Assembly: GCF_900113225.1 (NCBI RefSeq)
Contig: NZ_FOZE01000002.1
Location: forward strand, 1,860,001-1,924,000
Direction: 5' to 3'
Source of the DNA: Mitsuaria sp. PDC51
GTDB taxonomy: Bacteria; Pseudomonadota; Gammaproteobacteria; Burkholderiales; Burkholderiaceae_C
DNA: 64,000 nt
In this document: one piece after another, positions 1-64,000 of the stretch
Position numbering within the stretch: position 1 is the first letter of the stretch
Layout of the letters: each line of letters opens with the position of its first letter
Made by a program: the position numbers and the translations under genes
The notes under the pieces: model-generated
What the model saw: only the letters and a program-made list of their open reading frames with translations
Database searches by the model: none
Told to the model about the DNA's origin: nothing

Positions 1-437
1 GCACGGACACGGCGATCGCGACCAGCGCCGCCCCCGCGCCGATCAGCGCGCGCGTCGCGGCGCAGCGCGCCAACGACCGCGGCCTGCAGCTCTACAAGGA
101 GCGCCGCTACGACGAGGCCGAGGCCGCCTTCACCGAGGCGCTCAAGCTGCAGCCCAAGTTCGCGCTGGCCGCCAACAACCTGGGCTTCATCTACTACAAG
201 CGCGACAAGCCGGCCGAGGCCGCGCGCTGGTACCGCAAGGCCATCGAGATGGACGGCAGTCGCGCGCTGGCCCACCTGAACCTCGGCGATGCGCTGCTGC
301 GCGCCGGCGATGAGGCGGGGGCGCAGGCGGCGTACCGCGCGTTCATCGAGCTCTCGCCCCAGCATGCGCGCGCGGCGGGGCTGAAGGCCTGGATCGAGCA
401 TCCGGACAGCGCGCCCAAGCCGGAACCGCCGCGTTGA
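1..437 (+). CDS. TPR-repeat protein, C-terminal part (5' end outside window)
   Basis: The reading frame enters at base 3 and runs 144 codons to a TGA at 435-437; its start lies before the window. It contains about three tetratricopeptide units. The 34-residue spacing and the small/aromatic pattern are clear: a helix pair with LYKERRYDEAEAAFTEAL, then NNLGFIYYKRDKPAEAA, then LNLGDALLRAGDEAGAQAAY. TPR units form superhelical protein-binding surfaces, so a scaffold or chaperone-like role is expected, but the partner cannot be told from this fragment. The C-terminus is a short proline-rich tail. Codon use matches the neighbours. Confidence 0.85.
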   Translation, partial: TDTAIATSAAPAPISARVAAQRANDRGLQLYKERRYDEAEAAFTEALKLQPKFALAANNLGFIYYKRDKPAEAARWYRKAIEMDGSRALAHLNLGDALLRAGDEAGAQAAYRAFIELSPQHARAAGLKAWIEHPDSAPKPEPPR

Positions 438-598
438 TCGAGGGTCCGCGCAGCGGTGATCGGGACATCGATCACGGCATTGCCCCTGGCGTTGGACAGG
501 CCCGACGCCAGGCGGGTTGTCCCTGATGTGAGGGGCGTGGGCTTGCTGCTTAATCCGGCCTTTCCCGCTCGGTTGACGTCTGGTTACCGCTTCGTCCC

Positions 599-1108
599 AT
601 GGTTTCGCTGGCTTCCGATGGCGTCGCACCGCGCCTGATCCGTGTGCATCAGATCGATCCCCTGGCGTGGGCGCCGCTGCTCGCGGCCAGCCAGGGCGAG
701 GGCTGGCAGATGCTGGGCCGGCTGATGGACGAATGGCGCAGCGGCGCCAATCGCTACGAGCAACCCGGCGAATCGCTGTGGGCCTGGTTCGATGCCAACG
801 GCCAGGCGATCGCGGTCGGCGGCCTGAACGTCGAGCCCGCGCCGGGACGTCCCGGCACCGGCCGCATGCGGCGCTTCTACGTGCACCCGGCCTGGCGAGG
901 CCACGGCCTGGCGCGGCGGCTGGTCAACGCGGTGCTGGCCAGCGCGCAAGGCCACTTCAGCCGCCTGCATGTGAATTGCGAGAGCCCCGAGTCCGCGTCC
1001 TTCTGGAGCCGCTGCGGCTTCGCCCCGATCGACGCCCAGCGCGAGCCGATCGAGCGCCCGGCCCGCTACACCCACGTGCGGCTGCTCCCGCGCTACCAGG
1101 CGGCCTGA
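599..1108 (+). CDS. GNAT-family N-acetyltransferase
   Basis: This 169-residue protein has the GNAT fold signature. A beta strand (RRFYVHPAWR) leads into the acetyl-CoA pyrophosphate-binding loop RGHGLA at residues 100-105, followed by the family's usual motif B near SASFWSRCGFAP. GNAT enzymes move an acetyl group from acetyl-CoA to an amine; the substrate is not predictable here. It stands alone between the TPR gene and a convergent glutathione S-transferase. The ATG at 599 follows the pyrimidine-rich TTCGTCCC and has no obvious Shine-Dalgarno sequence, so the exact start is less certain than the gene. Confidence 0.85.
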   Translation: MVSLASDGVAPRLIRVHQIDPLAWAPLLAASQGEGWQMLGRLMDEWRSGANRYEQPGESLWAWFDANGQAIAVGGLNVEPAPGRPGTGRMRRFYVHPAWRGHGLARRLVNAVLASAQGHFSRLHVNCESPESASFWSRCGFAPIDAQREPIERPARYTHVRLLPRYQAA

Positions 1109-1136
1109 ACGCGCGGCCGCGAGGGCTCGGGCCGCC

Positions 1137-1805
1137 TCAGGATGGCTTGGGCGGCCAGTGCTTCGCGCAGACCTCGGCGACGTGGGGCAGGGCCTCGATG
1201 CGCTGCAGCAGCGCGAAGAAGGCCGGCCGCTGTTCCTCGAGGAACTTCCGCGACCCCGACCACTTGGACACGATCACCGCCATCACGTCGAGCGCGCCCG
1301 GCCGGGCGCCGCTGAGCCATGGATCGCCGGGGAACATGTCCGCGAACAGCGCCCAGTGGTGATGCAGGCGGGCCTTCGTGCCGGCGACGATGGCGTCGTG
1401 ATCGGCCTTGTCGGTGCGGGTGGTGTAGCGGCCCGGGTAGTCGATGACGCTGATGCAGCTGTAGCAGTTGGCCGCGATGTAGACCAGGCCGCGCAGCACG
1501 CGGTCACGCTGGCGCTCGTCGTCGCCGAGCAGCCCGGCCGCCGGGAAGCGCAGGCCCAGGTGCATCAGGATCGCGCCGCTTTCCGTCAGCACCTCGCCCT
1601 CGGGCGTGCGCAGCGTCGGGATCTGCATCAGCGGATTGAGCGCGCGCAGCGCCTCCTGCGCCGAGGCGTCCTCCCATGACGAGGCGTGCACCGTGCGGTA
1701 GGCCTGCTCGCACCAGCGCAGGCCGATCTCCACGATCGACGAGCCGGAGCCCTGGGTGCCGTACAGGACGTAGCCGGCGTCCGACGCCGGACTGGAGACG
1801 CTCAT
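1137..1805 (-). CDS. glutathione S-transferase family protein
   Basis: The product is 222 residues, the usual size for a cytosolic GST. The thioredoxin-like N-terminal domain shows the substrate motif LNPLMQIPTL and the glutathione-binding TESGAI turn. An all-helical C-terminal domain follows. GSTs conjugate glutathione to electrophiles or act as thiol transferases; the substrate is unknown. I chose the ATG at 1805 because GGAG lies six bases upstream of it. An in-frame GTG at 1817 would add four residues but would use that GGAG as codons. It converges with the GNAT gene at 599-1108. Confidence 0.88.
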   Translation of the reverse strand: MSVSSPASDAGYVLYGTQGSGSSIVEIGLRWCEQAYRTVHASSWEDASAQEALRALNPLMQIPTLRTPEGEVLTESGAILMHLGLRFPAAGLLGDDERQRDRVLRGLVYIAANCYSCISVIDYPGRYTTRTDKADHDAIVAGTKARLHHHWALFADMFPGDPWLSGARPGALDVMAVIVSKWSGSRKFLEEQRPAFFALLQRIEALPHVAEVCAKHWPPKPS

Positions 1806-1901
1806 GTCGAACTCCACGGGAATGGGGAGCGGCGAGTGTAGGAGCCGCTCGTGCCGCCCGGCGGAAGCCCGCGTGCCGGGCAGGGCGGTGGGCCCGGCCG
1901 G

Positions 1902-3032
1902 TCAGCGTTCGAAGAACTTCATCCGCTCCTCGTCGGCCGGATGGGTGTTGAAGGCGATGCGCAGCAGCTCGCCAGCGCCCGCCTTGGCGTGCTCGCCGAC
2001 CTCGCGGCCCAGCGTCTTCGGCTCGGAGGCGCGCTCGGCCTTGGCCTGCGCGGTCCTGGCCGCGCGCCACGCCCCGATGCGCTCGAACAGCAGCAGCATC
2101 GCGCGCGGCGAACGGCCGCTGTCGATCAGCAGGCGCTTGGCCTGCGCATCGGCCTCGCGCTCGAAGTCGCGCGAATAGCTGGCATGCGTCAGCGCCGCCG
2201 GCGCCGCCGCCAGCAGGCTGGAGAAGTCGCCGATCGCGAAGCCCAGCAGCGCGCCGCTCAGGCTGGCGCGCATCGTCAGCCGCAGCCCATGCTGCTCGCG
2301 AACATGGCCCAGCTCGTGGGCCAGCACGCCGAGCACCGCGTCGGGCTGGTCGCCCAGCAGCTTCAGCAGGGCGTCGGTGACGACGATGTGCCCGCCTGGC
2401 AGCGCGAACGCGTTGGGACCGATGGTGTCGCCGGCATCGCGGAAGTGCAGCTCGTAGGGCGTCAACTCGCCGGGCTGGCTCGCGACCATCGCCGCGAAGC
2501 GCGCGCGCCATTGCTGCTGCGCCTGCGCGTCCAGCCGGCTGGGCTTGAGAAGGTAGCCGTCGAGCTGGTCCATCGACTCGTCGCCGATCGACTCGCCCAC
2601 CGAGGCCGGCAGATGCCGGGCGATGGTGTCGGCGGCCGCCGGCACGCCCCACTGCCAGACGACCGCGCCGACGGCGACGACCACGCCGAGCGCGACGACC
2701 GAATGCCGCCAGCTGGAGAACCAGCGCACCGCCAGCCCACCGCCGAGCCCGCGGCCCTGCGTCGCGGCCGCGGCCCAGTCGTCCCAGCCGACGGCGTCCC
2801 GCGTGCTCAGCACGCCGCCGTCGGGCAGCTGGGCCTGGCGCTGGCCATGGCGCGTCCGCTCCGGCCACTGCACCTGCCGGATCGGGTAGCGCCGCTCGAC
2901 GCCGTCCAGGTCCTGGTCGTGGATGACGAGCTGCGCATGCTCCAGCCACAGACGCACCGGCCGCGCGCGGGCGCTGCGGCCGTCGAAGTAGTCCGCCAGC
3001 AGCGTCGGCGCGCCCGAGGCCTGGCCCGTCAT
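1902..3032 (-). CDS. M48-family membrane metallopeptidase
   Basis: This is a 376-residue zinc protease. One membrane helix is visible at about residues 111-129 (VVALGVVVAVGAVVW). The catalytic HELGH motif has His239 and His243 as zinc ligands and Glu240 as base, and a downstream FEREAD glutamate (Glu293) is the likely third ligand. This is the M48 (HtpX/Oma1/BepA-like) arrangement. The N-terminal 110 residues, before the helix, are poorly recognisable and include a strand-rich domain. Its ATG overlaps the stop codon of the upstream DUF898 gene by one base (TGATG), so the two are almost certainly translated together. A role in membrane protein quality control is inferred from the family. Confidence 0.9.
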   Translation of the reverse strand: MTGQASGAPTLLADYFDGRSARARPVRLWLEHAQLVIHDQDLDGVERRYPIRQVQWPERTRHGQRQAQLPDGGVLSTRDAVGWDDWAAAATQGRGLGGGLAVRWFSSWRHSVVALGVVVAVGAVVWQWGVPAAADTIARHLPASVGESIGDESMDQLDGYLLKPSRLDAQAQQQWRARFAAMVASQPGELTPYELHFRDAGDTIGPNAFALPGGHIVVTDALLKLLGDQPDAVLGVLAHELGHVREQHGLRLTMRASLSGALLGFAIGDFSSLLAAAPAALTHASYSRDFEREADAQAKRLLIDSGRSPRAMLLLFERIGAWRAARTAQAKAERASEPKTLGREVGEHAKAGAGELLRIAFNTHPADEERMKFFER

Positions 3033-4228
3033 CACAGGCCCATGTCGATGCCGAAGAAGTCGCCGGCGAGTTCGCCCGCGGCGTCCTGCGGGGCGCTGCC
3101 TTGTCCGGCCACCCAGGTCTCGGGGTCGCCGTCCATCGTCACGCTGACGGCTTCCAGCCGCAGGCGCGTGGTGTGCACGACCGCGAAGGGCCGGTACAGG
3201 CCTAGCGTGACCAGCGTCAGCACCCAGTTCTTCAGCGTCAGCCAGGTCAACGCGCCGACCTTCAACTGGCTGGTGAAGGACAGGTCCTCGGTGGTGGTGC
3301 CGTTCCAGACCAGGTTCTGGAAGCGGGCGGTGAAGAACGGTCCGAGCAGCGCGAAGTACAGCAGGTAGCCGACCATCGCGCCCACGACCGCCGCGGCGCT
3401 GGCGGCTTTCGGCGAGTGCAGGACGAACATGCCGATCGCGAAGCCGGCGCCCGCCAGCACCAGCATGAGGATGGTGATGAGCAGCGTGACGCCCAGGGTC
3501 TTCAGGCTCAGCCAGTAGACCGGGCCGGCGCCCAGTCGCAGCTCGCCGTGCTGGGCGGCGATCCGGTAGCCGTTGTGCTGGTAGCGCTTGGCCGCGGCGA
3601 TCACCCAGGGCGTCAGCAGCAGGATGGCGCCGGCGACCAGCAGGACCACCTTCTCGACCATGCCGAAGCGCGGCTTGCCGTCCACCGGCAGCCCCGCCGG
3701 GCCGCCGACCACCTGCACCAGCAGGATCACGGCGGAGCAGATCCAGATCGGCAGCGCCGGGCCGTAGGCGCCCTTGAGCGTGCCGGCGAAGCCGAAGCGC
3801 AGGCCGCGCCAGCCGGTGTTGCCGAGCCGGAACTGCATGCCCGCGCGCCACAGCGCCGGCCAGATCGCGGCCATCACGCCGAAGGCGATCAAGCCGGCCA
3901 TCGGCGAGAAGTGGCCCGCCGCCGAGTAGGTCCCCATCAGCACCAGCAGCAGCAGGTGGCCGCGGAACATCTTCCAGGGGTCGCCGTGGAAGGACAGCGC
4001 GTGGCCGTCGATCAGCGTGTTGGCGTAGAAGTAGCGGATGCGCCGCGCCTTGGCGAAGGGCCAGTACAGGCTGGCGGTGACGATCGTCAGGAGCAGGTTG
4101 ACGATCCAGATCCGGAAATACTCGCTGCCCGATCCGGTGAACCGGATGTCGAGCTTGCGCTTGCGGAACTCCGACAGCGGCCATCCGGTCAGGCCGCCGG
4201 TCGCCGCGGCTTCTTCGTGCTGTTGCAT
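3032..4228 (-). CDS. YjgN/DUF898-family multipass inner-membrane protein
   Basis: The 398-residue protein has about seven hydrophobic helices. It also carries the two repeated DUF898 signatures, seen as SLYWPFAKARRIRYFYANT in the N-terminal half and LGLYRPFAVVHTTRLRLE near the C-terminus. Family function is not established; E. coli yjgN is its best-known member. The ATG at 4228 follows GAGGG at a good distance; a longer in-frame extension upstream is low-complexity and unlikely to be translated. It overlaps the M48 peptidase gene, and this DUF898-M48 pairing suggests that the peptidase works on or with this membrane protein. That last point is an inference. Confidence 0.88.
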   Translation of the reverse strand: MQQHEEAAATGGLTGWPLSEFRKRKLDIRFTGSGSEYFRIWIVNLLLTIVTASLYWPFAKARRIRYFYANTLIDGHALSFHGDPWKMFRGHLLLLVLMGTYSAAGHFSPMAGLIAFGVMAAIWPALWRAGMQFRLGNTGWRGLRFGFAGTLKGAYGPALPIWICSAVILLVQVVGGPAGLPVDGKPRFGMVEKVVLLVAGAILLLTPWVIAAAKRYQHNGYRIAAQHGELRLGAGPVYWLSLKTLGVTLLITILMLVLAGAGFAIGMFVLHSPKAASAAAVVGAMVGYLLYFALLGPFFTARFQNLVWNGTTTEDLSFTSQLKVGALTWLTLKNWVLTLVTLGLYRPFAVVHTTRLRLEAVSVTMDGDPETWVAGQGSAPQDAAGELAGDFFGIDMGL

Positions 4229-4440
4229 GTTTCCCTCTTCTCGATGACCCCGGATTGGGGGGCCCTCCGTTGTTGTCCGCGCGGCGATGGTTCGCAGCGC
4301 GATCGTCGGCCGTGTCGGCCGCGGCCCGCTCAGCGGCGGGCGGGCGAGAGTGTGCGTCACCGGCGCAGGGGACGGCAATACACCCAAATGAGGGCAACCG
4401 ACCTGTCGCTTGCGGGAGTCAGCGCGGGGAAGCGACTGGC

Positions 4441-4446
4441 TAGAAT
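4441..4446 (+). promoter_or_regulatory. -10 element (TAGAAT) of the 4458 glutathione S-transferase gene
   Basis: TAGAAT is followed after 11 bases by the ATG at 4458. Transcription starting about seven bases after the hexamer would give a leader of roughly five bases. No Shine-Dalgarno sequence exists, so the mRNA is probably leaderless. No good -35 box is visible. Confidence 0.5.
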
Positions 4447-4457
4447 CCCGCGACACC

Positions 4458-5090
4458 ATGAAACTCATCGGATCCCTCACCAGCCCCTACGTCCGCAAGG
4501 TCCGCGTCGTCATGGCGGAAAAGAAGCTCGACTACCAGTTCGAGCTGGAAGACGTCTGGGGCAGCGACAACATCCTCAAGGTGAACCCGCTCGGCAAGGT
4601 GCCGTGCCTGGTCATGGAGGGGCAGGATTCGATCACCGGCGCCGTGTTCGACTCGCGCGTCATCGTCGAGTACGTCGACACCCTGTCGCCGGTCGGCCGC
4701 CTGATCCCCGACCGCGGCCGCGAGCGCTGCGAGGTGCGGACCTGGGAAGCGCTGGCCGATGGCCTGATCGACGCCTGCGTCGCCGCGCGCCTGGAACACA
4801 CCTGGTCCGGTCGCGCCCCGGGCGAGCGCAGCGAGGCCTGGGTGACGCGCCAGATGAACAAGGTCCATGCCTCGCTGCAGGCGATGGCGCATGGCCTGGG
4901 CGAGAAGACCTGGTGCTCGGGCAACCACTTCACGCTGGCCGACGTCTCGCTGGGCTGCGCGCTCGGCTACCTGGATTTCCGTTTCCCGCAGATCGACTGG
5001 CGCGCGGCCTATCCCAACCTGGCCCGCCACTTCGACAAGCTGATGACGCGCCAGAGCTTCCAGGACACGGTGCCGCCGGCCAACGCCTGA
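4458..5090 (+). CDS. glutathione S-transferase, YibF-like
   Basis: A 210-residue GST. The N-terminus MKLIGSLTSPYVRKVRVV is the thioredoxin-like first strand and helix with the catalytic-site serine (SPYVRKV). NPLGKVPCL holds the cis-proline, and DSRVIVEYVD is the glutathione gamma-glutamyl-binding motif. The C-terminal helical domain includes the N-capping box FTLADVSLGCALGY. The pattern resembles E. coli YibF more than detoxifying GSTs. It stands alone, upstream of sppA. The start is unambiguous, but there is no ribosome-binding site: a -10 element lies 11 bases before the ATG. Confidence 0.9.
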   Translation: MKLIGSLTSPYVRKVRVVMAEKKLDYQFELEDVWGSDNILKVNPLGKVPCLVMEGQDSITGAVFDSRVIVEYVDTLSPVGRLIPDRGRERCEVRTWEALADGLIDACVAARLEHTWSGRAPGERSEAWVTRQMNKVHASLQAMAHGLGEKTWCSGNHFTLADVSLGCALGYLDFRFPQIDWRAAYPNLARHFDKLMTRQSFQDTVPPANA

Positions 5091-5135
5091 GCCCCGCGGG
5101 CCGGCCGGTCCGCCACCCATCCCACGGCCCCACGA

Positions 5136-5160
5136 ACGCCCGGCCCAGCCGGGCGTCGTC
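5136..5160 (+). terminator. terminator-like hairpin after the glutathione S-transferase gene
   Basis: ACGCCCGGC pairs perfectly with GCCGGGCGT around a three-base loop, followed by CGTCGTTT. The U-run is weak, so termination may be partial. It lies 46 bases after the GST stop and before sppA. Confidence 0.45.
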
Positions 5161-5304
5161 GTTTCCACGCTCTCCCCCCTACGGGCGAGGGCGGCGCTGA
5201 CTTCCCGCCGATGCGCCCGACTGGGCCCACAATCGCCCGATCCGGCCCGGGTCCGATCCCGACCCCGGCCGGCGCATTCCTTTGACAGATCCCGGGAGGA
5301 TTGG

Positions 5305-7176
5305 ATGGGTGTGAAGCGAGCGTTGGCGCCGATCGGGCGCTTGTTCGGCCGGCTGTGGTGGTTCCTGGACGGCACGCGGCGCGTGGTGTTCACGCTGCTG
5401 TTCTGGCTGATCGTGATCGGCCTGGTCTGGGCCGCCACGCGCGGCGGCAAGCCGCTGCAGGAGAAGACGACCCTGGTGCTGGACATCCGCGGCGATGTCG
5501 TCGAGCAGTTCTCGGGCTCGCCACGCGACCAGGCGATCGCCCAGATCAAGGGCGAGGACCGCGCCCAGACGCGGCTGCGCGACATCCTGCGCGCGATCGA
5601 CGCCGCGGCCAAGGACGACAAGATCGTCCAGGTGCTGCTGGAGCTCGACCAGATGGGCTCGGCCACGCCGGCCGCGCTGCATGAGATCGAAGTGGCGCTG
5701 ACCCGCTTCAAGGCCAGCAAGAAGCCGGTCGTGGCCTTCGGCCAGGCTTTCGACCAGCGCGCCTACTACCTGGCCGCGCAGGCCACCGAGGTCTACGTCC
5801 ACCCGATGGGCGGCGTGATGATCGAGGGCTACGGGCGCTACCGCAACTACTACAAGGACGCGCTGGACCGCCTGGGCATCGCGCCCAACGTGATGCGGGT
5901 GGGCACCTACAAGAATGCGGTCGAGCCCTACTTCGCGAACGGGCCGTCCAAGGCGACGCTGGAAGCCGAGGGCTACCTGTACGACGAACTCTGGACCCGC
6001 TACCAGGCCAGCGTCGAGGCCGCGCGCAAGCTGCCCAAGGGCGCGATCCAGCGCGCGATCGACGAGCTGCCGCAGCGCCTTCAGGCGGTCGGCGGCGATC
6101 CCGGCAAGTTCGTGCTGGCCGAGAAGCTGGTCGACGGCCTGAAGACGCAGGACCAGGTCGAGGCGCTGCTGGAGAAGCGCGGCGCCAAGGACGAGAAGCA
6201 GCTGCGCCGCATCGGCCTGGGCGCCTATGTCGCCCAGCTGTCGCCGACGCTGCCCAAGCCGGAAGGCCAGGTCGGCGTGATCGTGGCGGAAGGCGAGATC
6301 GTGGACGGCAACGCCGGCCCGGGCCGCATCGGCGGCGACTCGATGTCCAAGCTGATCCGTCAGGCGCGGGAGGACGACAAGGTCAAGGCCATCGTGCTGC
6401 GTGTGAACTCGCCGGGCGGCAGTGCCTTCGCCTCCGAACTGGTGCGCCGCGAGCTGGAGCTGACGCGCGCCGTCGGCAAGCCGGTCGTGGTGTCGATGGG
6501 CGGCGTGGCCGCGTCGGGCGGCTACTGGATCTCCATGTCCTCGGACGAGGTCATCGCGGACCCCTCCACGATCACCGGCTCGATCGGCGTCTTCGGCATG
6601 CTGCCGACCGCCGAGAAGCTGATGGACAAGCTGTCCATCCACACCGGCGGCTACACGACCACCTGGCTGGCCAATGGGTATGACCCGCGGCGTCCGCTGG
6701 ATCCGCGCCTGGCGCAGGTGGTGCAGTCGTCGATCGAGCACATCTATGCCGACTTCACCGGCAAGGCCGCCCAGGCCCGCAAGAAGACGCAGCCCCAGAT
6801 CGACGCCGTCGGCCAGGGCCGCGTGTGGACGGGCGCGCAGGCGCTGGAGCGCGGCCTGGTGGACCGCAACGGCCTGCTGCAGGACGCGATCGCCAGCGCC
6901 GCCAAGCGCGCCAAGCTCGGCGACGACCCGACGGTGCGCTACGTCGAACCCGAGCGCAGCACGCTCGACCGCCTGCTGACCAGCGTCGGCGACGCGGCCG
7001 CGCCCTCGCTGCGCGGCATGGTGATGCACGCGCTGGGCGGCGTTCCGGCGATGCCGGCCGCGCTTCGTGAGGCCCAGGTCGACATGACCTGGCTGGCCGA
7101 GCAGGCCCAGGCGGGGCCGGCCGGGTCGAAGCCGCCGGTGCGCGCGATCGTGCACTGCCTCTGCACGGCGCCCTGA
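5305..7176 (+). CDS. sppA: signal peptide peptidase SppA (67K type)
   Basis: SppA is a membrane-bound serine protease that degrades signal peptides left in the inner membrane. At 623 residues this is the long, duplicated form. A single N-terminal membrane helix spans about residues 27-44 (VVFTLLFWLIVIGLVW). The catalytic lysine is Lys203 in RVGTYKNAVEP, in the N-terminal repeat, and the serine nucleophile is Ser404 in GGVAASGGYW, in the C-terminal repeat. This matches the split Lys/Ser dyad known for E. coli SppA. NSPGGS at about 368-373 is the ClpP-like oxyanion strand. The ATG at 5305 follows GGGAGGA at a good distance. Confidence 0.95.
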   Translation: MGVKRALAPIGRLFGRLWWFLDGTRRVVFTLLFWLIVIGLVWAATRGGKPLQEKTTLVLDIRGDVVEQFSGSPRDQAIAQIKGEDRAQTRLRDILRAIDAAAKDDKIVQVLLELDQMGSATPAALHEIEVALTRFKASKKPVVAFGQAFDQRAYYLAAQATEVYVHPMGGVMIEGYGRYRNYYKDALDRLGIAPNVMRVGTYKNAVEPYFANGPSKATLEAEGYLYDELWTRYQASVEAARKLPKGAIQRAIDELPQRLQAVGGDPGKFVLAEKLVDGLKTQDQVEALLEKRGAKDEKQLRRIGLGAYVAQLSPTLPKPEGQVGVIVAEGEIVDGNAGPGRIGGDSMSKLIRQAREDDKVKAIVLRVNSPGGSAFASELVRRELELTRAVGKPVVVSMGGVAASGGYWISMSSDEVIADPSTITGSIGVFGMLPTAEKLMDKLSIHTGGYTTTWLANGYDPRRPLDPRLAQVVQSSIEHIYADFTGKAAQARKKTQPQIDAVGQGRVWTGAQALERGLVDRNGLLQDAIASAAKRAKLGDDPTVRYVEPERSTLDRLLTSVGDAAAPSLRGMVMHALGGVPAMPAALREAQVDMTWLAEQAQAGPAGSKPPVRAIVHCLCTAP

Positions 7177-7222
7177 GCGCGGCGCGGTGCGCCTCCGGGG
7201 CGGCGGGCTCCGGAGGCGTGGC

Positions 7223-7228
7223 TATACT
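7223..7228 (+). promoter_or_regulatory. -10 element (TATACT) of the metX leader
   Basis: TATACT lies so that transcription would begin near 7235, three bases before the first stem of the SAM-II aptamer. That fit supports both calls. No convincing -35 box is visible. Confidence 0.6.
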
Positions 7229-7237
7229 CCCGCCCCA

Positions 7238-7289
7238 TGGCGCCGATTTGTCCGGCTTGCGGGCGCCCAAGAAATGCAGCTAAAGAGGG
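7238..7289 (+). ncRNA. SAM-II riboswitch aptamer
   Basis: The 52-base element has the SAM-II layout. Stem P1 is formed by GGCGCC at 7239-7244 with GGCGCC at 7262-7267. The loop starts GATTTG, CCGG and TTGC follow, and the 3' segment GAAATGCAGCTAAAGAGGG supplies the pseudoknot strand. From memory, the order and spacing match the crystallised SAM-II metX aptamer closely, including the AAATG-AGCTAAA core and total length. SAM-II RNAs bind S-adenosylmethionine and switch off methionine genes. Here the element sits directly before metX, the first committed step of methionine synthesis. A covariance search was not possible. Confidence 0.85.
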
Positions 7290-7354
7290 ACACCCGATCC
7301 ACGGATCGAGACCCGGTGTTCCGCTTCAAGCGCGGCGCCGGGTTTTGCTTTTTT
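7287..7354 (+). terminator. riboswitch expression platform: antiterminator and intrinsic terminator
   Basis: The terminator is a long hairpin: 7312-7318 (CCCGGTG) pairs with 7336-7342 (CGCCGGG), with an inner CCGC/GCGG extension, followed by TTTTGCTTTTTT at 7343-7354. A competing antiterminator is visible. GGGACACC at 7287-7294 can pair with GGTGTTCC at 7315-7322, enclosing a small CGATCC/GGATCG hairpin, and this would use up the 5' half of the terminator. The first three bases of the antiterminator are the last three of the aptamer, which links the two. Ligand binding should therefore favour termination. Confidence 0.75.
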
Positions 7355-7364
7355 GGGGTGTTTC

Positions 7365-8552
7365 ATGGGATCTGTCGGTGACGTCACACCGCAGCGCTTG
7401 TTGTTCGACGAGCCGCTGACCCTGCGCAGCGGCGCCCGCATCGCGGGCTACGAATTGATGGTCGAGACCTACGGCCGCCTGAACGAGGACAAGTCCAACG
7501 CGGTGCTGGTCTGCCACGCGCTGAACGCCAGCCACCACGTGGCCGGCACGCATGCCGGCATCGAGAAGAGCGAGGGCTGGTGGGACAACCTGGTCGGACC
7601 GGGCAAGCCGCTGGACACCGACCGCTTCTTCGTCATCGGCATCAACAACCTGGGCTCGTGTTTCGGCTCGACCGGACCGATGCATCTGAATCCGGCCACC
7701 GGCCGCGTCTACGGCAAGGACTTCCCCGTCGTCACCGTGCAGGACTGGGTGGACGCCCAGGCCCGGGTGCTGGACCGCTTCGGCATCCAGCAGCTGGCGG
7801 CGGTGCTGGGCGGCTCGCTGGGCGGCATGCAGGCGCTGGACTGGTCGCTGCGTTACCCGCAGCGCATGCGGCACTGCATCGCCGTAGCGACGGCGCCCAA
7901 CCTGTCGGCGCAGAACATCGCCTTCAACGAGGTCGCGCGGCGCGCGATCATCACCGACCCCGAATTCCACGACGGCTTCTTCTACGAACACGGCGTCGTG
8001 CCGCGTCGCGGCCTGCGGGTGGCGCGGATGATTGGCCACATCACCTACCTCAGCGACGACGTGATGGAAGAGAAGTTCGGCCGCCAGATGCGCGCCGCGG
8101 AGCTGGGCTACTCGACCTCGGACATCGAGTTCCAGATCGAGAGCTACCTGCGCTACCAGGGCGACAAGTTCAGCGAGTACTTCGACGCCAACACCTACCT
8201 GCTGATCACGCGGGCGCTGGACTACTTCGACCCGGCGCGCGAGCACGGCGGCGACCTGAGCCGTACCTTCGCCAGCGCGCTGTGCAAGTACCTGGTGGTG
8301 AGCTTCACGACGGACTGGCGTTTCTCGCCGGCGCGCTCGCGCGAGATCGTCAAGGCCCTGCTCGACAACAAGCGCGACGTCTCCTATGCCGAGATCGACG
8401 CGCCGCACGGCCACGACGCCTTCCTGCTCGAGGATCCGCGCTATCACGGCGTGCTGCGCGCCTATTTCGACCGCATCGCCGGAGAGCATGAACGGCCGGT
8501 GCCCGGTGGCACGGCGGCGGTCTCGCATCGCCTGCAGGGGGTGGCGGTATGA
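7365..8552 (+). CDS. metX: homoserine O-acyltransferase MetX
   Basis: MetX activates the hydroxyl of homoserine with an acyl group from acetyl-CoA or succinyl-CoA, the first committed step of methionine synthesis. The 395-residue alpha/beta hydrolase has the nucleophile elbow GGSLGGMQ with Ser151, the acid in TTDWRFSP and the base in APHGHDAF. In bacteria with a metX-metW pair the enzyme is often a succinyltransferase; sequence alone does not settle that here. The ATG at 7365 has GGGGTG upstream. An in-frame TTG at 7353 lies inside the terminator U-run and is rejected. A SAM-II riboswitch and terminator precede it, and it overlaps metW by four bases (ATGA). Confidence 0.95.
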
Positions 8553-9133
8553 GCGACCGGGCCGTGATGGACATGATTGCCGAGTTGGTGCCGGCGGGGT
8601 CGCGGGTGCTGGACCTGGGCTGCGGCACCGGCGAGCTGCTGGCGCACCTGCAGGCCACCAAGGGCTGCACCGGCTACGGCGTGGAGTTGGACGACGCGAA
8701 CGTGCTGGCCTGCGCGCAGCGCGGCGTGAACGTGATCCAGCTCAACCTGGAGGAAGGGCTGGCGATCTTTGAGGACCAGAGCTTCGACGTCGTGCTGCAG
8801 CTGGAGACGCTGCAGAACCTGCGCAACACCGAGGCGATGCTGCGCGAGACCGCCCGCGTGGGCCGCATCGGCATCGTCAGCTTCCCCAACTTCGCGCACT
8901 GGCCCAACCGGCTGCAGGTGCTGTCGGGCCGCATGCCGGTGACCCGCGTGCTGCCCTACCAGTGGTACGACACGCCCAACATCCGCGTCGGCACCTACGC
9001 CGACTTCCATGTGCTGGCGCGCAAGTGCGGCCTGCGGGTGCTGGACAGCTTCGGCGTCCAGGACGGCCGCCAGGTCCGCGTGCTGCCCAACCTGATGGCC
9101 AGCATGGCGGTGTTCAAGTTCGACCGGGATTGA
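8549..9133 (+). CDS. metW: methionine biosynthesis protein MetW
   Basis: This 194-residue protein has the class I methyltransferase fold. The SAM-binding loop is [11 protein letters not shown] near residue 25, followed by YGVELDD and the family's [12 protein letters not shown] and [14 protein letters not shown] segments. MetW is the constant partner of MetX in proteobacteria. It is needed for methionine synthesis, probably by activating MetX rather than by methylating a metabolite. The gene starts inside the metX stop codon and is co-transcribed under the SAM-II riboswitch, so both proteins respond to the SAM level. Confidence 0.93.
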
Positions 9134-9162
9134 GGACGGGCGCTCGCGTGCGACGGCGGGGG

Positions 9163-10149
9163 TCAGTCCTCGTAGCGTCCCAGCCGCACCATCGTCTGCC
9201 CGGCCACGCCGGCCCGCCGCGACGGCATGATCAGCACGCAGTCGTCGTGCGGCGTGAACCAGCGTCGCGCGCCGTCCTCGGCCAGCGGCGTGCCGGCCGC
9301 GGGAATGAGCTTCAGGTGATGCGTCGGCAGCAGGAAGCGGAAGTTGGGCGATGCCGCGGTCACGCCCTCGCCAACGCGCACCAGCCGCTGCCGCGCCGGC
9401 GTGGGCAGGCGCGGCGATGCCGCCATCCAGGCGTCGTCGATCATCCCCAGATGCCGCAGGAAGCGCAGCGTCACGTCGGTCGCCATCGTGGCGCTTGCCG
9501 GTTCCCAGTGCGCGCCGCACTCGACCAGCACCGCCTGCCGCGGACTCCGCGGATCCGAGAAGCCGCCGCGGTCGATCATCCGCAGCCCCGCCGCATGGCC
9601 GGTGTCGACCAGCAGCGTTTCCGGCTGCCCCAGCGCCCGGGCCAGCGGCACGCTCTTGTCGGTCATGCCGCAGATCGTCAGCGCCGGCGCGCCCGGCTCC
9701 TGCATCGAGTGCAGGTCCAGCAGCACGTCCGCCGCGTCCACGAAGGGCGCCAGCTCGCGCGCCCGGCGCAGCTCGACCGAGTCGCGCGGCCCGCGCAGCA
9801 CCGCCTCGTCCCAGACCCGGTTCATGTCCTCGTCGACGCAGCGTGACGCGAACGGCGCCAGCGCGTTGAAGCGCCCATGGGCCTCGACATTCGCGAAGGC
9901 CAGCACCAGCCGGCCGCGCAGCGGCTTCAGGGACCGACCCAGCAGCCCGTCCAGCGCGATCGCGCCGCAGAGCTCGTTGCCGTGCACCAGCGCCACCACC
10001 ATCGCCACCGGGCCCGGCCGGCCCGAGTCCAGCACGTGGACGAACGCCACGTCCGTGCCGGTACCGCGGCGCCAGCGCTCGAGGGGCGGCGGCTGCAGGC
10101 GCACTTCCGGGTTGAAGGCGGGGAAGGACTCGAGCATGGCTGGGGTCAT
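9163..10149 (-). CDS. succinylglutamate desuccinylase/aspartoacylase-family zinc deacylase
   Basis: A 328-residue member of the AstE/ASPA family of zinc amidohydrolases. The zinc site is seen as HGNE (His56, Glu59) and LDLHSM (His147). DEDMNRVWD at about 106-114 is the substrate-binding segment, and LVECGAHWE carries the catalytic glutamate. Such enzymes release an acyl group from an N-acyl amino acid. AstE itself would be expected in an arginine-succinyltransferase operon, which is absent here, so the substrate is open. It converges with metW, 29 bases away, and is divergent from the hydrolase gene at 10216. Confidence 0.88.
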   Translation of the reverse strand: MTPAMLESFPAFNPEVRLQPPPLERWRRGTGTDVAFVHVLDSGRPGPVAMVVALVHGNELCGAIALDGLLGRSLKPLRGRLVLAFANVEAHGRFNALAPFASRCVDEDMNRVWDEAVLRGPRDSVELRRARELAPFVDAADVLLDLHSMQEPGAPALTICGMTDKSVPLARALGQPETLLVDTGHAAGLRMIDRGGFSDPRSPRQAVLVECGAHWEPASATMATDVTLRFLRHLGMIDDAWMAASPRLPTPARQRLVRVGEGVTAASPNFRFLLPTHHLKLIPAAGTPLAEDGARRWFTPHDDCVLIMPSRRAGVAGQTMVRLGRYED

Positions 10150-10201
10150 CGTCGTCGGAACGGGGGGCGTCCCCGGCGGGAAGACTGGGCGCGGGCGATC
10201 C

Positions 10202-10207
10202 TACACT
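10202..10207 (+). promoter_or_regulatory. -10 element (TACACT) of the 10216 hydrolase gene
   Basis: TACACT ends eight bases before the ATG at 10216. A start about seven bases downstream would leave a leader of one or two bases. There is no Shine-Dalgarno sequence, so a leaderless mRNA is likely. Confidence 0.5.
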
Positions 10208-10215
10208 CCGGCCCC

Positions 10216-11064
10216 ATGAAGACTCTGACCGGCCATGACGGCCTCCCGCTGCACTGGCGGGAATGGGGCGCCGACCTGTCGCTGCCCACCCGCGGCACCG
10301 TGCTGATCGTGCACGGCCTGGGCGAGCACATCGGGCGCTACGAGGCTGTCGCCGGGCGCCTGAACGACTGGGGCTGGCATGCCGCCGGTTACGACCAGCG
10401 CGGCCACGGCGCCTCCGGCGGACCGCGCGGCGACATCCCCGCTCACGACAGCCTGCTGCGCGACCTGGCCGCCGCGATCGACGGCCTGCGCGCCGACGAC
10501 CGCAAGGGACGCGGCCCGCTGATCCTGCTGGGCCATTCGATGGGCGGCGCCGTCGCGGCCCGCTTCGTCGCCGGCGCGCTCGAGCAGGCGCCCTGGTCGC
10601 GCCCGGTCGACGGGCTGATCCTCAGTTCCCCGGCGCTCGACCCCGGCCTGTCGGCGTTCCAGCGCGGCCTGCTGGGCGCCACCCTGCCGCTGGTGCCGCA
10701 CCTGGCCGTGGGCAACGGCCTGAATCCGTCGTGGGTCTCGCGCAGCCCGGAGGTCGTCCAGGCCTACAAGGACGATCCGCTGGTCCACGACCGCATCACC
10801 CCGACGCTGGCGCGGATGATCGCCAGCTTCGGCCCCGACACCCTCCCGCTGGTGCCGCGCTGGACCACGCCGACGCTGCTGATGTGGGCCGGCGCCGACC
10901 GCTGCGTGGCCCCGGCGGGCAGCGCCGCCTTCGCCGCGGCCGCCGCCGCGGGCGGCGCGGTGCAGGCCGTCCCCTTCCCGGGCCTGGCGCACGAGATCTT
11001 CAACGAACCTGAGCGCGAACAGGTCTTCGCCCGGCTGCGCGCCTGGCTGGGCGCACGCTCCTAG
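10216..11064 (+). CDS. alpha/beta hydrolase, monoacylglycerol-lipase-like
   Basis: This 282-residue serine hydrolase has the monoacylglycerol lipase signature VHGLGEHIGRY around residue 35. It also has YDQRGHGASGG, the nucleophile elbow GHSMGG (serine near residue 112), the acid in WAGADRCVAP and the catalytic histidine in GLAHEIFNE. There is no signal peptide, so it acts in the cytoplasm, probably on lysophospholipids or monoglycerides. It has its own -10 element directly before the ATG. Its stop codon is part of a TAGAAT that is probably the -10 box of the next gene. Confidence 0.9.
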   Translation: MKTLTGHDGLPLHWREWGADLSLPTRGTVLIVHGLGEHIGRYEAVAGRLNDWGWHAAGYDQRGHGASGGPRGDIPAHDSLLRDLAAAIDGLRADDRKGRGPLILLGHSMGGAVAARFVAGALEQAPWSRPVDGLILSSPALDPGLSAFQRGLLGATLPLVPHLAVGNGLNPSWVSRSPEVVQAYKDDPLVHDRITPTLARMIASFGPDTLPLVPRWTTPTLLMWAGADRCVAPAGSAAFAAAAAAGGAVQAVPFPGLAHEIFNEPEREQVFARLRAWLGARS

Positions 11065-11067
11065 AAT
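11062..11067 (+). promoter_or_regulatory. -10 element (TAGAAT) of the M20 peptidase gene
   Basis: TAGAAT includes the TAG stop of the preceding hydrolase gene. The expected start near 11074 gives an 82-base leader before the ATG at 11156. Confidence 0.4.
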
Positions 11068-11155
11068 CGCCCGATTCACCCTTCCGCCCGGACCGGCCGC
11101 GACCGCGACCCCGGACCCAGCCACGGCGGCCCGACCGGCCGCGCAGGAGACCCGC

Positions 11156-12631
11156 ATGAACGCACGTGACCCGTCGTTGCCGCTGCAAGCCGATGAAATC
11201 AGCGCCCTGGGCGCCTTCGCCGAGAAGGTGTGGGACCAGGAGATCGTCCCCGCGCTGACCGACTACATCGCCATCCCGGCCAAGAGCCCAATGTTCGACG
11301 CCGACTGGCAGGCCAACGGCTACATCGACCGCGTCGTCCGCGACGCCGCCCAGTGGGTGGAAAGCAAGAAGATCCCCGGCCTGAAGCTGGAGGTCATCCG
11401 CCAGGAAGGCCGCACGCCGGTCATCTTCTTCGAGCTGCCGGCGACCAAGGCCGACAGCACCGACACCGTCGTCCTGTACGGCCACCTGGACAAGCAGCCG
11501 GAGTTCAACGGCTGGCGCGCCGACCTGGGCCCGTGGACGCCCAAGTACGAGGACGGCAAGCTCTACGGTCGCGGCGGCGCCGACGACGGCTACGCGATCT
11601 ACGCGTCGATCACCGCGCTGCTGGCGCTGGACCAGCAGGGCGTGCCGCGCCCGCGCTGCGTCGGCCTGATCGAGGCCTGCGAGGAATCGGGTTCCTACGA
11701 CCTGCCGGCCTACATCGACCTGCTCAAGCCGCGGCTGGGCAATGTCTCGCTGGTGGTCTGCCTGGACTCCGGCGCGGGCGACTACGACCGCCTGTGGATG
11801 ACCACCTCGCTGCGCGGCATGGTCTCCGGCGTGCTGAAGGTCGAGGTGCTGACCGAGGGCATCCACTCCGGCGACGCGTCGGGCGTGGTGCCCTCGTCCT
11901 TCCGCATCCTGCGCCAGGTGCTGGACCGGCTGGAGGACTCCAGGACCGGCCGCCTGCTGCCCGAGTCCTTCCACTGCGAAATCCCGGGCGTGCGCCACGA
12001 GCAGGCGCAGGCCACCGCCGCGATCCTGAAGGAAGAGGTCTACAAGCGCCTGCCCTGGGCCTGCGGCGCGGACGGCGGCCCGGTGCTGCCGGTGACGCAG
12101 GATCCGGTCGAGGTGCTGCTGAACCGCACCTGGCGCCCGACGCTGTCGGTCACCGGCGTGGACGGCTTCCCCGAACTGAAGAGCGCCGGCAATGTGCTGC
12201 GCCCGTACACCGCGTTCAAGCTGTCGCTGCGCCTCCCGCCGCTGATCGACGGCAACGAGGCCGCGCTCAAGCTCAAGGCGCTGCTCGAGGACAACGCGCC
12301 CTACAACGCCAAGGTCAGCTTCGTGCCGGACGGCCGCGCCGGCGCCTACGGCGCCACCGGCTGGAACACGCCGGAGCTGTCGCCGTGGCTGAGCCAGGCG
12401 CTGGACGAGGCCAGCCAGGCCCACTTCGGCCAGCCGGTCGGCTACATCGGCCAGGGCGGCACCATCCCGCTGATGAGCATGCTACAGAAGGGCTTCCCGG
12501 CCGCGCAGATGATGGTCTGCGGCGTGCTGGGCCCCAAGAGCAACGCCCACGGCCCCAACGAGTTCCTGCACGTGCCCTACGGCAAGCGCCTGACCGCCGC
12601 GGTGGCGCAGGTGATCGCCGCGCACCCCTGA
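11156..12631 (+). CDS. M20-family metallopeptidase
   Basis: A 491-residue dinuclear zinc peptidase of the M20 (carboxypeptidase G2/PepV/CNDP-like) family. YGHLDKQPE holds His110 and Asp112, GRGGADDGYA supplies the bridging Asp143, and EACEESGS has the catalytic base and ligand (Glu176/Glu177). The lid domain follows from about residue 225, and NAHGPNEFLHV near the end holds the last histidine ligand. HLDKQPE resembles the dipeptidase branch. No signal peptide is visible, so it is a cytoplasmic dipeptidase or aminoacyl hydrolase; the substrate is not defined. GGAG lies upstream of the ATG at 11156. Confidence 0.92.
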   Translation: MNARDPSLPLQADEISALGAFAEKVWDQEIVPALTDYIAIPAKSPMFDADWQANGYIDRVVRDAAQWVESKKIPGLKLEVIRQEGRTPVIFFELPATKADSTDTVVLYGHLDKQPEFNGWRADLGPWTPKYEDGKLYGRGGADDGYAIYASITALLALDQQGVPRPRCVGLIEACEESGSYDLPAYIDLLKPRLGNVSLVVCLDSGAGDYDRLWMTTSLRGMVSGVLKVEVLTEGIHSGDASGVVPSSFRILRQVLDRLEDSRTGRLLPESFHCEIPGVRHEQAQATAAILKEEVYKRLPWACGADGGPVLPVTQDPVEVLLNRTWRPTLSVTGVDGFPELKSAGNVLRPYTAFKLSLRLPPLIDGNEAALKLKALLEDNAPYNAKVSFVPDGRAGAYGATGWNTPELSPWLSQALDEASQAHFGQPVGYIGQGGTIPLMSMLQKGFPAAQMMVCGVLGPKSNAHGPNEFLHVPYGKRLTAAVAQVIAAHP

Positions 12632-12773
12632 CGACGGACGGGGGCGCCGAGGCGCTTCCCCCAGCGCGGCGGCCTGGCCGTCGCGCACCCTGAGGCCGGT
12701 CTCCGGCGCATCGCGAAGTCATAGAGAGGCGACCGACGCGGGAACCCCGCGGCAGTCGCCCGGAGGAGACGGG

Positions 12774-13820
12774 ATGGATCAGGTCAAGGCGATGCGGGTC
12801 TTCACCCGCGTGATCGACGAGGGCAGCCTCGCCGGCGCGGCGCGGGCCATGGACCTGGCGCCGGCCGTGGTCACGCGGCTGGTGGCCGACCTCGAGGAGC
12901 ACCTCGGCGCGCGGCTGCTCAACCGCACGACGCGGCGGCTGTCGCTGACCGATGTCGGCGAGGGCTACCTGGAGCGCTGCCGCCGCATCCTCAGCGACAT
13001 CGAGGAGGCCGAGGCGCTGGCCTCCGCCGCCACCAACGAGCCGCGCGGCAGCCTGCGCGTGCTGATGCCGCCGGCGATCGCGATCCACCAGCTGGCGCGC
13101 CACATGGCCCGCTTCCACGCGATGTACCCGCTGGTCAGCGTCGAGCTGGTCGCCCCCGGGCCGGTGGACACGCTGGACGAGAGCTTCGACATCACCGTCA
13201 TCTCGACGCGCAGCCCGCTGCAGGGCGACTTCATCGCCCGCAAGCTGGCGCGCACGGAAGTGATCATGTGCGCCTCGCCGGAGTACCTCGCGCGGCGCGG
13301 CCGGCCGCAGCATCCGTCCGAGCTCAAGCAGCACGACATCATGCTGCCGCCCATCCATGAGCTGTCGCGCGGCGTGACCTTCGAGCGTTGCGGTGCCGAC
13401 GGCCTCACCGCCGAGAGCTTCTTCGCGATCCCGTCGCGCCCGGTGATGACGACCTCGTCGGTGGACACCAAGTACGCCTGCGCGCTGCACGGGCTGGGCA
13501 TCGCGGGGCTGCCGTCCTTCGTCGTCGGCGACGCGCTGATGGAGGGCGCGCTCGAGCGCGTGCTGTCGCAGTGGCGCATCTACAGCTACCAGCTGTGGGC
13601 GGCGATGCCGACGCGCAAGTTCGTGCCGGCGCGCACCCGCGCGTTCATGGATTTCCTGGTCGAGATCTTCGGCGGCCGCGACGAGGATCCGTGGCTGGCC
13701 GCCGCGGGCTGCCCCAGCTACCTGGCGGCCCAGGAGCTCCTCGCGCTCCAGGCCGCCCGCGAGGCCAGGGCCGCCAAGGCGTCGGCCGCATCGGCATCGG
13801 CGCCGGCCGACGGCGACTGA
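12774..13820 (+). CDS. LysR-family transcriptional regulator
   Basis: A 348-residue regulator. The N-terminal winged helix-turn-helix (MRVFTRVIDEGSLAGAARAM to LLNRTTRRLSLTDVG) is the LysR type. From about residue 90 it has the periplasmic-binding-like effector domain. It belongs to the large subgroup with the NRTTRRLSLT motif found near oxidoreductase or efflux genes, but no divergent target gene is present: its upstream neighbour is a co-directional peptidase. The last 35 residues form an Ala-rich, charged tail beyond the usual LysR end. GGAGGAG precedes the ATG. Its stop directly abuts the stop of amgK. Confidence 0.92.
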   Translation: MDQVKAMRVFTRVIDEGSLAGAARAMDLAPAVVTRLVADLEEHLGARLLNRTTRRLSLTDVGEGYLERCRRILSDIEEAEALASAATNEPRGSLRVLMPPAIAIHQLARHMARFHAMYPLVSVELVAPGPVDTLDESFDITVISTRSPLQGDFIARKLARTEVIMCASPEYLARRGRPQHPSELKQHDIMLPPIHELSRGVTFERCGADGLTAESFFAIPSRPVMTTSSVDTKYACALHGLGIAGLPSFVVGDALMEGALERVLSQWRIYSYQLWAAMPTRKFVPARTRAFMDFLVEIFGGRDEDPWLAAAGCPSYLAAQELLALQAAREARAAKASAASASAPADGD

Positions 13821-14960
13821 TCAGCGCAGGCTGAAGCCGGTCTGGGTGTACTGCGGCTGCAGGTCCTCGATCAGGCGCAGCAGCGGCGACAGCTCGATGT
13901 AGCGGGTCGCCGTCTTGACCACGTAGGCATAGAAGCGGGGCAGGTCCTCGGCGTAATGCGGCTTGCCGTCGCGGTGCTTGAGCCGGCAGAAGATGCCCAT
14001 GATCTTCAGCTGCCGCTGCAGCACCGTCCATTCCAGGCACCGCCAGAACAGGCCGAAGTCCAGCGCCATCTCATGCGGGTCCTCGCCGCCGGGATCCAGG
14101 CCGAACAGCCCGGCGCGCCGGGCGCCTTCCCAGTAGCGCACCGCCCAGTCGAGCTCCTCGGCCTCGTCCCAGGAGATGAAGGCGTCTCGCAGCAGCGAGG
14201 CGATGTCGTAGGTGACGGGCCCCATCACCGCGTCCTGGAAGTCCAGGATGCCGGGCGATGCGAAGGCGCCGGTGCCTTCGCCGGAGGGGCAGACCATCAG
14301 GTTGCGCGGCATGTAGTCGCGGTGCATCGGCACGCGCGGCTGGGCCGCGATGTTGGCGGCGAGCAGGGCGACCGTCCGGTCCCAGTAGCCCTGCTGTTTC
14401 TCGTTCCACTGCTTGCCGTGGTGGGCCTGGACGCACCAGTCGACGAAGATCTGCAGCTCCCGGCGCACGAAGGCCTCGTCGAAGACGGGCAGCGCGCCCT
14501 CGGCGCGGGCCGACGCGCTGGTCTGCCAGCGCAGCAGGGCCTGGGTGGCGTCGCGCATCAGCTGCCGCGGCAGCGCCTCGTCGCCCGCGCGCTGCGCCTC
14601 GAGCAGCGCCGCGATGTAGGACTGGCGGCCCAGGTCCTCCATCACCGCGAATCCCTGCGCGACATCGTGGGCCACCACCCGCGGCACATGCAGGCCGCGT
14701 TCGGCCATCAGCGCGCCGACATGCAGGAAGGCGGCCAGCTGATTCGGGGTCGCGGGATCGTCCATGACGACCAGCGTGCCGCCGGCGCTCGTCGCCACGC
14801 GCAGGTAACGGCGGAAGCCGGCGTCGCTGCTGGCGACGGCGAGCGTCTCGAGCCGCAGGCCCAGCGGCTCGACCAGCGGCGCGATCCAGGCGTGGAAACG
14901 GGCGGCGCGGTCGGCGTCGGGCCAGGGCACGGGCGCGGCGGTCGGATCGGAAGCGGTCAT
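13821..14960 (-). CDS. amgK: anomeric N-acetylmuramate/N-acetylglucosamine kinase AmgK
   Basis: A 379-residue aminoglycoside-phosphotransferase-fold kinase. The catalytic loop is MHRDYMPRNLMV and the metal-binding loop GILDFQDAVMGP. AmgK phosphorylates MurNAc and GlcNAc at the anomeric carbon to feed wall sugars back into UDP-MurNAc. Identity rests on the fold plus its position divergent from lptD, the arrangement known from Pseudomonas. There its partner murU (the nucleotidyltransferase) follows directly; here the gene is followed by a convergent LysR gene and no murU is in the window. I prefer the ATG at 14960 over a TTG six bases upstream; no good Shine-Dalgarno sequence is visible. Confidence 0.82.
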   Translation of the reverse strand: MTASDPTAAPVPWPDADRAARFHAWIAPLVEPLGLRLETLAVASSDAGFRRYLRVATSAGGTLVVMDDPATPNQLAAFLHVGALMAERGLHVPRVVAHDVAQGFAVMEDLGRQSYIAALLEAQRAGDEALPRQLMRDATQALLRWQTSASARAEGALPVFDEAFVRRELQIFVDWCVQAHHGKQWNEKQQGYWDRTVALLAANIAAQPRVPMHRDYMPRNLMVCPSGEGTGAFASPGILDFQDAVMGPVTYDIASLLRDAFISWDEAEELDWAVRYWEGARRAGLFGLDPGGEDPHEMALDFGLFWRCLEWTVLQRQLKIMGIFCRLKHRDGKPHYAEDLPRFYAYVVKTATRYIELSPLLRLIEDLQPQYTQTGFSLR

Positions 14961-15083
14961 CGGCAAGGGCGCGGGCGCAGGGCCGGCGAGGCAGGGGCGG
15001 GAATCAGAAGGGCCGCTGCGCGAGCGGCCCCGGAGGACGGTGACAAGGCGCTTCGGCGGTCCTGCCGGCCGGCGAGCCTCGTG

Positions 15084-15096
15084 GATAATGATTCTA
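15084..15096. promoter_or_regulatory. overlapping divergent promoters of lptD and amgK
   Basis: GATAAT at 15084-15089 on the plus strand suits lptD, and TAGAAT on the minus strand (15096-15091) suits amgK. The two hexamers are one base apart and back to back. The predicted starts are about 15096 (plus) and 15084 (minus), 12 bases apart. The plus-strand sequence also begins GATAATGAT, identical to half of the Fur-box consensus. Confidence 0.55.
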
Positions 15097-15163
15097 CAAA
15101 CCCCGGGCAGCGCGGCGCGACCGACGCGCGGCCGCCTGACCTCTGCAAGACGCTGCCCGCCTG

Positions 15164-17578
15164 ATGCGCCCTCCGGTTTCCCGACCCCGTCCGATCTCCC
15201 TGGCCGCCGCCCTGGCGGTCGCGCTGCCCGCGGTCTCCGTGTCTACGGCGCAGGCGCAGGAGTCCGCCGGCCAGCCCTTGATCCTCAAGTCGGTCAAGCA
15301 GCTGCACCAGACCAAGCGCAAGGACGCCCGGCCCGCGATGGCGCTCAGCGCCGACCGCATCACCAGCGAGATGGACCAGACCTCGACCGCCGAGGGCGAC
15401 GTCCAGCTGCGCTACGGCGGCATGCTGCTGAAGTCGAAGACGCTGCGCTACGACTACCCGCAGGACCTGGCCACCGCCGAGGGCGAGGTGGAGCTCAGCC
15501 AGAACGGCGCGGTGCTGCGTGGTCCCAAGCTGGAGCTCTTCGTCGACAAGTTCGAAGGCCAGCTCGAGAGCCCGACCTACTTCTTCGCCGCCACCGGCGG
15601 CAGCGGCAGCGCCAAGGCCTTGCACTTCCTCGGTGACCAGCGCATGCGCGCCGACGAGGCGACCTACTCGACCTGCCCGGTGTCGGACAAGGGCGAGCAG
15701 GACCTGCAGGACGCCAAGGCCGGCAAGAAGGGCCAGCGCGACTGGGAGCTGGTCACCAGCAGCCTGAACCTGGACTTCGACGCGGGCGAGGGCGTGGCCA
15801 AGGACGCGGTGGTGCGCTTCCTGGGCGTGCCCATCCTGGCGGCGCCGTCGCTGAGCTTCCCGCTCGGCGACCAGCCCAAGTCCGGCCTGCTGCCGCCCAA
15901 CGTCAACATCGACAACCGCAGCGGCGTCGAGTACAGCCAGCCCTTCTACTGGAGCATCGCGCCCAACCGCGACGCGACCATCACGCCCTTCATCATGACG
16001 CGGCGCGGCCCCGGCGTGGACAGCCAGTTCCGCTACCTGGAGCCCGGTCATCGCGGCCAGATCGACTACGCGCTGCTGCCGCACGACCGCGTGACCGGCC
16101 GCTCGCGCTGGGACCTGCGCCTGAACGGCGACGGCGACATCACGCCCAACTGGACTTACAACGTCCACACCGAGCGTGTCTCCGACGACGACTACTGGAA
16201 GGACCTGCGCAGCCGCATGCTGTCCCAGACGCCGCGCCTGCTGTCGACGGACCTGCGCACGCAGCGCGACTTCAGCTTCAACTGGGGCGAGATGCAGACC
16301 TACGCGCGGGTGCAGAAGTGGCAGCCGCTGCAGGTCGCGCAGGTGGAGGACCAGTTCGCGTCGCCCTACCAGCGCTCGCCGCAGATCGGCGTGCGGCTGC
16401 AAACCGGGGCCGATGAATCGGTGCTGGCCGGCTACCTGCCCACCGGCCGTCGCGCGCGCCTGGAAGGCGGGCTGGAGGTCGAGTACAACCGCTTCGACCT
16501 GCCCGGCGGCGCGCTGAGTTCGCAGACCCAGACCGGCGAGCGCATGCACCTGCTGGGTCACGTCAGCCTGCCCTTCAGCGGTGCGGCCTGGTGGCTGATC
16601 CCCAAGCTGTCGGTCAATTCGGCCAGCTACAACCTGGACCAGCCCATCGACGCCACCGGCCGGCGCTCGATCGGCCGCACCATCCCGACCTTCAGCGTCG
16701 ACCACGGCTGGATCCTGGAGCGCAACACCTCGCTGTTCGGCCAGGCGATGCGCCAGACGCTCGAGCCGCGCCTGCTGTACGTGAACACGCCGTACCGGGA
16801 CCAGAGCCTGATCCCCAACTTCGACGCCGCGCCGCGCGACTACAACTTCGATTCGGTCTTCGCGGAGAACCAGTTCTCCGGCGTGGACCGCGTCAACGAC
16901 GCCAACATGCTGGCCTTCGGCGCCACCACGCGCTGGATCGAGGACGAGAAGGGCGAAGAACAGCTGCGCCTGGGCATGGTCCAGCGCTACCTGTTCCGCA
17001 ACCAGCGCATCACGCCGGATGGCACGCCGCAGACGCACCGCCTCTCGGACGTGGTGCTGCTAGCCTCGGCCCACCTGAACCAGGCCTGGTGGACCGACAG
17101 CACGCTGCAGCTGAACTCGTCCGACGGCAAGGTCGAGCGGACGGTGCTGCGGCTGCGCTACTCGCCGGGACCGTTCCGCACCGTCAGCGCGTCCTACCGG
17201 CTGGCGCGCGGCCAGAGCGAGCAGGTCGAGCTGGCCTGGCAGTGGCCGCTGTTCGGACCGGACCGCAAGTCGGTGGCGGGCGGACCGGGCTGCGCCGGCG
17301 CCTGGTACGGCGCCGGCCGCCTGCAGTACAGCATGCGGGACAAGCGCTTCACCGATTCCGTCATCGGCGCCGAATACGACTCGGGCTGCTGGATCCTGCG
17401 TGTCGGTGCCGAGCGCCAAGCCACCGGCCGCGCGGAAACCAATACCCGGCTGATCCTGCAGCTGGAGCTGGTCGGCCTGTCGCCGCTGGGCTCCAATGCC
17501 CTGAAGGTGTTGAGAGACAATATTCCGGGTTACCGGTCGCTCAGCTCCGAGCGGTCGGCTTTTGGCACTTATGACTGA
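15164..17578 (+). CDS. lptD: LPS-assembly outer-membrane protein LptD
   Basis: LptD is the outer-membrane barrel that, with LptE, inserts lipopolysaccharide into the outer leaflet. The 804-residue protein has a signal peptide ending near residue 31 (SVSTAQAQ). An N-terminal OstA/LptA-like jelly roll follows at about 55-200 (YGGMLLKSKTLRYDYPQDLATAEG), then a large barrel. Three cysteines stand out: STCPVS in the N-terminal domain, and GPGCAGAW and DSGCWILRV near the C-terminus. E. coli LptD uses two disulfides from four cysteines; here at most one interdomain bond can form. It is the first gene of lptD-surA-rsmA and overlaps surA. Its partner lptE lies at 32.5 kb. Confidence 0.95.
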   Translation: MRPPVSRPRPISLAAALAVALPAVSVSTAQAQESAGQPLILKSVKQLHQTKRKDARPAMALSADRITSEMDQTSTAEGDVQLRYGGMLLKSKTLRYDYPQDLATAEGEVELSQNGAVLRGPKLELFVDKFEGQLESPTYFFAATGGSGSAKALHFLGDQRMRADEATYSTCPVSDKGEQDLQDAKAGKKGQRDWELVTSSLNLDFDAGEGVAKDAVVRFLGVPILAAPSLSFPLGDQPKSGLLPPNVNIDNRSGVEYSQPFYWSIAPNRDATITPFIMTRRGPGVDSQFRYLEPGHRGQIDYALLPHDRVTGRSRWDLRLNGDGDITPNWTYNVHTERVSDDDYWKDLRSRMLSQTPRLLSTDLRTQRDFSFNWGEMQTYARVQKWQPLQVAQVEDQFASPYQRSPQIGVRLQTGADESVLAGYLPTGRRARLEGGLEVEYNRFDLPGGALSSQTQTGERMHLLGHVSLPFSGAAWWLIPKLSVNSASYNLDQPIDATGRRSIGRTIPTFSVDHGWILERNTSLFGQAMRQTLEPRLLYVNTPYRDQSLIPNFDAAPRDYNFDSVFAENQFSGVDRVNDANMLAFGATTRWIEDEKGEEQLRLGMVQRYLFRNQRITPDGTPQTHRLSDVVLLASAHLNQAWWTDSTLQLNSSDGKVERTVLRLRYSPGPFRTVSASYRLARGQSEQVELAWQWPLFGPDRKSVAGGPGCAGAWYGAGRLQYSMRDKRFTDSVIGAEYDSGCWILRVGAERQATGRAETNTRLILQLELVGLSPLGSNALKVLRDNIPGYRSLSSERSAFGTYD

Positions 17579-18983
17579 ACTGCGTTCGATGCGACATCTC
17601 AAGCCTGTGGCGGCCACGCTCCTGTCCCTGACCGCCGCCCTGGCCGGCTCGGCATCCTCGGCGCAGACGCGGCCAGCCGTCCCCGCCCCGGCCGCATCGG
17701 CCGCATCGGCCGCCGCCGCGACGCCCAACCGCCCGGTCGTCGAACAGCGCCAGCTCAAGCCCGGCGACTACATCGCGGCGATCGTCAACACCGACATCGT
17801 GGCGGCGTCGGAAGTGATCCAGCGCACCGAGCGCATGCGCGAGGAAGCCCGCCAGCGCGGCCAGAACGTGACCAACGAGCTGCTGCACAAGCAGGCCCTG
17901 GACAGCCTGATCGACGAGCGCGTGGTCGTCACCTACGCGCGCGAGAACGGTCCCCGGGTCGACGAGCCGGAGCTGGACCGGGTCGTCGCGAACGTGGCCA
18001 CGCAGAACAAGCTGACGATGCCGGAACTCCGCCAGCGCCTGGCCGCCGAAGGCATCGACTTCAAGCGCTTCCGCGAGAACCTGCGCGACCAGATGCTGAG
18101 CGAGCGCGTGCGCGAACGCGAGGTGCAGGGCCGCATCCGCGTTACCGACGGCGACATCGACAAGTACCTGGACGAGCGCCAGGCCGCGTTGCAGGGCCGC
18201 GCGCAGCTGAACGTGGCGCAGATCCTGGTGCCGGTGCCCGAAGGCGCCGGCCCGGTCGTGCTGGCTGAGCGCAAGGCGCGCGCCGAATCGGCGCTGGCGC
18301 GGGTGAAGGCGGGCGAGGACTTCGCCAAGGTCGCCCGCGAGCTGTCGGAGGACGCCAACAAGAACCGCGGCGGCGAGATCGGCCTGCGGGCGGCGGACAA
18401 GCTGCCGGACGTCTTCGTCGATGCGGTCAAGGACCTGCAGCCCGGCGAGGTGCGCCCCGAACTGCTGCGCTCCGAGGCCGGTTTCCATGTGATGAAGCTG
18501 ATCGAGCGCCAGACCGGCAAGGCCTCGATCAACGTGGTCGTGCAGACGCGCGCGCGTCACATCCTGCTGCGCCCGTCCGAGCAGCTGACGCCGGAGCAGG
18601 CCACGCGCCGGCTGGTCGAGTTCAAGCGCGCGATCGAGTCCGGCCGCGCCACCTTCGAGCAACTGGCCAGAGCCAACTCGGAAGACGGCAGCGCGCAGGA
18701 AGGCGGGGACCTGGGCTGGGTGTCGCCGGGTGGTTTCGTGCCCGAGTTCGAGCAGGCCATGGATGCGTTGCCGCTCAAGGGCATCTCGGACCCGGTGCCG
18801 TCGCGCTTCGGTATCCACTTGATCCAGGTGATGGAGCGCCGCGACGTGGTGCTCGACAACAAGCAGCTGCGCGAACAGGCGCGCAACGCGCTGCGCGAGC
18901 GCAAGTACGACGACGCGTACAACGACTGGATGAAGGAAATGCGCGCTCGCGCCTTCATCGAGACGCGCGAGTGGCTGGATTGA
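17571..18983 (+). CDS. surA: periplasmic chaperone and peptidyl-prolyl isomerase SurA
   Basis: SurA escorts unfolded outer-membrane proteins across the periplasm. The 470-residue product has a signal peptide (a hydrophobic VAATLLSLTAALAGSASSAQ stretch), an N-terminal SurA core (about 75-200), and two parvulin domains. The first is around LNVAQILVPVPEGAG, the second around RARHILLRPSEQ through GGDLGWVSPGGFVPEFE. I chose the ATG at 17571, which overlaps the lptD stop. A second ATG at 17589 would also leave a complete signal peptide. It lies directly behind its main client, lptD. Confidence 0.95.
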   Translation: MTELRSMRHLKPVAATLLSLTAALAGSASSAQTRPAVPAPAASAASAAAATPNRPVVEQRQLKPGDYIAAIVNTDIVAASEVIQRTERMREEARQRGQNVTNELLHKQALDSLIDERVVVTYARENGPRVDEPELDRVVANVATQNKLTMPELRQRLAAEGIDFKRFRENLRDQMLSERVREREVQGRIRVTDGDIDKYLDERQAALQGRAQLNVAQILVPVPEGAGPVVLAERKARAESALARVKAGEDFAKVARELSEDANKNRGGEIGLRAADKLPDVFVDAVKDLQPGEVRPELLRSEAGFHVMKLIERQTGKASINVVVQTRARHILLRPSEQLTPEQATRRLVEFKRAIESGRATFEQLARANSEDGSAQEGGDLGWVSPGGFVPEFEQAMDALPLKGISDPVPSRFGIHLIQVMERRDVVLDNKQLREQARNALRERKYDDAYNDWMKEMRARAFIETREWLD

Positions 18984-19001
18984 GCGGCCGGGACTGAGTT
19001 C

Positions 19002-19775
19002 ATGGGACATGTCGCGCGCAAGCGCTTCGGCCAGCACTTCCTGACCGACAAGGCCATCATCGACGGCATCATCGACGCCATCGGCCCGGGCGAGGACCAG
19101 GCGATGGTCGAGATCGGTCCCGGGCTGGGCGCCATGACGCTGCCGCTGCTGCAGCGGCTGCCGGCCTCGAGCCAGCCGCTCACCGTCATCGAGCTGGACC
19201 GCGACCTGGCCGCGCGGATGCGCAAGCGCGGCGATGTGACCGTCATCGAGTCCGACGTGCTGAAGGTCGATTTCGCGGCGCTGGCCGCGGAACGGGGCCG
19301 CAAGCTGAAGGTCGTCGGGAACCTGCCCTACAACATCTCCTCGCCGATCCTCTTCCACCTGCTCGGCGTGGTGGACCATGTGGTGGACCAGACCTTCATG
19401 CTGCAGAAGGAGGTCGTCGACCGCATGGCCGCTGGACCCGGCGGCAAGGACTACGGCCGGCTGAGCGTGATGCTGCAATGGCGGTACGACGTCGAGGCGC
19501 TGTTCGACGTGCCGCCGGAAGCCTTCGATCCGCCGCCGCGGGTCGATTCGGCGATCGTGCGCATGGTGCCGCTGTCGGCGCCCGCCCGCATCGACGAGGC
19601 GCTGCTCAGCGAGCTGGTGGCCTCGGCGTTCTCCCAGCGCCGCAAGTTGCTGCGGCACTCGCTGGGGAAGTGGCTGGAGGCTCGCGGCTTCGGCGGGACC
19701 TTTGACCTGCAGCGCCGTGCCGAGGAAGTGCCGGTGGCCGAGTTCGTCGCGCTGGCGCAGGCGGTCCAGGGCTGA
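19002..19775 (+). CDS. rsmA: 16S rRNA dimethyladenosine transferase RsmA (KsgA)
   Basis: RsmA dimethylates two adjacent adenosines near the 3' end of 16S rRNA as a late check in small-subunit assembly. At 257 residues it is standard. [10 protein letters not shown] is the N-terminal family signature, [11 protein letters not shown] the SAM-binding loop, and [14 protein letters not shown] the catalytic NLPY motif. It is the last gene of lptD-surA-rsmA; the pdxA gene found between surA and rsmA in many proteobacteria is absent. The next element downstream is a hairpin at 19818-19843. Confidence 0.95.
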
Positions 19776-19813
19776 GCGGCTGCCAGCGGGCGCATGGGCC
19801 GGCGACGCCCAAT

Positions 19814-19843
19814 GAAAAAGGCCTTCCGTCGCCGGAAGGCCTT
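19814..19843 (-). terminator. terminator at the end of the barstar transcript (also behind rsmA)
   Basis: AAGGCCTTCCG and CGGAAGGCCTT form a near-perfect hairpin at 19818-19843. On the minus strand it is followed by TTTTT, a proper intrinsic terminator for the leftward barstar unit. On the plus strand only TT follows, so termination of rsmA would be weaker. Confidence 0.65.
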
Positions 19844-19869
19844 GTGCGCAGAACCGGCGCTTCAGTCCA

Positions 19870-19999
19870 TCAAGCGGCGCTGAGCCACATCGACGTGTCG
19901 AACGCGCTGCACATCATCGGCATGTTCATGCCGAAGTTGGGGTTCGGATTGGTCTTGGTGCTCTTGAGCACCGGCTTCGCTTCGGGGGCCACCTCAGTC
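19870..19999 (-). pseudogene. C-terminal gene remnant of unknown family behind barstar
   Basis: Reading the minus strand, a coding-like frame of about 42 residues ends at the TGA at 19872-19870 and is followed by an intrinsic terminator. It includes VAPEAKPVLKSTKTN and then a Met-rich end, MNMPMMCSAFDTSMWLSAA. Codon use is like the surrounding genes, but no start codon has a good ribosome-binding site and the frame does not continue upstream of the inverted repeat at 20000-20034. I read it as the tail of a gene whose front was replaced when the barstar segment arrived; a genuine small protein starting at an in-frame GTG is the alternative. I do not recognise the family. Confidence 0.35.
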
Positions 20000-20034
20000 G
20001 CCCGCTCCCATGACCCTGATTCTTGGGAGCGGGC
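20000..20034. repeat. REP-like inverted repeat between barstar and the remnant
   Basis: GCCCGCTCCCA at 20000-20010 is the exact reverse complement of 20024-20034, with a 13-base loop; an outer AGT/ACT pair extends it beyond one mismatch. The barstar stop codon begins within its right end. There is no U-run, so it is not a good terminator. It looks like a short repetitive palindromic element or the scar of a junction. I noticed no second copy in the window. Confidence 0.55.
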
Positions 20035-20429
20035 TACTGAAAAGAATAGAAACACCTGAAGGAGATCTTCCGCTCGGCCCAGAAGTCGGCCGCCTCGCGG
20101 AAGACATCGAGCAACTGCTCGCGGGCCTCCCGATCGAATTTCGCGTGATCGGGCAACTGGTCCAACACCACGACGAACCCTGGTTGCGTGCCCGACTTGT
20201 GGACCAGATTGGTCATGCAGTCGTACAGCGCTTCCATGTTCTTGCCGAAGTGCGCCGGGAACAGGAAGTTGCTGGCAATCAGTTCCAGCACGTCCTGTTT
20301 GGTCTCGGCCGGAGACAGGTTGGCGTACAGGAAATGTTGGCCGGCGTCCTGCGCGGCCTGCATCAAGTCCTCGACCCGGTAGGCTCTGATCGCCTGCACG
20401 ATGTTGGGACGGACTGTCTGCAAAAGCAT
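20034..20429 (-). CDS. barstar-family protein (orphan ribonuclease inhibitor homologue)
   Basis: This 131-residue protein ends in the conserved barstar segment PGFVVVLDQLP, FDREAREQLLDVFREAADFW, FRCFYSF. It also has the central HFGKNMEALYDCMTNLV, where barstar contacts barnase. Barstar binds and blocks the guanyl-specific RNase barnase. No barnase-like gene is in the window, so this may guard against a toxin encoded elsewhere or delivered by neighbours, or have another role. The ATG at 20429 is supported by AGGAGGA seven bases upstream; a longer frame to 20465 is rejected for that reason. Downstream lie an inverted repeat and a gene remnant. Confidence 0.88.
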   Translation of the reverse strand: MLLQTVRPNIVQAIRAYRVEDLMQAAQDAGQHFLYANLSPAETKQDVLELIASNFLFPAHFGKNMEALYDCMTNLVHKSGTQPGFVVVLDQLPDHAKFDREAREQLLDVFREAADFWAERKISFRCFYSFQ

Positions 20430-20812
20430 TGTCGCGTTCCTCCTAGATGGGGTATCCGAGCTCATGTCTGGGTGGGGCCGTGCACCGGAACAGCGCCCGC
20501 GGGGCCTGTGATCGTCGGTGGGGGAGGGCTGAGCCAGCGAGGGTTAACCCTGAACTCTGAAACCAAGATGGTACAGAAAGGGCCTCGAATGCTCAAGCCG
20601 GGGGCTACCACAATGCCTTAAAAAGCGGCATTGTTAGCATGCGCACACATTCGCCCGAACGCTCACAAACGTGAGTAGTCATCCAGTGGAAATTGACTGG
20701 TGAGCCACTACAAACTTTTTCTATAGGCCGGACCGGAGGTCGGGATTAAAGGCCCTCCGGCGGCTTGGATGAGCGATACCAGGGCCTGTCCGGCCCCGGA
20801 ATCGCCGCTGGC
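20430..20812. other. non-coding gap between barstar and maeB
   Basis: No convincing reading frame exists on either strand. The stretch is clearly less GC-rich than its surroundings. It holds several short hairpins: AATGCC/GGCATT near 20613-20635, CTCAC/GTGAG near 20662-20675, CCAGT/ACTGG near 20682-20699, and CCGGAGG/CCTCCGG at 20733-20760 just past maeB. None carries a clear U-run. The composition and the remnant downstream suggest an acquired or rearranged segment. Confidence 0.5.
20568..20596 (-). promoter_or_regulatory. possible barstar promoter
   Basis: On the minus strand TTGAGC (20596-20591) and TACCAT (20573-20568) are 17 bases apart and lie about 140 bases before the barstar ATG. 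Both boxes are imperfect. It is the best -35/-10 pair I found in this AT-richer gap. Confidence 0.3.
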
Positions 20813-23110
20813 TCAGCGAGCCGCGTTCGCGTCCGCGACGGTCAGCGCCGTCATGTTCACGATGCGGCGAACGGTCGCCGACGGGGTCAGCACGTGGACC
20901 GGCTTGGCCGCGCCCAGCAGGACCGGCCCGATGGCGATGCCGCCGCCAGCCGCCGTCTTCAGCAGGTTGTAGCTGATGTTGGCCGCGTCGATGTTGGGCA
21001 TGACCAGCAGGTTGGCCTCGCCGGTCAGGGTGCTGTTGGAGACCAGCTGCTCGCGGTAATGCGGGTCCAGCGCGGCATCGCCGTGCATTTCGCCGTCGGC
21101 TTCCAGCCAGGGCGCGTTGTCCTTGATCAGCGCCAGCGCGTCGCGCATCTTGACCGCGGACGGGCAGTTGCTCGAGCCGAAATTGCTGTGCGACAGCAGC
21201 GCCGCCTTCGGGCGCAGGCCGAAGCGCATCATTTCCTCGGCCGCCATCACGGTGATCTCGGCGATCTGTTCGGCGGTCGGGTCGTAGTTGACGTGGGTGT
21301 CGACCAGCATGACCTGGCGGCCCGGCAGGATCAGGCCGTTCATGCAGGCGAAGTTCTTGACGCCGGGGCGCTTGCCGATGACCTGGTCGATGTACTGCAG
21401 GTGCATCGCGGTGTTGCTCCAGGTGCCGCAGAGCATCCCGTCGACCTCGCCCTTGTGCAGCATCATCGCGCCGATCAGCGTGAGGCGGCGGCGCATCTCG
21501 ATCTTGGCGAGCTGCTGCGTGACGCCCTTGCGCTCGGTCATCGCGAGGTAGGTCTGCCAGTAGTCGCGATAGCGGTGGTCGAACTCGGTGTTCACCACGT
21601 CGTAGTCGCGGCCCTCCTGCAGGCGCAGGCCGAAGCGCTCGCAGCGCTGGGCGATGACTTGCGGGCGGCCGATCAGCGTCGGGCGGGCGATGCCCTCGTC
21701 GACGACCACCTGCACCGCGCGCAGCACGCGCTCCTCCTCGCCTTCGGCGTAGGCGACGCGCTTGTGCTGCGCCTTCTTCGCGATCTGGAAGATCGGCTTC
21801 ATCGTCGTGCCGGAGGCGTAGACGAAGCTCTGCAGCTTCTCCAGATAGGCCGGCATGTCCTGGATCGGACGCAGCGCCACGCCGGAGGCCTCGGCCGCCT
21901 TCGCGACGGCCGGGGCGATCTTCATCATCAGGCGCGGGTCGAAGGGCTTGGGGATCAGGTACTCGGGGCCGAAGCTGAGGTTGGCGCCGGCGTAGGCGGC
22001 GGCGACGACCTCGCTCTGCTCGGCCTGCGCCAGTTCGGCGATCGCGTGGACGGCGGCGATCTCCATCTCGTCATTGATCGTCGTCGCGCCGCAGTCCAGG
22101 GCCCCGCGGAAGATGTAGGGGAAGCACAGGACGTTGTTGACCTGGTTCGGATAGTCGGTGCGGCCGGTGGCCATCAGCGCGTCGTCGCGGATCGCGTGCA
22201 CGTCCTCGGGCTGGATCTCCGGATTCGGATTGGCCAGCGCGAAGATGATGGGCTTGGCCGCCATCGACGCGACCATGTCCTGCTTGAGCACGCCGCCGGC
22301 CGACAGGCCGAGGAACACGTCCGCGCCGGCGATGACCTCGCGCAGGCTGCGCAGTTCGGTTTTCTGCGCGTAGACGGCCTTGTCGGGGTCCATCAGTTCG
22401 GCGCGGCCTTCGTAGACGACGCCGGCCAGGTCGGTCACCCAGATGTTCTCGCGCGGCAGGCCGAGCTTGACCAGCAGGTTCAGGCAGGCGAGGGCGGCGG
22501 CGCCGGCGCCCGAGGTGACCAGCTTCACCGAGCGGATGTCCTTGCCCGCGACCTTCAGGCCGTTGAGCAGGCCGGCGGCCACGACGATGGCGGTGCCGTG
22601 CTGGTCGTCGTGGAAGACGGGGATCTTCATCCGCTTGCGCAGTTCGCGCTCGACGTAGAAGCAGTCCGGCGCCTTGATGTCCTCGAGGTTGATGCCGCCG
22701 AAGGTCGGCTCCAGCGCGGCGATCACGTCGACCAGCTTGTCGAGGTCGTGCTTCTCGTCGATCTCGAGGTCGAAGACGTCGATGCCGGCGAATTTCTTGA
22801 ACAGGACGCCCTTGCCCTCCATGACCGGCTTGGAGGCCAGCGGGCCGATGTCGCCCAGGCCGAGCACGGCGGTGCCGTTGGAGATCACGGCCACCAGGTT
22901 GCCGCGCGAGGTGTAGCGGAAGGCGTTGGCCGGGTCGGCGACGATTTCCTCGCACGCGGCGGCCACGCCCGGCGAGTAGGCCAGCGCCAGGTCACGCTGG
23001 TTGATCAGCTGCTTGGTGGCGGCGATGGCGATCTTCCCGGGGGTCGGGAACTCGTGATATTCGAGAGCGGCCTGGCGCAGCTGAGCGCGTTTTTCTTCGG
23101 ACGTGGACAT
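20813..23110 (-). CDS. maeB: NADP-dependent malic enzyme, MaeB type with phosphotransacetylase-like domain
   Basis: MaeB oxidises malate to pyruvate and CO2 with NADP and so supplies NADPH and pyruvate. At 765 residues it is the long form. An N-terminal malic enzyme domain has [23 protein letters not shown] and [13 protein letters not shown]. An NAD(P)-binding Rossmann segment ([16 protein letters not shown]) follows. The C-terminal phosphotransacetylase-like domain (from about 430) is usually non-catalytic and binds acetyl-CoA as regulator. The ATG at 23110 gives the canonical N-terminus [10 protein letters not shown]. It is divergent from a DctS/DctR-like two-component pair. Confidence 0.95.
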
Positions 23111-23160
23111 GGGGGACTCTTCTGGTTGAAACCGGTCCGCCGTCGTGGGCCGGGTCGGCG

Positions 23161-23166
23161 ATTGTA
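23161..23166 (-). promoter_or_regulatory. -10 element (TACAAT) of maeB
   Basis: On the minus strand TACAAT predicts a start near 23154 and a 44-base leader before the maeB ATG. The same TACAAT occurs before leuS at 35703-35698. Confidence 0.45.
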
Positions 23167-23343
23167 GGAGTCCGACCCGGCGGCGACAGTGCGGACTATG
23201 CGTATGCTGCATGTCGCCCGGGCCGCAGGGGCATACGCGAAATTGCGCATCCGGAGCGCCTGCGCGGGCGCCATACTGCCTGCCCCGCACGCGCGCGAGG
23301 CCCTCGCCTGGACGCGCTCCCCCGTTTGCCTTCGCCCACCATC

Positions 23344-25443
23344 ATGCTGTCCGCCCCCTCCACTCCCCTGGCACGCGGCGCCCGGCCGCGGCGCTGGCGG
23401 CGTGCGCTGCTGTGGGGCACGCTGGTGGGGCTGCTGCTGATCGCGCAGTCGCTGCTGCTGACGCTGACGCTGAGCCACGAGGCTGCGCGCGCGCAGGAGG
23501 CCTCCGATCTCGCCGCCGCCGAGGTGACCGCGCGCGCCAAGCAGCTGATCGGGCGCGACCTGCAGGGGCTGCAGGGCCTGATGTGGGCCGAGGACGACGA
23601 CTGGCGCGGCAACGCCGCCGCGCAGCTGCGCCAGACGCGGGTGCTGCTGCGCATCGAGCTGCGCGACGAGCAGCGCCAGGTGCGCCGCGCGGTCGACACG
23701 CCCTATGCGCCGCCGCTGTTCTCGACGCTGTCGCGCGAGCAGCTCCAGATCGAGACCGAGCTCGCCTGCATCGCCGCGCTGCGCCAGGGCACGCCGCTGT
23801 TCTCGCGCTCGTACTTCGTGCCGGGCCCCGGCGGCGACGGCATGGAGGTCGCCGACCTGTGCCTGCCCCGGGTGCGCGCCGGCGAGCCGCGCTCCTACGT
23901 CGTGGCGACCATGGGGCTGCGGCCGCTGCTGGAGGAATCGGTCTCGCAGGAGCAGGCGCGCCGTTTCGAGATGTCCTTCGTCGAGGGCGACGGCACGCGG
24001 CTCGCGCGCACCGGCCTGACGCGCGGCAGCGGCTTCTACCTGTCCGAGCGCCTGCTCGACCTGCCCGGCCTGAGCCTGCAGTTGCGCGTGGACAACGCGA
24101 CCGGCCGGCCGCAACTGATCCCCAACCTGGCGACGGCGCTGGTGATCGGCCTGTCGCTGGCGCTGTTCGCGCTTGTCATCGTGCTGGCGCGCGACACGCG
24201 CAAGCGCGCGCAGGCGGAGCACGCGCTGGCCGAGTCGCTCGCGTTCCGGCAGGCGATGGAGAACTCGCTGATCACCGGCCTGCGCGCGCGCGACCTGGAC
24301 GGCAACATCAGCTACGTCAACCCGGCGTTCTGCGCGATGGTCGGGTACGCCGCGGAAGAACTGGTCGGCACCGGCCGCCCGCCGCAGGCGCCGCCGTACT
24401 GGCCGCCCGAGTTCATCGAGGAATACTGGCGCCGCCATCACGACCGGGAGGCGAGATGGGAGGCCGGCCTGCCGCCGCGCGAGGGCTTCGAGACGGTCTT
24501 CGCGCGCAGCACCGGCGAGCGCTTCCCGGTGATGATCTACGAGGCGCCGCTGCTCAACGCCGAGGGCCAGCAGACCGGCTGGATGAGCGCCGTGCTGGAC
24601 CTGAGCGCGCAGCGCAAGGTCGAGGAGCTGTCGCGCCAGCAGTCGGACCGGCTGCAGGCGACGGCGCGCCTGGCCACGGTCGGCGAGATGGCCTCGCTGC
24701 TGAGCCACGAACTGAACCAGCCGCTGGCCGCGATCGCCAGCTACGCGACCGCGTCGATCAACCTGATGGTGCGCGAGGCCGACGACCCGCAGACGCCGGC
24801 GATGGTGCGGCAGGCCGTGACCCGCATCGCCGAGCAGGCCGAGCGGGCCGGCCGCGTGATCAAGAGCGTCCACGACTTCGTGCGGCGGCGCGAGGCGGCG
24901 CGCGAGTGGGTCCATGTCGAGCAGCTGCTCGACGCGGTGCTGCCGCTGGTGCGGCTGCAGGCGCGCAAGAGCGGCGCCCGCATCGAGATGGACCTGCCCA
25001 AGGGCCTGCCGCGGGTGCGCTGCGACCGCACGATGGTCGAGCAGGTGCTGCTGAACCTCACCCGCAACGCGATCCAGGCGATGGACGGTCCCACGCCGCT
25101 GGCGGACCGCGCGCTGGTGCTGCGCGTGCGACGCCTGCAGCCGCGCTGGCTGAGCTTCGCGGTGGCCGACCATGGACCGGGCATTCCGGCGGAAGTCGCG
25201 CGCCAGCTGTTCACGCCCTTCTTCACGACCCGCACCGAGGGCATGGGCCTGGGCCTGAGCCTGTGCCGCACGGTCGTGGAACAGCACGGCGGCGCGATGG
25301 ACTTCGAGAGCCGCGTCGCCCCCGCGTCGCCGACCGGCACCGAGTTCCGCTTCAGCCTGCCGTGCGAGGATGCGCCTGGCGCGGCCCCCGGCACCGGGGC
25401 CGACCGGTTGCCCGTCACTGGATCTGGAGAGTCGTCCGCATGA
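23344..25443 (+). CDS. membrane sensor histidine kinase with PAS domain (DctS-like)
   Basis: A 699-residue sensor kinase. The first membrane helix lies at about 21-41 (LLWGTLVGLLLIAQSLLL), followed by a periplasmic domain of about 220 residues. A second helix comes at about 265-285 (LATALVIGLSLALFALVIVLA), then a PAS domain (LDGNISYVNPAFCAMVGY). The DHp helix has the phospho-acceptor His in LLSHELNQPLAAIASYA, and the ATPase domain has VLLNLTRNAIQAM, DHGPGIP and GMGLGLSLC. HELNQPLAAIASYA is typical of the DctS/FixL branch. Its stop overlaps the regulator gene by four bases. Divergence from maeB suggests C4-dicarboxylate sensing; this is inferred. Confidence 0.9.
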   Translation: MLSAPSTPLARGARPRRWRRALLWGTLVGLLLIAQSLLLTLTLSHEAARAQEASDLAAAEVTARAKQLIGRDLQGLQGLMWAEDDDWRGNAAAQLRQTRVLLRIELRDEQRQVRRAVDTPYAPPLFSTLSREQLQIETELACIAALRQGTPLFSRSYFVPGPGGDGMEVADLCLPRVRAGEPRSYVVATMGLRPLLEESVSQEQARRFEMSFVEGDGTRLARTGLTRGSGFYLSERLLDLPGLSLQLRVDNATGRPQLIPNLATALVIGLSLALFALVIVLARDTRKRAQAEHALAESLAFRQAMENSLITGLRARDLDGNISYVNPAFCAMVGYAAEELVGTGRPPQAPPYWPPEFIEEYWRRHHDREARWEAGLPPREGFETVFARSTGERFPVMIYEAPLLNAEGQQTGWMSAVLDLSAQRKVEELSRQQSDRLQATARLATVGEMASLLSHELNQPLAAIASYATASINLMVREADDPQTPAMVRQAVTRIAEQAERAGRVIKSVHDFVRRREAAREWVHVEQLLDAVLPLVRLQARKSGARIEMDLPKGLPRVRCDRTMVEQVLLNLTRNAIQAMDGPTPLADRALVLRVRRLQPRWLSFAVADHGPGIPAEVARQLFTPFFTTRTEGMGLGLSLCRTVVEQHGGAMDFESRVAPASPTGTEFRFSLPCEDAPGAAPGTGADRLPVTGSGESSA

Positions 25444-26096
25444 AGCCGCAGTCCCTGCCGATGGTCTACCTCGTCGACGACGAGGATGTGGTGCGCGATG
25501 CGCTGGCCTGGTTGTTGCGCTCGCGCCGGCTGCTGTCCGAGGGCTTCGGCAGCGCCGAAGCCTTCGAGTCGCTGCTCGACGGCCTGCCCCGCGGCGGACG
25601 CGACTGGCCGTCGGCGCCCAGCTGCCTGCTGCTGGACGTGCGCATGCCGGGCATGAGCGGGCTCGCGCTGTTCGAGCGGCTCATCGAGCGCGGCCTGCTG
25701 GACACGCTGCCGGTGATCTTCCTGACCGGTCATGGCGACGTGCCAACGGCGGTGGCGGCGGTGAAGCAGGGCGCCTACGACTTCGTCGAGAAGCCTTTCT
25801 CCGACAACGCGCTGGTCGACCGCGTCGAACAGGCGCTGGCGCAGAGCGCCGAGGCGATCGCCGCGCGCGACGCGAAATCGGCGCTGGGACACCGTGTCGG
25901 TGAGCTGACCGAGCGCGAGCGCGAGGTCATGCAGCTGGTGGTGCAGGGCCTGCCCAACAAGCTGATCGCGGACCAGCTCAACATCAGCGTGCGCACCGTC
26001 GAGGTCCACCGCGCGCGGGTGTTCGAGAAGATGGACGTGAAGTCCGCGGTGGAGTTGTCCAACCTGCTGCGCGGCGACAATGCCGCCCATGGGTGA
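25440..26096 (+). CDS. FixJ/NarL-type response regulator (DctR-like)
   Basis: A 218-residue two-domain regulator. The receiver domain has the acidic pair VDDED near residue 13, the phospho-acceptor Asp66 in LLLDVRMPGM, and the lysine in FVEKPF. The C-terminal LuxR-type helix-turn-helix is ELTEREREVMQLVVQGLPNKLIAD through NISVRTVEVHRARV. The receiver is FixJ-like. It starts in the stop codon of the kinase gene (ATGA), which fixes the start and the pairing. Its 3' end overlaps the start of thiL, so transcription may continue into the thiamine gene. Confidence 0.93.
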   Translation: MKPQSLPMVYLVDDEDVVRDALAWLLRSRRLLSEGFGSAEAFESLLDGLPRGGRDWPSAPSCLLLDVRMPGMSGLALFERLIERGLLDTLPVIFLTGHGDVPTAVAAVKQGAYDFVEKPFSDNALVDRVEQALAQSAEAIAARDAKSALGHRVGELTEREREVMQLVVQGLPNKLIADQLNISVRTVEVHRARVFEKMDVKSAVELSNLLRGDNAAHG

Positions 26097-27108
26097 TTCT
26101 TCTGATTCGCGCGAGCGACGGGACGGGCGGCCGCTGGGCGAGTTCGACCTGATCGACCGCTTCTTCGGCCGCGCCGCGCGCGCCGGCCGCACCGAGGGCG
26201 GCGCGGTGGCGCTGGGCATCGGCGACGACTGCGCGCTGCTGACGCCGACGGCCGGCCATCAATGGCTGGTGACGGCGGACATGCTGGTCGAGGGGCGGCA
26301 TTTCCTGTCGACGGTCTCGCCGCGGCGCCTCGGCCACAAGGCACTGGCGGTCAATCTCAGCGACCTGGCGGCCTGCGGCGCGACGCCGCGGGCCTTCTTC
26401 CTCTCGCTGGCGCTGCCGCGCGTCGACGAGGCCTTCCTGGCCGGTTTCGCGCAGGGGCTGTTCGAGCTGGCCGATGCGCAGGGCATCGTGCTGGCCGGCG
26501 GCGACACCACGGCCGGGCCGCTCAACCTCAACATCACCGCGATGGGCGAAGTCCCCGCCGGCCAGGCGCTGCTGCGCTCGGGCGCGCGCGTCGACGACGA
26601 CATCTGGGTCAGCGGCACCCTGGGCGATGCGCGGCTGGCGCTGGAGGTGTTCCGCGGCACGCTGTCCTTGAGCGCCGCGCAGTTCGATGAAGTCCGCCTG
26701 CGGATGGAGATGCCCGAGCCGCGCGTGGCGCTGGGCAAGGCGCTGCGAGGCCTGGCGACGAGCGCGGTCGACGTCTCCGACGGGCTGGCGGGCGACCTGG
26801 GGCACGTGCTCCAGCGCTCCAACGTCGGCGCGACGCTGCGCCTGGCGGACCTGCCGCGTTCGGCGGTGCTCGGCGCGATGCCGGAGGACCTCCAGCGGCT
26901 GTGCCTGCTGACCGGCGGCGACGATTACGAACTCGTCTTCACCGCACCGCCCGATGCGCGCCAGCGCGTCCTGGAGGCGGGCCGCGCCGCCGGCACGCCG
27001 GTCTACCGCATCGGACGGATCGAGTCGGCCCCCGGCCTGCGCGTGGTCGACGGCCTGGGGCATCCGGTGCAGGACCTGCCGCGCAGCTTCGACCACTTCA
27101 AGTCATGA
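26080..27108 (+). CDS. thiL: thiamine-monophosphate kinase ThiL
   Basis: ThiL phosphorylates thiamine monophosphate to the cofactor thiamine diphosphate. The product is up to 342 residues with the PurM-like ATP-binding fold. GEFDLIDRFF is the N-terminal signature, IGDDCAL the first metal site, VTADMLVEGRHF the second. SDLAACGATPRAF, GGDTTAGPL and VDVSDGLAGDL complete the active site. It overlaps the end of the regulator gene; starts at 26080 or 26089 are both possible, and the longer is given. The conserved part begins about 19 residues in. No TPP riboswitch is present, and pgpA follows with a four-base overlap. Confidence 0.94.
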   Translation: MPPMGDSSDSRERRDGRPLGEFDLIDRFFGRAARAGRTEGGAVALGIGDDCALLTPTAGHQWLVTADMLVEGRHFLSTVSPRRLGHKALAVNLSDLAACGATPRAFFLSLALPRVDEAFLAGFAQGLFELADAQGIVLAGGDTTAGPLNLNITAMGEVPAGQALLRSGARVDDDIWVSGTLGDARLALEVFRGTLSLSAAQFDEVRLRMEMPEPRVALGKALRGLATSAVDVSDGLAGDLGHVLQRSNVGATLRLADLPRSAVLGAMPEDLQRLCLLTGGDDYELVFTAPPDARQRVLEAGRAAGTPVYRIGRIESAPGLRVVDGLGHPVQDLPRSFDHFKS

Positions 27109-27626
27109 GCGCCGTCCGACCGACCTTCGCCTTCATGGCGAGACACCCCGCCCACTGGATCGCGATGGGCTTCGGCAGCGGCCTGTCGCCGAAGGCGCCG
27201 GGCACCGTGGGCACGCTGTGGGGCTGGGCCGCGTTCGCGGTGCTGAACCTGTGGCTATCGCCGGCGCAGTGGGCGGTGCTGATCGCGGTCAGCCTGCCGG
27301 TCGGCTGGTGGGCGTCAACGGTGACGGCGCGGCACCTGCGCACCTGCGACCCGGGGGCGGTGGTGTGGGACGAGATCATCGCGATCTGGCTCGTGCTGTG
27401 GCTGCTGATGCCGGCGGGTTTCGGATGGCAACTGGCTGCCTTCGCGCTGTTCCGCTACTTCGACGCCGCCAAGCCCGGGCCGGTGCGCTGGGCCGACGGC
27501 CTCTTCAAGATCGAGCCCGGGCAGCCGGTGACGGTCTGGCAAGGCTTCGGGATCCTCTTCGACGATCTGGTCGCCGCCGGATGTACGCTCGTGGTGTTGG
27601 CCGGCGCGCGGGCCTTGCTGCATTGA
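27105..27626 (+). CDS. pgpA: phosphatidylglycerophosphatase A
   Basis: PgpA removes the phosphate from phosphatidylglycerophosphate to give phosphatidylglycerol. The 173-residue inner-membrane protein has about four hydrophobic helices. It has the family signatures GFGSGLSPKAPGTVGTLWG near the N-terminus, DPGAVVWDEIIAIW in the middle and RYFDAAKPGPVRWAD later; the conserved acids of these loops form the active site. It starts in the thiL stop codon (ATGA). The thiL-pgpA pair is common in proteobacteria. pncC follows 56 bases later. Confidence 0.94.
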   Translation: MSAVRPTFAFMARHPAHWIAMGFGSGLSPKAPGTVGTLWGWAAFAVLNLWLSPAQWAVLIAVSLPVGWWASTVTARHLRTCDPGAVVWDEIIAIWLVLWLLMPAGFGWQLAAFALFRYFDAAKPGPVRWADGLFKIEPGQPVTVWQGFGILFDDLVAAGCTLVVLAGARALLH

Positions 27627-27682
27627 CGCTGCGAGCCGTGCCTTCACCCACGGATGCCAGATCCATCGACGAGGAGATCCCC

Positions 27683-28183
27683 ATGCTGTTTCCCGACGAG
27701 TCCGAACTGATCGAGCGCATCGCGCTGGCGCTGATCCAGCGCAAGGAACGCATGGGCACCGCGGAGTCCTGCACCGGCGGGCTGATCGCCGCGGCCTGCA
27801 CCAGCCTGGCGGGATCGAGCCAATGGTTCGAGCGCGGCGTCGTGAGCTACAGCAACGAGGCCAAGACCGAGTTGCTGGGCGTGCCGGCGGCGCTGATCGG
27901 CCTGCACGGCGCGGTCAGCGGCGAGGTGGCGGAGCAGATGGCCCGTGGCCTCGTCGCGCATGCGCCGATCGACTGGGCGATCGCGGTGACCGGCGTGGCC
28001 GGGCCGGGCGGCGGGACCGAAAGCAAGCCGGTGGGCACGGTGTGGCTGGCGCTGATGCATGGCCGCTCGCGGATCCGCGTGTGGAAGGAGCACTTCACTG
28101 GCGACCGCCACGAAGTCCGCGCGCGCACGGTGCGCGCTGGCCTCGAGGCGCTGTGCGATGCGCTGGAGGATCGGGACTCCTGA
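27683..28183 (+). CDS. pncC: nicotinamide-nucleotide amidase PncC (CinA C-terminal domain family)
   Basis: PncC hydrolyses nicotinamide mononucleotide to nicotinate mononucleotide and ammonia in the pyridine-nucleotide salvage cycle. The 166-residue product is the stand-alone CinA C-terminal domain. TAESCTGGLIAA holds the active-site serine, GGVVSYSNEAKTELLGV-like and VTGVAGPGGGTESKPVGTVW segments follow, and FTGDRHEVR closes the domain. The ATG at 27683 has GAGGAG at a good distance. It is the last gene of the thiL-pgpA-pncC row and converges with the GGDEF-EAL gene. The gap contains short GC hairpins but no clear U-run. Confidence 0.92.
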   Translation: MLFPDESELIERIALALIQRKERMGTAESCTGGLIAAACTSLAGSSQWFERGVVSYSNEAKTELLGVPAALIGLHGAVSGEVAEQMARGLVAHAPIDWAIAVTGVAGPGGGTESKPVGTVWLALMHGRSRIRVWKEHFTGDRHEVRARTVRAGLEALCDALEDRDS

Positions 28184-28259
28184 GCGCCTGGCTCGAGGGG
28201 TCGAGCCGCCCGGACATCAAGCCTCGAGCCCCTGAGCGACGCGACGCTCGGGCTCGTCG

Positions 28260-30674
28260 TCACAGCCCGGCCAGGATCGTGCTGGCGCGCGCATCGCCGA
28301 GGTCCGGCGGCTGCCAGTCGCGCAGCCACTGCGCGAACTGCTCGGCCGGCATCGGTCGCGACAGCGCATACCCCTGGCCCTGGTCGCAGCCCAGCGTCTG
28401 CAGCAGCGTCCATTGCTTGCCGGTCTCCAGGCCCTCGGCCACGACCGACAGGCCCAGGTTGTGCGCCAGCTCGATGGTCGAGCGCACGATCTTCGCGTCG
28501 TCGATGTCGCGCTCCATGTTCATCACGAAGCTGCGGTCGATCTTGAGTTCGTCGACCGACAACTGCTTCAGGTAGGCCAGCGACGAGTAGCCGGTGCCGA
28601 AGTCGTCGATCGACAGCTTGAAGCCCAGCGCGTGCAGTTGCTCCAGCGTCTGCAGCGCGCGCTGCGGGTCGTCCATGATCGCGGACTCGGTGATCTCCAG
28701 GCACAGGGCCGGCGGCGGCACGCCGGCCACCAGGTCCGCCACCTTGATCGGCAGGTCCTGGTCCATCAGGTCGCGCGTCGACAGGTTGACGCTGATCGGC
28801 AGCGCCAGGCCCTCGCGCTGCAGGCTCATCCAGGCCTGCGCCGAGGCCTGCAGCACCCACGCGGTGATCTGGCGGATGAAACCGGTCTGCTCGGCGAAGG
28901 GGATGAAGGCCATCGGCGGCACCAGCCCGCGCGACGGATGCTGCCAGCGCACCAGCGCCTCCGCACCCGAGATCTTCTGCGCATGCAGGTCCACCTTGGG
29001 CTGCAGGAACAGCCGCAGTTCCCCCGCGTCGATCGCGTGGCGCAGCTCGCTGAGCAGCGACAGCGACTCCTGGCTGGCCGCGTCCATGCTCGGCGCATAG
29101 ACCTCGCAGCCGCTCTGGCCGCGCTTGGCCGCATGCATCGCCAACTCCGCCCGCGCGAGCAGCAGCATCGGATCGCGGCCGTGCTGCGGATACAGCGCCA
29201 CGCCCATCCCGGCCGACAGGTCCACCGTCTGGTCGTCGATGCTGAGCGCGCGCTCGAAGTCCCGCTGGATGCGCTTGCAGATCGTCTCCGCGCGCGTCGC
29301 GCCGGCGCCCTCGATCAGCAGCACGAACTCGTCCCCGCCGACCCGGGCGGTCAGCCGCACCTCGTCCTTCAGCAGATGCTGCAGCCGGTCCGCCACCGCG
29401 CGCAGCAGCCGGTCGCCGAAGGCGCGCCCCAGCACGTCGTTGACATGCTTGAAGCGGTCCAGGTTCAGCATCAGCAGGGAAAAGCGCACCTCGCTCTCGG
29501 CCATGCGCCGTGCCAGCGCCTGGTGGAACTGCTCCCGGTTCGGCAGGTCCGTCAGCGGATCCCAGAAGGCGAGCCGGTTCACCTCCTCCTCGCGCGACCG
29601 GATGCCCTGGCGCATCGCCTCGAAGGCTTCGGCCAGGTCGCCGATCTCGTCGCTGGAGGGTCGCTCGACCGGCCGCGCATAGTCGCCCTGGCCCAGTCTG
29701 TGCGCCTCGCTGGCCAGCGCCTTCACCGGCCCGGTGATGCGGCGGGCGGTCAGCACCGCCCCGATCGCGAACAGCAGCACCCCGGCGACGCTCAGACCGA
29801 GCAGCATCCATTGCAGCCGCCGGTAAGGCGCGAGGGCCTCGTCCACCGAGCGCAGCAGCAGCACCGCCACCGACTTGTCGGTATCGCCGCCATGGTCGAG
29901 CGGCTGCAGGCGCGCCTGGAACTGCTCGCCTTCCAGTTCCAGATGGAAGGTCTGCACCGTGCGGTCCGTCGCGCTCAAGGTGGGCAGCGCCTGCACCGCG
30001 CGCGCCGTGGCGGTCGCGTCCAGCACGGTCGACAGCACCTGCCATTGCCCCGCGGCCGATTGCGCCAGCAGCACGCCCTGGATGCGCACGATGCGCTTGA
30101 GCTCCTGGAGCTGGTCGCTCTTCATCTCGAAGCCGGTGAAGATCCAGCCGCCCAGCCCGGCGGCCCGCATCCGCGCGACCACGACCTGATAGGCCTTGCC
30201 GCCCACCAGCAGCAGCTGGCTCTGCGTCCGGCCCTGCTGCTGGCGCGTGACGCCGCGCAACAGCGGCGCGACCTTGGCGGCAATCGGATCGGTCGCGGTC
30301 ACCAGCTTGAAGCTGTCGTCCGCGTAGCCGATGAAGGAAGCGTCGCCCCGCGCGCTCAGGTTGGTGAAGACGTCCTGCAGCATCCCGCGCAGTTCCTCGC
30401 CCTGGATGCCGGCCGCGACCAGCTGGCGCAGGCCGTAGTCCGACTGCAGCAGGTCGGCCACCAGGCCGCGCTGCTCGTTGTCCTCCTCGATCAGCTGGAC
30501 CAGGATACGCTCGCCCGCCTCGAGTTCCTCGGCCACCGAGGCCCGCGCATTGCGGCCGATGCCTTCGTTGATCAGCGCCAGGTTCAGCAGCTGTACGACC
30601 AGCAGCAGCGCCAGGAACAGCGCGACGATGCGCCCCTCCAGCCGCCGCAGGTTGAGGAAGTCCGGCCAGCGCAT
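28260..30674 (-). CDS. membrane-bound c-di-GMP enzyme with sensor, HAMP, GGDEF and EAL domains
   Basis: An 804-residue bifunctional c-di-GMP protein. The first membrane helix is near 15-35 (RIVALFLALLLVVQLLNLAL), followed by a periplasmic sensor of about 240 residues. A second helix lies near 280-300, then HAMP (ARRITGPVKALASEAHRLGQ). The GGDEF domain has an intact RVGGDEF. The EAL domain has an intact AEALVRW with the later DDFGTGYSSLAYLKQL loop. Both active sites look complete, so the protein could make or break c-di-GMP; which dominates is open. It starts seven bases after the cupredoxin-like gene, so the pair is one unit and the copper-type protein may feed the sensor. Confidence 0.92.
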   Translation of the reverse strand: MRWPDFLNLRRLEGRIVALFLALLLVVQLLNLALINEGIGRNARASVAEELEAGERILVQLIEEDNEQRGLVADLLQSDYGLRQLVAAGIQGEELRGMLQDVFTNLSARGDASFIGYADDSFKLVTATDPIAAKVAPLLRGVTRQQQGRTQSQLLLVGGKAYQVVVARMRAAGLGGWIFTGFEMKSDQLQELKRIVRIQGVLLAQSAAGQWQVLSTVLDATATARAVQALPTLSATDRTVQTFHLELEGEQFQARLQPLDHGGDTDKSVAVLLLRSVDEALAPYRRLQWMLLGLSVAGVLLFAIGAVLTARRITGPVKALASEAHRLGQGDYARPVERPSSDEIGDLAEAFEAMRQGIRSREEEVNRLAFWDPLTDLPNREQFHQALARRMAESEVRFSLLMLNLDRFKHVNDVLGRAFGDRLLRAVADRLQHLLKDEVRLTARVGGDEFVLLIEGAGATRAETICKRIQRDFERALSIDDQTVDLSAGMGVALYPQHGRDPMLLLARAELAMHAAKRGQSGCEVYAPSMDAASQESLSLLSELRHAIDAGELRLFLQPKVDLHAQKISGAEALVRWQHPSRGLVPPMAFIPFAEQTGFIRQITAWVLQASAQAWMSLQREGLALPISVNLSTRDLMDQDLPIKVADLVAGVPPPALCLEITESAIMDDPQRALQTLEQLHALGFKLSIDDFGTGYSSLAYLKQLSVDELKIDRSFVMNMERDIDDAKIVRSTIELAHNLGLSVVAEGLETGKQWTLLQTLGCDQGQGYALSRPMPAEQFAQWLRDWQPPDLGDARASTILAGL

Positions 30675-30681
30675 CGGCGCC

Positions 30682-31335
30682 TCAGTCCTTGAGCTCGACC
30701 TTGAGCACGCCCGCGGCGCCAGCGGCGACCACCAGCGGCTGCGAGCTCGGTGCGGCATTGCCCATGCGCGTCGCCCACAGCCGCAGGCGGTGCTCGCCCG
30801 GCGGCAGGTTCAGCGTCACCTCGCCCTTGGCGTCGGTGATGCCGAACAGCGGGGTGTCGACGACGACGATGTGGGCGCTCATCCGGTCGTGGATGTTGCA
30901 GCCCAGCTGCGCGACACCGGGCTTGTCGAAGACCACCGGCTCGGCCGGCGTGCCGGAGTACAGCTTGAGTTCGAACTTCTTCGTCGGGGAGAACGAATAG
31001 ACGTGGTGTCGGACGGTGTCGAAGTTGGGGAAGTTCACCGCGGTGCCGGTCTGCACCACGAGCAGCTGGGGTTGGAACTGGCGATCGCGCTGGGGCATCG
31101 TGGCCGCGGCGCCGGTCGCCGGCCGGACGGGCTGGCCCTTGAGCTCGACGGCGACCGCTGCGTTCGGCACCGGAGCGCCGGCGGCGTCGCGCACCTGGAG
31201 GGTCCAATCCGTGGCCTGGCCCGCGGCCTGGCTCGCGCCGGCGCTGCCCAGCGCGATCGCCAGGGCGGCGAGCCGTCCCGGCGCCGAGGTCCACGCCTGC
31301 CGCGGCGAGGCGCGCCGCGCGCCCGGCGTCCCCAT
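30682..31335 (-). CDS. exported cupredoxin-like protein ('methylamine utilization'-type)
   Basis: The product (217 residues from this start) has a signal-peptide-like segment, RLAALAIALGSAGASQAAG, then a small beta-sandwich. Its type-1-copper-like ligands are a His in VRHHVYSF, and Cys, His and Met in LGCNIHDRM. The spacing Cys-x2-His is as in plastocyanin, but the Met comes two residues earlier than usual. A second beta domain with a carboxypeptidase-regulatory look (ITDAKGEVTLNLPPGEHRL) closes the protein. Databases often name such proteins 'methylamine utilization', without proof. An ATG at 31410 would add 25 residues; neither start has a good ribosome-binding site. It is immediately upstream of the GGDEF-EAL gene. 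Confidence 0.78.
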   Translation of the reverse strand: MGTPGARRASPRQAWTSAPGRLAALAIALGSAGASQAAGQATDWTLQVRDAAGAPVPNAAVAVELKGQPVRPATGAAATMPQRDRQFQPQLLVVQTGTAVNFPNFDTVRHHVYSFSPTKKFELKLYSGTPAEPVVFDKPGVAQLGCNIHDRMSAHIVVVDTPLFGITDAKGEVTLNLPPGEHRLRLWATRMGNAAPSSQPLVVAAGAAGVLKVELKD

Positions 31336-31437
31336 GCCGTCAGGGGACGGGCGGCAAGCGACGGTACCGGATCGGCCGGTCGACAGGGCTGCGGAGCGGA
31401 GCAGGCGCATCGGCGACGTCAGGTGGACGAGATGCCG

Positions 31438-32505
31438 TCAACCATAGCGGGTTTTCTGCGCCGGCGGACGCAGGGCTTGCTCCAACATGAGGGCCAGGCG
31501 CCCCAGCGCCTCCCACGGATCGGTGGGCCATTCGGGATGGCGCAGCCCCTTGACGATGCCGTCGCAGGTCTGCGCGGCCACCACCAGCCGGGTCAGCGCC
31601 GCGCCATGCAGCTGCGGCACGATGCGCTCGAACAGGCGCTCCTTCGGTCCCCAGATGCGGGATTCCCGCAGCGCCATCGGCAGCGGCTTGCCCGCCGCCA
31701 CCGCGTCATGGACCCGCTTCAGGCCGCGGATGTCCTCGGCCATCGTCCAGTGCACCAGCACCGCCGCCTCGCCTTCGGCCTTCAGGCCCTCGAGCATGCG
31801 CAGCACGCGGCCGATCTTGCCGCCCAGCAGCGCCTCGCTGAGCTTGAAGACGTCGAAGCGCGCCACGTCCAGCACCGCCGCCTCGATCTGCTGCAGGCTG
31901 AGCTCGCCCGGCGGGTGCAGCAGCGCGAGCTTCTGCAGCTCCTGGTGGGCGGCGAGCAGGTTGCCCTCGACCCGGTCGGCGAAGAACTCCAGGGCCTGCT
32001 GGCCCTGCGCCCCGGAGGCCACCGACTGGCCCTGCTGCTGCAGGCGCCGGGCGATCCAGGCCGGCAGCTCGCGCCGTTCGACCGGATCGACCTTCACCGA
32101 CACGCCGGCCGTGTCCAGCGCGGTGAACCAGGCACTGCTCAGCTGCGTCTTGTCCAGCCGCGGCAGCGTCACCAGCGTCAGCACGTCGGGCGGCAGGCCG
32201 TCGACGTAGCGTTGCAGGGCTTCGGAGCCGTCCTTGCCCGGCTTGCCCGTGGGAATGCGGATCTCGATCAGCTGCTTGTCGGCGAACAGGCTCATCGCCT
32301 GTGAAGCCGCGATCACCGGCGCCCAGTCGAAGTAGGCGCCGCTGACGGTGAACACCTGGCGCTCGCTGTAGCCCTGCCGGCGGGCCTCGGCGCGCAGCGC
32401 GTCGGCGGCTTCCTGCGCCAGCAGCGGTTCGTCGCCGTGCACCACGTACACCGGCTTGAGCCCCTTGGCCAACTGGCCGGCCAGCGCCTCGCCCTTGATC
32501 TGCAT
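31438..32505 (-). CDS. holA: DNA polymerase III delta subunit
   Basis: HolA is the clamp-loader subunit that opens the beta clamp. The 355-residue protein has the usual N-terminal YVVHGDEPLLAQEAADALR, the central TLPRLDKTQLSSAWF, and a C-terminal helical collar with VHWTMAEDIRGL. It lies directly behind lptE with 19 bases between them, the order leuS-lptE-holA that is standard in Betaproteobacteria. The proA gene often found next is 24 kb away here; instead a cupredoxin-like gene follows. Its last codons include TATGGT, which may serve as the -10 box of that next gene. Confidence 0.93.
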   Translation of the reverse strand: MQIKGEALAGQLAKGLKPVYVVHGDEPLLAQEAADALRAEARRQGYSERQVFTVSGAYFDWAPVIAASQAMSLFADKQLIEIRIPTGKPGKDGSEALQRYVDGLPPDVLTLVTLPRLDKTQLSSAWFTALDTAGVSVKVDPVERRELPAWIARRLQQQGQSVASGAQGQQALEFFADRVEGNLLAAHQELQKLALLHPPGELSLQQIEAAVLDVARFDVFKLSEALLGGKIGRVLRMLEGLKAEGEAAVLVHWTMAEDIRGLKRVHDAVAAGKPLPMALRESRIWGPKERLFERIVPQLHGAALTRLVVAAQTCDGIVKGLRHPEWPTDPWEALGRLALMLEQALRPPAQKTRYG

Positions 32506-32524
32506 CCGCGCGTCCCGTCGGCGT

Positions 32525-33034
32525 TCAGTTGGGCAGGTGGACCGCCGCCAGGCGGCGCAGCAGCAGGCCGACGGCCTCCACCTGCATCGCCTTCTGCAGC
32601 GAGGCCTCTTCCTGCTCCTTGGCCAGCGCCGCGCTTTCGCTGTAGTTCATGTCGCGGGTCAGGCGCAGCTCGGTGCGCGGCAGCAGGATGTCCCCGCCGG
32701 CGGTGCGCAGCGAGTAGTCCAGCGACAGTCGCAGCTGCCATTCCGTGATCTGCCCCGCGGCGGTCGTCGCCACCGAGGTCTTGTCGCGCACCTCGCGCTC
32801 GGCGTCGATGATGACGTCGGCGCGGTTGGGGTCCTCGACCAGGCGCACCGTGCTGCGCTGCACCTGGCGGCGCAGCTCCTGCGCCAGCGGCGAGTGCGGC
32901 ACGAAGCCGGTCAGCGCCAGCGTCTTGAAGTGGTAGACCGGTTCCTTGCGCAGCTCGAAACCGCAGCCGGGGAGCCCGGCCGCGGCGCCCAGCGCGCCCA
33001 GGGAAGCGAAGGACAGCAGGTGGCGGCGCTTCAT
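32525..33034 (-). CDS. lptE: LPS-assembly lipoprotein LptE
   Basis: LptE plugs the LptD barrel and binds LPS. The 169-residue precursor has a lipoprotein signal with a twin-arginine-like start (MKRRHLLSFASLGALGAAAG) and lipobox LPGC, with the lipidated cysteine at residue 24. The mature part begins GFELRKEPVYHFKTLALTG, the LptE/RlpB signature, with the later DYSLRTAGGDILLP strand. It sits four bases downstream of leuS and before holA. Its partner lptD is at 15.2-17.6 kb. Confidence 0.93.
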   Translation of the reverse strand: MKRRHLLSFASLGALGAAAGLPGCGFELRKEPVYHFKTLALTGFVPHSPLAQELRRQVQRSTVRLVEDPNRADVIIDAEREVRDKTSVATTAAGQITEWQLRLSLDYSLRTAGGDILLPRTELRLTRDMNYSESAALAKEQEEASLQKAMQVEAVGLLLRRLAAVHLPN

Positions 33035-33038
33035 GGCG

Positions 33039-35672
33039 TCAGACCACCACGTTGACGAGGCGGCCCGGCACGATGACGACCTTCTTGGGCGTCTTGCCTT
33101 CGGCGAACTTCTCGAACTCGGGATTGGCCAGCGCGGCGGCCTCGATCACCGCCTTGTCGGCCGACGCGGCGACCTTGATCGAGCCGCGCAGCTTGCCGTT
33201 GACCTGCAGCATCAGCTCGATCTGGTCCTGCACCAGCGCGCCTTCGTCGACCTGCGGCCAGGGGGCGTCCAGCAGCTCGCCCAGTTCGGCGGCGAAGCCC
33301 AGTTCCGTCCACAGCGCATGCGCGATGTGCGGGCAGGCGGGGTAGATCACGCGCAGCAGCACCGAGAAGCCTTCCCGCACGGCGGCCGACTGGCCCTCGG
33401 CCTTGAAGCCTTCCAGCGCGTTCAGCAGCTTCATCGCGCCCGACACGACGGTGTTGTATTGCATGCGCTCGTAGTCGTACGAGACCTGCTTGAGCACCAG
33501 GTGTACCTCGCGGCGCAGCGCCTTACCCTCGTCGTTCAGCGCGGCGAAATCGGCGCCGCCGGCCTTGATCGCCTCGGCCTGCTTCGCGCCGAAGCCCCAG
33601 ACCCGCTTCAGGAAGCGGTGCGCGCCCTCGACGCCGGCGTCGTTCCACTCCAGCGTCTGCTCGGGCGGGGACGCGAACATCACGAACAGGCGGGCGGTGT
33701 CGGCGCCGTATTCGTCGATCAGCGCCTGCGGGTCCACGCCGTTGTTCTTCGACTTCGACATCGTCGTCATCTCGTACTCGAGCGGGAGGCCGTCGGCCTT
33801 CAGCGTGCCGCCGGTGGGCAGGCCATGCTCGTTGCGGATGACGTCGACCTCGTGCTCCCAGTAGTAGTGCTTGCCGGCGTCTTCCGGCTTGCGGAAGAAG
33901 GCGCCCTTGAGCACCATGCCCTGCGTCAGCAGGTTGGTGAACGGCTCGTTGAACTTGATGAGCTTCAGGTCGCGCATGACCTTGGTCCAGAAGCGCGCGT
34001 ACAGCAGGTGCAGGATCGCGTGTTCGATGCCGCCGATGTACTGGTCCATCGGCATCCAGTAGTCGGTGCCGTTCGCGACCATCTGCTCGGGATTGGTCGC
34101 ATCGCAATAGCGCATGAAGTACCACGAGCTGTCCACGAAGGTATCCATCGTGTCCGTCTCGCGCTTGGCGGCGGCGCCGCACTTCGGGCAGCTGCAGTTC
34201 AGGAAGTCTGCGCGCTTGTTCAGCGGATTGCCGCTGCCGTCGGGGATGCAGTCCTCCGGCAGCACGACGGGCAGGTCCTTTTCCGGGACCGGCACCGGGC
34301 CGCAGCTGTCGCAATGGATGATGGGGATGGGCGTGCCCCAGTAACGCTGGCGGCTCACGCCCCAGTCGCGCAGGCGCCAAGTCGTCTTCTTCTCGCCCAG
34401 GCCCTTGGTGCCGACGAGTTCGGCCACCTTGTCCACCGCCTGCTTGTGCGTCAGGCCGTCCAGCGCGCCGGAGTTGATGCAGGTGCCGCGCTGCTTGTCG
34501 CCGTACCACTCGGCCCAGGCGTCGGTCGAGTAGGTCTCGCCCTCGACGGCGACGACCTGCTTGATCGCGATGCCGTACTTCTTCGCGAACGCGAAGTCGC
34601 GCTCGTCATGCGCCGGCACGCCCATCACGGCGCCGTCGCCGTAGCTCATCAGCACGTAGTTGCCGACCCAGACCTCGACCTGTTCGCCGGTCAGCGGGTG
34701 CGTCACGAAGAGGCCGGTCGCCAGGCCCTTCTTGTCCTGCGTGGCCAGCTCGGCTTCGGTCGTGCCGCCCTGCTTGCATTCCTCGATGAAGTCGGCCAGC
34801 GCGGGATTCGTCTTCGCGGCGTGCGCGGCCAGCGGATGCTCCGGCGCCACGGCACAGAAGGTCACGCCCATGATGGTGTCGGCGCGCGTCGTGAAGACGT
34901 ACAGCAGCCCGTCCTGGATGGGCTGGCCGTCCTCGCCCTGGATCGCATGCGGGAAGGCGAATCGCAGGCCCTCGCTCTTGCCGATCCAGTTCTCCTGCAT
35001 CAGGCGCACCCGCTCGGGCCAGCCCGACAGGAAGTTCTTGTCCGACGGATCGGCGACCGCGGCCAGCAGCTCTTCCGCGTAGTCGGTGATCTTGAGGTAG
35101 TAGCCGGGAATCTCGCGCTTCTCGACCGTCGCGCCCGAGCGCCAGCCCTTGCCGTCGATCACCTGCTCGTTGGCCAGCACGGTCTGGTCGACCGGGTCCC
35201 AGTTCACGACCTGCGTGCGCCGCTCGGCGATGCCGGCCTCCAGCATCTTCAGGAACAGCCACTGGTTCCAGCGGTAGTAGTCCGGCTTGCAGGTGGCGAT
35301 CTCGCGCGACCAGTCGATCGCCAGGCCCATCGCCTGCATCTGCGACTTCATGTAGGCGATGTTGTCGTAGGTCCACGCGGCCGGCGGCACCTTGTTCTTC
35401 ATCGCCGCGTTCTCCGCGGGCAGGCCGAAGGCGTCCCAGCCCATCGGCATCAGCACGTTGTAGCCCTTCATGCGCAGCTGACGCGTCAACATGTCGTTGA
35501 TCGTGTAGTTGCGGACATGGCCCATGTGCAGCTTGCCGCTCGGGTAGGGCAGCATGGAGCAGGCGTAGAACTTCGGCTTGGACGCGTCCTCGACGACGCG
35601 GTAGGCGTCACTGGCGTTCCAGTGGTCGCGGGCGGCCTGTTCGACCTCGGAGGGAGCGTATTTCTCGTTCAT
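33039..35672 (-). CDS. leuS: leucyl-tRNA synthetase
   Basis: LeuRS charges tRNA-Leu. The 877-residue enzyme has the class I HIGH motif as [15 protein letters not shown] near residue 45. A CP1 editing domain sits in the middle ([21 protein letters not shown]). The zinc region shows cysteines in [10 protein letters not shown], and the KMSKS motif is [12 protein letters not shown] chose the ATG at 35672 ([18 protein letters not shown]), the canonical start; an upstream extension is low-complexity. A TACAAT -10 element 26 bases before the ATG suggests a leader of about 19 bases. It heads leuS-lptE-holA. Confidence 0.96.
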
Positions 35673-35697
35673 GGTGGCTCGGGCAACGTAGCCGCCG

Positions 35698-35703
35698 ATT
35701 GTA
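35698..35703 (-). promoter_or_regulatory. -10 element (TACAAT) of leuS
   Basis: Minus-strand TACAAT predicts transcription from about 35691, 19 bases before the leuS ATG at 35672. It is the same hexamer as before maeB. No T-box or leader peptide is visible. Confidence 0.45.
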
Positions 35704-35761
35704 GGAGGCCGCGCGCCGCCGCCCATCCTCCCGGTGGGCGCCACCCTGCGGGGGTGAGCGA

Positions 35762-36244
<483 letters not shown>

Positions 36245-36270
36245 GGCATCAGCTCAGGTCGGGCGGGCGC

Positions 36271-36915
36271 TCACGCCTCGTCGATCAACTCGCGCAGGTC
36301 GTGCGCGAAGCCCTCGAGCTCCGCCTCGCAGGCGGCCACCCACTTGCCGAACAGGTTGTAGGCCAGCACCGCCGGGATGGCCACCGCCAGGCCGGCGGCG
36401 GTCATGATCAGCGCTTCGCCGACCGGGCCCGAGACCTTGTCCAGGCTGAAGTTGCCGGTCGAGGAGATGCTCAGCAGCGCGTGGTAGATGCCCCAGACGG
36501 TGCCGAACAGGCCGACGAAGGGCGCGGTCGCGCCGATGGTCGCCAGCATGACCTGGCCCCGGTTCAGGCCGCCCAGCACCGCGTGCAGCGCGTCGCGCAG
36601 ACGGCGCGTGAGCTGCGAGGTTTTGCGCGCGGTGGCGGCCAGGGTGCCGGGCGCGCTGTCCTGCATCGCGGCGTCGATCAGCGGCAGCATCAGCGCGCCG
36701 CGGTCCAGCGGCGCCAGGTGCTCGCGTCCCTGGCCCAGGTCGGGCGCCGTCCAGAACACCGGCAGGCCGCGGCCCAGGTCGGCGCGGGCCCGCGCCAGCG
36801 TCCAGCCGCGCCAGAAGATCAGCACCCAGCTGCACACCGACATCGCCAGCAGCAGCAGGGAAACGAAACGGGCGACACCGTCGCCCGCTTGCCAGAGATG
36901 GATCAGTTCGGTCAT
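36271..36915 (-). CDS. exbB: MotA/TolQ/ExbB-family proton channel protein
   Basis: The 214-residue polytopic protein has three membrane helices: FVSLLLLAMSVCSWVLIFWRG near the N-terminus, IGATAPFVGLFGTVWGIYHALL in the middle, and LIMTAAGLAVAIPAVLAYNLF near the end. The middle helix carries the family signature GLFGTVWGI. It assembles into a pentamer around ExbD helices. It is followed by exbD, and dapB lies 40 bases upstream on the same strand. Confidence 0.9.
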   Translation of the reverse strand: MTELIHLWQAGDGVARFVSLLLLAMSVCSWVLIFWRGWTLARARADLGRGLPVFWTAPDLGQGREHLAPLDRGALMLPLIDAAMQDSAPGTLAATARKTSQLTRRLRDALHAVLGGLNRGQVMLATIGATAPFVGLFGTVWGIYHALLSISSTGNFSLDKVSGPVGEALIMTAAGLAVAIPAVLAYNLFGKWVAACEAELEGFAHDLRELIDEA

Positions 36916-36955
36916 CGCGTCGTTCGTCGATCGCCGGTGATCGAGCGCGTCGCGC

Positions 36956-37762
36956 TCAGGCCATGCCGAGCACGTCGTTCATGTCGAACAGCCCGGTCTT
37001 GCGCTCGCCCAGGAAACGCGCCGCGCGCAGGCTGCCCTGCGCGAAGGTCGCGCGGCTCGAGGCCTTGTGGCTGATCTCGATGCGCTCGCCGATGCCCAGG
37101 TACATCACCGTGTGGTCGCCGATGACGTCGCCGCCACGGACCGTCGCGAAACCGATCGTCGAGGGATCGCGCTCGCCGGTGACGCCTTCCCGGCCGTAGA
37201 CCGCGCAGGTCTTCAGGTCGCGGCCAAGCGCCTCGGCCACCACCTCGCCCATCTTCAGCGCGGTGCCGCTGGGCGCGTCGACCTTATGGCGATGGTGGGC
37301 TTCGACGATCTCGATGTCATAGCCCTGCGAGAGCGCCTTGGACGCCTGCGCCAGCAGCTTCAGCACGACGTTGACGCCGACGCTCATGTTGGGCGCCATC
37401 ATGATGGCGGCGCGCTGGGCGTACTCGCCGATCTTCGCCTTCTCGTCGGGGCTGAAGCCGGTGGTGCCGATGACGGTGCGCACGCCCAGTTCGGCGCACA
37501 GCGCCAGGTGCGCCATCGTGCCTTCGGGGCGGGTGAAGTCGATCAGCACGTCGGACCGCGACAGGCCGGCCCGCACGTCGCTGGTGATCGCCACGCCGGT
37601 GATCTGGCCGAGGAAGGCGCCGGCATCCTGGCCGAGCGCCGGGCTGCCGTCGCGGTCGAGCGCGGCGGCCAGCTCGAGGTCGTCGGCGGCGAGCACCGCC
37701 TCGACCAGCATCCGGCCCATGCGGCCGGACGCGCCGGTGATCGCGATCCGCAGACGGCTCAT
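36956..37762 (-). CDS. dapB: 4-hydroxy-tetrahydrodipicolinate reductase
   Basis: DapB makes tetrahydrodipicolinate with NAD(P)H, a step toward meso-diaminopimelate and lysine. The 268-residue enzyme has the Rossmann loop [12 protein letters not shown] at residues 7-18. It has [29 protein letters not shown] and the catalytic His-Lys motif [19 protein letters not shown]. Its ATG overlaps the bamE stop by four bases (ATGA), so it is translated right after bamE. No lysine riboswitch is seen. Confidence 0.95.
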
Positions 37763-38352
37763 CGGCGCGGCTCCAGCGGGGGGTAGTCGCGGGTCGGTCC
37801 CATCGGCTCCGGCGCCGACGCCGCGGCGGTGCGCACCGGCGGCGGCAGCGCCTTGCGCTCTTCTTCGGTCAGCTCCAGCTTGGGTTCCTTGCCGGAGACC
37901 TTCAGCGTGTTGATCGAGGCGATGAATTCCTTCTCGGTCGGCAGGTCGTCCGGCGCGTCGATCTTGGACAGCTGGTCGCCGTCGAAGGTCAGCAGGATGT
38001 GGCGGTTCTGCGGCGCGGCCCCTTGGCGGCGGATCGTGAACACGTAGTCCCAGCGGGACTCATGGAAGACGTCGGTCAGCAGCGGCGAGCCCAGGACATC
38101 GCGCACCTGGACGCGGGTCATGCCCGGCTTGATCGCGGCCAGCTGCTCCTTGGTGACCACGTTGCCCTGCACGATCTCGACGCGGTAGGGCGTCACCAGG
38201 CCCAGCACCTTGTCGCCGCTCACCGAGAGCGCGTCGAACTTGGGCATCTGCGAGCAGCCGCCCAGCGCCAGGAGACCGACAACCAGGCCTGCCATCGCGG
38301 CGCCGGAGGCGTTCCGGCGGGCAATGCAGGCGATACGGGAATTCAATGACAT
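37759..38352 (-). CDS. bamE: outer-membrane assembly lipoprotein BamE
   Basis: BamE (SmpA/OmlA) is a lipoprotein of the barrel assembly machinery. The 197-residue precursor has a signal peptide with lipobox LGGC (cysteine at residue 33). The conserved [35 protein letters not shown] domain and the [10 protein letters not shown] strand follow. A C-terminal charged and proline-rich extension of about 60 residues exceeds E. coli BamE (113 residues) and is common in Betaproteobacteria. It overlaps dapB and is divergent from fur. Confidence 0.93.
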
Positions 38353-38379
38353 GGCGCGGATTGGCCGAGGCGCAAGGGC

Positions 38380-38397
38380 TATGATCGCGAGATTCTA
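38380..38397. promoter_or_regulatory. overlapping divergent promoters of fur and bamE
   Basis: TATGAT at 38380-38385 (plus) suits fur, with a start near 38392 and a 44-base leader. Minus-strand TAGAAT at 38397-38392 suits bamE, with a start near 38385 and a leader of about 33 bases. The hexamers oppose each other six bases apart, so the start sites are only about seven bases apart. Confidence 0.5.
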
Positions 38398-38435
38398 GCG
38401 GCACGCACCCACGCTTCCCCGCAGGCGCAAACCCC

Positions 38436-38867
38436 ATGAACCGGTCAGACGAAATCAAGAACAGCGGGCTCAAGGCCACGCTGCCCCGCATCAAGATCCT
38501 CGAGATCTTCCAGACCGCCCAGCAGCGGCACATGACCGCCGAGGACGTTTACAAAGCTTTGCTCGATGAACGCGCCGACATCGGCCTGGCCACCGTCTAT
38601 CGCGTCCTCACGCAGTTCGAGCAGGCCGGCCTGCTGTCGCGCAACCACTTCGAATCGGGCAAGGCGGTCTTCGAGCTCAACGAGGGCCACCACCACGACC
38701 ACCTCGTCTGCCTGACCTGCGGTTTCGTCGAGGAGTTCTACGATCCGAAGATCGAGGAGCGCCAGCACGCGATCGCGCAGGAGCGTGGCTTCCAGCTGCA
38801 GGAGCACTCGCTCGCGCTGTACGCGAACTGCGTCAAGAAGGACTGCCCGCACAAGATGGCCCGCTGA
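38436..38867 (+). CDS. fur: ferric uptake regulator Fur
   Basis: Fur is the iron-responsive repressor. The 143-residue protein has the winged helix ([33 protein letters not shown]), and the metal-binding [17 protein letters not shown] at about 88-104. A later CVKKDCPHK holds the second cysteine pair. The arrangement is that of true Fur rather than Zur or PerR. The bamE-fur divergence is the usual order in Betaproteobacteria. It ends before a perfect palindromic terminator shared with hprK. Confidence 0.96.
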
Positions 38868-38896
38868 CCCGGACTGGCGATCGCGGCGTCAACGAC

Positions 38897-38918
38897 AAGG
38901 GGCTCCGCGGAGCCCCTT
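38897..38918. terminator. bidirectional terminator between fur and hprK
   Basis: AAGGGGCTCC and GGAGCCCCTT form a perfect 10-bp stem with a two-base spacer. CTT ends follow on both strands, so it can serve both converging genes. The U-runs are short. Confidence 0.7.
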
Positions 38919-38948
38919 CGTCATGCACCGTCGAAAGCGGCGCCGCGT

Positions 38949-39911
38949 TCAGTTGTTGTCGTTCAGTCCCTGCTCGATCGCGCGCTGGTGGCGCTCGACG
39001 AACTCGCGGTAGGTGTCGATGCCGCGCAATTGCAGGATGGTGTTGCGCACCGCGGCCTCGACCAGCACGGCCAGGTTGCGGCCGGCGTCCACGGCGATCA
39101 CGACCTTGCGCACCGGCATGCCCAGCACGTCCTCGTAGAGCGGCTCGTAGGGCAGGCGCTCGAAGTCGCGCTCCATCGTCTCCTTGCGGACCAGGTGCAC
39201 GATCAGCTTGAGCCGCATCTTCCGGCGCACCGCCGTCTCGCCGAAGATGGCCTTGATGTCCAGCAGGCCGATGCCGCGGACTTCCAGCAGATTCATCAGC
39301 AGCTCGGGGCAACGGCCCTCGATGGCCGTCTGCGCGATCCGGAAGAAGTCGACCGCGTCATCCGCCACCAGGCCGTGGCCGCGGCTGATCAGTTCCAGGC
39401 CGAGTTCGCTCTTGCCCAGTCCCGATTCGCCGGTCAGCAGCACGCCCAGGCCGAGGATGTCCATGAACACGCCGTGGCGTGTCGTGCGGTTGGCGCAGAC
39501 GTGGGCCAGGTAGGCGCGCACCAGGTCGATGACGTGGCCGGCGCTCTCGGCGGTGGTGAACAGCGGGATCTCGGCGCGGTCGCACATCGCGACCAGCCGG
39601 TCCGGCGGCACCTGGTCGTCGGCGACGATGATGACCGGCGGCTCCAGCGTCACGATGCGCGAGATCCGGCGGTCCAGCACGTCGCCCGAGGCCTGGCTCA
39701 GGTAGGCGACTTCGCGCCGTCCGACGATCTGGACGCGGTAGGGGTGGATGTAGTTCAGGTAGCCGACCAGGTCGGCGGCCGACTGGGCGTCCCGCAGCGC
39801 GGCTTCGTCGAAACGGCGTTCAGGGTGCGCATGCCCGGCGATCCACTCCCAACGCAAGGCCTCGCGGTGTTCCTCGAACAACCGGTCCGCGCTGATGGAG
39901 GTGGCTTTCAA
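38949..39911 (-). CDS. hprK: HPr kinase/phosphorylase
   Basis: HprK phosphorylates or dephosphorylates HPr-type proteins at serine. The 320-residue enzyme has an N-terminal domain (about 1-135) and the P-loop [10 protein letters not shown] at about 160. Past it are the capping DDAVDFF and the family motif [11 protein letters not shown]. The position next to ptsN is the standard arrangement in Betaproteobacteria, where it belongs to the nitrogen-related PTS and not to sugar uptake. ptsN lies 49 bases upstream; no HPr (ptsH/npr) gene is in the window. Confidence 0.94.
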
Positions 39912-39960
39912 GTGGGGCGGGTGCTGGAGGTGGAGAGATCGTCTCGAAGCACTGGGCCGC

Positions 39961-40431
39961 TCAGGCCACCGACTTCAGCGGTTCCCAGTCGGCGATCAGG
40001 CGATGCACGGTGGCGGCCTCCGCCTCGGTCTTGAGGCGTTCGCGCAGTTCGCGGTCGGACAGCATCTCGGCGATCTCGGACAGGATCTCGAGGTGTCTCT
40101 GGGTCGCCGCCTCGGGCACCAGCAGGAAGATCAGCAGCGTGACCGGTTCGTCGTCGGGGGCGTCGAAGCCGATGGGCTGCTGCACGCGCAGCACCGCGGC
40201 CAGCGGGTTCTTCAGGCCCTTGATGCGGCCATGCGGGATGGCGACGCCGTGGCCCAGGCCGGTGGAGCCCAGGCGCTCGCGGGCGAACAGGTTGTCCGTG
40301 ACCGCGGCGCGGGAGATCGAATGGTTGTTCTCGAAAAGCAGCCCGGCCTGTTCGAAGACCCGCTTTTTGCTGGAAGCGTCCACATCGACCAGCACGTTGC
40401 TGGCGGGAAGGATGGCGGCGAGACGGTTCAT
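39961..40431 (-). CDS. ptsN: nitrogen-PTS enzyme IIA (PtsN, EIIA-Ntr)
   Basis: PtsN is the phospho-carrier at the end of the nitrogen PTS and regulates potassium transport and other targets by binding. The 156-residue protein has the active-site histidine in [11 protein letters not shown] and the family segments [15 protein letters not shown] and [21 protein letters not shown] chose the ATG at 40431 (MNRLAAILP), the usual start; a six-codon extension exists upstream. It has its own -10 element, because an intrinsic terminator separates it from hpf. Confidence 0.93.
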
Positions 40432-40518
40432 CGGGCATTTACCGGCCATGTCGACCGGCGAGCTGGGGAAGCAGCCTGCGCACCAGCGGGTACGCAGATT
40501 CGAGGGTTGAAGGACTGG

Positions 40519-40524
40519 ATTATA
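40519..40524 (-). promoter_or_regulatory. -10 element (TATAAT) of ptsN-hprK
   Basis: A perfect consensus TATAAT on the minus strand predicts a start near 40512 and an 81-base leader. The -35 region is weak. It lies downstream of the hpf terminator, which supports an independent ptsN-hprK unit. Confidence 0.6.
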
Positions 40525-40611
40525 GGAATCCCGCTACCGAGAGGGGGTGTGACGGATGCGACGCTTCTGTGAAAACGTCTCCGCTGGTGTTGCATCGCAA
40601 CAATTCTCGGC

Positions 40612-40637
40612 AAAAAGGCGGCCCGATGGGCCGCCTT
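40612..40637 (-). terminator. intrinsic terminator of hpf
   Basis: On the minus strand AAGGCGGCCC, a three-base loop and GGGCCGCCTT are followed by a run of five Ts in total. It ends the hpf transcript before ptsN. Confidence 0.85.
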
Positions 40638-40719
40638 GCGGGGGATCTCCGGGTAATCCCTGAAGATCCGGCAGCGAGCCCGACGGGCCGGGAGGGGTCG
40701 TCGGATTCGCGGAGATCGG

Positions 40720-41061
40720 TTATCCGGCGCTCAAGTCCATGCGCTTGGCCGATTCATGGTGATGGTTCTGCACCCGATCCTTGTGGCGGCAGACCTGCCG
40801 ATCCAGCTTGTCCATCAGCTCGTCGATGGCGGCGTAGAGATCGCCGTTCGAGTGTTCGCAGAAGATTTCCCGTCCCTTCACATGCAGCGTGACTTCAGCG
40901 CGTTGGCGTCGATCCTTTTCCTTTTGCTTCTCCACGGTCAGCAGGACGTTGACGTCCACGACCTGGTCAAAGTGGCGGAGCACCCGGCTGAGCTTGTTCA
41001 GCACGTATTCGCGCAGAGCCTGTGTCACTTCGAGATGGTGGCCGCTGATGGTCAGGTTCAT
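40720..41061 (-). CDS. hpf: ribosome hibernation promoting factor (HPF/YfiA family)
   Basis: HPF binds 16S rRNA in the decoding region and silences ribosomes in stationary phase. The 113-residue short form has [20 protein letters not shown] at the start, [20 protein letters not shown] in the middle, and the conserved [23 protein letters not shown] helix. AGGAGG sits five bases before the ATG at 41061. In most Betaproteobacteria rpoN is directly upstream; here 725 non-coding bases and a corA gene stand in its place. Confidence 0.94.
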
Positions 41062-41484
41062 AAAGCCTCCTTTCACAAGGGCTTGGTCGGAAACAGAGTC
41101 GGAGTCGGCGGTGGTTGCCGCGGGGAAAGAGCGGGCAGGGTCTTGGTGAGGTGGGGAGTCGGTGAGGGTCGGTCGGCACGTCGCCGGCATCGAGCTGGAG
41201 ACGCGGGGGAAGCGGATGGAGTGTCGGAAACGGCTTGACGGGTGAGCGGTCCGCGAGGGACCCGGAAGGCCGCGAGGGCCGATGGCATGCGGGTTCTGAG
41301 GCGAAATCGATGAAGAAGACGAGTCCAGTCTGCTCCCGATCCCCAGCCTCGGCAAGTGATGGAAAGCAAGTTTGGGGGCGAATTTTCCCGCCTTGCAGCA
41401 GGGCGAGGTCCGTGCTGGAATGCTGGGTGTTGTGCGGCGCGGGCCTTCCGACCGGGCGTCCTCCTCGCGCTTCCTTGCTGGCCC
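41062..41484. other. non-coding gap upstream of hpf
   Basis: No frame on either strand resembles a protein. The minus strand would be the hpf leader or promoter region, but I see no clean -35/-10 pair and no convincing sigma-54 element. A short AT-rich spot, GCGAATTTTCCCGC near 41378-41391, is the only low-GC island and may hold the hpf promoter. Confidence 0.4.
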
Positions 41485-41516
41485 TCGGGACGCGATGTGA
41501 TAATCCCGCGTCCCGA
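41485..41516. promoter_or_regulatory. corA promoter inside a perfect inverted repeat
   Basis: TCGGGACGCG (41485-41494) and CGCGTCCCGA (41507-41516) are exact inverted copies around a 12-base spacer. The spacer contains GATAAT (41499-41504) preceded by TGT, an extended -10 element. The symmetry around the -10 box suggests an operator. The start would be near 41511. Confidence 0.6.
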
Positions 41517-41519
41517 TTA

Positions 41520-41568
41520 CTGGAGTCCCCCTTGGACAGCGACCACCCTCGGTGGCCGTCCACTCCAG
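41520..41568 (+). promoter_or_regulatory. structured 5' leader element of corA
   Basis: Just after the predicted start, CTGGAGT (41520-41526) pairs with ACTCCAG (41562-41568). GGAC (41534-41537) pairs with GTCC (41558-41561), and CCACC (41543-41547) pairs with GGTGG (41551-41555) around a three-base loop. The outer stem would hide the GGAG ribosome-binding site of a small upstream ORF. Confidence 0.5.
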
Positions 41569-41591
41569 CGTCAATCCGCCGCAGCCCCTGA
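41532..41591 (+). CDS. possible leader peptide upstream of corA
   Basis: A 19-codon frame, [19 protein letters not shown], starts with TTG six bases after GGAG and ends in TGA at 41589-41591. It contains four prolines and an acidic start, which recalls the proline-rich leader peptides that control Mg2+ transporter genes mgtA and mgtC in enteric bacteria. It lies in the roughly 275-base leader of a CorA-family transporter, overlapping a stem-loop. The TTG start and lack of comparative data make this a hypothesis. Confidence 0.3.
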
Positions 41592-41786
41592 GCGTTCTGC
41601 TCCACCGCATCCAACGCCGCCGCGACGCTTGTCCGGAGTGAGACGGGCCACCTCGACCCCCTGGCGCGCCGCCTGGCGTCGCCTGCTCCTGGCAACTCTC
41701 GCGCCGCGGCGACCCTCGAAGGGTCCGTCAACGCGCACTCCGGCTTGCGCGTTCGCCCGAGCGCGCACCGCCGACGAAGGATCCGC

Positions 41787-42776
41787 ATGCTGAATGTGTT
41801 CACGCTGGACAATGGCCGCCTCAAGGGAGGCATGGTCCAGGAAGAGATTTCCACCGCCGCCGAACTGCTCTCGCTCGCCGGGGCCGACCGCAACCCGGTC
41901 TGGGTCGACCTGCAGTCGCCGACGCCGGAGGAAAAGGACTGGATCCGCGAACGCTTCCATCTGGTGATCCCCGAGGACATCGTCGACGAGGATCTCGAGG
42001 AATCGGCGCGCTTCTACGAGGAAGACAACGGCGAGCTGCACATCCGCTCGGACTTCCTGATCGACGACATGGAAGCGCCGCGCAACGTGCGGGTCGCCTT
42101 CATCCTCTTCGACAACGTGCTTTTCTCGATCCACAACGAGGACCTGCCGGTGTTCCGGCTGCTGCGCCTGCGGGCCCGTCGCATCCCGGCGCTGATCGAG
42201 GACGCCAAGGACGTGCTGCTCAAGCTCTATGACGCGGACGCGGAGTACTCCGCCGACGTGCTGGAGGGCATCTACGACAACCTCGAGAAGGTGAGCGCGC
42301 GGGTCCTGAAGAAGGACGTCAACGACACCGAGGCGGGCCAGGTGCTGGCGGCGATCGCCCGGGAGGAGGACTTGAACGGCCGCATCCGGCGCAACGTCAT
42401 GGACACCCGGCGCGCGGTCAGCTTCATGATGCGCAGCCGCATGCTCAACGCCGAGCAGTTCGAGGAATCGCGCCAGATCCTGCGCGACATCGATTCGCTC
42501 GATTCGCACACCGCGTTCCTGTTCGACAAGATCAACTTCCTGATGGATGCCACGGTCGGCTTCATCAACATCAACCAGAACAAGATCATCAAGATCTTCT
42601 CGGTCGCGAGCGTCGCCCTGCTGCCGCCGACGCTGATCGCCAGCGTCTATGGCATGAACTTCGAGGCGATGCCGGAGCTGCGTTGGAAGTACGGCTACTT
42701 CTTCGCGATCGGGCTGATGGTGGCGTCGGTGGCGGCGCCCTTCATCTACTTCCGCCGCAAGGGCTGGCTGGCCTGA
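41787..42776 (+). CDS. corA: CorA-family magnesium/cobalt transporter
   Basis: CorA is a pentameric Mg2+ channel of the inner membrane. The 329-residue protein has a large cytoplasmic N-terminal domain, a long stalk helix (about 210-270), and two C-terminal membrane helices. The first ends in the signature YGMNF near 293 and the second, FFAIGLMVASVAAPFIYF, is near the end. The acidic DIVDEDLEESARFYEEDN segment fits divalent-metal sensing. GAAGGA precedes the ATG. The unusually long structured leader with an inverted repeat at its promoter suggests control at both transcription and leader level. An intrinsic terminator follows. Confidence 0.94.
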   Translation: MLNVFTLDNGRLKGGMVQEEISTAAELLSLAGADRNPVWVDLQSPTPEEKDWIRERFHLVIPEDIVDEDLEESARFYEEDNGELHIRSDFLIDDMEAPRNVRVAFILFDNVLFSIHNEDLPVFRLLRLRARRIPALIEDAKDVLLKLYDADAEYSADVLEGIYDNLEKVSARVLKKDVNDTEAGQVLAAIAREEDLNGRIRRNVMDTRRAVSFMMRSRMLNAEQFEESRQILRDIDSLDSHTAFLFDKINFLMDATVGFININQNKIIKIFSVASVALLPPTLIASVYGMNFEAMPELRWKYGYFFAIGLMVASVAAPFIYFRRKGWLA

Positions 42777-42801
42777 TCAAGCCCGCTCGACGCTGACCAG
42801 G

Positions 42802-42826
42802 GCGCGCCAGGAGGCGCGCTTTTTTT
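42802..42826 (+). terminator. intrinsic terminator of corA
   Basis: GCGCGCC, an AGGA loop and GGCGCGC are followed by seven Ts. It starts 26 bases after the corA stop. Confidence 0.9.
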
Positions 42827-42848
42827 CGGCTGGACGCCGCAAATGCAA

Positions 42849-42873
42849 AGGGCTTCCGCGAAGCGGAAGCCCT
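42849..42873. terminator. second hairpin after corA
   Basis: AGGGCTTCCGC, GAA and GCGGAAGCCCT form a perfect 11-bp stem. The minus strand continues with TTTG, so it would terminate leftward transcription better than rightward. Confidence 0.55.
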
Positions 42874-43364
42874 GGGTAGAAAAGTAGCCTCAAGACGCCC
42901 CTGGCCAACGAGGGAGGGAGGGAGGAGGAGGAGAAAGGCCTCGGGATTGCAGCTTCACGAAGAAGCAGGTCTTGCGGCTGAAAGTGGTTGCGTCGACTGT
43001 ACTCCCATCGCTGATGGGGTCGGTGTAAACCCGCGGAATGCCCTCCCACGCTGCTGCGCCATCCGCCGTGTTTAAGTCAGCTCAAAGTGAGCGCTGTTAT
43101 CGGCGTCGTCGCTTGCGTTTCTCATCAGCGATGTATTGATCGAGTCGTTATGGTGCAGCGCATCGACGCGGAAGTCATCCCGCCGAGCGACAAATACGTG
43201 AGCAACTGTCACTGCTGTCCCGGCTAGCCGGGACAGTTTTCAGGCTGATGAAGGCCCCTCGCCACAGGCGTGCCGATTGCCTCCTCCCGCGCCTTTCATT
43301 CAGCTTTTGCAAGCTGGAACGAGCGCAAGCGACAGGTTTTTCAAGTTGCCGCTGCGATGGTCGT
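42874..43364. other. non-coding region between corA and gpx with an orphan terminator
   Basis: No protein-like frame is present on either strand. The region has a purine tract with runs GGGAGGGAGGGAGGAGGAGG near 42912-42931. It also has a CCCATC/GATGGG hairpin near 43005-43019 and a GCTCA/TGAGC hairpin near 43079-43091. A strong plus-strand terminator lies at 43215-43240 with no gene before it. TTGCGT and TATTGA, 15 bases apart near 43115-43137, could be a weak promoter. A small RNA of roughly 100 bases ending at 43240 would explain the terminator. Confidence 0.4.
43215..43240 (+). terminator. orphan intrinsic terminator
   Basis: CTGTCCCGGC and GCCGGGACAG form a perfect 10-bp stem followed by TTTT on the plus strand. 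No coding gene lies upstream within 430 bases. Confidence 0.75.
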
Positions 43365-43985
43365 TCACTGCGGCTGCGCCAGCAGCTTTTCCACGGCCTG
43401 GGTGAACGTCGAGCTGTCCGGGCTCACGCCCGACGCGAAGCTCATGACCTGCTTGCCGTCGCGCGAAATCAGGTACTTGTGGAAGTTCCACTTCGGCGCC
43501 TGACCGGTGCGCTTGGCCAGGTCGGCGAAGAGCGGGTTCAGATCGGCTTTTCCGGCCGCGACGCTGCTCTTGCTGAACATCGGAAATTTCACGTTGAAGG
43601 TGTTCTCGCAGAACTCGGCGATTTCCTTGTTGCTGCCGTACTCCTGGTTGCCGAAATCACCGGATGGAAAACCAAGCACCACCAGCCCCTTGTCCGCATA
43701 GCGCGCGGACACCGCTTCCAACGCCTTGTACTGGGGCGTGTAGCCGCAAAAACTTGCCGTGTTGACCACCAGGACCACCTTGCCGGCGTACTGGCACAGC
43801 GCCTGCGGCTTCTCGTCCTGCAGGCGAGGCATTTGCCGGTTCAGCAGCTCCGGGCAGGCTGCGCCGGAAGTCGCGGGCTCGGCCGCCGGTGCGGCATGGG
43901 CGGCCGTGGTGGCCAAGGCCATCGCGACCATCGCGAGGCCGGCGAAGGCGGCGCGCCGCAGGAGGGAACCGAAGGACGTGTTCAT
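43365..43985 (-). CDS. periplasmic glutathione-peroxidase-family protein
   Basis: A 206-residue thiol peroxidase. The signal peptide is clear (RRAAFAGLAMVAMALATTAAHA, cleaved about residue 31), so the protein acts in the periplasm, unlike most bacterial homologues. The peroxidatic cysteine is Cys80 in NTASFCGYTPQY. FPSGDFGNQEYGSNKEI and WNFHKYLI carry the other active-site residues (Gln, Trp, Asn). There is no glutathione in quantity in the periplasm, so a thioredoxin-like reductant is more probable. Start chosen at the ATG with GGAG upstream. It is divergent from the desaturase-like gene at 44161. Confidence 0.9.
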   Translation of the reverse strand: MNTSFGSLLRRAAFAGLAMVAMALATTAAHAAPAAEPATSGAACPELLNRQMPRLQDEKPQALCQYAGKVVLVVNTASFCGYTPQYKALEAVSARYADKGLVVLGFPSGDFGNQEYGSNKEIAEFCENTFNVKFPMFSKSSVAAGKADLNPLFADLAKRTGQAPKWNFHKYLISRDGKQVMSFASGVSPDSSTFTQAVEKLLAQPQ

Positions 43986-44127
43986 GGGCTGTGTCTCCAG
44001 GATCGGTGAATCCGAACGGTCGTGCTGCTTCGTAATAAGCGAACCCGGCGTGAGATCGGTCGGATGCGGGATTAGGCCAGATCGCCCCATGGGCCGATGC
44101 CGTAAGGGATTGTCATGGTGCGACCGG

Positions 44128-44133
44128 TAGAAT
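44128..44133 (+). promoter_or_regulatory. -10 element (TAGAAT) of the desaturase-like gene
   Basis: TAGAAT predicts a start near 44140 and a leader of about 21 bases before the ATG at 44161. Confidence 0.45.
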
Positions 44134-44160
44134 CCGGCGCGCTTAACAGGACGCAGACAG

Positions 44161-45042
44161 ATGCTTTATCCCGAACTCTTCAAGCAACTCGAGGCCGTGC
44201 GCTGGAACATGGACACGGATATTCCGTGGGACAAGTTCGACGCGTCCAAGCTGACCGACGACCAGGCGCGCACGATCAAGATGAACGCGATCACCGAGTG
44301 GTCCGCGCTGCCCGCCACCGAGATGTTCCTGCGCGACAACAAGGACGACAGCGACTTCTCCGCGTTCATGAGCGTCTGGTTCTTCGAGGAGCAGAAGCAT
44401 TCGCTGGTGCTGATGGAATACCTGCGCCGCTTCCGTCCGGACATGGTGCCGACCGAAGCGGAACTGCACGAGGTGCGCTTCGAATTCGATCCGGCCCCGG
44501 CGCTGGAGACGCTGATGCTGCACTTCTGCGGCGAGATCCGTCTGAACCACTGGTACCGCCGCGCCGCCGAATGGCACACCGAGCCGGTCATCAAGGCGAT
44601 CTACGAGACCCTGTCGCGCGATGAAGCCCGCCATGGCGGCGCCTACCTGCGCTACATGAAGCGCGCGATGAGCAAGTTCGGGGACGAGGCGAAGGCGGCA
44701 TTCGCGAAGGTCGGCGTGCTGATGGCCAGCGCGCGCCGCACCGCGCAGGCGCTGCACCCGACCAACCTGCATGTGAACGCCAAGCTTTTCCCGCGCGACA
44801 CCATCCAGAGCCGCCTGCCCGATCCGGAGTGGCTGGAGCGCTGGCTGGACAAGCAGATCCAGTTCGACAGCGTCTGGGAAAACAAGGTCGTCGAGCGCAT
44901 CCTGCACAACATGAGCCTGCTGATGGAGCGCAGCTTCGTCAGCGTCCAGGAGCTCAATCGCTTCCGCAAGGAGCTGACGCAACGCCTGGCCCAGGCGACG
45001 CAGCAGGCGCCAGGTGGCGACGCCACGCCGCAGGCGACCTGA
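44161..45042 (+). CDS. ferritin-like diiron protein related to acyl-ACP desaturases
   Basis: This 293-residue helical protein carries the diiron ligand pattern of the acyl-ACP desaturase superfamily: a Glu in helix one (ITEWSALPATEMFL), FFEEQKHS (E-x-x-H) in helix two, and a Glu in HFCGEIRLNHWY. SRDEARHGG (the second E-x-x-H) follows. Soluble desaturases use this site to place a double bond in fatty acids with O2. No transit or signal sequence is present. Whether this one desaturates a lipid or is another diiron oxygenase cannot be told. It ends before a hairpin terminator and is divergent from a periplasmic peroxidase. Confidence 0.82.
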   Translation: MLYPELFKQLEAVRWNMDTDIPWDKFDASKLTDDQARTIKMNAITEWSALPATEMFLRDNKDDSDFSAFMSVWFFEEQKHSLVLMEYLRRFRPDMVPTEAELHEVRFEFDPAPALETLMLHFCGEIRLNHWYRRAAEWHTEPVIKAIYETLSRDEARHGGAYLRYMKRAMSKFGDEAKAAFAKVGVLMASARRTAQALHPTNLHVNAKLFPRDTIQSRLPDPEWLERWLDKQIQFDSVWENKVVERILHNMSLLMERSFVSVQELNRFRKELTQRLAQATQQAPGGDATPQAT

Positions 45043-45064
45043 CCCTCGCGGTTTCCGCTCGCAC

Positions 45065-45094
45065 GAAGGCCCGCCGACGCGGGCCTTCTTCATT
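45065..45094 (+). terminator. intrinsic terminator after the desaturase-like gene
   Basis: GAAGGCCCGC, CGAC loop and GCGGGCCTTC are followed by TTCATTT. It lies 23 bases after the stop codon. Confidence 0.7.
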
Positions 45095-45223
45095 TGAGCC
45101 GCAGCGCTCCTCGAGGGTGTTCCCACGCATGCCCCCGCTGCATGCAAACCGCTCGCCGCCCGGCCACAATGCGCCGTCCGACCTCGCGTCGATTCCACTG
45201 TCCAACGCCATCCGACACCGCTC

Positions 45224-45643
45224 ATGAAGTATCTGCACACCATGGTCCGAGTGACCGATCTCGATGCCTCGCTGAAGTTCTACCGCGACGCCCTGGGGCT
45301 GCAGGAGGTGCGCCGCAGCGAGCATGAGGCCGGCCGTTTCACCCTGGTCTATCTGGCCGCACCCGGCGACGAGGACGCGCAGATCGAGCTGACCTACAAC
45401 TGGGATCCCGAGATCTATACCGGGGGTCGCAACTTCGGTCACGTGGCCTACGCGGTCCCTGACATCTACGCCGCCTGCCAGCGCCTGATGGACGCTGGCG
45501 TGACGATCAACCGCCCGCCGCGCGACGGCCGCATGGCCTTCGTGCGCTCGCCCGACAACATCTCGATCGAGCTGCTGCAGGACGGCCCGGCGCTGCCGCC
45601 GGCCGAGCCCTGGATCTCGATGCCCAACACCGGCGCCTGGTAA
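45224..45643 (+). CDS. gloA: lactoylglutathione lyase (glyoxalase I)
   Basis: GloA converts the hemithioacetal of methylglyoxal and glutathione into lactoylglutathione. The 139-residue enzyme has two beta-alpha-beta-beta-beta units. Metal ligands are His5 (YLHTMVRV), the Glu in QIELTYNW, the His in FGHVAYAV, and the Glu in ISIELLQ. This is the short Ni/Co-type form. It stands alone between the desaturase-like gene and the DUF3034 gene. Confidence 0.94.
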
Positions 45644-45684
45644 GCGCCAGCGCGACGTCTTCGGCATCCTCCCCGTCTCTGCTC

Positions 45685-46581
45685 ATGGACCACCTGCTGC
45701 TGCGATTGATCGCGCCGTTGTTGATGGCCGCGCCGCTGGCCTGCGCCGCACAGGCGCAAGGCAAGCTGCTGTTGACCGGCGGGGTGAGCAGCATCGATGG
45801 CGCGGCTGGTGGCGGTTTGTCGCCATGGGCATTGACCGGCAGCTACGCGACGGCGGGCCAGATCGGTGCGACCGCGTACCTCACGCGCTTGCCGGTGCAG
45901 GACTACGGCTTCACCGGCTACGGCGCCGCCGTGGCTTCTGGCGAGCGCGCCGAGCTGTCGATCGCCAGGCAGGACTTGAGCGCTGGCGCCACGGGCGCAG
46001 CGCTGGGGTTACCCGGGCTCCGGCTCAAGCAGACGATCCTCGGCGCGAAGGTGCGACTGGGTGGCGATGCGGTGCTCGATGCCGACACCTGGATGCCGCA
46101 GCTCGCGCTGGGCGTCGAGTACAAGCACCTCGACGCGGGTGGCCTGGCGCCGACGCTGAGCGCGCTCGGCGCGAAGCGTCAGGGCGTGGACATCTATCTG
46201 AGCGCGACCAAGCTGTTCCTGGCGCAAAGCACGCTGGTGAACCTGACGCTGCGTGCGACGCGCGCCAATCAGAACGGCCTGCTGGGCTTCGGCGGGACGG
46301 CGAGCGGCAGTTATTCGCTGGTGCCGGAGGTGTCGATCGCCTACCTGCTGAATAAGCAGTGGGCGGTGGGCGTCGAGTACCGCGTGAAGCCCGACAAGCT
46401 CAATTCATCGATCCTGGGCGACGCGCTGCGAGAGGACGACTGGAAGGATGTGTTCGTCGCCTGGGCGCCCAACAAGCATGTGTCGCTGACGGCCGCCTAT
46501 GTGGACCTCGGCAGCATCGTGCCGGGGATCCAGCCGCGTCGTCAGCGCGGCGTCTACGGTTCGATCCAATTCGCCTACTGA
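45685..46581 (+). CDS. DUF3034-family outer-membrane barrel protein
   Basis: The 298-residue precursor has a signal peptide (LIAPLLMAAPLACAAQAQG) and then alternating beta strands, ending in the aromatic terminus YGSIQFAY typical of outer-membrane barrels. Internal strands include LGAKVRLGG, MPQLALGVEYKHLD and WAVGVEYRVKPDKLN. I recognise DUF3034, whose function is not known. It is followed after 46 bases by an exported truncated globin gene, and the pair appears to be one transcription unit. Confidence 0.8.
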   Translation: MDHLLLRLIAPLLMAAPLACAAQAQGKLLLTGGVSSIDGAAGGGLSPWALTGSYATAGQIGATAYLTRLPVQDYGFTGYGAAVASGERAELSIARQDLSAGATGAALGLPGLRLKQTILGAKVRLGGDAVLDADTWMPQLALGVEYKHLDAGGLAPTLSALGAKRQGVDIYLSATKLFLAQSTLVNLTLRATRANQNGLLGFGGTASGSYSLVPEVSIAYLLNKQWAVGVEYRVKPDKLNSSILGDALREDDWKDVFVAWAPNKHVSLTAAYVDLGSIVPGIQPRRQRGVYGSIQFAY

Positions 46582-46627
46582 CCGCGGCCTCGCCGCGCTC
46601 CGACGACTCGACCAGGAGGTCTGCACG

Positions 46628-47068
46628 ATGCGATCCGCTCGAAGGCTGTGGAGGGCAGGCGCGCTGGCGCTGCTGATGGGCGTGGGCGCCGCGTCGATCG
46701 CCGGCGCGGCGGATGACGGGCTGTATCGCGCGCTGGGCGGCGAGGAGGGCATCGCCCACATCGTCGACGGCATGATCGATCGCGCCTATGCGGATGAGCG
46801 CATCAAGCGCAAGTTCGATGGCGTCAACCCGAAAGCGCTGAAGGAATCGATCCGCAAGCAGTTCTGCCAGCTCAGCGGCGGCCCATGCGTCTACGACGGC
46901 GAGACGATGGCGAAGTCGCATGCCCACCTCGCCCTGGACAAGGCCGACTTCAATGCGTTGGTCGAAGACCTGCAATTGGCGATGGACGCGCAGCGGGTGC
47001 CGTTTGCCGTTCAGAACCGCCTGCTGGCGCTGCTCGCGCCAATGCATCGGGACATCATCACGCGGTGA
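46628..47068 (+). CDS. exported group 1 truncated hemoglobin
   Basis: A 146-residue globin. The signal peptide (RRLWRAGALALLMGVGAASIAGA, cut near residue 27) is unusual, because most truncated globins are cytoplasmic. The mature domain has LYRALGGEEGIAHIVDGMI at the start, and FCQLSGGPCVYDGETMAKSHAHL with the likely proximal His in KSHAHL. Two cysteines lie in QFCQLSGGPC. Truncated globins bind O2 or NO and often act as NO dioxygenases or sensors. AGGAGGT lies seven bases before the ATG. It follows the DUF3034 barrel gene and precedes a hairpin terminator shared with tRNA-Phe. Confidence 0.85.
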   Translation: MRSARRLWRAGALALLMGVGAASIAGAADDGLYRALGGEEGIAHIVDGMIDRAYADERIKRKFDGVNPKALKESIRKQFCQLSGGPCVYDGETMAKSHAHLALDKADFNALVEDLQLAMDAQRVPFAVQNRLLALLAPMHRDIITR

Positions 47069-47133
47069 GCCCAGCCGCGTGTGCGGCGCTGGTTCGGCGT
47101 GTGGTGATGAGCGTCGTTGTAGCCGCAGAAAGC

Positions 47134-47162
47134 AGAAAGCCCGGCGGAGCCGGGCTTTCTTG
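47134..47162. terminator. bidirectional terminator between the globin gene and tRNA-Phe
   Basis: AGAAAGCCCGGC, GGA and GCCGGGCTTTCT form a 12-bp stem at 47134-47160. CTTTCTTG ends the plus-strand side, and the minus strand, coming from the tRNA, also has a TTTCT end. Confidence 0.7.
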
Positions 47163-47166
47163 AATC

Positions 47167-47242
47167 TGGTGGCCAAGGGCGGAATCGAACCACCGACACG
47201 CGGATTTTCAATCCGCTGCTCTACCAACTGAGCTACTTGGCC
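47167..47242 (-). tRNA. tRNA-Phe (anticodon GAA)
   Basis: Reading the minus strand, the 76-base gene folds as a standard cloverleaf. The acceptor stem is GGCCAAG/CTTGGCC, the D arm GCTCAGTTGGTAGAGC, the anticodon arm GCGGATTGAAAATCCGC with GAA, and the T arm CGGTGGTTCGATTCCGCC. The encoded 3' CCA is present. It is the only tRNA in the window. The transcript likely starts near 47302. Confidence 0.97.
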
Positions 47243-47308
47243 ATGAGACTGGGTCTCTGTCTCCGTTGTTCCGGGTCTTGCGACTCGTGCTGAACAACGA
47301 AGACCGCG

Positions 47309-47317
47309 ACTATAGCA
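47309..47317 (-). promoter_or_regulatory. extended -10 promoter of tRNA-Phe
   Basis: On the minus strand TGC precedes TATAGT, an extended -10 element, just beyond the ntrX stop codon. The predicted 60-base tRNA leader contains a CGTTGTT/AACAACG stem. No clear -35 box. Confidence 0.5.
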
Positions 47318-48052
47318 CTAAATTCCGCTGCCCCGCTTGTTTCTTGAAAGATCGACGCCGAGCTGCTTCAGCTTGCGGTACAGGTGGGTCCGTTCCAGCC
47401 CCGTCTTCTCGGCCACGCGGGTCATCGAGCCATTCTCCTTGGCCAGGTGGAACTCGAAGTAGCTCTTCTCGAACGCGTCGCGCGCCTCGCGCAGCGGTCG
47501 GTCCAGCTCGAACACCTGCTCGGAGGCCAGGCCCTGGTGCGGCAGGGGCGCCACCGGCGCCAGGCCGGCCGAGGGCATCGGCAGCGTGCCGGCCGTCATC
47601 GCGGGCAGCACCTCGGGGCGGGGGTAGCTGTTGCCGATGTTGAGGCCCACACCCACCACCGGCGCCGCCGGCGGGGCCGGGCGCGGCGTGGTCTTCACCA
47701 GCGCCTGCTCCACCGCGCGCAGCAGCTTCTGCAGCGTGATCGGCTTTTCCAGGAAGGCCATCGCGCCGAACTTGGTCGCCTCGACCGCCGTGTCGATCGT
47801 GCCGTGGCCGCTCATCATGATCACCGGCATCGTCAGCTGGCCGGAGCTGCCCCATTCCTTCAGCAGCGTCACGCCATCGACGTCAGGCATCCAGATGTCC
47901 AGCAGCACCAGGTCGGGCCGCGAGCGCTCGCGGGCGGCGCGCGCCTGCTGGGCGTTCTCCGCGAGCTCGATCGTGTGCCCCTCGTCCGAGAGGATTTCAG
48001 ACAAGAGGGCGCGGATGCCCAATTCGTCGTCAACAACAAGAATGGTTGCCAT
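47318..48052 (-). CDS. ntrX: short NtrX-like response regulator lacking the AAA+ domain
   Basis: A 244-residue regulator. The receiver has the acidic pair VVDDE near residue 8, Asp52 in LLDIWMPD, and Lys in FLEKPITL. After a proline-rich linker comes a Fis-type helix-turn-helix (RVAEKTGLERTHLYRKLKQLGV), as in NtrC/NtrX. The sigma-54 AAA+ domain that sits between these in classical NtrX (about 450 residues) is absent, and the frame shows no scar. It therefore cannot open sigma-54 promoters and must act as a simple DNA-binding regulator. It lies 13 bases behind ntrY. Confidence 0.88.
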   Translation of the reverse strand: MATILVVDDELGIRALLSEILSDEGHTIELAENAQQARAARERSRPDLVLLDIWMPDVDGVTLLKEWGSSGQLTMPVIMMSGHGTIDTAVEATKFGAMAFLEKPITLQKLLRAVEQALVKTTPRPAPPAAPVVGVGLNIGNSYPRPEVLPAMTAGTLPMPSAGLAPVAPLPHQGLASEQVFELDRPLREARDAFEKSYFEFHLAKENGSMTRVAEKTGLERTHLYRKLKQLGVDLSRNKRGSGI

Positions 48053-48065
48053 GTATGCCTACTGT

Positions 48066-50309
48066 TCACGCGGGCCGAGGCGCGTCCTGCGCAGGGCTCG
48101 GTGCAGTCGCGAGTTTTGAAAATGATAACGAAACTTGTGCGCCGCTCGGCGGCAGATCGGCGCCGCTGGCGGCTGGGAGATTCACCAGCCGGATGCGCGC
48201 GCCATGCTCATCCGCGATTTTCTTCACCACCGCCAGCCCCAGGCCGGTCCCCTTGGTCTTGGTCGTGACGTAAGGCTCGAAGGCCCGCTTCAGCACGTTC
48301 TCCGCGAAGCCGTGGCCGTTGTCGGTGACGACCAGCCGGAGCGCCCGCAGCTCGCCGGCCTCGTTCATCGCCTTCTGCGTGCGCACGGTCACCCGGCCGT
48401 CGGGGCGCTCGCTGACCGCGTCCAGCGCGTTCTGCACGAGGTTGTGGATGACCTGCCGCAGCTGCGGCGCGTCGCCCAGGATCGCCGGTGGATCGGACGC
48501 CAGGTCCGCGCCCAGATGGCCGGATTCCTGCGCCTCGGCGTACAGCGTCAGCACCTCGGCCACCAGCGCGTTCAGGTCCAGCGGCGCCAGCTTGGCGGCC
48601 GGCAGGCGGGCGTAGTCGCGGAACTCATTGACCAGCTGCTTCATCGCCTGCACCTGGTTCACGATCGTGCCGACGGAACGCACCAGCATCGCCTGGTCGG
48701 TGCCCTCGAGCTTGGACTCCAGCTTGAACTGCAGCCGCTCGGCCGACAGCTGGATCGGCGTCAGCGGGTTCTTGATCTCGTGGGCGAGCCGGCGCGCGAC
48801 CTCGCTCCAGGCCGCGGAGCGCTGCGCCGACACCACCTCGCTGATGTCGTCGAAGACCAGCAGCCGCGCCTCCTGCGGCAGCAGCGCGCCACGCACCAGC
48901 AGGGTCAGCGCGGTCTTCTCGTCCAGCTGCAGCTCGAAGGAGTCCTGCCAGTGCTCGCGCTCGCCGGATTCCGGACTCTGCAGCTCGAAGCGCTGCCAGA
49001 TGTCCTTGCCGAAGGCCGCCAGCGCCGGCAGGTCCTCGAGCGGCCGGCCGACGTAGGCCGACAACGGCAGTTTCAGGATGCGGGTCGCGCCGGGATTGAC
49101 CGTCTCGATGCGGCGGTCGCGGTCGAACACGATGACGCCGGCGGTCAGGTTGTCCAGGATGGTCTGCACATGGGTGCGCGCGCTTTCCAGCTGCGTCACG
49201 CTGAGCTCCACCTGGGCCCGCGCGTCGGCCAGCTGCTGGGTCATGTCGGCGAAGGACCGCGTCAGCCCGCCGAGTTCGTCGCGCGAGCGGAACACCGGCT
49301 TGGCCTTCAGGTCGCCGGTCGCGACCTCGCGCATGCCCTCGGCCAGCAGCAGCAGCGGCTGCACCAGCTGGTTGGACAGCGCCACCGCCAGCAGCAGCGC
49401 CGCGAACACCGCCAGGATCAGCACCAGCGTCAGCGTGCCCAGGTACATGCGCCGCAGGCCGTCGCGCAGCAGCGAGCGCTGCAGGTACTCCTGGTTGGCG
49501 GCCGACACGTTCAGCGCGTTGCTGATGACCTTGCCGGAGATCTGCTTGACGACCATCAGGTAGCGGTCGCTGTTGGTCAGCTGCAGCGCGCTGCTGGGCA
49601 GCAGCGCCAGCGAGCGGATGCGGGCTTCGCCCAGCACCGCCTGCTGCTCGTCCTCCAGGCCCTCCAGGCGCGAAGCGACGCCGTTGTTGCGCGCCTGCGC
49701 CAGCAGCGTGCTGCTGGGGCGCTCGGGGATTTCGCTCGACTCCCCGCCGGCGGACAGCACGACCTGCCCGTTCCCGGCGATCAGCGCGACGCTGCGCGCG
49801 TTCATCTGGTCGCGCAGCCGCTCCAGCGCCAGCGGCGCCAGCGCGCCGTCCTCCCAGCGCTCGGCCGCGGCGCGGGTGCGGGCGTTCTGTTCGGTGCGCA
49901 GGTTCTCCAGCGTGTCCTGGCCCAGCGCGAGGCCGGCTTCCAGCGCACTGGCCAGGCGCTGGTCGAACAGGCTCTCGATGCTGCGGTTCACGAACTGGTA
50001 GGACACCGTGTAGATCAGCAGCCCCGGCACGACCCCGACGATCGCGAAGATGCCGGCCAGCTTCAGCAGCAGCCGGCTGCCGAAGCGGCCGCGCTTGACG
50101 CGCAGCGCCAGCCGCGTGCCGGCGGCGCCGATCACGATGAGCAGCGCGGTGGCGACCGCCACGTTCACCCAGAACAGCCAGACGAAATGGCGCTCCAGGA
50201 AGCCGCGCTGCGCGGTGGTGCTGATGGACAGCAGGAAGGCCAGCATGCCGCAGGCGCCCGCGATCGCGGCCACGGAGATCAACCACGCCAGGCGTGCCGA
50301 CTTGGTCAC
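48066..50309 (-). CDS. ntrY: NtrY-type membrane sensor histidine kinase
   Basis: A 747-residue kinase. Helices lie near 10-28, 44-62 and 85-105 (FAIVGVVPGLLIYTVSYQF). After a periplasmic segment comes another helix near 280-300 (TLTLVLILAVFAALLLAVAL), then HAMP, PAS (ILDNLTAGVIVFDRDRRIETVN), and the phospho-acceptor His in RRLAHEIKNPLTPIQ. The ATPase domain has VQNALDAVSE, DNGHGF and GTGLGLAVVKKI. HEIKNPLTPIQLSAERL is the NtrY hallmark. The start is a GTG at 50309. It precedes ntrX; DUF4390 and rsmB are upstream. Confidence 0.93.
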   Translation of the reverse strand: MTKSARLAWLISVAAIAGACGMLAFLLSISTTAQRGFLERHFVWLFWVNVAVATALLIVIGAAGTRLALRVKRGRFGSRLLLKLAGIFAIVGVVPGLLIYTVSYQFVNRSIESLFDQRLASALEAGLALGQDTLENLRTEQNARTRAAAERWEDGALAPLALERLRDQMNARSVALIAGNGQVVLSAGGESSEIPERPSSTLLAQARNNGVASRLEGLEDEQQAVLGEARIRSLALLPSSALQLTNSDRYLMVVKQISGKVISNALNVSAANQEYLQRSLLRDGLRRMYLGTLTLVLILAVFAALLLAVALSNQLVQPLLLLAEGMREVATGDLKAKPVFRSRDELGGLTRSFADMTQQLADARAQVELSVTQLESARTHVQTILDNLTAGVIVFDRDRRIETVNPGATRILKLPLSAYVGRPLEDLPALAAFGKDIWQRFELQSPESGEREHWQDSFELQLDEKTALTLLVRGALLPQEARLLVFDDISEVVSAQRSAAWSEVARRLAHEIKNPLTPIQLSAERLQFKLESKLEGTDQAMLVRSVGTIVNQVQAMKQLVNEFRDYARLPAAKLAPLDLNALVAEVLTLYAEAQESGHLGADLASDPPAILGDAPQLRQVIHNLVQNALDAVSERPDGRVTVRTQKAMNEAGELRALRLVVTDNGHGFAENVLKRAFEPYVTTKTKGTGLGLAVVKKIADEHGARIRLVNLPAASGADLPPSGAQVSLSFSKLATAPSPAQDAPRPA

Positions 50310-50364
50310 GGGTCAGGATCCTTGCTGAGTCACGAGAGGCGGGAACGGATGGGGCGACGCGCGG

Positions 50365-50979
50365 TCAGGGCTGCGGCTTGTTGGGCGGCGGCGCGGCCGG
50401 CGCCTCGAGCGTGAGCGTCAGCGTGCGGTCGACGCCCAGCGTCCAGCCCTGGCTACCGCCCAGGCCGATCTGCAGCGGTCTGGGCAGCTGCGCGGTGTCC
50501 AGCTTGTAGCTGAACTCCAGGTAATAGCGGCCGTCGTCCTCGATCTCCTTGGCGTCCGCGACGCGCCAGCCGGAGACACCGCGCAGCGAGGCGATCGCCT
50601 CGCCCAGGGTGTCGAAGCTCTGATGCAGGCCGCCGGTGCTGACGCGGTACTGGCGGGTCAGCGGCTGCCAGGTCAGGCGCCAGGTGCGGTTGGCCTGGGC
50701 GACCCGGGCATCGCGCCAGTACCAGCGGCTGCGCAGCACCTGGACCTCGGCGACGAAGTAGATCGCCACGCCCTTGAGCAGCGCGTCCTCGGCCTGCCGG
50801 GGCAGCTCGAAACGCGTGCTGAAGCTGACCGCCAGGCCGTCCTCGGCGCGCTCCGCGTTGAGCAGCTGCAGCGCCACGCCTTGCGCCAGCGCCCAGCCGT
50901 GCAGCACCAGCAGCGCGCCGACCAGGGTCAGGCGCTGCCACCAGGCACGCAGCGGAACGGAACGGGACGGCGGGGACAC
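50365..50979 (-). CDS. DUF4390-family exported protein
   Basis: The 204-residue protein has an N-terminal hydrophobic segment (LTLVGALLVLHGWALAQG), a signal peptide or anchor. It then has a beta-rich domain with RFELPRQAEDALLKGVAIYFV and RSRWYWRDARVA, and a proline-rich end. DUF4390 has no known function but is constantly found between rsmB and ntrY in Betaproteobacteria, so it may be the envelope partner of the NtrY sensor. The start is a GTG at 50979. Confidence 0.85.
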   Translation of the reverse strand: MSPPSRSVPLRAWWQRLTLVGALLVLHGWALAQGVALQLLNAERAEDGLAVSFSTRFELPRQAEDALLKGVAIYFVAEVQVLRSRWYWRDARVAQANRTWRLTWQPLTRQYRVSTGGLHQSFDTLGEAIASLRGVSGWRVADAKEIEDDGRYYLEFSYKLDTAQLPRPLQIGLGGSQGWTLGVDRTLTLTLEAPAAPPPNKPQP

Positions 50980-51009
50980 GCGGACGGGATTCGACGAGGA
51001 GTTCGGGGA

Positions 51010-52404
51010 TCAGGCCTTGTGCAACAGCGCGTAATAGAAGCCGTCGGTGACGGCCGCCGCGCCGGGCGCGAGGTCCTGGCGGGCATTGTCCGCGAGCGGC
51101 AGCAGATGCCCGGCCCCCTGGTCGAACTGACGCGACCGCGCATCGCCATGGCGTTGCAAAAACGCGTCGATCTGGTCCTGGCCCTCGGACCGGAAGACCG
51201 AGCAGGTCGCGTAGAGCAGCCGGCCGCCCGGCTTGAGCAGCGGCCACAGCGCCTCCAGCAGCTCGGACTGGATCCGCGCCAGCGCCGGGATGTCGTCGGG
51301 GCGGCGCAGCCAGCGCACGTCGGGATGGCGGCGCACGATGCCGGAGGCGCTGCAGGGCGCGTCCAGCAGGATCGCGTCGAAGGCGCGACCGTCCCACCAG
51401 GCGGCGGTGTCGCGGGCATCGGCGGCGCGCACCGCGCCCTCCAGCCGCAGCCGCTGCAGGTTCTGGCGGACCCGCTCCAGCCGCTTGGCGTCGGCGTCCA
51501 GCGCCAGCAGATCGAGGCCGTTGCCGGCCAGTTCCTGCAGATGGGCGGTCTTGCCGCCGGGCGCCGCGCAGGCGTCCAGCACCCGCGCGCCGGCGCCGAG
51601 CACCGGCCAGTCCTCGCCGGGGGCCAGGTCTTGAGGCGGGCGCTGGCCGAGCAGCAGCGGCGCGGCGAGCTGCGCCGAGGCGTCCTGCACCGACGCATGC
51701 CCGTCGTCGAAGCCGGGCAGGGCCTGGACCGGACGCGGCTCGTCGAGCACCACCGCCTGCGGGAACAGCGCGCCGGCCGGATGGGCGGCGATGCCGGCCT
51801 CGCCCAGCCGGGCGAGGTAGCCGTCGAGGTCGTCGTGGGCCGGGTTGACGCGCAGCGTCATCGGCGGCTTCTGCTGGTTGGCCTGGAGCAGGCCTTCCCA
51901 GGCGGCGGGCCAGTCCGTGCGCAGCCGGTCCTGCCACCAGCGCGGATGGTTGAAGCGGGCGACCGGATCGGCCTGGGCGGCGGCGACCAGCGCCTCGCGC
52001 TCGCGCAGGAAACGGCGCAGCACCGCGTTCACGAAGCCGGCGCTGTTGGGCGCGCGCTGGCGGACCGCATGGACGGCCTGGTCGACCAGCGTGTGCTCGG
52101 CGTAGGCCGATTCGCCGGGCCAGAGCAGCGCCAGCGCGGTCAGCAGCAGCGCGTCGACGCGCGGCGGCGGATTCTTGGGCGCGATCGCCGCGCGCACCGC
52201 CTGCGCGGCGCCCAGACGTCGCAGCACGGTGAAGCTCAGCGCCTGCACGCCGGGTCGGATCTCGGCAGGGCAGCGCGACAGCCAGTCGGTCAGCGAGTGG
52301 CCGTCGCGCACGGCCTGGACCGCGTCGGAGGCATTGGCCAGCAGCCGGTGCAGCGGGGGCGCGCCGCCGCTGGCGGCGTTCTTGGGGGAGGGGACGGAAG
52401 ACAC
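51010..52404 (-). CDS. rsmB: 16S rRNA (cytosine-967-C5)-methyltransferase RsmB
   Basis: RsmB methylates C967 of 16S rRNA. The 464-residue protein has an N-terminal NusB-like helical domain (about 15-160: LTALALLWPGESAYAEHTLVDQAV) and a RsmB/Nop2 methyltransferase domain. Its SAM loop is DACAAPGGKTAHL, DAPCSASG holds one catalytic cysteine and LLYATCSVF the other. The start is a GTG at 52404, seven bases after a minus-strand TAAACT, which suggests a leaderless message. It heads the rsmB-DUF4390-ntrY-ntrX unit. Confidence 0.93.
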   Translation of the reverse strand: MSSVPSPKNAASGGAPPLHRLLANASDAVQAVRDGHSLTDWLSRCPAEIRPGVQALSFTVLRRLGAAQAVRAAIAPKNPPPRVDALLLTALALLWPGESAYAEHTLVDQAVHAVRQRAPNSAGFVNAVLRRFLREREALVAAAQADPVARFNHPRWWQDRLRTDWPAAWEGLLQANQQKPPMTLRVNPAHDDLDGYLARLGEAGIAAHPAGALFPQAVVLDEPRPVQALPGFDDGHASVQDASAQLAAPLLLGQRPPQDLAPGEDWPVLGAGARVLDACAAPGGKTAHLQELAGNGLDLLALDADAKRLERVRQNLQRLRLEGAVRAADARDTAAWWDGRAFDAILLDAPCSASGIVRRHPDVRWLRRPDDIPALARIQSELLEALWPLLKPGGRLLYATCSVFRSEGQDQIDAFLQRHGDARSRQFDQGAGHLLPLADNARQDLAPGAAAVTDGFYYALLHKA

Positions 52405-52410
52405 CGCGCG

Positions 52411-52416
52411 AGTTTA
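52411..52416 (-). promoter_or_regulatory. -10 element (TAAACT) of rsmB
   Basis: On the minus strand TAAACT would place the start at or next to the GTG at 52404, giving a leaderless mRNA. No ribosome-binding site is visible before that codon. Confidence 0.4.
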
Positions 52417-52485
52417 GTGGGCCCGTCCCGACCGGGCCCCGCGCAAGGCCAAGCCCCGGCTTTCGCAATCCCGGGCGGAAGCCGC

Positions 52486-52491
52486 GACAAT
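52486..52491 (+). promoter_or_regulatory. -10 element (GACAAT) of folE
   Basis: Plus-strand GACAAT predicts a start near 52498 and a 23-base leader before the folE ATG. No good -35 box. Confidence 0.35.
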
Positions 52492-52520
52492 CGCCGGTCC
52501 CCCATGAGAACGCAGGCTTC

Positions 52521-53237
52521 ATGACGAGCACCCCGATCCTGAGCCCCGAGGACCTGGCCGCGCTGCCGGCCTCGGAGCGCATCCGCTACCGGCTGGTCCA
52601 GGCCGGGCGGCGCCACCACGCCAACGACAACATCGCCGAATTCATCGAGGCGGGCGAGCTCGACCAGCTGCAGGCCGAGGTGCAGGCGCGCATGCAGGGC
52701 GTGCTGGAGGCGCTGGTCATCGATACCGACAGCGACCACAACACCCAGGAGACCGCCAAGCGGGTGGCCAAGATGTTCCTGAAGGAGGTCTTCGCCGGCC
52801 GCTACGCGCCGCCGCCGCCGGTGACCGAGTTCCCCAACGCCGAGCGCCTGAACGAGCTGATGATCGTCGGCCCGATCACGGTGCGCAGCGCCTGCTCGCA
52901 CCACCTGTGCCCGATCATCGGCAAGGTCTGGATCGGCCTGCTGCCCAGCGAGCATTCCAACCTGATCGGCCTGTCCAAGTACGTGCGCCTGACCGAATGG
53001 ATCATGAGCCGCCCGCAGATCCAGGAAGAGGCCGTCGTGATGCTGGCCAACGAGCTGCAGGAGCGCGTCCAGCCCGACGGCCTGGCGATCGTGATGGACG
53101 CCGACCACTTCTGCATGCACTGGCGCGGCGTCAAGGACATGGACTCGACGATGACCAACAGCGTCATGCGCGGCTCCTTCCTGAAGGACGCGACGCTGCG
53201 GGCGGAGTTCCTGGCGCTGATGAAGCAGAAGGGCTGA
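52521..53237 (+). CDS. folE: GTP cyclohydrolase I (FolE)
   Basis: FolE makes dihydroneopterin triphosphate, the first step of tetrahydrofolate and, through QueD, of queuosine. The 238-residue enzyme has the zinc-binding CSHHLCP near residue 120, the conserved NLIGLSKYVRL, and the later DHFCMHWRGVKD with the third cysteine. The first 60 residues are a less conserved extension. It is divergent from rsmB and converges with lemA. queC is two genes away, which fits pterin supply for 7-deazaguanine synthesis. Confidence 0.95.
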   Translation: MTSTPILSPEDLAALPASERIRYRLVQAGRRHHANDNIAEFIEAGELDQLQAEVQARMQGVLEALVIDTDSDHNTQETAKRVAKMFLKEVFAGRYAPPPPVTEFPNAERLNELMIVGPITVRSACSHHLCPIIGKVWIGLLPSEHSNLIGLSKYVRLTEWIMSRPQIQEEAVVMLANELQERVQPDGLAIVMDADHFCMHWRGVKDMDSTMTNSVMRGSFLKDATLRAEFLALMKQKG

Positions 53238-53259
53238 GGCGCCGCAGGTGCTCAGCGGC

Positions 53260-53808
53260 TCAGAGGCTGCGCGCCTCGCTGAAGCCGACGAAGCTCATCA
53301 GCACGCGGGTGGGGAACTGGCGGATCGCGGCGTTGTAGGCCTCGACCGCCTGGTTGAACACCTGGCGCGAGAACGCGCGCTGGCGCTCGATCATCTTGAG
53401 CTCGTCGACGGCGCCGGCCAGGTCGGGCTCGATGCTGAGTTCGGCGTGATGCTCCACCAGCGACACCAGCCGCGTCAGCGCCGCGCCATGCACCGCCGCG
53501 GCCACCGCCAGCGTCGCCACCGGATCGGCCGCATGCGGCCTGACGCGCACCGCCTGCGTCGCGGCGCGCGCCTCCACCTGCGCCGCGGCCAGCGCGTCCA
53601 GGCTGGCCTGCTCGCTGGGCAGGCGCTCGCGCAGCCGCTCCAGCAGCAGGTCGCCCTGCGCGAAGCGCCGGGTCAAGGCGTCGTCCAGCTGCGCGAAGGC
53701 CCTGGCGATCTCATTGCGCAGCAGCATCACGCGGTTGTAGGCGCCGATGCTCCAGAACACCAGCACCGCCGCCAGCGCCCACAGCCCCCAGTTCCAATGC
53801 CACTGCAT
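53260..53808 (-). CDS. LemA-family membrane protein
   Basis: A 182-residue protein with one N-terminal membrane helix (WGLWALAAVLVFWSIGAYNRV) followed by a helical bundle. It contains the LemA signatures YNRVMLLRNEIARAFAQLD near the helix and the C-terminal FSRQVFNQAVEAYNAAIRQFPTRV. LemA proteins are exposed beyond the inner membrane and have no defined enzyme activity; they are often next to TPM-domain or M48-type membrane proteins, neither adjacent here. The start at the ATG 53808 gives the standard N-terminus. It lies 14 bases downstream of queC. Confidence 0.85.
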   Translation of the reverse strand: MQWHWNWGLWALAAVLVFWSIGAYNRVMLLRNEIARAFAQLDDALTRRFAQGDLLLERLRERLPSEQASLDALAAAQVEARAATQAVRVRPHAADPVATLAVAAAVHGAALTRLVSLVEHHAELSIEPDLAGAVDELKMIERQRAFSRQVFNQAVEAYNAAIRQFPTRVLMSFVGFSEARSL

Positions 53809-53822
53809 CGCGTCCGCCGCGC

Positions 53823-54587
53823 TCAGGGCGAGACCGCCGCGCCGCCGGAGCGGGCGCGCTGGAACTCGTCCCAGCCCCGGGCGCGCAACTCGCAGGCCGG
53901 GCAGTGGCCGCAGCCCCAGCCCCAGGCATGGCGGGTGGTGCGCTCGCCGAGGTAGCAGGTGTGCGTGTGCTCGACGATCAGGTCGTTGAGCGCCGTGCCG
54001 CCCAGTGCCTCCGTCATCGCCCAGGTCTGCGCCTTGGTCAGGAACATCAGCGGCGTGTCCAGCGTCATCGGCGTGTCCAGGCCCAGCGACAGCGCGACCT
54101 GCAGCGCCTTGAGCGTGTTGTCGCGGCAGTCGGGGTAGCCGGAGAAATCGGTCTCGCACATGCCGCCGACCAGCACCGACGCGCCCCGCCGGTAGGCCAG
54201 CGTCGCGGCGAAGGTCAGGAAGAGCAGGTTGCGGCCCGGTACGAAGGTGTTGGGCAGGCCGTTGGCCTGCAACTCGATCTCGCGCTCCTGGGTCAGCGCG
54301 GTGTCGGAGATCTGGCCCAGCAGGCCGAGGTCGAGCAGGTGGTCCTCGCCCAGCTTGGGCGCCCAGTGCGGGAACTGCGCGGCGATCTCGGCGCGCACGG
54401 TCCGGCGGCAGTCCAACTCGATGCGATGGCGCTGGCCGTAGTCGAAGCCCAGGGTCTCGACCTCGGCGAAGCGGTCCAGCGCCCAGGCCAGGCAGGCGGT
54501 GGAGTCCTGGCCGCCGGAGAACAGCACCAGCGCCTTGCGGCGCGAGGCGTGGACGGCGGGGATCGGGGCGGGGGCGGCGTCGGACAT
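53823..54587 (-). CDS. queC: 7-cyano-7-deazaguanine synthase QueC
   Basis: QueC converts carboxydeazaguanine to preQ0 with ATP and ammonia, a step in queuosine synthesis. The 254-residue enzyme has the PP-loop [14 protein letters not shown] near residue 20, [23 protein letters not shown], and the zinc-binding cysteines of CYLGERTTR and [11 protein letters not shown]. The ATG at 54587 is the first good start. It is divergent from the DUF4139 gene and followed by lemA. No preQ1 riboswitch was recognised upstream. Confidence 0.94.
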
Positions 54588-54672
54588 GGCGGACCAGCGG
54601 TTGACAAGGAAAACGGCAGGCCGGAAGTGTGCCAGCACCGTGATAGCGTGGCCGGCCCAAGGAGGAAAAGCA

Positions 54673-56289
54673 ATGCAACGACTGTTCACGACGCGCGCCG
54701 TCGCGGGCGCCGCGTTGGCGGCGCTGGCGGCCGGCCCGCTGGCCCTCGGCGAGGCCCGCGCGGCCGCCGGTTCCGCGGGGGTGTCCACCATTTCGCAGGT
54801 CCTGCTGTACCCGGGTGGCGCGCAGGTCGATCGCGCGCTGCGCGTGCCGGCTGGCGCGGTCCAGGCGCGCTTCGCCTGTCTGCCCGCCAGCCTGGAGCGC
54901 GACGCGCTGCAAGTCCAGGCGCCGCCGGGCGTGAACCTCGGCGAGCTCAAGATCGAGCGCGCCCCGCGCGACTCCCTGCCGGAATGCCGCCAGCGCGATC
55001 CGCGGGTGCGCGACATCGAGCAGCAGCGCGCCGCCGTGGAAGCGGAGATCGCCGGCGTCGACCTGGCGCTCGGCTACCTGAAGGGCCTCTCCGATCGCGA
55101 GGCGCGGCCTGGCGCCGCGCTCGGCGCCAGCCTGGACACGCTGCGCCGCAACGGACAGGAGCTGACCGCGCGGCGTCAGACGCTGAAGGACCGGCTGACC
55201 GATCTCGGCAACGACCTGGCGGCGGCGAAGGCCGTGGCGCCGACGGCATCGGCCCAGGTGTCGGTGGTGACGCTGCGGCTGTCGACGGCCGAGGCGGCCG
55301 ATGTCGGGCTCTCCTATCGCGTCGCGGGCGCGGGCTGGCAGCCGCAATATCGCGCGCGCCTGGACACCGCGACCGGCGCGCTGGCGATCGAGCGCCTGGC
55401 GCAGATCGCGCAGACCAGCGGCGAGGACTGGACCGATGTGAAGCTCAAGCTCTCGACGGTGCGGCCGCGCGACGCCGTCGCGCTCGAGCCGCTGGTGCCG
55501 TGGACGCTGGCGGTCCAGCAGGAAATCTTCGAGAAGATGACCCGTTCCCGGATGGCGATCGCACCGGTGGCGATGGCCGCACCGGCGCCGGCTGCGGATC
55601 TGCGTTCCGTCGAGGTGACCGGCTCGCGCGTCGCGGAGACGATCCGCTTCGATCCGAGCGTCTTCGAAGGGGAGTTCGGCGCCGAATACGACCTGCCGCA
55701 GCGCGTGACGCTGCGCGCGGACGGCGCGATGTCGACGGTCAGCCTGGGCCGCACGGCCGAGCAGGCCCGGGTGCTCGCCCGCGTGCAGCCGCGGACCGAG
55801 GCGGCGGCCTACCTCGTCGCCGAGCTGCCGCGCCCGCAGGGCTCGTGGCCCGCGGGGCCGGTGCAGTTGTTCCGCGACAACGCGCTGATCGGTCAGGTGC
55901 CGCTGCAGTTCGGCGGCGAGACCACGTGGACGCTGCCCTTCGGCCTCGACGACCGGCTGCGCGTGCGCGTGGAGCCCGACAAGCGCGATGGCGCGAACGG
56001 CGGCTTCATCGGCGGGCGCCGCGAAGTCGTGGTGACGCGCCAATGGCAGGTCGAGAACCTGCGCGGCAAGCAGGTCACGCTGCAGGTGCTGGAGCCGGCG
56101 CCGGTGTCCGAGCACGAAGACATCCGCGTGCAGACGCAGTTCACGCCGCCGGTGACCAAGGCCGACTGGCGCGACCAGCGCGGGATCCAGATGTGGGAGC
56201 TGCCGCTGGCGCCGAACCAGACGCAGCGCTTCCAGGCGGTCTACAAGGTCAGCGCGCCCAAGGACGCCAACGTTCCGAACCTGCCCTGA
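54673..56289 (+). CDS. DUF4139-family exported protein (mucoidy-inhibitor-A-like)
   Basis: The 538-residue precursor has a signal peptide ([21 protein letters not shown]). A DUF4140-like N-terminal domain ([21 protein letters not shown]) follows, then a predicted coiled coil at about 110-190 ([40 protein letters not shown]). The C-terminal DUF4139 domain is beta-rich ([20 protein letters not shown]). Such proteins are found in bacteria and animals with unclear role, although some are annotated as mucoidy inhibitors. AGGAGG lies upstream of the ATG. It stands alone between queC and proA. Confidence 0.82.
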
Positions 56290-56328
56290 GGCTGCGCGCC
56301 GTCGGGCGGCCGGGCGGGCGGGATCGCG

Positions 56329-57603
56329 TCAGGTCCTGATCTCGCCCTGGCCCAGCACCACCCACTTCATCGAGGTCAGGCCTTCCAGGCCCACCGGGCC
56401 GCGGGCGTGGAACTTGTCGGTGGAGATGCCGATCTCGGCGCCCAGGCCGTACTCGAAGCCGTCGGCGAAGCGCGTGCTGGCGTTGACCATCACGCTGGCC
56501 GAGTCGACCTCGCGCAGGAAGCGCATCGCGCTGAGGTGGTTGGTGGTGAGGATCGCATCGGTGTGATGCGAGCCATGGCGGTTGATGTGCGCGATGGCCT
56601 CGTCCAGCGAGTCGACGATCTTGATGCTGATGACCGGCGCCAGGTATTCGGTGTCCCAGTCCTGCGGCGTGGCGGGCTTGAGGAGGTCGCGCGGCACCGC
56701 TTCCAGCAGCGCCAGCGCGCGCTCGCAGCCGCGCATCTCCACGCCCTTGGCCGCGAACACCATGCCGATGCGCGGCAGGAAGTCGGCGGCCTGCTTCGCA
56801 TGGACCAGCAGCGACTCGGTCGCGTTGCAGGGGCTGTACTTCTGCGTCTTGGCGTTGTCGACGACGGTCACCGCCAGGTCCAGGTCGACCTCGGCGTCGA
56901 CGTAGCTGTGGCAGTTGCCGTCCAGGTGCTTGATCACCGGCACGCGGGCCTCGCGGCTGATGCGCTCGATCAGGCCCTTGCCGCCGCGCGGAATGATCAC
57001 GTCGACGAAGGCCGGCATCGCGATCAGCAGCCCGACCGCGGCGCGGTCGGTGGTGTTGACCAGTTGCACGGCGGTGCGCGGCAGGCCGGCTTCCTCGAGG
57101 CTGTCGGCCACCAGCGCCGCCAGCGCCAGGTTGCTGTGCAACGCCTCGGAGCCGCCGCGCAGAATGCAGGCGTTGCCGCTCTTGATGGCGAGCGACGCGG
57201 CCTCGATGGTCACGTTCGGGCGGCTCTCGTAGATCATGCCGAAGACGCCCAGCGGCACGCGCATCTGGCCGACGCTGATGCCGGTGGGGCGACGCTTCAC
57301 GCCGGTGATCTCGCCGATCGGATCGGGCATCGCGGCGATCTGCTCGCAGCCCTCGGCGACGGTGGCAAGCACTTTCGGGGTCAGGCGCAGGCGGTCGACC
57401 ATCGGCGCGTCCAGGCCGGCCTCGACGGCGGCGGACAGGTCGCGCTCGTTCGCGGCGGCCAGGGCCGGGCCGGCCTCGCGCAGGCGGCGGGCCAGCGCCA
57501 GCAGGGCGATGTTCTTCGCGGCGGTCGGCGCGGCGGCCATCAGCGTCGCGGCCGCGCGGGCCGCCTCGCCGACGCCGGTCATGTAGGCGGTGAGGTCGGT
57601 CAT
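56329..57603 (-). CDS. proA: gamma-glutamyl phosphate reductase
   Basis: ProA reduces gamma-glutamyl phosphate with NADPH to glutamate semialdehyde for proline. The 424-residue aldehyde-dehydrogenase-fold enzyme has the nucleotide-binding [27 protein letters not shown] region, [10 protein letters not shown] and [11 protein letters not shown]. The catalytic cysteine is in [12 protein letters not shown]. Minus-strand CAGAAT ends nine bases before the ATG, so the message may be leaderless. In many Betaproteobacteria proA follows holA; here they are 24 kb apart. Confidence 0.95.
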
Positions 57604-57611
57604 GGACGGGG

Positions 57612-57617
57612 ATTCTG
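57612..57617 (-). promoter_or_regulatory. -10 element (CAGAAT) of proA
   Basis: The hexamer predicts a start near 57605, two bases before the proA ATG. No ribosome-binding site is visible. Confidence 0.35.
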
Positions 57618-57730
57618 ACCGATGCCCCGCGGTCTCCGCCGCCCTGGGGCCATCGCAAGCGGCCAGCCTAGCCTTCGCGAAGCTTCATCCCCTCTTCCCG
57701 CGAGGGGAAGAGGGCGTTGCCGAAGCCCGG

Positions 57731-60613
57731 TCAGGGCTTCGCGGCGGAGGACGGCATCGACGGCGCGGTCACGCCGACCGGCGCGCCCTGCGGATCGCGG
57801 ATCTCCAGCGGCTTGCGGCCCAGCGCCTCCAGCTGCGGCAGCACCTTGGCCTTGTCGCCGACGGCCACGACGATCAGCGCCGCCGGGTCGACGTGGGTCC
57901 TGGTCGCCTGGTAGGCGCTGTTCGCGGTGACCGCGGCGAACTTGCGGGGCAGCGCGGTGATGCTGTCCGCCGGCATGCCGACCGCCCACTCGCTGGCGTA
58001 GCTCGACGCCACGACGCGGTTGGTGTCGAACAGGCCCGGCAGCGCCAGCAGCTGCGCGTTGCGCACCCGGTTCAGTTCCTCGGCGCCCATCGGCTTGGCG
58101 CGCATGCCCTCGATCTCCTTGAACATGTCGCTCAGCGCCGGACCGGTCACGTCGGTGCGGACGCTGCCGCGGATGCCGAACATGCCGCTGTCGCGGTTCA
58201 TCGTGTAGGCCGAATAGATGCCGTAGGTGTAGCCCTTGACCTCGCGCAGCTGCGTGTTGATCCGCGAGGTGAAGAGGCCGCCCATCGCGGCGTTCATGAC
58301 CTTGATGTCCTCGGCGTCGGGCGTGCCGGCCTTCGGACCCGGAGCCACAACGCTCAGCGCCGTCTGCGGCGCGCCCGGCTTGTCGACCAGCACGACACGC
58401 GCGGCCACCGGCTGCGGCGCGGCGGTGTTCACCGTCGCCGCCGCGGTCGCCGGACGCGCCCAGCCGCCGAACAGGCGATCGGCCAGCGCCTTGAGCTCGT
58501 CGGCCGAGATGTCGCCCGCCACCACCAGCGCGGCCTGGTCCGGCCGGTAGTGGGTGGACCAGAACTGGCGCAGCGCGGCCGCGTCGGTGGCCTTGATCGC
58601 CGTTTCATCGCCCAGCGAGGCCTTCGCCAGCGGATGGTCCTCGCCGTAGACCACCCGGTTGGCGACGATCGCGGCCACGGCCGGCGGCTGCTCGCGCTGC
58701 TGCTGCAGCGCGGCCAGGCGCTGGTTCTGCATGCGCGCGATCTCGGCCGCATCGAACGCCGGATGCAGCGCCACGTCCGCCATCAGCGCCAGCGTCTGCG
58801 GGAAATTGCGCTTGAGGCTGCTGGCTTCGATGCGGGCCTCGTCGCGGCCGGCGCCGCTGCTGATCGCGGCGCCCAGTGCGGCGGCCTCGTCGGCGATCTG
58901 CTGCGCGGTGCGCGTCTGCGTGCCCTGCTGCAGCATGCCGGCGGTGAAGCTCGACAGGCCCGGCCGGTCCGCCGGATTGGCGGTCTGGCCCGCGCGCACG
59001 ACCAGCGTCGCGCTCACCAGCGGCAGTCCCGGGTTGGGGATGTGGATCAGCGTCAGGCCGTTGGCCAGCGTCAGGCGCCGGCCCTCGGGCAGCACCGGCG
59101 CCTTGGCCTTGCCGCCCTTGGGCGGCGTCTTGCGCCAGGCGACGTCGGGGTTCATCGACTCGCGCTCGCCCTGGGCGGCCTTCGTGGGCGCCGGCGGCGT
59201 CGGCACCTCGGCGGCGAGCTTCTGCTCGCCCGGCGTGGCCAGCACGACGACGCGGGCGTTCTTCTTCAGCTGCTGCGCCACCACGTCGCGGACCTGCGCC
59301 GGCGTGATCGCCTGGTAGCGGGCCAGGTCCTTGCCGATGTAGTTCGGGTCTCCGGCCTGCTGGTTGTAGTAGTTGATCTGGTCGGCCAGGGCCTGGACCT
59401 TCTCCAGCCGCGACAGCGTGCCGGTCTCGATCGCGGCGCGGGCGCGGGCCATCTCCTCGGGCGTGGGCGGATTGGTGGCCAGCTCGGCGACGGCGTCGTC
59501 GACGATCTTCTGGATCTCGTCCAGCGACTTGCCGGGCCGCGCCACCACCTCGATCGAGAACACCGAGCCCAGCGACAGCGAGTACTGCTGCACCTGCACC
59601 GACTGCGCCAGCTGCTTGTCGTAGACCAGCGTCTTGTAGAGGCGGCTGGACTTGCCGCCGCCCAGCACGTGCGAGGCGATGTCCAGTTCCGCGTCGCCCG
59701 GCTGGAACACGGCGGGCGTGTGCCAGGCCACGTCCAGGCGCGAGAGTTCGATGCGGTCGGTCACCTCGATGCGTTTTTCCTCGGTCAGCCGGGGCTGCGT
59801 CACGTGGACCGGCGGCACCGGATCACCGGCCTTGAGCGGGCCGAAGTATTTCTGCACCAGCCGCTTGGCCTGCGCCGGGTCGAAGTCGCCGGCCAGCACC
59901 AGCGTGGCGTTGTTGGGCCGGTAGTAGCTGCGGGCGAAGGCCTTCACGTCCTCCAGCTTGATCGACTGGATGTCCGCATGCGAGCCGATCACGGTGGCGC
60001 GGTAGGGATGGCCCTCGGGGAACAGCGCCTGGTACAGCGCTTCCTCGACGATGCCGTAGGGCCGGTTCTCGACCGACTGGCGGCGCTCGTTGCGGACCAC
60101 GTCCTGCTGGTTGGCCAGCGACACCGAATCGACCTCGTCGATCATGTAGCCCAGCATGTCGGACTTCAGCCACAGGCCGAGTTCGAGCTGGTTGGACGGC
60201 AACGTGAAGAAGTAGTTCGTGCGGTCGAAGTCGGTCGTGCCGTTGGAATCGGTGCCGCCGGCGGCGTCGATGATCTTGTCGGCCTGGCCGCGCGGGATGT
60301 GGCGGGTGCCGGCGAACATCAGGTGCTCGAACAGGTGGGCGAAGCCGGTCTGGCCCTTGGCCTCGTTGCGGGGACCCGCATGCACCCACAGGTTGAAGGC
60401 CACCAGCGGCAGGCGGTGGTCCTCGACCAGGATCACCTCGAAGCCGTTGGGCAGCTTGACCTTCTCCAGCTTCACGTTGAGCGTGCCGCCGACGGTGGAG
60501 ACGGCGCTGGTGCCGGCGGCGGCCGCCGGCGCGGCGACGGCCGCGTGAAGGCCGCCGAGCGCGGTCAGGACAGCCAGGGTGATGGCGGCGGGCGCCGCGG
60601 GCATGAATCGCAT
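57731..60613 (-). CDS. exported M16-family zinc peptidase (two-domain)
   Basis: The 960-residue precursor has a signal peptide (AAITLAVLTALGGLHAAVA) and two M16 halves. The first holds the inverted zinc motif HLFEHLMFAGT (His-x-x-Glu-His) with the distal Glu in VRNERRQSVENR. The second, from about 520, lacks the zinc motif, as in the pitrilysin pattern where the inactive half closes the chamber. It should act in the periplasm on peptides. The ATG at 60613 is preferred over an upstream start because the signal peptide begins there and AGGG precedes it. An 8 x 11-bp repeat lies upstream. Confidence 0.93.
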   Translation of the reverse strand: MRFMPAAPAAITLAVLTALGGLHAAVAAPAAAAGTSAVSTVGGTLNVKLEKVKLPNGFEVILVEDHRLPLVAFNLWVHAGPRNEAKGQTGFAHLFEHLMFAGTRHIPRGQADKIIDAAGGTDSNGTTDFDRTNYFFTLPSNQLELGLWLKSDMLGYMIDEVDSVSLANQQDVVRNERRQSVENRPYGIVEEALYQALFPEGHPYRATVIGSHADIQSIKLEDVKAFARSYYRPNNATLVLAGDFDPAQAKRLVQKYFGPLKAGDPVPPVHVTQPRLTEEKRIEVTDRIELSRLDVAWHTPAVFQPGDAELDIASHVLGGGKSSRLYKTLVYDKQLAQSVQVQQYSLSLGSVFSIEVVARPGKSLDEIQKIVDDAVAELATNPPTPEEMARARAAIETGTLSRLEKVQALADQINYYNQQAGDPNYIGKDLARYQAITPAQVRDVVAQQLKKNARVVVLATPGEQKLAAEVPTPPAPTKAAQGERESMNPDVAWRKTPPKGGKAKAPVLPEGRRLTLANGLTLIHIPNPGLPLVSATLVVRAGQTANPADRPGLSSFTAGMLQQGTQTRTAQQIADEAAALGAAISSGAGRDEARIEASSLKRNFPQTLALMADVALHPAFDAAEIARMQNQRLAALQQQREQPPAVAAIVANRVVYGEDHPLAKASLGDETAIKATDAAALRQFWSTHYRPDQAALVVAGDISADELKALADRLFGGWARPATAAATVNTAAPQPVAARVVLVDKPGAPQTALSVVAPGPKAGTPDAEDIKVMNAAMGGLFTSRINTQLREVKGYTYGIYSAYTMNRDSGMFGIRGSVRTDVTGPALSDMFKEIEGMRAKPMGAEELNRVRNAQLLALPGLFDTNRVVASSYASEWAVGMPADSITALPRKFAAVTANSAYQATRTHVDPAALIVVAVGDKAKVLPQLEALGRKPLEIRDPQGAPVGVTAPSMPSSAAKP

Positions 60614-60837
60614 GGTGGGACGCTTCCCTTCAAGGTTGGTGCGGCGCACGCTATCCAAAGCGGGCGGCCCTCACAAGTGCCGGAACTCAGGCAGATCAAG
60701 GCGGGGCGAGGGTACCGCGCCCGCGCGGCCAGCGGGCGTCAAGGCCGCGTCGACGCGGCGTCGATAGGGCGTGGATATGGTGTCGACATGGCGTCGACAT
60801 GGCATGGAAGCGGCACCGATACGGCACCGCAGCCGCC
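60614..60837. other. intergenic region between the GNAT and M16 genes
   Basis: Both neighbours are on the minus strand, so this is the tail of the GNAT message and the promoter region of the M16 gene. It is dominated by the 11-bp tandem repeat described separately. No clear -10 element or terminator hairpin with a U-run is seen. Confidence 0.5.
60747..60834. repeat. eight degenerate 11-bp tandem repeats
   Basis: From 60747 the sequence divides into eight 11-base units with the consensus GCGTCGACATG. Unit 5 (60791-60801) matches it exactly; units 1 to 4 differ at one to three positions; units 6 to 8 drift further (GCATGGAAGCG, GCACCGATACG, GCACCGCAGCC). Every unit begins with G and nearly all with GC. 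The 11-bp period is close to one helical turn and not a multiple of three, so it is not a coding repeat. Confidence 0.8.
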
Positions 60838-61755
60838 TCACAGCGGGCGCAGCATCCATTGCTGGTGCAGCGGCTGCGGCACCGCCCCCAGCGCCCGCAA
60901 GGCCGCGCCGCCGAGGTCGTCGCGCTGCAGCTGCGGCACGCGCAGCCGGCGCTGCGGATGCACGGCCACCAGCGCCTGGACCAGCGCGCGCGCGTCGGCC
61001 TCGCGCGGGGCGACCAGGCTGTGGACCATGACGGTCTCGTCGGGCAGGCTGAAGACGACCTGCGCGGTCGCGTCGCCGCCGGGCGCCTCCCCCTCGCCGG
61101 AAGCCCCGACCTGCCAGGCGTGGTAGTCGACGCCATGGCGCAGCGTCGCCGCGGTCACCTGCAGCGGCAGCTCGGGCAGGCGCTGCTCCGCGGCTTCCAG
61201 CCAGGCGAGCGCGACCGGCATCTCCACCGCATGCGGCGCGGCCCGGCCCTGCGGCGGTGCCGTCGCGATCATGCCGGGCTCGGCGGTGTAGCCGTCCAGC
61301 CGATGCCGCGCGGTGAAGCCCCGGCCCTCGTAGAGCCGCCGCGCGCGCTCGTTCTGCGCGAAGACCTCCAGCTCCACCGCGCGCAGCCCGGCGGCGGCGG
61401 CGCGGGCGATGAGGTCGTCCAGCAGGGCCGGCGCGGCGCCGGTCCCGCGCGCGGCGGGCAGCGCGCCCATCGTGGCCAGGCGCCAGCGCCCGGCCAGCGG
61501 CCGCGGCGCGACGAACGCGAAGGCCAGCGCCGCGCCCGCCGGGTCGAGCGCCACCCGCGACAGCGCCAGGTCCACGCCCTGCCGCGCCAGGAACATCGGC
61601 CACTGCGCCGGCGGGATCTGGAACGGGCCGATCAGGTAATCGGAGAAGGCCACGGTGAAGGCGGCATGCAGCGCCTGCGGGGCGATCTCGTCGCCGCGGA
61701 CGAAGGCGAAACGCGGGGCGGAGGTGCTCGTCGGGTCGGAGGGCGATGCCGTCAT
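60838..61755 (-). CDS. GNAT-family N-acetyltransferase with two domains
   Basis: A 305-residue protein. The N-terminal half (about 15-165) is a GNAT domain: LATMGALPAARGTGAAPALLDDLI contains the acetyl-CoA loop (ARGTGAAP), and NERARRLYEGRGFT is motif B. The C-terminal half (about 180-305) looks like a second, decayed GNAT domain ending in LGGAALRALGAVPQPLHQ. The substrate is unknown. It starts 61 bases from the AEC transporter gene, on the same strand, and is followed by the 11-bp repeat array. Confidence 0.82.
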   Translation of the reverse strand: MTASPSDPTSTSAPRFAFVRGDEIAPQALHAAFTVAFSDYLIGPFQIPPAQWPMFLARQGVDLALSRVALDPAGAALAFAFVAPRPLAGRWRLATMGALPAARGTGAAPALLDDLIARAAAAGLRAVELEVFAQNERARRLYEGRGFTARHRLDGYTAEPGMIATAPPQGRAAPHAVEMPVALAWLEAAEQRLPELPLQVTAATLRHGVDYHAWQVGASGEGEAPGGDATAQVVFSLPDETVMVHSLVAPREADARALVQALVAVHPQRRLRVPQLQRDDLGGAALRALGAVPQPLHQQWMLRPL

Positions 61756-61816
61756 GGGGCTCCTAACGATCGGTGGGAACGGCGATGGTGCCGCGCGCGG
61801 GCCGCGGCGCCGCTCG

Positions 61817-62803
61817 TCACGGCGCGCCGGCGCCGTCCAGCCAGGCGGGGATCGCCAGCCACAGCGGCGCGGTGAGCGCGAACAGCAGCGTGCCCACCAC
61901 GATGGCGCCGGAGGCCTCGGCCTCGAGCGTGCGATAGCGCTGCGCGAACATCATCGCGTTCGATCCGGGCGGCAGCGCCGCCATCATGACGATCACGGCG
62001 AGCGGCATGCCCGACAGGCCGAAGCCCCAGTGCGCGATGCCCAGCACCAGCGCCGGCAGCACCAGCAGCTTGAGCGCGGCCAGGCCCAGCAGCGAGCGGA
62101 TCGCGCCGCGCGGCAGGCCGTAGTAGGCCAGCGACATCCCGATCAGCACCAGGCACAGCGGCACCACGGCGCTGCCCAGCATCTGCAGCACCTCGTCCAG
62201 CACGGTGGGCAGCGGGATGCCGGTGAGGTGCCAGGCGAAGCCGCACAGCACCGGCAGCACCACCGGATGGATGACGGTGTTGCGGATCGTCGTGGCGACG
62301 GTGCGCCCGAGGCTGGCGCCGCCGGCGCTGTGGCGCGCCAGGTCCATCTCCACCAGCACGGTGGCGACGGTGAGCAGCGTCAGCGCGTGCAGGCTGACGA
62401 CGGTGATGTGCACCGCCAGGCCGCTCTCGCCGAAGACGCCGGCCACCAGCGGCACGCCGACCTGCAGCGTGTTGCCGAAGCTGGCGGTGATGCTGCGCAC
62501 CGCCGGGGCGGCGGGGCTGTCGGGATGGCGCTGGCGCTCGTAGAGGTAGACGGCCACCAGCATCAGCACCACCGGCGCGAAGAAGGCGGCGACGGTGAGC
62601 CAGGGCAGGGCGGAGAACTCCACCCGCGCGGTGGTGCGGAACATCAGCGCCGGGACGAACAGGTAGAACGCCAGGTTCGAGAGGATGCGGGCGGGGTCGT
62701 TCTCGCCGCCGGCCTTGCCCAGCCAGCGCATGTGTCCGACGAACCAGCCCATCCCCGCGGCGATGAAGATCGCCAGCAGCTTGTAGAACAGGACGGCAGT
62801 CAT
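61817..62803 (-). CDS. AEC-family (auxin efflux carrier-like) transporter
   Basis: A 328-residue inner-membrane carrier with about ten helices in two five-helix halves. FGNTLQVGVPLVAGVFG is the crossing motif of the first half; VVPLCLVLIGMSLAYYGL and MMAALPPGSNAMMFAQRY belong to the second. Bacterial AEC proteins move organic acids such as malonate or malate. No adjacent enzyme points to the substrate. It overlaps no gene and lies 61 bases upstream of the GNAT gene. Confidence 0.9.
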   Translation of the reverse strand: MTAVLFYKLLAIFIAAGMGWFVGHMRWLGKAGGENDPARILSNLAFYLFVPALMFRTTARVEFSALPWLTVAAFFAPVVLMLVAVYLYERQRHPDSPAAPAVRSITASFGNTLQVGVPLVAGVFGESGLAVHITVVSLHALTLLTVATVLVEMDLARHSAGGASLGRTVATTIRNTVIHPVVLPVLCGFAWHLTGIPLPTVLDEVLQMLGSAVVPLCLVLIGMSLAYYGLPRGAIRSLLGLAALKLLVLPALVLGIAHWGFGLSGMPLAVIVMMAALPPGSNAMMFAQRYRTLEAEASGAIVVGTLLFALTAPLWLAIPAWLDGAGAP

Positions 62804-62878
62804 GGCCGGGGAGTATGCCCAAGCGCCCGCGCGAGCCGGGCGCCGCCCGCACAGCGGGCCGGGGCCAACGCAAGGGCC

Positions 62879-62934
62879 GTGTGGCCGTGAGGCCGGGGAC
62901 CCGTGTAGCCGTGTAGCCGTGAGGCCGCGGACCC
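62879..62934. repeat. seven 8-bp tandem repeats with internal direct repeat
   Basis: The stretch divides into 8-base units GTGTGGCC, GTGAGGCC, GGGGACCC, GTGTAGCC, GTGTAGCC, GTGAGGCC and GCGGACCC, an A-A'-B-A-A-A'-B order. The 20-base block at 62884-62903 recurs at 62916-62935 with one mismatch. It lies between the AEC gene and the sensor-kinase stop. Confidence 0.75.
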
Positions 62935-62944
62935 GGGGGCTGGG

Positions 62945-64000
62945 CTACGAGGCCAGCGGCAGCTCGAGCGCGAAGCTGAAGCGGCTGCCCTCGTCCACCG
63001 AGGTCTGGACGGTGATCTCCCCGCCCATCAGGCGGACGAGCTGCTGGCTGATCGCCAGGCCCAGGCCGGTGCCGCCGGCGCGGCGCGAGAGGTCCGCCAC
63101 CTGCTCGAAGGGCTGGAACAGCCGCTCCATCTGCTCGCGCGCCATGCCGATGCCGGTGTCGGAGACGGTGAAGCGCAGCATCAGGCTGCTCGGGCCCTGG
63201 GCCACGACGTCCACCGACAGCCCGATCCGGCCGTGGTCGGTGAACTTGACCGCGTTGGACAGCAGGTTCAGCAGCACCTGGCGCAGCCGCTGGCCGTCCG
63301 CGCGCACCCGCGTCGGCAGCTGCGCGTCGAGGTGGACGTCGAAGGCCAGGCCCTTCTCGGCGGCGCGCGGCCGCATCGATTCGCTGCAGATCTCGAGCAG
63401 CGCCCGCAGGTCCAGCGGGCTGAGCTGCAGGGTCAGCTTGCCGGCCTCGATGCTGGCGACGTCCAGCAGGTCGGTGATCAGCACCAGCAGGTGCTCGCCG
63501 GACTCGCGCATCAGGCGGATGCGTTGCTGCTGCGCCTCGCTGAGCGAGGCATCCATCTGCAGCAGCTGCGCGAAGCCGAGGATGGCGTTGAGCGGCGTGC
63601 GGAACTCGTGGCTCATCGTCGCCAGGAAGCGGCTCTTGGCCTGGTTCGCCGCCTCGGCGCGCTGCTTGGCCTGGGACAGCTCGACGGTGCGCTCGGTAAC
63701 CAGTTCCTCGAGGTGGTCGCGATGCTGGGTGAGTTCCTGCTCCGCCAGCCGGCGCAGCGTGATGTCGCTGACCAGGCCCTCGATGCGCGGCGCGCCGTCG
63801 AGCACCAGGTGCAGGCTGAGCTCGACCCACAGGTCGCGTCCGTCTCGCGTGGTCACCAGCAGCGGCACCTGCTGCAGCAGCCGGTGGCGCTCCAGCGCGA
63901 GGGCCAGGCGCCGGTACTCGTCGCGCTCGATGCGCACCACGCGCCGCAGCGTGACGCCCTGCGCGTCCTCGGGCCGGCCCAGTCCCAGCATGTGGGCCAG
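62945..64000 (-). CDS. PAS-containing sensor histidine kinase (5' end outside window)
   Basis: At least 351 residues are visible; the start lies beyond the window. A PAS/PAC unit ([32 protein letters not shown]) leads by a coiled helix into the DHp domain, with the phospho-acceptor His in [20 protein letters not shown]. The ATPase domain follows ([35 protein letters not shown]). It ends after the ATPase domain, so no receiver is fused at the C-terminus. The type is the widespread hybrid-like kinase subfamily. Signal and partner cannot be deduced from here. Confidence 0.9.

What the first reader, a model, noticed from the sequence alone, without database searches (positions are those of the whole stretch)
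7223..7364. SAM-II riboswitch with a complete transcriptional switch before metX-metW
Seen: a 52-base element with the SAM-II stem, core and pseudoknot strand; a -10 box three bases upstream of where the RNA should begin; an antiterminator (7287-7294 with 7315-7322) and a terminator (7312-7354) that exclude each other. The antiterminator reuses the aptamer's last three bases. Known: SAM-II is best studied in Alphaproteobacteria and often said to act on translation. Inference: here it controls termination, and metX and metW respond together.
Basis: partly seen in the sequence, partly recalled or inferred. Interest (0 to 1): 0.7.

Follow-up and report, generated by a model that had tools for sequence, protein, structure and literature searches.

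The report
Methionine-gene riboswitch with terminator
The stretch in front of the methionine genes metX and metW is an RNA sensor of the SAM-II type that most likely stops transcription when the cell has enough S-adenosylmethionine; this kind of switch is already known, although relatives found on the way, above all one in front of the gene for SAM synthetase, look undescribed.

Summary
A covariance model built from 37 relatives (the window's genus left out) scores window 7237-7290 at 71.2 bits, E 3.7e-20. Rfam's SAM-II model reaches 30.3 bits, under its cut-off of 36, so annotation at that cut-off misses it. Promoter box, aptamer, terminator and metX recur in relatives. Complementarity of the aptamer tail and the terminator's 5' arm is coupled across species, which supports the antiterminator.

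It is a known kind: SAM-II with terminators in beta-proteobacteria was reported in 2007, and the element was very probably described again in 2014 as a 'novel' RNA, metXZ.

Two additions. The same tail strand is also coupled to the Shine-Dalgarno region, which suggests a second, translational level. And the window's genome holds a related RNA before metK for which no Rfam family was found; a model of it matches 241 of 250 family genomes, and metK lies downstream in 98 of 100 family loci examined. By my alignment a base of the SAM site is changed there.

SAM binding and termination were not tested.

The parts
7223..7228 (+). -10 promoter box TATACT; no clear -35
   Evidence: Best match to TATACT in the 40 nt before the core is exact in 79 of 111 relatives' leaders, 5 of 6 in 18, 4 of 6 in 14; exact in 0 of 111 shuffled upstreams.
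7239..7289 (+). SAM-II aptamer (P1 7239-7244 with 7262-7267; core GAUUUG, UUGCG, GCUAAAG; tail to GGG 7287-7289)
   Evidence: RF00521 30.3 bits; held-out model R1 71.2 bits, E 3.7e-20; P1 97.3% paired with changes on both sides at two pairs in 56 leaders.
7283..7295 (+). switch strand: end of the aptamer plus ACACCC; can pair with the terminator 5' arm or with the Shine-Dalgarno region
   Evidence: Duplexes -16.2 (arm) and -15.5 kcal/mol (SD region); coupling tests.
7295..7308 (+). small hairpin CGATC-cacg-GATCG inside the antiterminator
   Evidence: Fold; present in the same-genus leader L035, not in most leaders of alignment A2.
7310..7354 (+). intrinsic terminator hairpin 7310-7344 and U-rich run to 7354
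   Evidence: -23.1 kcal/mol, z -3.9; stem covariation 0.254 against 0.120, 0 of 500 shuffles.
7315..7322 (+). 5' arm segment shared by terminator and antiterminator (GGUGUUCC)
   Evidence: Sequence; fold; coupling of switch strand and arm.
7355..7364 (+). Shine-Dalgarno region GGGGUGUUUC; 7356-7364 complementary to 7287-7295 (9 pairs, two of them G-U)
   Evidence: coupling signal strongest 5-10 nt before the start codon.
7365..8552 (+). metX, homoserine O-succinyltransferase type
   Evidence: NF047916, 667 bits, cut-off 560.
8549..9133 (+). metW, overlapping metX by 4 nt
   Evidence: TIGR02081, 239 bits, cut-off 189.5; coordinates.

Best explanation
It is a SAM-II riboswitch that works as an OFF switch on transcription of metX-metW. 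RNA polymerase starts shortly after the TATACT box. If SAM is scarce, the aptamer tail and the following bases (GGGACACC) pair with GGUGUUCC in the terminator's 5' arm, the terminator cannot form and metX-metW are transcribed. If SAM is abundant it locks the pseudoknot, the tail is held inside the aptamer, the terminator forms and transcription stops before the start codon. Shown here: homology, conserved architecture, terminator stem covariation, species-specific complementarity of tail and arm. Inferred: SAM as ligand, direction of the switch, termination itself. A second layer (tail against the Shine-Dalgarno region in read-through RNA) is supported by sequence coupling but not by structure modelling.
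For: Held-out model 71.2 bits, E 3.7e-20 in the window and 3.4e-18 in the whole genome. RF00521 matches 212 of 299 family genomes at E 0.01 (69 over its cut-off) and 0 of 14 controls; R1 matches 273 of 299, genomes of its seeds included. 111 of 112 loci first fetched carry the core (the exception, L002, is a 13.6-bit hit). Terminator in 101 of 111 leaders against 33 of 111 shuffled ones, and in 166 of 181 distinct metX-linked leaders. Tail strand against terminator 5' arm: own pairs better than all 5000 permutations (z -7.2, 158 distinct leaders); in a set dereplicated at 80% leader similarity z -3.7, 1 of 5000 (n 60); the four control segments give z 0.9 to 1.8 and 0.8 to 1.2. Swapping partners between sister leaders: own better 38, swap better 22, p 0.0029; four controls p 0.29 to 0.89. 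Published: Corbino 2005 (PMC1273637, passages) reports putative terminators behind many of these RNAs and promoters a few nt before P1; [quoted passage not shown] Scheuer 2022 (PMC9373788, passages) predicts termination for S. meliloti metZ and finds the riboswitch short RNA increased at high SAM.
Against: The RF00521 score lies under the curated cut-off. Counted in fixed alignment columns the antiterminator shows no covariation beyond shuffles (313 of 500 reach the observed pairing), probably because its register shifts between species; support comes from the register-free tests. A first version of the permutation test that included the conserved AAAGAGG gave z -6.9 for the arm but also -2.0 and -2.1 for two of three controls. 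The pseudoknot helix P2, placed by recalled homology to the crystal structure, is only 77.9% paired over 56 leaders. The fold of the full leader contains the terminator without any ligand. 15 of 181 distinct metX-linked leaders have no terminator by my criteria. No binding, probing or transcription data exist here.
Confidence: 0.9

Rival explanations
1. One aptamer, two levels: the switch strand acts as antiterminator when SAM is absent and, in read-through RNA whose terminator has formed, pairs with the Shine-Dalgarno region 7356-7364 to block translation.
For: Switch strand against SD region: z -9.5, 0 of 5000 permutations (144 distinct leaders); dereplicated z -3.6, 1 of 5000 (n 56). The signal is strongest at -10 and -5 from the start codon. 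Sister swap 42 against 21, p 0.00043. In L115 and L099 the strand reads GGGACUCC, which mispairs with the arm (GGCGUCC) but fits GGAGU in the SD region (read by eye). L026 and L042 have no terminator by my criteria yet keep a strand complementary to a stretch before the presumed start (sequences; read by eye). The constrained fold of the window's OFF state contains this pairing.
Against: Predicted SD accessibility does not differ clearly between the two states: in 64 dereplicated leaders higher when ON in 27, lower in 16, p 0.12; in all 175, 80 and 40; for the window 0.31 (ON) and 0.36 (OFF). In the slid windows one distant position, +35, reaches z -2.3 in the full set. The first bases of the strand belong to the aptamer, so SAM binding would shorten the pairing.
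Confidence: 0.45
2. Purely translational SAM-II switch, as proposed for the Sargasso Sea metX riboswitch; the hairpin is incidental.
For: The tail AAAGAGG looks like a Shine-Dalgarno sequence; in L025 the aptamer lies directly before an ATG (by eye).
Against: In the window the metX start codon lies 76 nt after the tail's last G (7289), and a terminator lies between aptamer and start codon in 166 of 181 distinct leaders.
Confidence: 0.05
3. Attenuation not governed by SAM (aptamer decayed or bound to another ligand).
For: Score under Rfam's cut-off; weak P2.
Against: The positions invariant over the 37 held-out relatives are intact in the window; methionine genes downstream; tail-arm coupling.
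Confidence: 0.04

Closest known systems
[quoted passage not shown] Barrick and Breaker 2007)
   Same: Single stem and core motifs, promoter just upstream, terminator between aptamer and methionine gene, expected OFF switch.
   Different: Scores below the Rfam cut-off; coupling of the tail to the Shine-Dalgarno region as well as to the terminator arm is not mentioned in the passages that I read.
metXZ RNA element of beta-proteobacteria (Leyn 2014, PMC4239095)
   Same: Before metXW (30 of 35 genomes) or metZ; in 10 of 11 Comamonadaceae, 8 of 8 Burkholderia and 6 of 6 Ralstonia genomes; pseudoknot, terminator and antiterminator; its consensus has an A-or-C position, as CGG[A/C]UUGCGGG has here.
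   Different: That paper treats it as novel and says SAM_alpha occurs only in Rhizobiales and Rhodobacterales. Its figure and alignment were not available to me, so identity is inferred, not compared letter by letter.
S. meliloti metZ SAM-II riboswitch (Scheuer 2022, PMC9373788)
   Same: Predicted to terminate transcription when SAM binds; the riboswitch short RNA increases at high SAM.
   Different: Alphaproteobacterial, controls metZ; studied in cells.
Tandem SAM-II/SAM-V and SAM-II/SAM-II bi-mechanism switches (PMC9481103, passages)
   Same: Combine termination with translation control.
   Different: They use two aptamers; here one aptamer's tail could serve both levels.
RF02424 Bp2_287 'Burkholderia sRNA' (Khoo 2012, PMC3521395)
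   Same: Occupies the same kind of leader; that paper already suggested a cis element for methionine metabolism.
   Different: The Rfam model reads the opposite strand.

Membership tests
SAM-II riboswitch (RF00521) | Match to the family's covariance model | tested here: met
   30.3 bits, E 3e-4 in a 3,001-base search, E 1.4e-4 in the whole genome; 0 of 14 control genomes at E 0.01. The curators' cut-off of 36 bits is not reached; of 212 family genomes with a match only 69 reach it.
SAM-II riboswitch (RF00521) | Conserved core nucleotides (GAUUU, UUGC, GCUAAA) | tested here: met
   The columns invariant over 37 relatives' aptamers (window not among them) are all matched in the window (alignment).
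SAM-II riboswitch (RF00521) | Stem P1 with covariation | tested here: met
   97.3% of cells paired, changes on both sides at two pairs; covariation of P1 and P2 together 0 of 500 shuffles.
SAM-II riboswitch (RF00521) | Pseudoknot P2 | tested here: inconclusive
   Placed by recalled homology to the crystal structure; 77.9% paired, no change on both sides.
SAM-II riboswitch (RF00521) | Binds SAM and rejects SAH | not testable with these tools
   Needs in-line probing or calorimetry.
SAM-II riboswitch (RF00521) | Controls a methionine or SAM gene | tested here: met
   metX and metW by position and family models; metX downstream of 192 of 224 SAM-II loci, not found within 1400 nt in 32.
Transcription-terminating riboswitch | Terminator between aptamer and gene | tested here: met
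Transcription-terminating riboswitch | Exclusive antiterminator that uses aptamer bases, supported by covariation | tested here: met
   Register-free permutation and sister-swap tests; the fixed-column count alone shows none.
Transcription-terminating riboswitch | Ligand-dependent termination | not testable with these tools
   Needs single-round transcription.
metXZ element (Leyn 2014) | Six conserved regions as in their Figure 8 | tested here: inconclusive
   Only text and legend are held; distribution, gene context, pseudoknot, terminator and the A-or-C position agree.

The most novel reading that the evidence does not exclude
Burkholderiaceae carry an expanded SAM-II system of which this leader is one branch. 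In the metX branch a single aptamer acts at two levels, its tail choosing between aptamer pseudoknot, terminator arm and Shine-Dalgarno region. In the metK branch, which the same genome also has, a nearly family-wide RNA without a matching Rfam family keeps the SAM-II frame but reads GAGUUA for GAUUUA, a change that by alignment falls in the ligand site; it may be a distinct sensor class for SAM or a related compound and would fill the gap in metK regulation that Leyn 2014 left open.
Probability: 0.35. Interest if true: 0.75.

Novelty: new member of a known kind. Interest (0 to 1): 0.45.

Why it matters
By itself it is one more transcriptional SAM-II riboswitch, though one that annotation at Rfam's cut-off misses. 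It matters in three ways. It very probably gives the 'novel' metXZ RNA of beta-proteobacteria its identity and ligand (SAM). It offers a testable case of one small aptamer acting on both transcription and translation. And the search model made from its relatives uncovered a widespread metK leader RNA that could explain how these bacteria control SAM synthetase, a question that a comparative study of methionine regulation stated it could not answer (PMC4239095, passage).

Tried and rejected
Fixed-column covariation of the antiterminator gave nothing beyond shuffles; I added register-free duplex permutation and sister-swap tests and report both. A first version of these had non-null controls; the later one leaves out the conserved AAAGAG part. 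Searches used a set with some leaders present twice (same genome in two collections): 192 leaders are 181 distinct; one search repeats the permutation and swap tests on distinct leaders, with the same outcome (before: arm 40 against 20, p 0.0011; SD 45 against 23, p 0.00043). Modelling of Shine-Dalgarno accessibility was inconclusive. A first terminator finder over-extended hairpins; a stricter one gave all counts used. RF01726 (SAM-II long loops) does not explain the metK element: 15.6 bits, E 8.7, elsewhere in the genome. The mir-9033 match (25.8 bits, cut-off 100) was taken as noise. A spermidine-type variant was dropped: that class is SAM-I based (PMC10853860, passages). In one search an orientation shortcut lost several loci; redid the count with strands from the search table.

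Rows dropped before counts: L002 (noise hit) throughout; 10 of 234 loci not located by the expression and position filter (L002 among them, and L025, which has the core but lay outside the filter); leaders without start codon or terminator left out of the coupling tests, then those with segments too short (158 and 144 of 166 distinct ones kept); 8 of 64 dereplicated leaders whose extracted aptamer exceeded 62 nt left out of alignment A1.

Full report
What is there. The gene order is sppA (5305-7176), an intergenic stretch, metX (7365-8552) and metW (8549-9133). The intergenic stretch carries a TATACT box (7223-7228), a SAM-II aptamer (7239-7289), a switch strand that overlaps its end, a terminator hairpin with U-run (7310-7354) and a Shine-Dalgarno region directly before the start codon. 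Among the 80 named loci kept by a search with the MetX protein the closest is Roseateles noduli, 95% identical, so the organism probably belongs to that group of Burkholderiales.

Is it real. Rfam's SAM-II model gives 30.3 bits, E 3e-4, below its curated cut-off of 36, and a scan of the whole window at gathering thresholds lists only one tRNA. I therefore built a model from 37 relatives' aptamers without any genome of the window's genus. It finds 7237-7290 with 71.2 bits, E 3.7e-20; the next best match in 64 kb has 9.9 bits. RF00521 matches 212 of 299 family genomes at E 0.01, 69 of them over the cut-off, and 0 of 14 control genomes; in the order 142 of 300. My model matches 273 of 299 family genomes, genomes of its seeds included.

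Architecture in relatives. Of 112 loci first examined 111 carry the core; the exception is a noise hit. The best match to TATACT upstream is exact in 79 of the 111, five of six in 18 and four of six in 14, and lies 11 to 17 nt before GAUUU in 105; one shuffle of each upstream gave no exact match. There is no recognisable -35. A terminator is found in 101 of 111 leaders against 33 of 111 after shuffling. In a larger set, 224 of 234 loci were located by expression and position; metX lies downstream in 192 and was not found within 1400 nt in 32. The 192 are 181 distinct leaders, of which 166 have a terminator before the start codon. Of the 80 named loci, 73 were located with a core upstream (from the list of misses).

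Alternative pairing. On 36 close leaders the terminator stem is 96% paired with a covariation score of 0.254 against 0.120 in shuffles, 0 of 500. The antiterminator does not exceed shuffles when counted in fixed columns; insertions shift its register. I tested it free of register: the duplex energy of each leader's switch strand with its own terminator arm, against arms of other leaders. Own partners were better than all 5000 permutations (158 distinct leaders, z -7.2) and, in a set dereplicated at 80% leader similarity, than all but one (n 60, z -3.7). Codons 3-11, codons 21-29, an upstream stretch and the terminator's 3' arm gave z between 0.9 and 1.8 and between 0.8 and 1.2. Swapping partners between nearest relatives, which controls for ancestry, gave 38 pairs better with their own partner and 22 with the swapped one, p 0.0029; four controls gave p 0.29 to 0.89. 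An earlier version that included the conserved aptamer end gave z -6.9, but with two of three controls at -2.0 and -2.1. In many leaders the best duplex reaches into the AAAG of the aptamer core, and CUUU is enriched in the terminator hairpins (43 of 175, shuffled mean 13.3, sd 3.0).

A second partner. The same strand is coupled as strongly to the Shine-Dalgarno region: z -9.5, 0 of 5000 (144 distinct leaders); dereplicated z -3.6, 1 of 5000 (n 56). In windows slid along the leader the signal is strongest 10 and 5 nt before the start codon; from +10 to +45 z lies between -2.3 (at +35) and 1.5 in the full set. The sister swap gives 42 against 21, p 0.00043. In the window GGGACACCC (7287-7295) can pair with GGGUGUUUC (7356-7364) at -15.5 kcal/mol, nearly as well as with the terminator arm, -16.2. 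This suggests that read-through RNA whose terminator has formed could hide its ribosome site. Folding in two constrained states did not show a clear difference in accessibility (27 up, 16 down, p 0.12 in 64 leaders; 80 up, 40 down in all 175), so I leave this as a supported idea, not a result.

What is known. Corbino 2005 (PMC1273637, passages) describes putative terminators behind many of these RNAs, promoters a few nt upstream, and lists Bordetella bronchiseptica. [quoted passage not shown] A structure paper (PMC6061858, passages) says that most SAM-II are transcriptional. Leyn 2014 (PMC4239095, passages and section 10) reports SAM_alpha only in two alphaproteobacterial orders and, as novel, an RNA called metXZ with terminator and antiterminator before metXW or metZ in beta-proteobacteria. 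Gene context, taxa, pseudoknot, terminator and an A-or-C position agree with what I see, and SAM-II leaders in other Burkholderiales precede metZ. I conclude that metXZ is very probably SAM-II. A search for 'metXZ' with 'riboswitch' returned only that paper.

Side result 1. Rfam RF02424, a 'Burkholderia sRNA' (Khoo 2012, PMC3521395, section 17 and passages), reads the antisense strand of such leaders: of its 30 best hits in 300 genomes of the order, 17 overlap listed RF00521 hits, all 17 on the opposite strand. Its three hits over cut-off lie before metZ; RF00521 does not report them at E 0.1, whereas my model matches their sense strand with 25 to 33 bits.

Side result 2. In the window's genome my model finds two more copies with E below 1e-5. 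One (31.7 bits, E 5.6e-6) precedes metK. Its kind reads UCGCC-GAGUUA-...-ACUUGC-...GGGCGA-...-GCUAAAGCGUUCGCC. No Rfam family matches that locus at E 1, and in seven metK loci scanned the only matches lie elsewhere in one of them. A model of 13 such leaders (P1 100% paired, changes on both sides at two pairs) matches 241 of 250 family genomes, 223 of 224 good-quality ones, the seeds' genomes among them, and 162 of 250 order genomes. The model also picks up plain SAM-II, so I checked the gene downstream. metK follows in 30 of 30 loci fetched of 33 found by pattern (one further locus, L211, taken from elsewhere, lacks it), in 40 of 40 family loci that I chose from the list, in 28 of the 30 family genomes with the weakest best match (of the other two, one has metK too but outside my position filter, and one is the metX leader), and in 16 of 20 order loci. 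Of the 86 metK-linked loci, 81 read GAGUUA, one GAUUUA, and four were not matched by the expression. The first U of GAUUU is, by my alignment and the recalled numbering of the crystal structure, U10, which one paper lists among the ligand contacts (PMC11508383, passage). Leyn 2014 states that metK had no known methionine regulator in beta-proteobacteria and that a search for one had been unsuccessful. My ten paper searches, three of them aimed at metK (83, 86, 104), listed no paper that I could recognise from titles, abstract starts or the passages read as describing this RNA; the library lacks most subscription journals.

Verdict. Observation confirmed, interpretation supported, known kind. 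The two-level reading and the metK relative deserve follow-up more than the finding itself.

Noticed in passing
L237/L265 (own genome, outside the window), L243-L272, L294-L333, L334-L361, L363: SAM-II-like leader RNA before metK, nearly universal in the family (model matches 241 of 250 genomes; metK downstream in 98 of 100 family loci examined); no Rfam match at E 1 in the loci tried. It keeps the SAM-II frame but reads GAGUUA where SAM-II has GAUUUR, a change that by alignment lies in the ligand site. Many members carry an insert of variable length between P1 and the GCUAAAG strand, and a GGCAACGC downstream that could pair with GCGUUCGCC.
   Followed up: partly
L193, L194, L195 and other RF02424 hits: Rfam RF02424 (Bp2_287, 'Burkholderia sRNA') reads the antisense strand of SAM-II leaders; its three hits over cut-off lie before metZ and have extra bases, possibly a small hairpin, after P1; RF00521 does not report them at E 0.1.
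   Followed up: partly
L236:1501-1556 (own genome, outside the window): Third SAM-II-like copy in the window's genome (47.7 bits), with GAUUUA, before a short open frame without a Pfam match; a bacterial SRP RNA lies nearby on the other strand.
   Followed up: no
L199, L200, L211, L212: Second SAM-II-like elements close to the first one; tandem SAM-II is known from the literature (44 examples in PMC9481103), but the second element of L211 is of the GAGUUA type.
   Followed up: no
L025, L026, L042: Leaders without a terminator by my criteria: in L025 the aptamer lies directly before an ATG; L026 and L042 keep a strand complementary to a stretch before the presumed start, as if control had moved to translation (read by eye).
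   Followed up: no
L197, L202, L204, L218: SAM-II in other Burkholderiales also precedes a metN-like gene, a cystathionine gamma-synthase family gene, metH and metK, a wider regulon than metX and metZ.
   Followed up: partly
L040, 60 nt after the first GCUAAAG: A second GCAGCUAAAGAAGGAC lies shortly before the terminator, perhaps a partial duplication of the riboswitch tail.
   Followed up: no
7190-7218: A G+C-rich inverted repeat (CGCCUCCGG ... CCGGAGGCG) directly upstream of the promoter, possibly the end of sppA transcription; no U-run follows.
   Followed up: no
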